From the IMG/VR virus record IMGVR_UViG_3300027872_000029, positions 1 through 21,555 of that record: 21,555 bases of DNA. One strand, written 5' to 3'. Positions within the stretch are counted from its first letter, which is position 1. Each line of letters begins with the position of its first letter. The notes below the pieces were generated by a model that was given only the letters and a program-made list of their open reading frames with translations, searched no databases and was not told where the DNA came from. A program made the position numbers and the translations under genes. This document shows positions 1 through 21,555 of the stretch, piece by piece. Origin of the DNA: a virus.

Positions 1-1363
1 TTGGTGGTTGTGCTGTTGGAGTTGTAGGTTGCTGTTGTTGTAATAAAGCTGCTTCTTCTTCTGGAGTTCTTGGTTGTTGTCCTGATGGCTCTCCGCCTAT
101 TCCAATTAATCCAAGTGCTCTCCTAATAGCTCTCTGCATAATATTTGGCTGAGCAAAAGGATTACCAGTTTCAAGCTCATCTCCATTTGCATCCAAGAAA
201 CGCAATGGACCATTCCTATTAATAAATGCTCTGTACAATGGAACATCACCAGCAGTTTCATTATGTATTTGAATAAGTAAAGAATTTAGTCCATCAACTG
301 AAAACTGCCTAGCAGACCGTAGCATAAGTCTGTCACCACCTGGACCCCTTTGCTCAATCTGCCCAATAAAATCCTGAATAAGACTCCGTTGAGAAAGAAG
401 TGCGCCTACTTTATCTTCTGCTAACCTACGGTCCTGAGCAGAAGCCATGTCAAACAAGTCTTTATCAGATGGTCCTATTACCTCTCCTGTTGCTGAATCG
501 ACACGAGGATCTATACTTATAGCATCAGGAGCTAGTTGACCACTTCTAACTTGTTGCAATAACGATCTGCCTTCTTGATTTAATGCAACATCAAACAAAT
601 AGAACTTCCAACCAGCAGCAGTTCCTACATTAGTTCTTTCAACCTGTCTAATTGCTTCTGCATCTTGTCTTGCATCTGTTGCTCTACCTCTAGCAGTAGC
701 ATCAACGGCAGAGGCTTGAATCTCACCCAGTTCTCTCCTTCTAATGTGTGCTAATAACAAATCACTATCTACTAATGCAGCGGACAAAGCTGTTCTCAGA
801 ATAGTTCTTTCTCTCTCTGTTCCTTGAAAGTTATTAAAAAGAACAAATGCTTCTCTATTTAACTGTTCATCAAGTGCATCAGCAGCAAATTGCCCAGGTG
901 TTAAACCAGTTGCCCCTCGCTGAGCAACAGCTTCTGGAACTCCTGGTTCTTGAAACAGTTTCACTCTCGCTTCTATTTCATCTGTAAGTGTTGCAAATCT
1001 TGCAGGATCTTGGCCTGTCTCTCTAATAGCTAGAAGTTGACCAAAAAGATCTTTAAGTTCTGGTGGAGCATTTGCAAGAAAGCCCGCAGTAGCACCTTCT
1101 AATTGCTGCGCAGAAGTTGCAGGAGTAGCTTGTAATGCCTCCAATACTTCTGGCGGCGCAAAGTCTAGAACAGTAGTAGCAAGAGCAGGATTATCCCTAA
1201 TAGCCTGCCCCAGCCTAGGAAGGGCATCTGGATTAGCTACAAGGAACTGTTCAAATGCTTCTCTTTTTTCTTTGTCTGGATCTAAAAGCTGGCCAATAGA
1301 TTGTCCAATTTGTTGCAGTGCCTCTCCTGTACCACCTGTTCTAACAACAATAGGTGAAGTCAT
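1..1363 (-). CDS. Putative internal virion (ejection) protein, 3' end beyond window
   Basis: The frame is open from an ATG at 1361-1363 to the left edge without a stop, giving about 454 residues, so the C-terminus is missing. The start overlaps the stop of the previous gene (TAATG) and has a GGAG motif about ten bases upstream. The protein is rich in Ala, Gln, Leu and Glu, appears almost wholly alpha-helical, has no signal peptide or membrane segment, and near the cut end runs into a low-complexity Glu/Gln/Pro/Thr-rich linker (LLQQQQ type). Long helical Gln/Ala-rich proteins at the distal end of a podovirus structural operon are typically ejection proteins stored in the head and injected with the DNA. 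That role is inferred from position and composition; no catalytic motif is seen. A structural tail protein is the main alternative. Confidence 0.8.
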   Translation of the reverse strand, partial: MTSPIVVRTGGTGEALQQIGQSIGQLLDPDKEKREAFEQFLVANPDALPRLGQAIRDNPALATTVLDFAPPEVLEALQATPATSAQQLEGATAGFLANAPPELKDLFGQLLAIRETGQDPARFATLTDEIEARVKLFQEPGVPEAVAQRGATGLTPGQFAADALDEQLNREAFVLFNNFQGTERERTILRTALSAALVDSDLLLAHIRRRELGEIQASAVDATARGRATDARQDAEAIRQVERTNVGTAAGWKFYLFDVALNQEGRSLLQQVRSGQLAPDAISIDPRVDSATGEVIGPSDKDLFDMASAQDRRLAEDKVGALLSQRSLIQDFIGQIEQRGPGGDRLMLRSARQFSVDGLNSLLIQIHNETAGDVPLYRAFINRNGPLRFLDANGDELETGNPFAQPNIMQRAIRRALGLIGIGGEPSGQQPRTPEEEAALLQQQQPTTPTAQPP

Positions 1364-2043
1364 TATACATTAACTCCTGTTCCACCGAATCTAGGCGCGG
1401 CTACCGAAGGACCTCCATCACCACCAAAAAGACCTGCAATAGCAGGACCAGCACTAGCAGCACCACCAAGTAATCCACTAATACTACTCAAAGGACCTTC
1501 CTTAACTTCAACAAACGGAGCAGCCTGTGGAACTCCCTTACCTGCAAACTGAGAAAGAACTTGTAGGATAGGAATTAAGGCTTGTATTTGCTGTTGACTT
1601 GCAGCTAAATCTAACTGTCCAGTAGCGGCAGCTAGTTTTGGTGCTAGCTCAGAACGGAACAAACCTTCTGCAACCGCAGATGGCGTTCCTTGAGATCCAC
1701 CACCAGCAGTAAATCTTTCTCTCAAATCTGCAACATCTCTACCTGATTGCTGTTGAATAATTTGTTGTACGGCAGATTGAGTTCCTGTAACATCTGGACC
1801 TTGAACAATATCATTCAAAGCCTGAGCAATTCCAGCAGTCTGATCTACAGCCCCTTGACCAACCCTTTGAGTTTGAGATTCGGATTGAGTTAATGGTTGG
1901 CCAGTTTCTGGATCAAGTTGTGCTGGAGCAACATTTCCAAACTGACCTGATGTTAATACTTGAGAAAGGAATCTTGCAAATTCATCTCCTACAGGAATTG
2001 CAGATCCTCCTCCTACGGTTCCAGTCTCAACTGATTCACCCAT
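1363..2043 (-). CDS. Putative small ejection/internal virion protein
   Basis: A 226-residue protein. The start is an ATG at 2043 that lies within the last codons of the preceding acetyltransferase gene (8-base overlap), and the stop overlaps the next ATG. It has a Gly-rich N-terminus, a central Gln/Ala-rich helical part (residues about 55-170) and a Gly/Ala-rich hydrophobic tail with repeated small residues (GLLGGAASAGPAIAGLFGG). The central motif GTPSAVAEGLFRSELAPKLA is reminiscent of small phage head proteins found next to the large ejection protein. The hydrophobic Gly/Ala tail could insert into a membrane during DNA delivery, which is inference. No enzyme motif is visible. Confidence 0.78.
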   Translation of the reverse strand: MGESVETGTVGGGSAIPVGDEFARFLSQVLTSGQFGNVAPAQLDPETGQPLTQSESQTQRVGQGAVDQTAGIAQALNDIVQGPDVTGTQSAVQQIIQQQSGRDVADLRERFTAGGGSQGTPSAVAEGLFRSELAPKLAAATGQLDLAASQQQIQALIPILQVLSQFAGKGVPQAAPFVEVKEGPLSSISGLLGGAASAGPAIAGLFGGDGGPSVAAPRFGGTGVNV

Positions 2044-2638
2044 TTTCTGGCTCCTTCAGGACAATTTCATCTTTAAGGATTCCGAACACGAATACATCAA
2101 ACCACTTTCCCTTGTACGGTACAACCTCACGAATCCTTCCTTCTGAAACAAACCCGAGGCGCCGGATAAATCTAATTACGTTCGGCTTAATATATACGGG
2201 TACTTGTACTGTCAATCTATGAAAACCATACTCCTCAAATGCGTGTAATAGTAGGCGTTTCGAGATCTCCTCACGCCCCTTAAATCGTCCATCTAACATA
2301 TTTACATGTGCCTGGGCATCCCTACCAGGAACTATCTTAGATAAGTAATACACACCTGCAAAATCATCCATTACCCAAAATAGACCATTAGGTTCAATAT
2401 TTCCAGCTGCGTTCTCTGATATAAATACCTTAAGAAACTCTTTAAAGTCTCCTCTAATTTCCTCATTGAATAGTGTCCTATGAACCTTAGCCTTCTCCCA
2501 GAAGTTCTTGAGATTAGGACCGGACAGAGGCATTAAACGAATAGAACGCTCAAACTCCCCTTCCGGCTCTTTGCAGAGATGAGACAAAACAAAGTATTTG
2601 TCAAGGGGTGGTAAAACAGCAGCTTGAGTTGTTGCCAT
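2036..2638 (-). CDS. GNAT-family N-acetyltransferase-like protein in tail operon
   Basis: A 200-residue protein whose C-terminal half reads as a GNAT acyltransferase of the RimJ/RimL-like type. RFKGRE at 118-123 sits where the acetyl-CoA-binding R/Q-x-x-G-x-G/A loop is expected, with Glu in place of the last small residue. It is followed by a helix, a beta strand (HRLTVQVP), Asn153 in the KPNVIRFIRRLGF segment, the EG pair at 166-167 and Asp181 in the final strand. The N-terminal 90 residues are less typical. It is coupled by TAATG to the large tail gene before it and overlaps the ejection gene after it, so it is made with virion proteins. Its substrate is unknown: it could modify a host or virion protein, or be a structural protein with a GNAT fold. 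Confidence 0.75.
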   Translation of the reverse strand: MATTQAAVLPPLDKYFVLSHLCKEPEGEFERSIRLMPLSGPNLKNFWEKAKVHRTLFNEEIRGDFKEFLKVFISENAAGNIEPNGLFWVMDDFAGVYYLSKIVPGRDAQAHVNMLDGRFKGREEISKRLLLHAFEEYGFHRLTVQVPVYIKPNVIRFIRRLGFVSEGRIREVVPYKGKWFDVFVFGILKDEIVLKEPENG

Positions 2639-4245
2639 TAGTTTCTCGATTCTCCAGATTCGGCTAGAACATCTGTCTCATAACCAAGAAGATCAAATGC
2701 GCCGTCAGTAGAAAGAACTCTCCACATAAAACGTCTAGTGTTAATTTGTTTCTTAAACTTAAGAATCTCTACCTTACCAACTATTAACATAACTGTCTTT
2801 GCTGTCACCCAAGTTATTCCACCATCTTTACTATATTCTAAAGTAACCACCCCTGGCCTAGTGGCTTGGTATTCTATCTCTATTCTACTAACAGTAATAT
2901 CTTTTTTTGCCTCTTTAAATTCTTTGGACTGAAATTCAAATATATACTCAACTCCTGCTGGAATAGATTCCCTAGTGTCTTTTTCAAAATCCTCATTTTC
3001 CTTAACAAGATCACCATTATCAAAGCCAAAAACTAACTCTGGAAGATCAACTGGAGTATTAGAAAGTCCATCAAATGTTCCTGTTAATGAATCGAATGTA
3101 CCAACGAGATCATCAAAAGAAGTATAATCAGTCCGACCATCAACAACATCAACAGAAGTACAGTTCGGCAACTCATCATATGTCCAAGCTTGTGTCAGAA
3201 AATTAAAAATCCAAATCTTTACCGTACTGTTCTCAGTGATTAAGAGATAATATTCTTGTTCATTTATCAAGTACGTAGAATCAATAACATCTGCGTTTGC
3301 AATATCTTTAATAATTGTATTACGAATTGGAAGTCCAATAGTTTCTACGTTAGACCCCGGTGTATATACAACCAAATCCCGCATCCTAGAATCTAGGAAC
3401 ATCAACAACTCACGACCAATAGCTATAGATCCCGGTAAGTTAGTTCCTACACCTGGAACCGCCCGAAATAACCTAAACGGATCAGAAGCTACAGGGTTTT
3501 GCTGTGCTACCCAGATAGAGAACTCTCTAGGAATAACCATAACAGAGGAGAAACCAAAGATACCAGAGATAGGATCAATAACTGTCCTGGGACTCGTATC
3601 TAATCGTTTCTGTCCTGCTGAAATATCCTCAAGAGCATCCCATTCATCAAAGTTTCTATTACCACTCCAATAAATAGTCTCAGAAGCTTCTCCACCAAAA
3701 CCACCATTTGCAGCAACTACTCTTTCTGAGAACCCTGTTACATACTTTGCTGTGGGCGCTAAGACTCCTACTACATCTAAAAACTCTGTATCTAAATCTA
3801 CTCTCTTTAACTGATTAACACCATCAGCTATAATCAAATCACCAAAAACAATTGCATGATCTGTTATCCTGCCCGCCAAGATACCAATTACAAACTTCCA
3901 AACAGCACCAGCTGTATCATCAATGAAGTGTACGGTTTGATCCGTAGTTTTTACAAAGTACGTAGTCTTGTTACTAACCCTAAACTGAATAAGAGCAGAA
4001 ACCTGTTCAGAGTTAAGTTTATCAGATAAGAACTGAGACTTTCCAAATCTCCTACTTGTTTTATCTCTCCTAATCCTAGAGTTTCTAATCAGAGGAGATG
4101 CATTTTCCTTAATATCAGTTGGATCAATATCTGTAATTATTCCACCATTAATTTGTGGCACAGAGATAGTCCTAGGAGGTGCTAACTCAAGACTCCTAGT
4201 ACCAGCAACCTCTTGAACCTTACTAAGCCAAGAAAGCTTAGTCAT
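2638..4245 (-). CDS. Large tail protein (tail hub/stabilisation-like)
   Basis: A 535-residue, mostly beta-strand protein. The ATG at 4245 overlaps the stop of the previous gene. The N-terminus carries a segment (PRTISVPQINGGIITDIDPTD, about 23-43) followed by a basic RRDKTSRRFG stretch. The middle has repeating strand blocks with aromatic-Asp turns, such as TIYWSGNRNFDEWD and KIWIFNFLTQAWTYDELP, which look like blades of a propeller. Two near-repeats, DDLVGTFDSLTGTFDGL, lie around residues 375-391. The C-terminal ~120 residues look like a beta-sandwich (VTLEYSKDGGITWVTAK). Size, composition and position between adaptor/fibre genes and ejection proteins fit the tail hub or stabilisation proteins of podoviruses. 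This is family-level inference. Confidence 0.75.
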   Translation of the reverse strand: MTKLSWLSKVQEVAGTRSLELAPPRTISVPQINGGIITDIDPTDIKENASPLIRNSRIRRDKTSRRFGKSQFLSDKLNSEQVSALIQFRVSNKTTYFVKTTDQTVHFIDDTAGAVWKFVIGILAGRITDHAIVFGDLIIADGVNQLKRVDLDTEFLDVVGVLAPTAKYVTGFSERVVAANGGFGGEASETIYWSGNRNFDEWDALEDISAGQKRLDTSPRTVIDPISGIFGFSSVMVIPREFSIWVAQQNPVASDPFRLFRAVPGVGTNLPGSIAIGRELLMFLDSRMRDLVVYTPGSNVETIGLPIRNTIIKDIANADVIDSTYLINEQEYYLLITENSTVKIWIFNFLTQAWTYDELPNCTSVDVVDGRTDYTSFDDLVGTFDSLTGTFDGLSNTPVDLPELVFGFDNGDLVKENEDFEKDTRESIPAGVEYIFEFQSKEFKEAKKDITVSRIEIEYQATRPGVVTLEYSKDGGITWVTAKTVMLIVGKVEILKFKKQINTRRFMWRVLSTDGAFDLLGYETDVLAESGESRN

Positions 4246-4841
4246 TAGGCTATTGCTCCAGTGATAGCACTTGGGAGATCATATTCGTAATGATCCATGA
4301 ATATCCTAGTACCTGTAAAATCAATCAAATTACTCATGAAATGACTCAGGACGATAGGTCTATCTTGTAGTACAGTATGAGCCAAACCAGAAATCGTAAT
4401 GGTCTGCCAACCAGGGATAGTAACAATAGTAGTTGAACCCAAACTCGTACTTCCTGGGGTATCATTTAGCTCATTAACACCAACAATGAATGTCGATGAA
4501 GCATTGTTTAAAAAGATCCTAAAGTCTACCAGATTCAAAATCGCTCCAACAGGAAGTGGAATATGAATATTCCAATTAAAGTTAGAAGGAGAGGCACTTG
4601 GATGCAGCCCTAGACCAGTAACATCCCATCCAGTATCATTTATACCCACAACACCATCACTCCAATGAACACTTTTTCTAATATCTGTAAGAACGAAAAG
4701 TGGATCAGCAGACCAATCTCCTACAACAGTATCCATTCTCTCGTCAATATCTAACCTTAACTGACGAATCTCATCATCCGCAGTGTTGGCTGGATCAGAT
4801 CCCGCAGGAATAACATTAGACCATACATTCGAGAAAGCCAT
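4245..4841 (-). CDS. Putative tail fibre/appendage protein
   Basis: A 198-residue protein. I chose the ATG at 4841 because it has a strong AGGAG seven bases upstream. A longer frame from a GTG at 4904 exists, but it has no ribosome-binding site and its extra N-terminus would overlap the previous gene. The first 36 residues (MAFSNVWSNVIPAGSDPANT then DDEIRQLRLDIDERM) look like an N-terminal attachment segment of phage tail appendage proteins, ending in a short helix. The rest is beta-rich (IHIPLPVGAILNLVDFRIFL, GWQTITISGL) and could be a receptor-facing sandwich. The stop overlaps the next ATG. It is probably a virion component; a binding role is inference. Confidence 0.7.
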   Translation of the reverse strand: MAFSNVWSNVIPAGSDPANTADDEIRQLRLDIDERMDTVVGDWSADPLFVLTDIRKSVHWSDGVVGINDTGWDVTGLGLHPSASPSNFNWNIHIPLPVGAILNLVDFRIFLNNASSTFIVGVNELNDTPGSTSLGSTTIVTIPGWQTITISGLAHTVLQDRPIVLSHFMSNLIDFTGTRIFMDHYEYDLPSAITGAIA

Positions 4842-4893
4842 CTTTAATCTCCTAAATAGGCTCAGGACTACTGAAAGTAGGAACTTAAGAAAT

Positions 4894-5439
4894 CTAACCA
4901 ACACGGAAAATCGAGAAACCGGCGTTTGTGAAAATTAAATCGGTAGCACCACCAGAAACAACAGATACTCGCATATCTAGTTCATCATCTTTGTTCAACG
5001 GAAACGTACCAAAGAATGGAGTTACTTGCACATCACCCGAAGATCCGAATCTCTGTAGAACTTTAAGGGAATTCAAAATTCCATTTACAAAGGGCTGAAA
5101 CTGTACTGTCCTATTGTTACCGCCAGTTTCAAATGAAGCTATAAAGTTCACAAAATAAACGCCATCTTCGCCAACTGTAAGTGCGTTAGTAGCTAAACTA
5201 GCATCAGATCCAGCTGAATTTACATCTATGGACTTTGCAACGATAGTATCAAAAACATTTACAATAGTAGAGCCAAGTACTGCAAGCATCGAAGTTGGAC
5301 CAACAAACTGAACTATACTAGCATAACCACCCAATGCTGTAGCAAAAGCATTCCTAACATCAGACGGACTAATTTCCTGTGCTACATTATCTGGTAACCC
5401 AGCTACTAGATCAGCATAAGAAAGTTCTGTTTGTGACAT
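4894..5439 (-). CDS. Putative jelly-roll (C1q/TNF-like) tail appendage protein
   Basis: A 181-residue protein. After a helical N-terminus (SYADLVAGLPDNVAQEISPSDVRNAF, residues 6-31) comes a beta-rich domain with the pattern of a C1q/TNF-like jelly roll: VGEDGVYFVNFIASFETGG, RTVQFQPFVNG, FPLNKDDELDMRVS, and a final FSIFRV strand. Such domains often form trimeric tips of phage fibres and spore filaments. The neighbours on both sides are also beta-rich putative appendage proteins, so a role in host recognition is plausible but not shown. A 52-base gap separates it from the chosen start of the next gene. Confidence 0.68.
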   Translation of the reverse strand: MSQTELSYADLVAGLPDNVAQEISPSDVRNAFATALGGYASIVQFVGPTSMLAVLGSTIVNVFDTIVAKSIDVNSAGSDASLATNALTVGEDGVYFVNFIASFETGGNNRTVQFQPFVNGILNSLKVLQRFGSSGDVQVTPFFGTFPLNKDDELDMRVSVVSGGATDLIFTNAGFSIFRVG

Positions 5440-5441
5440 TA

Positions 5442-6371
5442 TTAGCTCCCAAAGCCGGCAGTAAATCCAAGATCAAAACCAGAAAAAGGACTCAAAGGTG
5501 GTCCACACGCTTCTGTCCAATCAACACTAGCAACAGTAGGAAGGCCATTCTGACCGAATACCTGCTCTACTGTTATATTATCAAAGATGGAACCAGAGCT
5601 ACTATCTTTACGTACACCGAATCGCATATGGCCTGTATCATTGAAAGAATCTCTAGTACTAGGTGTCCCAGGGAGAATACCAGAAGTATCAGTCAACTCT
5701 ACTCCGGTAAGATGCGTAACTCTGGCCCCACCACCAAAAGGTTCTGTCCAGAAATCCATCAAATCGCCCGCAACATCCACACCCATTCTTAAACCTACAC
5801 CAACTGGATTTGGTAAATCAATAACAAATGGAGAATACATACCTGATGCAACTCCACCTATTCTATAGTTCATGGATATATTAATTAAAAGCGGAGAAGG
5901 ATCAACAGTCAAAAAGATCTCAAATGCATCCCCGTTTTGTTCCCACAGTCCACCAGGAGGGAAACCACTGGCAGGATTCTCATTAGCCCGAAATGTCATT
6001 CCTATCCCATTACCATCAAACGTAGCATTGATAATATCTAGATAATATGTAAAATTATCATGTACTACGTCCCGTCTACAGTAGACTCCATTCCCTCCGC
6101 CTCCTGTAATAGTTGCTATAACAAACTGATTACTTCCATTAACAAGAATAGAATCCGAAGCAGGACCAAGAACTGGACCGAACTGCCAATCTACAGTCCA
6201 AGCAAGAAATCCAATATATTCAGGATGTGTAAGAACATCAGCTAAATGCCTATTTGGTTCACCTTTCCGACTACCCATAAAGGTAGCAGCTATATCTGTA
6301 GCAGTATCCAAGGCAACAACAAGCCTTTGATTCTGTGCTATAGGTTCGTCACAAGGAGTATAATCTGTCAT
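5442..6371 (-). CDS. Putative lectin-like virion protein
   Basis: A 309-residue protein beginning at an ATG that overlaps the adaptor stop (ATGA). The sequence is almost all beta-strand with Gly/Asn-rich turns. The central part (about residues 95-275) has features of a concanavalin-A/LamG-like sandwich: DNFTYYLDIINATFDGNGIG, GDAFEIFLTVDPSP, MRFGVRKDSSSGSIFDNI. Cys98, Cys7 and Cys289 are isolated, and no catalytic acid pair of a glycosidase can be identified. Location after the adaptor and before two other appendage-like genes suggests a tail or receptor-binding component. The start has only a weak ribosome-binding site, consistent with coupling to the previous gene. Confidence 0.65.
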   Translation of the reverse strand: MTDYTPCDEPIAQNQRLVVALDTATDIAATFMGSRKGEPNRHLADVLTHPEYIGFLAWTVDWQFGPVLGPASDSILVNGSNQFVIATITGGGGNGVYCRRDVVHDNFTYYLDIINATFDGNGIGMTFRANENPASGFPPGGLWEQNGDAFEIFLTVDPSPLLINISMNYRIGGVASGMYSPFVIDLPNPVGVGLRMGVDVAGDLMDFWTEPFGGGARVTHLTGVELTDTSGILPGTPSTRDSFNDTGHMRFGVRKDSSSGSIFDNITVEQVFGQNGLPTVASVDWTEACGPPLSPFSGFDLGFTAGFGS

Positions 6372-7042
6372 ATTCTCGTTAATTCGTCAGGGATAGAAAC
6401 ACCAGACAATTGAGAATCTTCTTCCTCTTTAGCTTCTACCGCTGCTGTACTGTTAATCAAATCAATCTGAGTATTCCTTACTTCTCTACCCATAGAGTGA
6501 TTTCCTAAACGCCTATACAAACGCCAAACAGCACCATACAACAATACTTCATCCCAAACCTGAGGAAATGGTACTTCTGTATTGGTATCACCCAAGTCTT
6601 GTAAGATTTGCCAATACTTTATCCTAATTGTATATGCTCTATCAACTCCACCACCACCAGCCGATATAATCCTAATACCATTCTGTTCTCTTAAATAACC
6701 AACAGGAGGTCCCCTATCTTCAACATCATCAGAGGCTTCATCCTCATGAGTAGTTAAGGAGATTCTATTAATAACATCCCACTCAAGAGTCTCAGGATTT
6801 CTAACAGATATCTTCCTTAGGGCCTCAAACAAATGCGGAGGTAATGGCAGAGATAGAAACCTATCCCCAATCGTAAGAATAGATTCTGCCGTACACTCAG
6901 TCTCCCGAAAACGGAATTTGTTCATCAACTCCCAAAAAGATCTATTCAGAAGCAAATCCGCATCGGGATCTGGCAGATCATCACTATCTACACCAACGTG
7001 TTCCCGTAACTCATCTCGTAAGGTTTCTAGATCCATTCCCAT
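6368..7042 (-). CDS. Head-to-tail adaptor (connector) protein
   Basis: A 224-residue protein. The ATG at 7042 has GAGGAG upstream and overlaps the previous stop. The N-terminus LETLRDELREHVGV...PDPDADLLLNRSFWELMNKFRF is typical of phage adaptor proteins that dock below the portal (P22 gp4/HK97 gp6-like): a short helix, a disordered-acidic turn, then a helix with a conserved FWE. The middle is a beta insertion (DRFLSLPLPPHLFEALRKISV, AYTIRIKYW), and the C-terminal helices follow (VWDEVLLYGAVWRLYRRLGN). Length and gene order (capsid, decoration, small protein, adaptor) agree with this role. Confident at the family level by pattern only. Confidence 0.72.
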   Translation of the reverse strand: MGMDLETLRDELREHVGVDSDDLPDPDADLLLNRSFWELMNKFRFRETECTAESILTIGDRFLSLPLPPHLFEALRKISVRNPETLEWDVINRISLTTHEDEASDDVEDRGPPVGYLREQNGIRIISAGGGGVDRAYTIRIKYWQILQDLGDTNTEVPFPQVWDEVLLYGAVWRLYRRLGNHSMGREVRNTQIDLINSTAAVEAKEEEDSQLSGVSIPDELTRI

Positions 7043-7317
7043 TAGAGTATCTCCTCAGCAAAGACTGAGATTGCATTCTCGGTTCCTCTTTCCTTCATTT
7101 CTACTCTGACAATCGAGGGTCCAATATATTTTAATTCTCCATTCCCATTAATAGTGTGAATAGTCTCATCACCACTCTCAGGAATTTGGCAGTAGAGAGC
7201 CAATATAGAATCCTTACGACCCTCTACCACCAACTTCCAGTTTTCAAAACGAACTGGAACCCATGCACTCGTTTTTGCAGTTTTAGGACTAGCACCAAGT
7301 AAAATGGGTGTTCGCAT
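7042..7317 (-). CDS. Small hypothetical head protein
   Basis: A 91-residue protein with AAGGAG upstream of an ATG at 7317, coupled to the adaptor gene by TAATG. It is mostly beta-strand: KTSAWVPVRFENWKLVVEGR at 15-34 and KYIGPSIVRVEMKE at 63-76. Small beta proteins of this sort, encoded between capsid and adaptor genes, are often head decoration or head-completion proteins. I do not recognise the family; no cysteines except one (Cys43), no charged cluster and no signal peptide. Confidence 0.65.
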   Translation of the reverse strand: MRTPILLGASPKTAKTSAWVPVRFENWKLVVEGRKDSILALYCQIPESGDETIHTINGNGELKYIGPSIVRVEMKERGTENAISVFAEEIL

Positions 7318-7325
7318 TGTTCTCC

Positions 7326-7829
7326 TTACATCCGAATAAGAATACGGATTACGTCTCCAGCTAAAGCTGCGGCATCCATTGCGACACCAAAAGGCTGTGT
7401 AGTTCCGGTAGAAACTCTACCAGCAGTAACTGCATCTGCTTCTACAATATCACCAATGGCAATAATACCATCAGCTACAGCCCTACAAACTCCAGCAACA
7501 CAAACAAGCACTGGCTTATTTATGGCAGCAGCTATTTCTCCAATATCGTTAGGATGTTGAAGAATTGCCATGTTACCTTCTGCCGGAATCTGCCCGCCTA
7601 CAACAATACCTGCTCTCGCAGCGTAATCCAAAAGCGTTGTACTTTTGTCAACGGCATCCAATGCTGAAATAAATACTCCGTCGCCAATGTTCATGGCTTG
7701 AACAGCATTCATAACAATAGTTTCGCCGCCAACTCCACCTGCAATTTCTGCTAGTTCGTCAGAATACGCACTCCAAGCAATTGTATTAGGCGAAAAAGAC
7801 AAACCTCTCTGTGCCAAAGGACCAGTCAT
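7326..7829 (-). CDS. Capsid decoration-like protein
   Basis: A 167-residue protein directly after the major capsid gene. The N-terminal half is less typical (SFSPNTIAWSAYSDELAEIAGG). The C-terminal ~70 residues show the pattern of DUF2190/capsid-cement proteins: a run of beta strands, then VADGIIAIGDIVEAD, a Gly-rich turn and TQPFGVAMDAAALAGDVIRI ending at the C-terminus in LIRM. Decoration proteins of this kind bind the outside of the expanded capsid. Its ribosome-binding site (AGGCAGG, ending ten bases before the ATG) lies in the 3' arm of a 7-bp hairpin whose 5' arm contains the end of the capsid gene. This suggests that its translation depends on ribosomes finishing the capsid gene. Confidence 0.7.
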   Translation of the reverse strand: MTGPLAQRGLSFSPNTIAWSAYSDELAEIAGGVGGETIVMNAVQAMNIGDGVFISALDAVDKSTTLLDYAARAGIVVGGQIPAEGNMAILQHPNDIGEIAAAINKPVLVCVAGVCRAVADGIIAIGDIVEADAVTAGRVSTGTTQPFGVAMDAAALAGDVIRILIRM

Positions 7830-7835
7830 TTGTTA

Positions 7836-7860
7836 CCTGCCTTTCAGTTTATTAGGCAGG
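7836..7860 (-). promoter_or_regulatory. Hairpin covering capsid stop and next ribosome-binding site
   Basis: On the minus strand CCTGCCT (7854-7860) and AGGCAGG (7836-7842) form a perfect 7-bp stem with an 11-base loop. The 5' arm overlaps the last codons and stop of the major capsid gene. The 3' arm contains the only ribosome-binding-like sequence for the decoration gene starting at 7829. No T-run follows, so it is not a standard terminator. A translational-coupling switch or an mRNA-processing/stability hairpin are both possible. Confidence 0.55.
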
Positions 7861-8763
7861 GTTCGCGCCTGTCCATCCACGAGGATCGACAAACCAAATG
7901 AGGAATCTAGTGGTGGTCTTAAACTTACCAGCACCAGTATCAAAATCTTCCTCATCGCGGAAATCCGCTTTCCGGCGAAGTAGGAAGTGAGCATCGTTCA
8001 GCTCACTATCCACCAACATATAACTAGTATTGTTTGTCACAAAACGCTTAACAATCTGCCGAACTCCCGGCAAACGCTTTGCGGTCGCATTCAACTCATT
8101 ACCAGCAGTAAAAGGTTCTTTGTCAGAACCAAAAATCTGCATAGCTTTGCTGATCTGCGACGGATTATAAATAACCGTATCAGGATTACTTACAATCGGA
8201 TCTCCATTGTGATCTACAAGATTCTCATGCAGATTCAATAGAGCGTTAATTCCTGCCACAGAGAAACCAACTTCTGTAGTAGGACGATTTGCCCAGGTAT
8301 TTCCTGCTGGGTCATTAATTGCTGTGTGGGCTGTATTCAGCAAAGAAAGACCATCAATACCCAGGAATGTTGCTCCAGTAAACGCATCATCCAACAATGC
8401 GCCGGATCGGAATTCATATGTCATCTGGGTTGCATGGGCCAACCATTTCGCTCCCTGGTTAGCTTTTCCATACTGGTCATCTTCCACAGTTTTCCGTGTT
8501 ACGATGAATCCCAGACCGAATTCCTTATCTACACCCACCACCTTTGGTCCAAGAACAATATCTTCATAAGTAACTGGCTCACCATCACCAATTTCTAGAA
8601 GTCTGCGGAGTCCCGCAATAATTGTTGCTTCAACCTCAGGCGAATCCATGCTCCCTACTCGCAGATATTGAGTATATTGCGTTTCGTGCTCATTAAACTC
8701 GTCACGAAAATCTCGCCTCAAACCTGACCGAAAGAGCAGATTAAGTGCGCCTTGGGTTTCCAC
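7852..8763 (-). CDS. Major capsid protein
   Basis: A 303-residue protein starting with GTG at 8763, preceded by GAGAGGAG. It has the character of HK97-fold major capsid proteins of the Mu gpT-like group: a helical N-terminus (ALNLLFRSGLRRDFRDEFNE), an acidic E-loop/P-domain region (residues 45-85, GLGFIVTRKTVEDDQYG), the segment TFLGIDGLSLLNTAHTA around 128-144, and a C-terminal strand set (FKTTTRFLIWFVDPRGW). It is the best match to a coat protein in size and position, between a scaffold gene upstream and a decoration gene downstream. Codons here are slightly more GC-rich than in the flanking tail genes, as is common in highly expressed capsid genes. Confidence 0.82.
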   Translation of the reverse strand: METQGALNLLFRSGLRRDFRDEFNEHETQYTQYLRVGSMDSPEVEATIIAGLRRLLEIGDGEPVTYEDIVLGPKVVGVDKEFGLGFIVTRKTVEDDQYGKANQGAKWLAHATQMTYEFRSGALLDDAFTGATFLGIDGLSLLNTAHTAINDPAGNTWANRPTTEVGFSVAGINALLNLHENLVDHNGDPIVSNPDTVIYNPSQISKAMQIFGSDKEPFTAGNELNATAKRLPGVRQIVKRFVTNNTSYMLVDSELNDAHFLLRRKADFRDEEDFDTGAGKFKTTTRFLIWFVDPRGWTGANPA

Positions 8764-8782
8764 TTAGCTTCTCCTCTCTCTA

Positions 8783-9256
8783 TTAGCTCAAAGCCATATG
8801 AGCGGTTAGGAATTTGAAGAAAAAGATGTCTTGCAATAAATCAACATCTGTGACAACGACCCGAGTATTTACAACGTCTGTCGTATCAACTGCCCAGATT
8901 CCCGCAGTATCCAGAATTCCGTATTCTACACCAACATCTGTTGCCAGAGGAGCGCGATCTCCTGCGCCACTAAATGTAGTTACGTCATTCGCAATAGCTA
9001 CAGAAACTTGCTGGACTCTCCCAGTTGTTGCAATAACCTGAGAATCATGACCAACTTCAAAACCCGGCTTAGAAGCTACATCTTCCAATGCAACTCCAAC
9101 GATTGGCGTAGGATCTACTAAACCCGTAACCACTTCGCCAGTATCAAAGATTAGAACTGCACCTTTGATAAATGTTTCCAAGGTTTTGTAGTTCATCGAC
9201 AAAACACTCGGTGCGCCACCACCCGGAAAGCGAGCAGGAATGAAAATTCTAGACAT
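8783..9256 (-). CDS. Putative capsid decoration or head protein upstream of capsid gene
   Basis: A 157-residue beta-rich protein, ATG at 9256 with AAGGGG upstream. It contains a strand-turn pattern (FIKGAVLIFDTGEVVTGLVD, TPIVGVALEDV, DSQVIATTGRVQQVSVAIAN) similar in style to capsid-cement proteins with a GVAxE/GVAMD element, and an aromatic C-terminus (DIFFFKFLTAHM). It lies immediately before the major capsid gene, 19 bases apart, the usual position of a decoration protein such as those of lambda-type head modules. I cannot assign a family. Confidence 0.62.
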   Translation of the reverse strand: MSRIFIPARFPGGGAPSVLSMNYKTLETFIKGAVLIFDTGEVVTGLVDPTPIVGVALEDVASKPGFEVGHDSQVIATTGRVQQVSVAIANDVTTFSGAGDRAPLATDVGVEYGILDTAGIWAVDTTDVVNTRVVVTDVDLLQDIFFFKFLTAHMALS

Positions 9257-9271
9257 TTATTCATTCCCCTT

Positions 9272-9826
9272 TCAAGCTTGTTTAGTTGCTCCCAGGGCTG
9301 AACGGATTTCTTGCTCCCTTGCAGTAGTAATATCACTTTCTGCAATTACAGGAAGTCCAGATTTATCCGCTTGCCTCTGGAAGTCCTTCTCTTCTTTCTG
9401 CTTGTCCTTAACTGGATTTGCCCTCTGATACATCTCCGATCGAACGGCATCAATTATTTCCTTTACTTCGATAGGAGCTATCATGTAAATGACATCACCA
9501 ATCTTGGATACTCCCGAGCCGTCAGCATTAGAAGAACGATCTGTTGCATATTGTGTGTCCTTCTCAAATCCCAACAGCTGCATCCTGGAAATTTCTACAG
9601 GATCGTCAGCAACCCATTCTCCGTACAAGTGTTTTGGCAAATCTACCGTTGCACGATCAATGATGATGCCCCGTTCTAATACTCTAGCAATTATAGATTT
9701 TCTATCTGCATCAGACAAATCTTCTTTATTATCAGCTATTTCTCTAGCTCTTTCTACACCGATTGTAGCTGTTCCTTTTCCACTACTCATGTCAGGAACA
9801 TGGAGTACATCTCTTTCGTCAGACAT
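9272..9826 (-). CDS. Hypothetical head protein between scaffold and decoration genes
   Basis: A 184-residue protein. The frame is open upstream to 9898, but the ATG at 9826 is far better: it overlaps the scaffold stop (TAATG) and has GAGGAG six bases upstream. The first 30 residues are polar; a helical segment (VERAREIADNKEDLSDADRK then SIIARVLERGI) is followed by a beta part (DRATVDLPKHLYGEWVADD, IGDVIYMIAPIEV). The C-terminal third is a charged Gln/Lys-rich helix (KDKQKEEKDFQRQADK). No family is recognised; position suggests a capsid accessory protein. Confidence 0.7.
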   Translation of the reverse strand: MSDERDVLHVPDMSSGKGTATIGVERAREIADNKEDLSDADRKSIIARVLERGIIIDRATVDLPKHLYGEWVADDPVEISRMQLLGFEKDTQYATDRSSNADGSGVSKIGDVIYMIAPIEVKEIIDAVRSEMYQRANPVKDKQKEEKDFQRQADKSGLPVIAESDITTAREQEIRSALGATKQA

Positions 9827-10671
9827 TATTTCTTCTCCTCTAAGCCAATTTGTGACCCAACAACATCCTTGGAATCCATTTCCATCCAATGCCACCAATC
9901 ATCTACTGACATTTTTTGCTCTCTGCGAATTCTATCTTCATTCTCTGTGAGAGCCCTTCTCTTAGGCTGGTCACTAGTTGGCCGTCTCATGGGAGGAGAA
10001 CTAGGCGCCAAATATGGGGGAATTTGCCTGTTATCCACTGGTGGATCTCCTGCTGGAGGTGTATTGTTAGCATCTGCAATAGGATCTGGCATTTGTACAG
10101 TTCCTACAGCAATTTGTCCTGCTGAATGTGTAAGTACTGATTCTACAAATACTTCACTGATTGCAACACCATTCTGCTGTGATTGATTAATTACCTGATC
10201 TATCATTTGCTCAAATCCTGGCCTCTGGAAATACGGAGCAAACCTAGGATCTGCTTTGTACTTTGTTTTCAGACTATTGTACTTTGTATTACCCTGAAAG
10301 TCATCTTTAAATTCATTGAGAGGCTTTACAGTTTCTTCCATCACCTCTCTAATTACTTTCTTAGGGTCCCGATAAAATTCTTTTGCTGCTTCTTCAGGTG
10401 TTTGTACAGGTGGAGCGTCTTTTTCCTTAACTAACTTACCTACAACCTGAGTCAACTGTGCTAGCTGTGCATCTGTGTCTATTTGTCTTTGTCGATATGC
10501 TGCTTCTTTTCTCCGATACTCCTCGATTTGTAATTGTTCCGCCGTTTTAATAGGCGGGTCCTCTGGCGGGTCTGTCAAGGTCGGAGATATAGTTTTCTCC
10601 CCTTGTGGCAAAGAACTGCCCCTCTCCTCGAACGGTTCCTTCTTCGGCTCTGTCATTTGTGGGACTTCCAT
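9826..10671 (-). CDS. Scaffolding protein (putative)
   Basis: A 281-residue, highly charged, helix-rich protein between portal and capsid genes. Residues 1-40 are Pro/Glu-rich. Residues 45-85 form a predicted coiled coil (EQLQIEEYRRKEAAYRQRQ then QLAQLTQVVGKLVKEKD), followed by KEFYRDPKKVIREVMEETVK, a Pro-rich linker (around 195-232) and a C-terminal basic-amphipathic helix (TENEDRIRREQKMSVDDWWHWMEM trimmed) like those that bind coat protein. Composition and position match scaffolding proteins. An in-frame alternative ATG lies at 10656; the first ATG at 10671 is chosen because AAGGAAG precedes it, though with long spacing. The 5' end overlaps the previous small gene by 125 bases. Confidence 0.75.
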   Translation of the reverse strand: MEVPQMTEPKKEPFEERGSSLPQGEKTISPTLTDPPEDPPIKTAEQLQIEEYRRKEAAYRQRQIDTDAQLAQLTQVVGKLVKEKDAPPVQTPEEAAKEFYRDPKKVIREVMEETVKPLNEFKDDFQGNTKYNSLKTKYKADPRFAPYFQRPGFEQMIDQVINQSQQNGVAISEVFVESVLTHSAGQIAVGTVQMPDPIADANNTPPAGDPPVDNRQIPPYLAPSSPPMRRPTSDQPKRRALTENEDRIRREQKMSVDDWWHWMEMDSKDVVGSQIGLEEKK

Positions 10672-10948
10672 TTTCTGTCTCTTCCTTTTTCTGAGATTGG
10701 TAATTTAAAGATCTCATGATCTCTACTAAACGATTAAGTGATTCAAATTCTCCTACCTTCTGTCTATAATCTCCAAAATCCTTACCTGTTCTCAAACGCT
10801 TCTCGGCCTGTTCCGTTAGCCGGTGCAATAAGTTGCTGAATGGCTGCCAATCCCTTTGCGTTACCAATATCTTGAGGTCCGATATTTCCGCTTCCGTTAG
10901 GAAGGCCGTTAGGTCCAGCCTCTGGCGATTGTCCGCTTGCAATTCCAA
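10547..10948 (-). CDS. Small head protein overlapping both portal and scaffold genes
   Basis: A 133-residue protein starting with TTG at 10948, inside the portal gene, five bases after a very strong GGAGGA. Residues 15-80 read as a true helical protein (LTEAEISDLKILVTQRDW, LLHRLTEQAEKRLRTG, FESLNRLVEIMRSL), of the pattern of small phage head proteins with W...LL..L and a Q/K..G..L.LL helix. The C-terminal 40 residues are low-complexity and polar. The first 167 bases lie in the portal C-terminal coding region in another frame, and the last 125 lie under the scaffold start, so only about 110 bases are private to this gene. A shorter form starting at the ATG at 10717 is possible, but would lose the conserved-looking helices. 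Confidence 0.72.
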   Translation of the reverse strand: MELQADNRQRLDLTAFLTEAEISDLKILVTQRDWQPFSNLLHRLTEQAEKRLRTGKDFGDYRQKVGEFESLNRLVEIMRSLNYQSQKKEETENGSPTNDRAEEGTVRGEGQFFATRGENYISDLDRPARGPAY

Positions 10949-12704
10949 GGAGTTCCTCCACTTCTGGTACTAAAATCTTATTAATGCTACGAACATCAAA
11001 TGATTCCAGTACCTGTTTCATTGTCTCAGTGGCCGCAACTAAACCCTTAGAAAGAATTAGCTGAACTAAATCTGGCCTCTGCGATTGTGTAGCCAGTTGA
11101 ATCATAGCAACATAGTATTGGTTAACTAATGCACCAATCTGTTGCCAGTTATTTCTATCTAATAACCTATTAGCTTGTTGTTGTGCTGCTTTTACTTCAA
11201 AGATGATACCAGATTTTAAAGTCTGAATATCAAGGGCCATCAATCTTGCAACTTCCTGTCCACCTTCAGCACTAGCAAAGTAATCTGGATGTCTTGGTCC
11301 GAATTGTTTTATATTACAGATAACATCCATAGTAAGATCACCGATCCACTCGCGAATGTTATCCATCGAATAATCGAATTTCTTATTCCCTTCTTGAATA
11401 CGAGCCAAATCGCCAGTAGCAGTCCCAGGAGTACCAACTTGTGGCATACCAAGGATAACCTCATTAACGCCGGTTCTTTGTTGGGAATATAGAACGGCTG
11501 CCTGCTCATTCGAGAAAGACGATGCGTATATTTCTCCAAGTTGGATTGTCTCCACATGGGACATATCATCTAGGAACCAAATCTTACCAGGGAATACTGG
11601 CTCTTTTGGTCCATAACCTGATAACCTGTTAATTTTAAACATTCTCATATTAGCAATGGTTGCGTTGTCCAACCGCTGCCTATGGATTGTCGTTACTTCC
11701 CGTTGAAATTGGGAATTTTGTTTACTAATCCCTATCCCTCTCCATCTATGTTCTACAGGTATGTATTGAACAATACGATAAGGACGCCTTAAATCGTCAT
11801 TCCAGTTATACCTAGCTGCCATAAGTGAACGAGAATCATGGTGGTACCAAACAACTATTTCTTCTAACTGGTCATCCCCATCAACATCAAAAGACAACCA
11901 TATTAAGTAGTAGTCAATAAGCTCTGGAAATATGTTTCCAGTCTTTTCAAGATCCTCTTGCGCAGCAGTAAACTTTCTTTCCTCATTTGTTCCTGTTCTG
12001 CTAACAGCAAAGAAGTGTGACTTGAGAGATATAAATGTGCCATCGTAAAACAATCCATTTTGCTCCTTATTCTTAACGCCAAATGCTGTATCACTCATTG
12101 TCTCACCAGCCCAAGGTGCTGTCTGTGGATCTTGAGCATAGTTTGGCATTATGAAATTAGCATAGGCAACTGAATCAAGGGTTGCACTATCTCTAATAAT
12201 TACTGGTATTTCTTCCTTCTCCTCTGTAGCTGGATTGAAACGTACTAGCTTCTTAGTTACTTTTGCATAGTCTGATTTACCAACGCCCGTACCAAACTTG
12301 ATAGTCTCAAAGACAGAAGAATTCATCATCCTTCGTGCCTTCATATTTACTCGTAATTCATAATCTAAATAGTTCTCTAATGGATGTTCCGCAGCTGCAA
12401 ATTCAGGGTTCCTAATCTCTACAGATACTACAGGTTTAGAAGCCCAAAGCATTGTCATTGATCTAGCTTGAACAGCTTCTGCTGCAATTGCATTTAGAGG
12501 TATAACTAAGTTAGCAGCCCCTTGAAATGGAAACTTCCTTCGTTCCATAGAAGGTTCCGCCCAGTAGTCTTTTTGCTGGTCTAATAGATCTTGAATAAAC
12601 GTCTGTCTATCAGCCATATGTCTTGTGACTTCATCATTCAGAAAAGTCAATAGACTTTGTTCTGTATCTTCATCTAGGTTTAGCAGTGGAGGATATTGAC
12701 CCAT
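10782..12704 (-). CDS. Portal protein (head-tail connector)
   Basis: A 640-residue protein, ATG at 12704 with GGGGA upstream and TAATG coupling to the holin-like gene. It has the layout of podovirus-type portals: an N-terminal helical region (FLNDEVTRHMADRQTFIQDL) with FPFQGAANLVIPLN at about 59-72, the long stem/wing part with WLSFDVDGDDQLEEIVVWY around 267-285, RIVQYIPVEHRWRGIGISK near 308-326, then the helix after GTPGTATGDLARIQEGNKKF (about 424-443). A Gly/Asn/Pro-rich tail follows at the C-terminus. The dodecameric portal forms the DNA-entry vertex and docks TerL. The tail-coding region also encodes the start of the next gene in another frame. Confident from size, motifs and context. Confidence 0.87.
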   Translation of the reverse strand: MGQYPPLLNLDEDTEQSLLTFLNDEVTRHMADRQTFIQDLLDQQKDYWAEPSMERRKFPFQGAANLVIPLNAIAAEAVQARSMTMLWASKPVVSVEIRNPEFAAAEHPLENYLDYELRVNMKARRMMNSSVFETIKFGTGVGKSDYAKVTKKLVRFNPATEEKEEIPVIIRDSATLDSVAYANFIMPNYAQDPQTAPWAGETMSDTAFGVKNKEQNGLFYDGTFISLKSHFFAVSRTGTNEERKFTAAQEDLEKTGNIFPELIDYYLIWLSFDVDGDDQLEEIVVWYHHDSRSLMAARYNWNDDLRRPYRIVQYIPVEHRWRGIGISKQNSQFQREVTTIHRQRLDNATIANMRMFKINRLSGYGPKEPVFPGKIWFLDDMSHVETIQLGEIYASSFSNEQAAVLYSQQRTGVNEVILGMPQVGTPGTATGDLARIQEGNKKFDYSMDNIREWIGDLTMDVICNIKQFGPRHPDYFASAEGGQEVARLMALDIQTLKSGIIFEVKAAQQQANRLLDRNNWQQIGALVNQYYVAMIQLATQSQRPDLVQLILSKGLVAATETMKQVLESFDVRSINKILVPEVEELLGIASGQSPEAGPNGLPNGSGNIGPQDIGNAKGLAAIQQLIAPANGTGREAFENR

Positions 12705-13174
12705 TAGTTATTGTTCCCCGTTATAGCAGAAACGATCTTTTTCTTAGATCCCATTTTCTCTGCTGATCTTCCAATACTCCATGTAATCACAATCCCACTC
12801 CAGCCAGTCCAGAAGATTGGGGGAACTTCAATTTTTGGAACCTCAATCTGTGCGAATGCTGCAATCCAAGGTAGAACTATATGGTTTAGAAAAACAATAC
12901 CAAGACCTGCATAAACAACTGTGGGTCGAGCACGCTTAGTGTAATTATCTCCCTGATTTAATTCTGCAACCAACACTCTTTCCTTTGCTGCCATCTCCGC
13001 TCGGAGAGTTTCTTCTATTTCAGAGTCTCGTCGCTGAGTCATTGTAAGAATCTGCAACTCAAACTCTTTATCTTTTTCTGGATCACCAGTAAGCTTCTTA
13101 GCAACACCTATAATCTCTTTAGCAAAACCAAGAGGTGAACTAACAGCATTTATTATCTTAGAAAAAATACCCAT
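12704..13174 (-). CDS. Holin-like membrane protein (two membrane helices)
   Basis: A 156-residue protein with the layout of the 3TM-type/GTA holin family: an N-terminal amphipathic helix (GIFSKIINAVSSPLGFAKEI), a long charged helix (DKEFELQILTMTQRR..EAEL, about 35-75), then RARPTVVYAG leading into a membrane segment at about 84-108 and a second at about 118-136 (PPIFWTGWSGIVITWSIG), ending in a basic tail (GSKKK). The ATG at 13174 has AGGAG 11 bases upstream and overlaps the previous stop. Holins permeabilise the inner membrane to trigger lysis. The role is inferred from architecture; an internal pore or phage assembly membrane protein cannot be excluded. Confidence 0.72.
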   Translation of the reverse strand: MGIFSKIINAVSSPLGFAKEIIGVAKKLTGDPEKDKEFELQILTMTQRRDSEIEETLRAEMAAKERVLVAELNQGDNYTKRARPTVVYAGLGIVFLNHIVLPWIAAFAQIEVPKIEVPPIFWTGWSGIVITWSIGRSAEKMGSKKKIVSAITGNNN

Positions 13175-13647
13175 TATGCTGCTACTCCTAGAGGATCATC
13201 GTGATCTATAATGGTGATATAAGTTGGTCCACTCTTTATTGCAGCAACCATCTTAGGATAGATAAAAGTGTAAGCATCGACAGAATTGGTAAGCCTATCA
13301 ATAATAGCGCCATTCCCGACAACAATACAACCTTCCGTATCATCATCATCATTTCCCACATGGATATACACCCATTTAAAGTCTGGTACTTCTCTTAACC
13401 AGATCATTCCAACGTGCATACCAGGGAATTTCTTTGCATATCTTACCGTTAAACCACCCTCAGTCCTTAATTCTAGCTTATATCGGCCGAATTTGATGCG
13501 TGTTTCCTTCTTTATCTTCTCTTTTCGGAACTCATCTTCAAGGCTAAAACAGAGGAAATTAGGCCTTTTTAGGGCTCCTGGGAACTCAGAAAGAGCCCCA
13601 ATCGTGTAATCTCCTCTACTTTTGAACCTTAGAAGTTGATATTCCAC
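13174..13647 (-). CDS. DUF5675-like protein, possible lysis enzyme
   Basis: A 157-residue protein starting with GTG at 13647 directly after the previous stop. It shows the DUF5675 pattern: SLEDEFR at 35-41, then a lysine-rich turn and FGRYKLELR, WLREVPDFKWVYIHVGND at 83-100, and DTEGCIVVG at 103-111. The IHxGN...GCI arrangement recalls the His/Cys active-site arrangement of YkuD-type L,D-transpeptidases, so a peptidoglycan role is possible but not proven. It precedes the holin-like gene and is coupled to it by TAATG, so the pair may form the lysis cassette. No classical lysozyme, amidase or SAR-endolysin is present in the window. Confidence 0.75.
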   Translation of the reverse strand: MEYQLLRFKSRGDYTIGALSEFPGALKRPNFLCFSLEDEFRKEKIKKETRIKFGRYKLELRTEGGLTVRYAKKFPGMHVGMIWLREVPDFKWVYIHVGNDDDDTEGCIVVGNGAIIDRLTNSVDAYTFIYPKMVAAIKSGPTYITIIDHDDPLGVAA

Positions 13648-13845
13648 CTACGGATTCTCCAAATCAAAGATTCTTTGCTCAAAATCTGCATTAGTTGCTA
13701 TCTGAGCATCCAAAATAGCCCGTAAATCCTTTACAGCTTCTATCAGAATGGTTGCATCAGGCAGACTAATAGGGATATCTCGCTGAGTTTCCTCTATTAT
13801 CTGGTCTAAATGCGTAGGTAGCCTTGGTAATTTCGGCTCAGCCAC
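13648..13845 (-). CDS. Small helical hypothetical protein
   Basis: A 65-residue protein starting with GTG at 13845, overlapping the end of the previous gene by 8 bases; its stop abuts the next GTG. It is mostly a helix: DQIIEETQRDIPISL, then LIEAVKDLRAILDAQIATNA and FEQRIFDLENP, with heptad-like hydrophobic spacing, so it may be a short coiled coil. The ribosome-binding site is weak, and translation likely relies on coupling. Its neighbour pair is the putative lysis cassette, which leaves a spanin-like or lysis-accessory role open, but there is no signal peptide or lipobox. Confidence 0.6.
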   Translation of the reverse strand: MAEPKLPRLPTHLDQIIEETQRDIPISLPDATILIEAVKDLRAILDAQIATNADFEQRIFDLENP

Positions 13846-14014
13846 TAAGATTTAGCTTTCTGTGTGGCCCAGGAGCAGGAGTTGTCATCATCATATCTGC
13901 TCTTAGGGACATTGATTCTGCTTGATTGCCTTTTTCCTCAGCAGCACGAATCTTTGTCATCCATTGTTCTTTCGTAAGCACATTTAATAGTGCTTTTCCA
14001 GTCAAACCAGGCAT
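13838..14014 (-). CDS. Small hypothetical protein
   Basis: A 58-residue protein. The ATG at 14014 overlaps the previous stop (TAATG), with GGGAG about 12 bases upstream. It has an N-terminal helix (LTGKALLNVLTKEQWMTKIR), Ala/Glu/Gln-rich middle, a Met triplet and a Pro-rich basic tail (APGPHRKLNLSG). Supported by exact fit between neighbours, both overlaps being of the kind used throughout the operon. No family recognised. Confidence 0.6.
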   Translation of the reverse strand: MPGLTGKALLNVLTKEQWMTKIRAAEEKGNQAESMSLRADMMMTTPAPGPHRKLNLSG

Positions 14015-14268
14015 TATGGTCTAGTCTCCCGTCCAAGTTTCCTGTTTCTCTTAACTCTAGAGGACTTCATGAAGCGTTTCGTCATACTATCTGTATTCTC
14101 AGGACTCCTGCCCGTAGAAACTACTCTACCTGGCTTTGAAGCCCCAATCAAAGGATCAAAAACAGAACCACCTTTACCTACACGCCTTCTTTTACTTCCT
14201 GTGCTTGGAGCATCAACGGAAGATAACTTAGAAGAAGGACCTCTGAAAGCATCTATTAAAGTTGCCAT
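14014..14268 (-). CDS. Small basic hypothetical protein
   Basis: An 84-residue protein, rich in Arg, Lys, Ser and Gly and likely disordered: GSKRRRVGKGGS near 24-35 and a C-terminal basic run (TKRFMKSSRVKRNRKLGRE). The ATG at 14268 has AGAGG seven bases upstream, and the previous gene ends right before it. It is one of several very basic small proteins around the terminase genes. DNA binding is inferred from charge only. Confidence 0.62.
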   Translation of the reverse strand: MATLIDAFRGPSSKLSSVDAPSTGSKRRRVGKGGSVFDPLIGASKPGRVVSTGRSPENTDSMTKRFMKSSRVKRNRKLGRETRP

Positions 14269-14415
14269 CTACTTGCCTCTAACGGATTGGTTTATAGCTT
14301 GTGCGACTGCTTGATCTTGTGATTTGCCCTCTTTTTTGATTTTCCGTATTTTTCTCGCTACTGTTTTTCTTAATCGCTTTGGAACTTTTTTTTTAGTCCG
14401 TTTCTTCGTGGCCAT
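14269..14415 (-). CDS. Very basic 48-residue protein
   Basis: A 48-residue protein: 19 residues are Lys or Arg and only two are acidic (Glu29, Asp34). It begins ATKKRTKKKVPKRLRKTVAR and ends with a short helix, EGKSQDQAVAQAINQSV, a pattern seen in small phage proteins with a KxGKSxxQAxAxA motif. The ATG at 14415 has AGGTG nine bases upstream and follows the TerL stop closely; the stop abuts the next start. Likely a nucleic-acid-binding accessory of packaging or of the virion, by inference from charge and position. Confidence 0.65.
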   Translation of the reverse strand: MATKKRTKKKVPKRLRKTVARKIRKIKKEGKSQDQAVAQAINQSVRGK

Positions 14416-14423
14416 GATATCAC

Positions 14424-16067
14424 CTAGAGAGCTGAGTAGCCTGTTAAAGAATCCATCCCTTCCATTCTCTCCTCTAATTCATCTTCTCTCTGCTTTTCTT
14501 CTTCTCTACTCACCGGAGCAATCCAGAATTCTTCACCTTGTGCTAATGCATCATGTAAGTGATAGTTATCTGTGGCTCCAAAATTATCAAACTCCCAAAT
14601 AATATCTCTCTGACTTCCATCACCTAAGAAATAAATCTGACCTGCTGCATATCGGTTTCCAAGAACTGCTACTCTTTCAAACTTTATCTTATCTTTTGGT
14701 GGCTTGTAGGGAATGATACTAAACCTACAATTCCGTATGAGCATCTCTCTTTTAATCCAATGAGAGTAGACAGCAGAGAAAACTACTTCTTCAATGCATA
14801 CTGCTCTCGGATGCCACTTTTGTACTAACTCAAACGTTTTCTCCACAAACTGCGTGGGGTTCATTTCTTCCTTGGATATCTCAAGGATAAAAACATTTAA
14901 GAATCTGTCTGTGCCCGTAACTACAATACCTGGAGTCTTAGTAACTGCTGGGTCATTTAGAATTAAGATATCTAAATCCCGTAACTTCCACTTCAGGTGT
15001 CCAAGTTCGTTAAAAGCTGTTACCGCATAGTTCGGTTGTGGCGTATAGAATCTTTTCCAGTTTGGATTAAATTCTACCAATCCCTCATGAGGGTCGTTTG
15101 CGTACTGTGCTGCCCAGACTCGCTTATTCTTTCGTAGAATGTCCAGAGAATCAGATGGAAAGTGCTCTGGAAATACAGGTTCTGCGATTCCGGTTTCTTT
15201 ATTTAACTCCTCAACCCTTCTAATATAACGGACCATCTTTCCTTCATAACGATCCATCATATGTGCATAAACATCATCTACTGACCATCTAGTTCCTACT
15301 ACATCTAATCTTCCAGTTTTAAGGACAACGAAGAAGGATTGAATGTTGTCGAACCACTGAATTAACGCGGCTTTTTCAACACGACTATCCCTGGCTTTAT
15401 CTCCAAATATGTCATCGAGCTTAATGGCATCGTAGTGTCGTCCTTGGGATCTTCCTCCAACTCCGATAGTATCAAACGTTGGTTCTGCCCAGAACTCAGT
15501 TCTTGGAAGCTCAAGTTCTGATTTGTTAATCCTTTGTTCTCTCGGATTCGGCATACACTCAGGAAAGAGGGCAATGAGTTTCGGATTTCCCGTGAAGTGG
15601 CTAGTAATTTCATAAAGAAATCGCTGTGAACCGGCATGGGCTTCGTGACCCAATAAGAGTCGCAAATCCGTTCCCAAATTACGGGGGTATTTGGCTGCTC
15701 CTGAATCATCGGGTAATGCATATTGTATAGAATCCGTTATCGTCTTGATTGTAGATTTAAAATGCGAACGAGCCAACAATGTTAACCTATACAGGATATC
15801 TGAATCTGCTGTTACATCCAACCAACTACAAAAGTGCCCATGAAATGTAACTGTTAACTTATTATAACCAAGAATAGCTGTTGAGAGAAAGAATAAATCA
15901 TGTTTACACTGAATCCTAAGCTCTCTTATGTTATCTTCATCTAACTTGTCATGTTCCTTCTTAGCTAACTCTTGTGCTTTTTCTAGTCTATCGGGATGCA
16001 GTAAAAGTTCCCATTCTTCATCTGTCGGAGCCTCTAATTTCTGCGGCCCCAGAATTAGTCCTGGCAT
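14424..16067 (-). CDS. terL: Terminase large subunit
   Basis: A 547-residue packaging motor. The ATG at 16067 overlaps the TerS stop. The N-terminal ATPase shows a deviant Walker A, ARSHFKST (99-106), a Walker B IKLDDI (215-220) with the acidic pair 218-219, and a VGTR coupling motif at 257-260. The C-terminal nuclease has the expected acidic residues: Asp372 (LNDPA), Glu426/427 (CIEE) and Asp506 (LHDALAQ). Length is at the upper end of the usual 420-550 range. With TerS it cuts and translocates DNA through the portal using ATP. Function is confident from the motif set. Confidence 0.93.
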   Translation of the reverse strand: MPGLILGPQKLEAPTDEEWELLLHPDRLEKAQELAKKEHDKLDEDNIRELRIQCKHDLFFLSTAILGYNKLTVTFHGHFCSWLDVTADSDILYRLTLLARSHFKSTIKTITDSIQYALPDDSGAAKYPRNLGTDLRLLLGHEAHAGSQRFLYEITSHFTGNPKLIALFPECMPNPREQRINKSELELPRTEFWAEPTFDTIGVGGRSQGRHYDAIKLDDIFGDKARDSRVEKAALIQWFDNIQSFFVVLKTGRLDVVGTRWSVDDVYAHMMDRYEGKMVRYIRRVEELNKETGIAEPVFPEHFPSDSLDILRKNKRVWAAQYANDPHEGLVEFNPNWKRFYTPQPNYAVTAFNELGHLKWKLRDLDILILNDPAVTKTPGIVVTGTDRFLNVFILEISKEEMNPTQFVEKTFELVQKWHPRAVCIEEVVFSAVYSHWIKREMLIRNCRFSIIPYKPPKDKIKFERVAVLGNRYAAGQIYFLGDGSQRDIIWEFDNFGATDNYHLHDALAQGEEFWIAPVSREEEKQREDELEERMEGMDSLTGYSAL

Positions 16068-16741
16068 TATTCCATTCGCCCATCTTCCACTTTTGGTGAT
16101 GTTACATCTATTGCTTCTAGACTCTGATACTTCTCTCGAACTTCTCTAGACCTTGCCAGCCCTTCTTTAATCTCTACAAGAGCTGAGTTCTTGAGATTAT
16201 TAACTGTTACGTTGTTTGCGTGAATGTGTGTATCACCATTATCCTTCTTACCACCCATAACTCCAGTTGAGGATAGGAGCTTAAATGCTTTATCTACCAC
16301 AGCAAAAGGCTCGTCTCTAGCTAGATCATCATCTTCTAAAACATCAGAGATTCTCTCCATAGCCTTTGCCTGCATATGTTCTATTCTTTCTTCTTGAATC
16401 TCCTTATTCTTTTTTATCATCTCTTTTAAAGCATATCTTTTGATAATCACAGCTTGTGGTGTATTACAAATTCTACTAACATACTGAACAGATTTATTTA
16501 ACTTAGCTGCAATCATAGCATGAGGAGCGCCTGCACAATCTAATGCTACTATTTCCTCATGTATTGGTTTCCAAGTCTTAGGTTGCCATTTCTGAATAGA
16601 TGCACGACGAGAAGTAAGTTCATCCTTCTTAGGACGACCTCTTTTTCTCTTAGTAGAAAGTTGTGTCAAAGCAGCCATATCTGGATCTATACTAGACCCT
16701 AGCGCTGACATCTCAGGAATTTCCATTACTGCGACACTCAT
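16067..16741 (-). CDS. terS: Terminase small subunit (putative)
   Basis: A 224-residue protein immediately before TerL, sharing a TAATG overlap with it. It has an AT-hook-like KRKRGRPKK at 31-39, a helix-turn-helix candidate at about 59-95 (HEEIVALDCAGAPHAMIAAK, then KSVQYVSRICNTPQ), a long coiled-coil segment at 100-130 (ALKEMIKKNKEIQEERIEHM) and an acidic/hydrophobic C-terminal part. DNA recognition and oligomerisation domains in that order fit small terminases, which select the packaging site. Its own packaging site may lie near; none could be seen. Confidence 0.82.
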   Translation of the reverse strand: MSVAVMEIPEMSALGSSIDPDMAALTQLSTKRKRGRPKKDELTSRRASIQKWQPKTWKPIHEEIVALDCAGAPHAMIAAKLNKSVQYVSRICNTPQAVIIKRYALKEMIKKNKEIQEERIEHMQAKAMERISDVLEDDDLARDEPFAVVDKAFKLLSSTGVMGGKKDNGDTHIHANNVTVNNLKNSALVEIKEGLARSREVREKYQSLEAIDVTSPKVEDGRME

Positions 16742-16899
16742 AGATTTTTGGTCCCTGGAATTCTAGGTGTAGTCTTACTAGCAATCGGCATCTTTGGAGG
16801 AAAGCGTTTTAAACCCTTCAGGTGTGAATTGACACCTTTTAAAAAGGCTCCCCTAACTACTGCACGTCTCTTTACTATCGGTGGAAATTTTCTAGCCAT
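16738..16899 (-). CDS. Very basic 53-residue protein
   Basis: A 53-residue protein with 14 Lys/Arg and no Asp or Glu: ARKFPPIVKRRAVVRGAFLK, then GLKRFPPKMP and a C-terminal SKTTPRIPGTKNL. The stop overlaps the TerS start (ATGA), and the start follows the previous stop by one base. No clear ribosome-binding site is seen, so coupling to the preceding small gene is likely. Fitting exactly between two genes with overlaps of the operon's usual kind supports it as real. DNA binding is inferred from charge. Confidence 0.55.
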   Translation of the reverse strand: MARKFPPIVKRRAVVRGAFLKGVNSHLKGLKRFPPKMPIASKTTPRIPGTKNL

Positions 16900-16900
16900 G

Positions 16901-17050
16901 TTAATTTAAGAACCATAGTAAGGGAAGTAGGATGTGTAACCTACGAATCCAATTAGCATGGGAATCTATTCCATTATATTCCTTATGACCACCACCGCCC
17001 GCAGGAGCGCCGCCTTCCCAAAAGAACGAATGTAGTGACATTCCTGGCAT
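16901..17050 (-). CDS. Small hypothetical protein
   Basis: A 49-residue protein starting at ATG 17050, nine bases after AGAGGA and two bases after the previous stop; it stops one base before the next ATG. It has a Gly-rich N-terminal third (FFWEGGAPAGGGGHKEYNG) and a C-terminal hydrophobic stretch (RRLHILLPLLWFLN) that could associate with membrane. Good ribosome-binding site and tight packing make it likely real; no family recognised. Confidence 0.55.
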   Translation of the reverse strand: MPGMSLHSFFWEGGAPAGGGGHKEYNGIDSHANWIRRLHILLPLLWFLN

Positions 17051-17052
17051 TG

Positions 17053-17304
17053 TTATTCCTCTTTATCTGGAACAGTAAAAACTGGAACATTCTCTCCAGC
17101 CATTATTCTCTTTACTACTTCCTTATCATACTTCTCTAAATGTGCTAGCGCGTTGCCAAATCGTACTGATATATCTTCATTCTCTTTCGTCTTTATTGCG
17201 TATGCTTTCTCGTACTCATCAATCTTCTCATTCCCTTGTGCTACCTTAACATACAAATTCCCAACGTGTTCCAACAACTTGTTTACTGAGATCTGCTCTG
17301 GCAT
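17053..17304 (-). CDS. Small coiled-coil hypothetical protein
   Basis: An 83-residue acidic protein with GGGGA before an ATG at 17304. It is predicted helical throughout residues 5-68 (VNKLLEHVGNLYVKVAQGNE, then KIDEYEKAYAIKTKENEDI, LAHLEKYDKEVVKRIM) and ends PVFTVPDKEE. This could be a coiled-coil oligomer, perhaps a virion or scaffold accessory. Not recognised. Confidence 0.62.
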   Translation of the reverse strand: MPEQISVNKLLEHVGNLYVKVAQGNEKIDEYEKAYAIKTKENEDISVRFGNALAHLEKYDKEVVKRIMAGENVPVFTVPDKEE

Positions 17305-17313
17305 TTTTCCCCA

Positions 17314-18021
17314 CTAAATATAAGGTGGTCCTAGAAAACCGTGACTTGGATGTAACACGGCTTTTGGGGCTGGCCTAAGTGAAACACCAATAGTAGCCCA
17401 ATTCTCAGCGCCAATAAGTGTCCAATCTATAGTAACATTAGGACTAACCTCAGCTCTATTTGCTAAACTATTCCCCATACTTCTTCCGCCAGATCCACCA
17501 AAGGTTTCTGCTATTTCCGTTGATGGGGCGTCTACTGATATTTCTGTAGTATCTTTATCCTCTACACCTAAACCACCATAAACTCTTTCCCCAGGAACTG
17601 TAGCTACTACAATTGTTGGTGCAGTATCTGAATCATTATTTGTAGCAACTGTATTGAAAGTAGTAGCTCCCTGTTCCACTCCTGTATTAGAAACAGCTAT
17701 CGCAGTAAAGCCTGCTGTCGCTGTTAATGCTGTATCTAATGTAATAGTAATATCAGCAGTTTTAGAAGTTGGATCTTTAAGATACCAAATCTCAATCCTG
17801 CCATCATTTACTGTTCTTGTAGATTGTCCTAGGAACGTCATTGCTTCATTGACGCCCGCTGCGTCCCATGCAATATTATCAACTACTTCAAGCAAATTGT
17901 TATTAAATACAATAAAACATAACAATAACTTAGAACTACCAACCTCAACTACATGACCAGAAACTGTAAGAACTGTCCCACCCGTTTGTGCTGCCGTGGT
18001 TACTGTGCCAGGAATAATCAT
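17314..18021 (-). CDS. Putative beta-sandwich virion protein
   Basis: A 235-residue protein coupled by TAATG to the previous gene. It is mostly beta-strand with Thr/Val/Ala-rich turns (SKLLLCFIVFNNNLLEVVDN, IEIWYLKDPTSKTADITITL, WATIGVSLRPA at 206-218). The last motif is a common ending of immunoglobulin- or carbohydrate-binding-like sandwiches in phage and bacterial surface proteins. A short Pro/Gly-rich tail (HGFLGPPYI) follows. It is probably a tail or head surface protein. Confidence 0.62.
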   Translation of the reverse strand: MIIPGTVTTAAQTGGTVLTVSGHVVEVGSSKLLLCFIVFNNNLLEVVDNIAWDAAGVNEAMTFLGQSTRTVNDGRIEIWYLKDPTSKTADITITLDTALTATAGFTAIAVSNTGVEQGATTFNTVATNNDSDTAPTIVVATVPGERVYGGLGVEDKDTTEISVDAPSTEIAETFGGSGGRSMGNSLANRAEVSPNVTIDWTLIGAENWATIGVSLRPAPKAVLHPSHGFLGPPYI

Positions 18022-18377
18022 TATCGACCACTCGATTTTCTTCTTGGCCTATTTTCTACAACACTAGCCCCAATCGCAATCCCAGGAGTAGGATTAACTC
18101 CACCCTCTGGATTGGTAACCATTAACCAATCACTTCTTTGAAGAATTGGAATATCCAATCTCCCTGTTTCAACTGGATCAATCAACATCTCAAACTCATT
18201 CACTGGAGGAGCGAGTGCTCTATTAAACATTTTTAAGAGGATCTTTCTATTGGTAATGGAACCAATAACTCCAATGCCTTGAATCCTCATTGTAACATCA
18301 TCATACGTGAGAATAAGCTCAGCAGAGCCTTCTCTTGGAAATGCAAAAGAAGCAAAACCTACATTAACTGTCGCCAT
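18021..18377 (-). CDS. Hypothetical virion protein
   Basis: A 118-residue protein, ATG at 18377 (TAATG overlap) with AAGAG upstream. Pattern: beta strands (MATVNVGFASFAFP, AELILTYDDVTMRIQGIGVI), a central helix or strand turn (NRKILLKMFNRAL) and a C-terminal basic end (ENRPRRKSSGR). I do not recognise a family. Located between two beta-rich virion proteins of the same operon. Confidence 0.6.
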   Translation of the reverse strand: MATVNVGFASFAFPREGSAELILTYDDVTMRIQGIGVIGSITNRKILLKMFNRALAPPVNEFEMLIDPVETGRLDIPILQRSDWLMVTNPEGGVNPTPGIAIGASVVENRPRRKSSGR

Positions 18378-19252
18378 TAAGCTGCGCTCTTATAACCCTG
18401 AGCAGAAACTCTAACATCCGTAACAGCACCAGAAAGAGCCATCTGCAAAGCTGTATTTGCTGTAAGAGCAAGAGGAACTGGCATTTGGTGAGAGAAACCT
18501 CCACCACCAGCAGCACAGAAGAAACTCAGGATAGTCGTAGTTCCATCTTTAATGTCTACCCGAACATCTGTAGTAACATTAGTATTGGAACCAGAAACAG
18601 AAGTAATATAATTAATAAGACCAGCGCCCGGTGCAGCAATGATAGAAACATCACTAGCAAGCGTGAGAGTTGCCAGGCCACGAATTATATTCGCTGAGAT
18701 AGTATAAGGAAGGGTTACTAACTTACCAAGTAAATCTGCAACTAAACGAACTGCATCCCCATTACCTACTACTGGTCTATCTGTATTTCTCGCCAATCCA
18801 CCAACAGAAACAGGCTTTCCACCCTGAATAACTCCGTCAGAACTTTCACCTGCTACAGCGAATGGAAGGGATTGTGCTGCTATATCAACTACTTGTGCCC
18901 CACTTCTAAGAAACCAAGCCCGAACTGCATCTCCATCTGAACCCACAGGAACAGGAGGACCAGCAGAAGCATATCCACCCTGTAAAAGTGGATTAATAGT
19001 TGTAGCAGCAGCATCATGTGGAGTAGTACCAGCAACAGGCAAACCAGTAGAAGGAACTTTAGGAAGAACAACTAATCCTATACTTAAACCAGTAGGATCT
19101 GCAATTTGCACATCAGCTAACTCTGTAGCCGCTGCGCCCGCAATTACCATTCTTTCTCGTTGTACTGTTTTCGCAGCTACCAATAAACTAGTAGTATCTA
19201 CACTCTTAGTAGGTATACCAGTTTCTACAACATCAATAAATCCGTCAGCCAT
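18377..19252 (-). CDS. Putative beta-rich tail or head fibre-like protein
   Basis: A 291-residue protein with GGAGGAAC before the ATG at 19252. It is rich in Val, Ala, Thr and Gly with few aromatic residues. Residues 190-291 (IRGLATLTLASDVSIIAAPG, YITSVSGSNTNV, VDIKDGTTTILSFFCAAGGG, DVRVSAQGYKSA) resemble a beta-sandwich tail-protein domain. The N-terminal 60 residues look like an assembly region. Sited near the start of the late operon, separate from the main tail block, so an appendage made early in assembly is possible. Function uncertain. Confidence 0.65.
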   Translation of the reverse strand: MADGFIDVVETGIPTKSVDTTSLLVAAKTVQRERMVIAGAAATELADVQIADPTGLSIGLVVLPKVPSTGLPVAGTTPHDAAATTINPLLQGGYASAGPPVPVGSDGDAVRAWFLRSGAQVVDIAAQSLPFAVAGESSDGVIQGGKPVSVGGLARNTDRPVVGNGDAVRLVADLLGKLVTLPYTISANIIRGLATLTLASDVSIIAAPGAGLINYITSVSGSNTNVTTDVRVDIKDGTTTILSFFCAAGGGGFSHQMPVPLALTANTALQMALSGAVTDVRVSAQGYKSAA

Positions 19253-19253
19253 T

Positions 19254-19607
19254 TTAGAAGTTCCTCCAGTTCTTAACTACGTGCCATGTCTGATCTCCCG
19301 TAACTGCTCCTGGAGCCAGGATACGGAAACCAGCAAAGTTCAAAATATCAATATAAGTTCTTGCTTTCGTATCTGCTGGGGGAGCAATGTCAGCAATTGG
19401 AGAGCCACCTTCAAGAGTTACCCAAACAGGAATGATAAAATCATGTGTAACTTGAATAACATAAGCAGCAGCAGCCAAACCTACAGAAGCTGACAATCCT
19501 ATGGAAAGAGCATCAGCAAAAACATCATCCGCCGGACCATAAGCCTGAGAGAATGTAGTACCATCTGGTATAACAATATCTGGCATACTGCCTGAGAAAT
19601 CGGCCAT
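19254..19607 (-). CDS. First gene of late operon, hypothetical virion protein
   Basis: A 117-residue protein, ATG at 19607 with AGGA close upstream. It is Ala/Ser/Val-rich (SIGLSASVGLAAAAYVIQVT, 36-55), then a beta-rich part (DFIIPVWVTLEGGSPIADIA) and a C-terminal TWHVVKNWRNF. No family recognised; it is the promoter-proximal gene of the whole minus-strand operon. Confidence 0.6.
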   Translation of the reverse strand: MADFSGSMPDIVIPDGTTFSQAYGPADDVFADALSIGLSASVGLAAAAYVIQVTHDFIIPVWVTLEGGSPIADIAPPADTKARTYIDILNFAGFRILAPGAVTGDQTWHVVKNWRNF

Positions 19608-19651
19608 GATCCTAGCTCTCTATAAAGGAAAGTAACGCTATACCCCATTTG

Positions 19652-19680
19652 AATATACTACTCTAACCGCCCGAACGCAA
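19652..19680 (-). promoter_or_regulatory. Candidate sigma70-type promoter of late operon
   Basis: On the minus strand TTGCGT (19675-19680), a 17-base spacer and TATATT (19652-19657) are placed about 45 bases before the first late ATG. The -10 is one base from consensus; the -35 matches three of six. T-rich sequence on this strand lies upstream (19750-19816), too far to be an ordinary UP element but possibly bent DNA. Confidence 0.4.
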
Positions 19681-19715
19681 CCCCCGACAAACATCCATCC
19701 CACATGGCCCTGTAC

Positions 19716-19732
19716 CCTAGCTACCCCTAGCT
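19716..19732 (-). repeat. AGCTAGG direct repeats upstream of late promoter
   Basis: Minus-strand AGCTAGG occurs at 19716-19722 and 19726-19732, exactly one helical turn (10 bases) apart, about 70-85 bases before the expected transcription start. A third copy lies at 19611-19617, just before the first late ATG. Spacing suggests a binding site for a regulator, which is inference. Confidence 0.45.
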
Positions 19733-19749
19733 CCACATATATTACTAGG

Positions 19750-19816
19750 AAAAAAACCAAGAAAAAAACCAAGAAAAAACTCAGAAAAATAAAATAAAAG
19801 AAAAATAAAATAAAAG
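19750..19816 (+). repeat. A-rich tandem repeat block
   Basis: Perfect direct repeats: AAAAAAACCAAG at 19750-19761 and 19762-19773, an 11-base variant AAAAAACTCAG at 19774-19784, then AAAAATAAAATAAAAG at 19785-19800 and 19801-19816. The block has no G:C pairs beyond the few repeat-end bases and strong strand bias (A on plus). It could be a melting or bending element of an origin, or regulator-binding iterons. Confidence 0.7.
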
Positions 19817-19844
19817 AAGCCCTGAAAAATTTTTATTGTACAAA

Positions 19845-19915
19845 TAGTCTAGACCTATCCGCCGCCCTAAGGTAGGTTTAATTTTGGGTCGCCCCCGTAC
19901 TAAACCTCCAGACTA
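19845..19915. other. Nested inverted repeats in divergence region
   Basis: Outer arms TAGTCT (19845-19850) and AGACTA (19910-19915) enclose inner arms AGGTTTA (19874-19880) and TAAACCT (19901-19907). An alternative pairing uses ACCTA (19853-19857) with TAGGT (19873-19877). The two pairings compete for the same bases. It could be an RNA structure or a protein-binding palindrome; no T-run marks it as a terminator. Confidence 0.4.
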
Positions 19916-20120
19916 ATATAGGGTGTAGTCAAAGCTCATTATTTTATTAGGACCACCCCCACCTATGAATAAGCAGAAACTAATCTCGGATTTCGGAAAG
20001 CATAAACCATTACAATTCAGTAAAATTCGGATTACATTACGGTTACAGTACTAGCGCCGGGCTGTACTTTATGGTACTGTTCGTGGTCAATGGATTACGG
20101 ATTTCTACCTGTGAGGTGAA

Positions 20121-20327
20121 ATGTCAGCCCTACTTTTCCGCCCGGATCGTGCGCCAGAATGTGTCAACGGAAACAATCGTAGGTATTCCCTTTTTACCCA
20201 GGATCGCCCAGGATCGCAGTACCGGCTGATAGCTTTGGTTCTGTGCAGGACTCGGAAAGATGCCGAATTGTTTTTCCGCAGGCGTCTTGAGGCGGATTCT
20301 AGGAATTGTATTCGGCAGATTCGATAG
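20121..20327 (+). CDS. Small Arg-rich hypothetical protein
   Basis: A 68-residue frame, ATG at 20121 four bases after GAGG in the leader CTGTGAGGTGA, which is shared with the gene at 20948. The protein is Arg-rich (FRPDRAPECVNGNNRRYS, then LCRTRKDAELFFRRRLEAD) with three cysteines and is otherwise unrecognised. A perfect 10-base tandem repeat (20197-20216) lies within it. The opposite strand is also open here (20130-20399) but has no ribosome-binding site. The shared leader is the main support; the region could instead be a structured RNA. Confidence 0.45.
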   Translation: MSALLFRPDRAPECVNGNNRRYSLFTQDRPGSQYRLIALVLCRTRKDAELFFRRRLEADSRNCIRQIR

Positions 20328-20333
20328 GTCTAC

Positions 20334-20389
20334 GCGCAAGGGTCCGGTCTGTGTTGGGGACGATCTCGGTTCGACTCCGCCTTGCGCCA
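20334..20389 (+). ncRNA. tRNA-like fold with T-loop and CCA-like end
   Basis: GCGCAAGG (20334-20341) pairs perfectly over 8 bp with CCTTGCGC (20380-20387), followed by CA. Inside are GTCC (20342-20345) pairing with GGAC (20358-20361), and a T-arm-like segment: CGG, TTCGACT (20370-20376, matching the TTCRANY T-loop), CCG. It is 56 bases, has no D-arm and no convincing 5+7 anticodon arm, so it is not a normal tRNA. It begins six bases after the stop of the preceding frame. It may be a tRNA-like processing signal, a degenerate tRNA, or a copy of a host tRNA end used for integration. Confidence 0.45.
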
Positions 20390-20470
20390 TACGGTACACG
20401 GTTGTATATTGATTCTGTAGGGTAGCTCATTGAGACGTAGGATTCATCATTTTTCCCAGGGAGTAGAATC

Positions 20471-20887
20471 ATGGATTTCGGAACACAGAAAGCCTCGGCA
20501 GATCACAAGCTCGGAAGTGGTAAGAATTCCAAGGGTTTGCCGAAAATCACAGTGGGAGAAGCGCCATTCCCGATTTATTCTGATTTCAAGGAATTTGTCG
20601 GAGCGGCCGGATCGCCAGAATCTGCTCTTACTTTCGTAAATGCCGCAGTGAAAAGCGCGGCAGGCGTGAGGGTTAGAGAGTTTATCGGGGATTCCCCTGA
20701 GAACGGTACCACAGAGGATGAAATTATCCTCAAGGCGATAGAGGCAGGAAAAGCCTTTATTCCTGTAGTCAAGGCGTCAAATAAGGAAAAGGGCGTTACT
20801 CTCGATTCCTTGCTGGCGCAGGTCAGGATGGAAGGACCGGAAGCCGTACAGAAAAGGCTTTTGGAACTTGCTTCCAAGATGGGATAA
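20471..20887 (+). CDS. Hypothetical early protein
   Basis: A 138-residue protein, ATG at 20471 with AGGGAG seven bases upstream. It has a polar, Gly/Lys-rich N-terminus (residues 1-30), then a mostly helical body: YSDFKEFVGAAGSPESALTF, VNAAVKSAAGVRVREFIG, DEIILKAIEAGKAFIPVVKA, TLDSLLAQVRMEG and VQKRLLELASKMG at the end. It contains no membrane segment, no cysteine and no catalytic motif. It ends just before an intrinsic terminator. I do not recognise the family; an early regulatory or DNA-metabolism accessory protein is possible. Confidence 0.72.
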   Translation: MDFGTQKASADHKLGSGKNSKGLPKITVGEAPFPIYSDFKEFVGAAGSPESALTFVNAAVKSAAGVRVREFIGDSPENGTTEDEIILKAIEAGKAFIPVVKASNKEKGVTLDSLLAQVRMEGPEAVQKRLLELASKMG

Positions 20888-20899
20888 GTTGCATAGATT

Positions 20900-20934
20900 C
20901 CGGGGGCCTCAAAATCCCCGGTTTCTTTTCTTTA
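20900..20934 (+). terminator. Intrinsic terminator after the 138-residue gene
   Basis: CCGGGG (20900-20905) and CCCCGG (20916-20921) form a 6-bp G:C stem with a 10-base loop, followed by the T-rich run TTTCTTTTCTTT (20922-20933). It lies 13 bases after the stop codon. The T-run merges into the leader of the next gene. Confidence 0.72.
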
Positions 20935-20943
20935 TCTGTGAGG
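20927..20943 (+). repeat. Shared leader TTTCTTTATCTGTGAGG, copy 1
   Basis: The 17-base TTTCTTTATCTGTGAGG is found here and again, identically, at 21269-21285, each time after a terminator-like hairpin and just before an ATGATG start. A shorter relative, CTGTGAGGTGA, precedes the ATG at 20121. The GAGGTGAT part can pair with the 16S rRNA 3' end. Confidence 0.7.
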
Positions 20944-20947
20944 TGAT

Positions 20948-21115
20948 ATGATGAGAAAGAAGAAAATTGGTAAGATTATCAAACTTGCCAAGAAAATCGG
21001 TGGATATGAAATGTTGATTAGGGAGAGTGGCGGAGGAAAAAAAGCTTTCGAGTTGACAATATTTGTGAGACATCTTTATCGGGAGTTGAACAGATTACTT
21101 GAGGAGATAGGATAA
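20948..21115 (+). CDS. Small basic hypothetical protein
   Basis: A 55-residue protein with two adjacent ATGs (20948 and 20951) after GAGGTGAT; the second has the longer, more usual spacing and would remove one Met. The N-terminus is Lys-rich (KKKIGKIIKLAKKIGG), followed by GGGKKAFELTIFVRHLYREL and LLEEIG. Predicted as a short basic helix plus an amphipathic helix. No family recognised. Its stop overlaps the next ATG. Confidence 0.6.
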   Translation: MMRKKKIGKIIKLAKKIGGYEMLIRESGGGKKAFELTIFVRHLYRELNRLLEEIG

Positions 21116-21228
21116 TGTGGGTAGAAGTATTAGGTTGGGATTATCAGGGGCGAGACTCCATGTATTTAAACTTAGCTTGGATTAAGTACATGACGGATTT
21201 GGGGAGGGATATTCTGATAGTTGGTTAA
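21115..21228 (+). CDS. Tiny hypothetical protein
   Basis: A 37-residue protein, ATG at 21115 overlapping the previous stop, with GAGGAG nine bases upstream. It reads as beta-strands (MWVEVLGWDYQGRDSMYLNL, AWIKYMTDL, DILIVG) with three Trp residues, similar in style to small phage proteins that begin with W-V-E-V. Good ribosome-binding site and coupling support it despite its size. Confidence 0.55.
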   Translation: MWVEVLGWDYQGRDSMYLNLAWIKYMTDLGRDILIVG

Positions 21229-21237
21229 GGTTTCTAA

Positions 21238-21277
21238 GGTCCTAGAGATGTGAGAGTTTCTAGGGCCATTTCTTTAT
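21238..21277 (+). terminator. Terminator-like hairpin after the 37-residue gene
   Basis: GGTCCTAGA (21238-21246) pairs with TCTAGGGCC (21259-21267) over 9 bp with one G-T wobble and a 12-base loop, followed by ATTTCTTTAT. The T-run is less pure than in the first hairpin, so termination may be partial. It runs directly into the second copy of the shared leader. Confidence 0.6.
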
Positions 21278-21285
21278 CTGTGAGG
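21269..21285 (+). repeat. Shared leader TTTCTTTATCTGTGAGG, copy 2
   Basis: Identical to the copy at 20927-20943, between the hairpin at 21238-21267 and the ATGATG at 21288-21293. Confidence 0.7.
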
Positions 21286-21290
21286 AAATG

Positions 21291-21455
21291 ATGAAAAGCA
21301 TGAGGAAAAGGGAAGAATCAGTAAGTTGGAAGTTTCGCGTTCTTTTGAGTTTCATGTCGAGATGGGAAGAATTGCACAACACAGAAAATAGGACAAAATC
21401 CCAGGAAGAACAAATGAAGTCTATCACGCATACTTTGAAAAGGTTAAAGCTATGA
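21291..21455 (+). CDS. Small basic helical hypothetical protein
   Basis: A 54-residue protein taken from the second of two adjacent ATGs, because the first (21288) lies only two bases after GAGG. It is basic and helical: KSMRKREESVSWKFRVLLSF, RWEELHNTENRTKSQ, MKSITHTLKRLKL. It could be a short DNA- or RNA-associated helix pair; not recognised. Its stop overlaps the next start (ATGA). Confidence 0.58.
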   Translation: MKSMRKREESVSWKFRVLLSFMSRWEELHNTENRTKSQEEQMKSITHTLKRLKL

Positions 21456-21555
21456 GAAAATGCATACGTTGTAATCGGTTTGTGTTGTTAAGTGATTTAT
21501 GCAGACGTTGTGAATTTGAGTTTCGACAGAAAGTTAAGAAAATGAGAGAGGTTTT
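21452..21555 (+). CDS. Small zinc-ribbon-like protein, 3' end beyond window
   Basis: Starts at ATG 21452 overlapping the previous stop, with AAAGG upstream. Only 34 residues are visible: RKCIRC then 10 residues and LCRRC, a Cys-x2-Cys...Cys-x2-Cys arrangement of a zinc ribbon, followed by a basic helix (FEFRQKVKKMREV). It continues past the right edge. Small zinc-ribbon proteins are common in phage early regions; the role is unknown. Confidence 0.6.
   Translation, partial: MRKCIRCNRFVLLSDLCRRCEFEFRQKVKKMREV

Follow-up and report, generated by a model that had tools for sequence, protein, structure and literature searches.

Known tRNA-like elements and the phage element

The canonical bacterial tRNA (RF00005) shares an acceptor-like stem, a D-arm-like hairpin with GG, the T-loop TTCGACT and the order of the arms with the phage element described here, whereas the phage element has neither an anticodon arm nor an in-register CCA after the discriminator base. 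Moreover, the T-stem of the canonical tRNA is 5 bp and its acceptor/T helix 12 bp, against 3 bp and 11 bp in the phage element. mascRNA and menRNA are tRNA-like RNAs of human origin that undergo cleavage by RNase P and RNase Z. They carry an acceptor-/T-arm-like domain inside a longer transcript and a small D-arm with two guanines (PMC11693755), which is also the arrangement of the phage element. However, these RNAs are human, have an equivalent of the anticodon arm and are described as to their processing, while the phage element is known from sequence alone and its T-loop is not retained in relatives. Bacterial Y RNA YrlA also has a tRNA-like domain (PMC7790460), but the phage element has no Rfam match and no Rsr gene was noticed nearby.

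It has been reported that model hairpins made of an acceptor stem and a T-arm are substrates of RNase P, that 12 bp separate the T-loop from the 5′ end in tRNA, and that phage RNAs such as the T4 gene 32 mRNA are known RNase P substrates (PMC11143913). In addition, integration into tRNA genes commonly leaves tRNA fragments (PMC9897764). Such fragments, left by integration or decay, resemble the phage element in being partial tRNA sequence beside mobile-element genes (PMC9897764), but they come from a tRNA of the host or a virus, whereas the phage element retains the 5′ acceptor strand; no real tRNA identical to it over more than about 20 bases was found. A literature search, largely of papers outside subscription, found no report of a tRNA-like element lacking the anticodon arm at a junction of phage genes.

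Record and gene context

The window, that is, the whole stretch of DNA analysed, is a complete IMG/VR record of 21,555 bases and very likely a piece of a larger phage genome. Its minus strand carries podovirus-type genes (terminase, SU10-like portal and adaptor, capsid, holin), and from about 20.1 kb a run of small genes lies on the plus strand. As listed in Table 1, the element is located between two of these small genes. The last base of the upstream stop codon TAG is 20327, 6 bases 5′ of the element, and the next ATG, at 20471, comes 81 bases past 20389, just where the sequence-only reading had placed the element. There is no terminator-like site at 20334–20389, although the window has others at 20553, 20900 and 21238; an intrinsic terminator at the element was rejected, its GC-rich stem being without a T-run.

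Table 1. Coordinates of the element, its parts, its neighbours and its counterparts in two related records
Feature	Position	Strand	Basis and remarks
Upstream gene, 68 aa	20121..20327	+	ORFs; homologue in L056 and L058, homology judged by eye on translations
Whole tRNA-like element	20334..20389	+	Sequence; sole descriptor match of window; R1 match 20334–20388, 11.2 bits, E 0.62
Outer (acceptor-like) stem, 5′ strand, GCGCAAGG	20334..20341	+	8 perfect pairs with 20380–20387
D-arm-like inner hairpin	20342..20361	+	Sequence; R1 places it as D-stem
T-arm-like hairpin CGG-TTCGACT-CCG	20367..20379	+	Sequence; flush with outer stem on 3′ side
Outer (acceptor-like) stem, 3′ strand, CCTTGCGC, then CA	20380..20387	+	Pairs with 20334–20341
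Downstream gene, 138 aa	20471..20887	+	ORFs; homologues in L056 53% and L058 55% identical
L056 element GGAGCG ... CGCTCC-A	6711–6670	-	Starts 10 bases past stop TAA
L058 element GGGGCG ... CGCTCC-A	4826–4868		Starts 16 bases past stop TAA

Anatomy and folding of the element

The layout of the 56-base element is that of a tRNA minus the anticodon arm, and 42 real tRNA sequences from which this arm was removed are 53–58 nt long. The perfect 8-bp outer stem, the 4-bp inner hairpin and the consensus T-loop TTCGACT, all named in the sequence-only reading, are borne out. In the inner hairpin GTCC (20342–20345) pairs with GGAC (20358–20361) around a 12-nt loop that includes GG, and in the T-arm 3 bp (20367–20369/20377–20379) enclose TTCGACT at 20370–20376. 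The consensus T-loop TTCRANY closed by G-C is present as GTTCGACTC at 20369–20377, and for GGTTCGANTCC, allowing 0–1 mismatches, the T-arm site is the sole place in the window, with 0.77 expected. The acceptor and T helices, stacked coaxially, come to 8 + 3 = 11 bp. As for the CCA-like end, the letters are there, but a free tail is not: C20387 pairs with G20334, so that the overhang in the 8-bp register is CA only. This pairing of its first C puts the CCA out of register.

The fold that bears the T-loop has −20.2 kcal/mol, 1.3 kcal/mol less favourable than the minimum-energy fold (−21.5), in which the T-loop is partly paired with 20346–20349. Folding of the whole element against shuffles gave a z of −0.68, with 46 of 200 shuffles folding at least as well. 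A descriptor combining sequence and structure (T-loop GTTCRANYC whose own stem, 3 bp or longer, is flush with an outer one of 8 bp or more; both strands) matched one place in the window and occurred in 19 of 22,838 dinucleotide shuffles, or in 65 of 22,838 when 7 bp sufficed for the outer stem; like the structure-only counts given below, these shuffle figures are post hoc and carry no correction for the number of windows read beforehand. Descriptor matches in control loci resemble real tRNAs with 5-bp T-stems, as judged from coordinates and not one by one. When only the structure was sought and the T-loop letters were left free, the 143-nt intergenic stretch was equalled or surpassed by 67 of 1000 of its shuffles, and the L058 junction by 151 of 1000; in L056 the top flush structure, with 13 of 1000 shuffles as good, is not the junction element. 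The stem architecture by itself is common and unremarkable.

Elements at the same junction in related records

A search with the portal protein gave six records, one of which, of 19.4 kb, extends far past the terminase; its first 8.4 kb are called L056 here. The 133-aa protein of L056 led to a second junction record, L058, located in the 22-kb record G014. The junction is thus covered by three records, the window included, while the other five portal relatives end short of it. A structured element is present at the junction in all three covering records. Those of L056 and L058 are shorter and combine an outer stem of 6 bp with an inner hairpin; each lies after a stop codon and before the homologous downstream gene. 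Both relatives come from one metagenome id and are therefore not mutually independent.

Further relatives were sought by several routes. The window element found only stray matches in 'phages' (E about 7) and matches only at E 2–6 in 'plasmids', and the L058 element matched in 'phages' only at E 4. No junction relatives were gained with the 138-aa protein, the 68-aa protein or the terminase of the window, each used alone; the 291-aa protein gave short local matches only and no further relatives, and the 235-aa protein of L056 added none from phages. The alignment A1 recovered the same two records, L056 and L058, and the terminase alignment A2 the same two with two remote ones.

The L056 and L058 elements have GCGGTAGTCGGTAGGTCC and GCGCTCCAAT in common. 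AGTCGGTAG, which lies within GCGGTAGTCGGTAGGTCC, is also found in the D-arm of a tRNA-Phe (L037), and GTCGGTAG occurs in the first 30 bases of one of 47 distinct tRNAs. The T-loop consensus is lost in the relatives, which read GTCAAGT (L058) and GTCACAA (L056) at this position. In the test of whether D-loop guanines and T-loop are conserved, the consensus T-loop was thus gone in both, although GTCGGTAG was identical in the two. The tRNA hallmarks erode from record to record.

RNAalifold on L056 and L058 predicts 11 pairs in total, with an outer stem of 6 bp, an inner hairpin of 4 bp and no T-arm; folded alone, the L058 element forms a 6-bp stem and, flush with it, a hairpin of 5 bp. With the window included (MAFFT alignment of all three) only 6 pairs remain, and the outer stem is not among them. 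Between L056 and L058 the predicted pairs show three one-sided changes and no two-sided compensatory change; in the outer stem one A-U pair becomes G-U. The refuting check named in the sequence-only reading, a search for compensatory changes in related phages, therefore yields almost nothing in favour of the element, the consensus T-loop being lost as well.

Searches with tRNA models

ARAGORN found no tRNA or tmRNA genes in the window, in L046–L051 or in L052–L058. RF00005 of Rfam had no match to the window element at E up to 5 and 10, and Rfam gave nothing tRNA-like in the window, L056 or L058. A complete tRNA or tmRNA is rejected on these grounds. A permuted or split tRNA with 20420–20460 was also dropped, because the acceptor complement sits directly upstream and not downstream.

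For a tRNA without its anticodon arm, a covariance model, R1, was built from 42 bacterial tRNAs with this arm removed and no phage sequence included. In the window, L056 and L058 together (40,318 bases, both strands) it gave six matches at E up to 10, led by window 16919–16975 (11.8 bits), the L058 junction (11.8) and the window element (11.2); the L056 element was absent from the matches of this 40-kb search at E up to 10. When 261 bases of L056 were searched, the best place was the homologous spot, with 5.7 bits. In the 22-kb G014 the L058 junction came first with 11.8 bits, followed by 7.2; this ranking comes from a scan of L065–L067, the rest of both relatives' records (33,301 bases), with the stretch of L058 included. 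That the top place of the L058 record falls within a 191-base stretch picked beforehand has a chance on the order of 1 in 1000 by our own arithmetic.

As controls, full tRNAs, mostly the building sequences of R1 itself, scored 38–50 bits; the best score was 11.6 bits in 90 kb from three other phage loci and 10.3 bits in the six portal relatives. Among more distant relatives, the R1 scan covered L014, L015 and L064, and the descriptors L014 and L015. The match at 16919–16975 on the minus strand was rejected, being within a short open frame and without the T-loop consensus. Since equal matches occur in this open frame and in other phages, scores of 11–12 bits arise by chance, and the R1 score of the element is weak and by itself not significant. 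The short open frame itself (about 49 aa, window 17050–16902, minus strand) lies in a gap otherwise unassigned and contains the best chance match of R1.

Origin of the element

The reading that we prefer, with a probability of about 0.42, is that the element is a decaying tRNA-derived remnant without an anticodon arm, located intergenically between a small gene and the 133–138-aa gene in this phage group. We infer its descent from a tRNA gene from three observations, namely its anatomy, its place at the same junction and the stem and hairpin in both covering relatives. An ancestral tRNA gene would have lost the anticodon arm, and the decaying element would have been retained at the gene junction. 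The rarity of the T-loop with its flush stem among shuffles, the length expected of an armless tRNA and the R1 ranking of the junctions in L058 and L056 favour this reading; the weak R1 scores, the lost T-loop consensus, the lack of two-sided changes and the negative ARAGORN and Rfam searches count against it. A serious rival, although somewhat unlikely, is that the element is instead a chance product, an ordinary GC-rich intergenic stem with a T-loop-like string, picked by a reader seeking such things. The shuffles that match the structure alone (67 and 151 of 1000 in the window and L058), the folding z of −0.68, the loss of the T-loop consensus in both relatives, the R1 matches of equal score elsewhere and the many windows read before this element was singled out all speak for chance; against it stand the 19 of 22,838 shuffles that combine sequence and structure and the homologous L058 junction, which independently tops the R1 matches of its record. 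Rather than a proven new RNA, the element is more probably an eroded tRNA remnant or a resemblance by chance.

A stem that is not derived from a tRNA at all is a less probable origin. The element would then be a cassette boundary or untranslated linker at a stop-codon-anchored junction where small genes swap, its hairpin stabilising transcript ends or spacing genes. L058 has a second, truncated copy of the junction about 460 bases upstream (33 bases, from the stop TAA through GGTAGTCGG, 91% identical), and this direct repeat (4348–4377/4807–4839) starts at two stop codons and brackets two small genes, so a gene-cassette boundary is possible there. The number of small genes 5′ of the element varies among the window, L056 and L058, and the joint fold of the two relatives, with its stem and inner hairpin but no T-arm, speaks for a linker. 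However, a single duplicated copy was seen, and the consensus T-loop with the flush T-arm of the window element is left unexplained. The sequence-only reading had offered another alternative, an attP core, i.e., the 3′ end of a host tRNA retained for site-specific integration, which is to be regarded as unlikely. Such fragments are commonly left by integration into tRNA genes (PMC9897764), up to 20 bases are common to the window element and a tRNA-Thr in L012 (by eye), and the 18-base GGTTCGACTCCGCCTTGC occurs at 12 places in genome_contigs, four of them in tRNAs found by ARAGORN (tRNA-Pro, tRNA-Thr); but the other eight are about what chance would give (7.5 expected, our arithmetic), and the exact 20-base 3′ end is absent from viral_contigs. 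Unlike those of a tRNA, the 5′ and 3′ halves of the T-stem do not match each other, and L056 and L058 differ within the T-loop region, where a core must match one host tRNA. The tyrosine-integrase domain PF00589, which does not cover serine recombinases, was found in none of the five records searched, all of them fragments. Moreover, the 5′ strand of the outer stem lies outside an attP core, and its pairing is left unexplained by a pure attP fragment, as the sequence-only reading had argued.

Possible function and meaning

For the tRNA-derived remnant preferred here, the 11-bp acceptor/T-arm helix, if transcribed, could serve as a cut site for RNase P or RNase Z, or alternatively shield the 3′ end of the upstream message, both of these suggestions being weaker than that of descent; equally, the element may be a relic with no RNA function. 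It is doubtful that an anticodon-less tRNA mimic of 43–56 nt at one operon junction signals to the host tRNA-maturation enzymes and has the early message cut between two genes, its T-arm drifting while acceptor stem and D-loop are conserved. The sequence-only label, tRNA-like but not a whole tRNA, describes the element fairly, while the idea of a mimic that splits the message is unsupported. If real and processed, the element would be a minimal phage tRNA mimic and a probe of the requirements of RNase P and RNase Z in vivo and of how phages make mRNA-processing signals out of tRNA genes that they have captured. If a relic, it would modestly illustrate how tRNAs decay in phage genomes and would warn against taking T-loop strings for tRNA elements.

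Other sequence features near the junction

In L058, positions 5459–5497 have a weak Rfam match to the plasmid antisense RNA ctRNA_p42d (29.2 bits, gathering threshold 50), which is probably a terminator hairpin after the 133-aa gene. In the window, TTTCTTTATCTGTGAGG is repeated exactly at 20927–20943 and 21269–21285, 3′ of two terminator-like hairpins and 5′ of small genes, and the related CTGTGAGGTGA lies at 20106–20123, 5′ of the 68-aa gene; TTTCTTTATCTGTGAGG and CTGTGAGGTGA look like a shared leader or ribosome-binding module.
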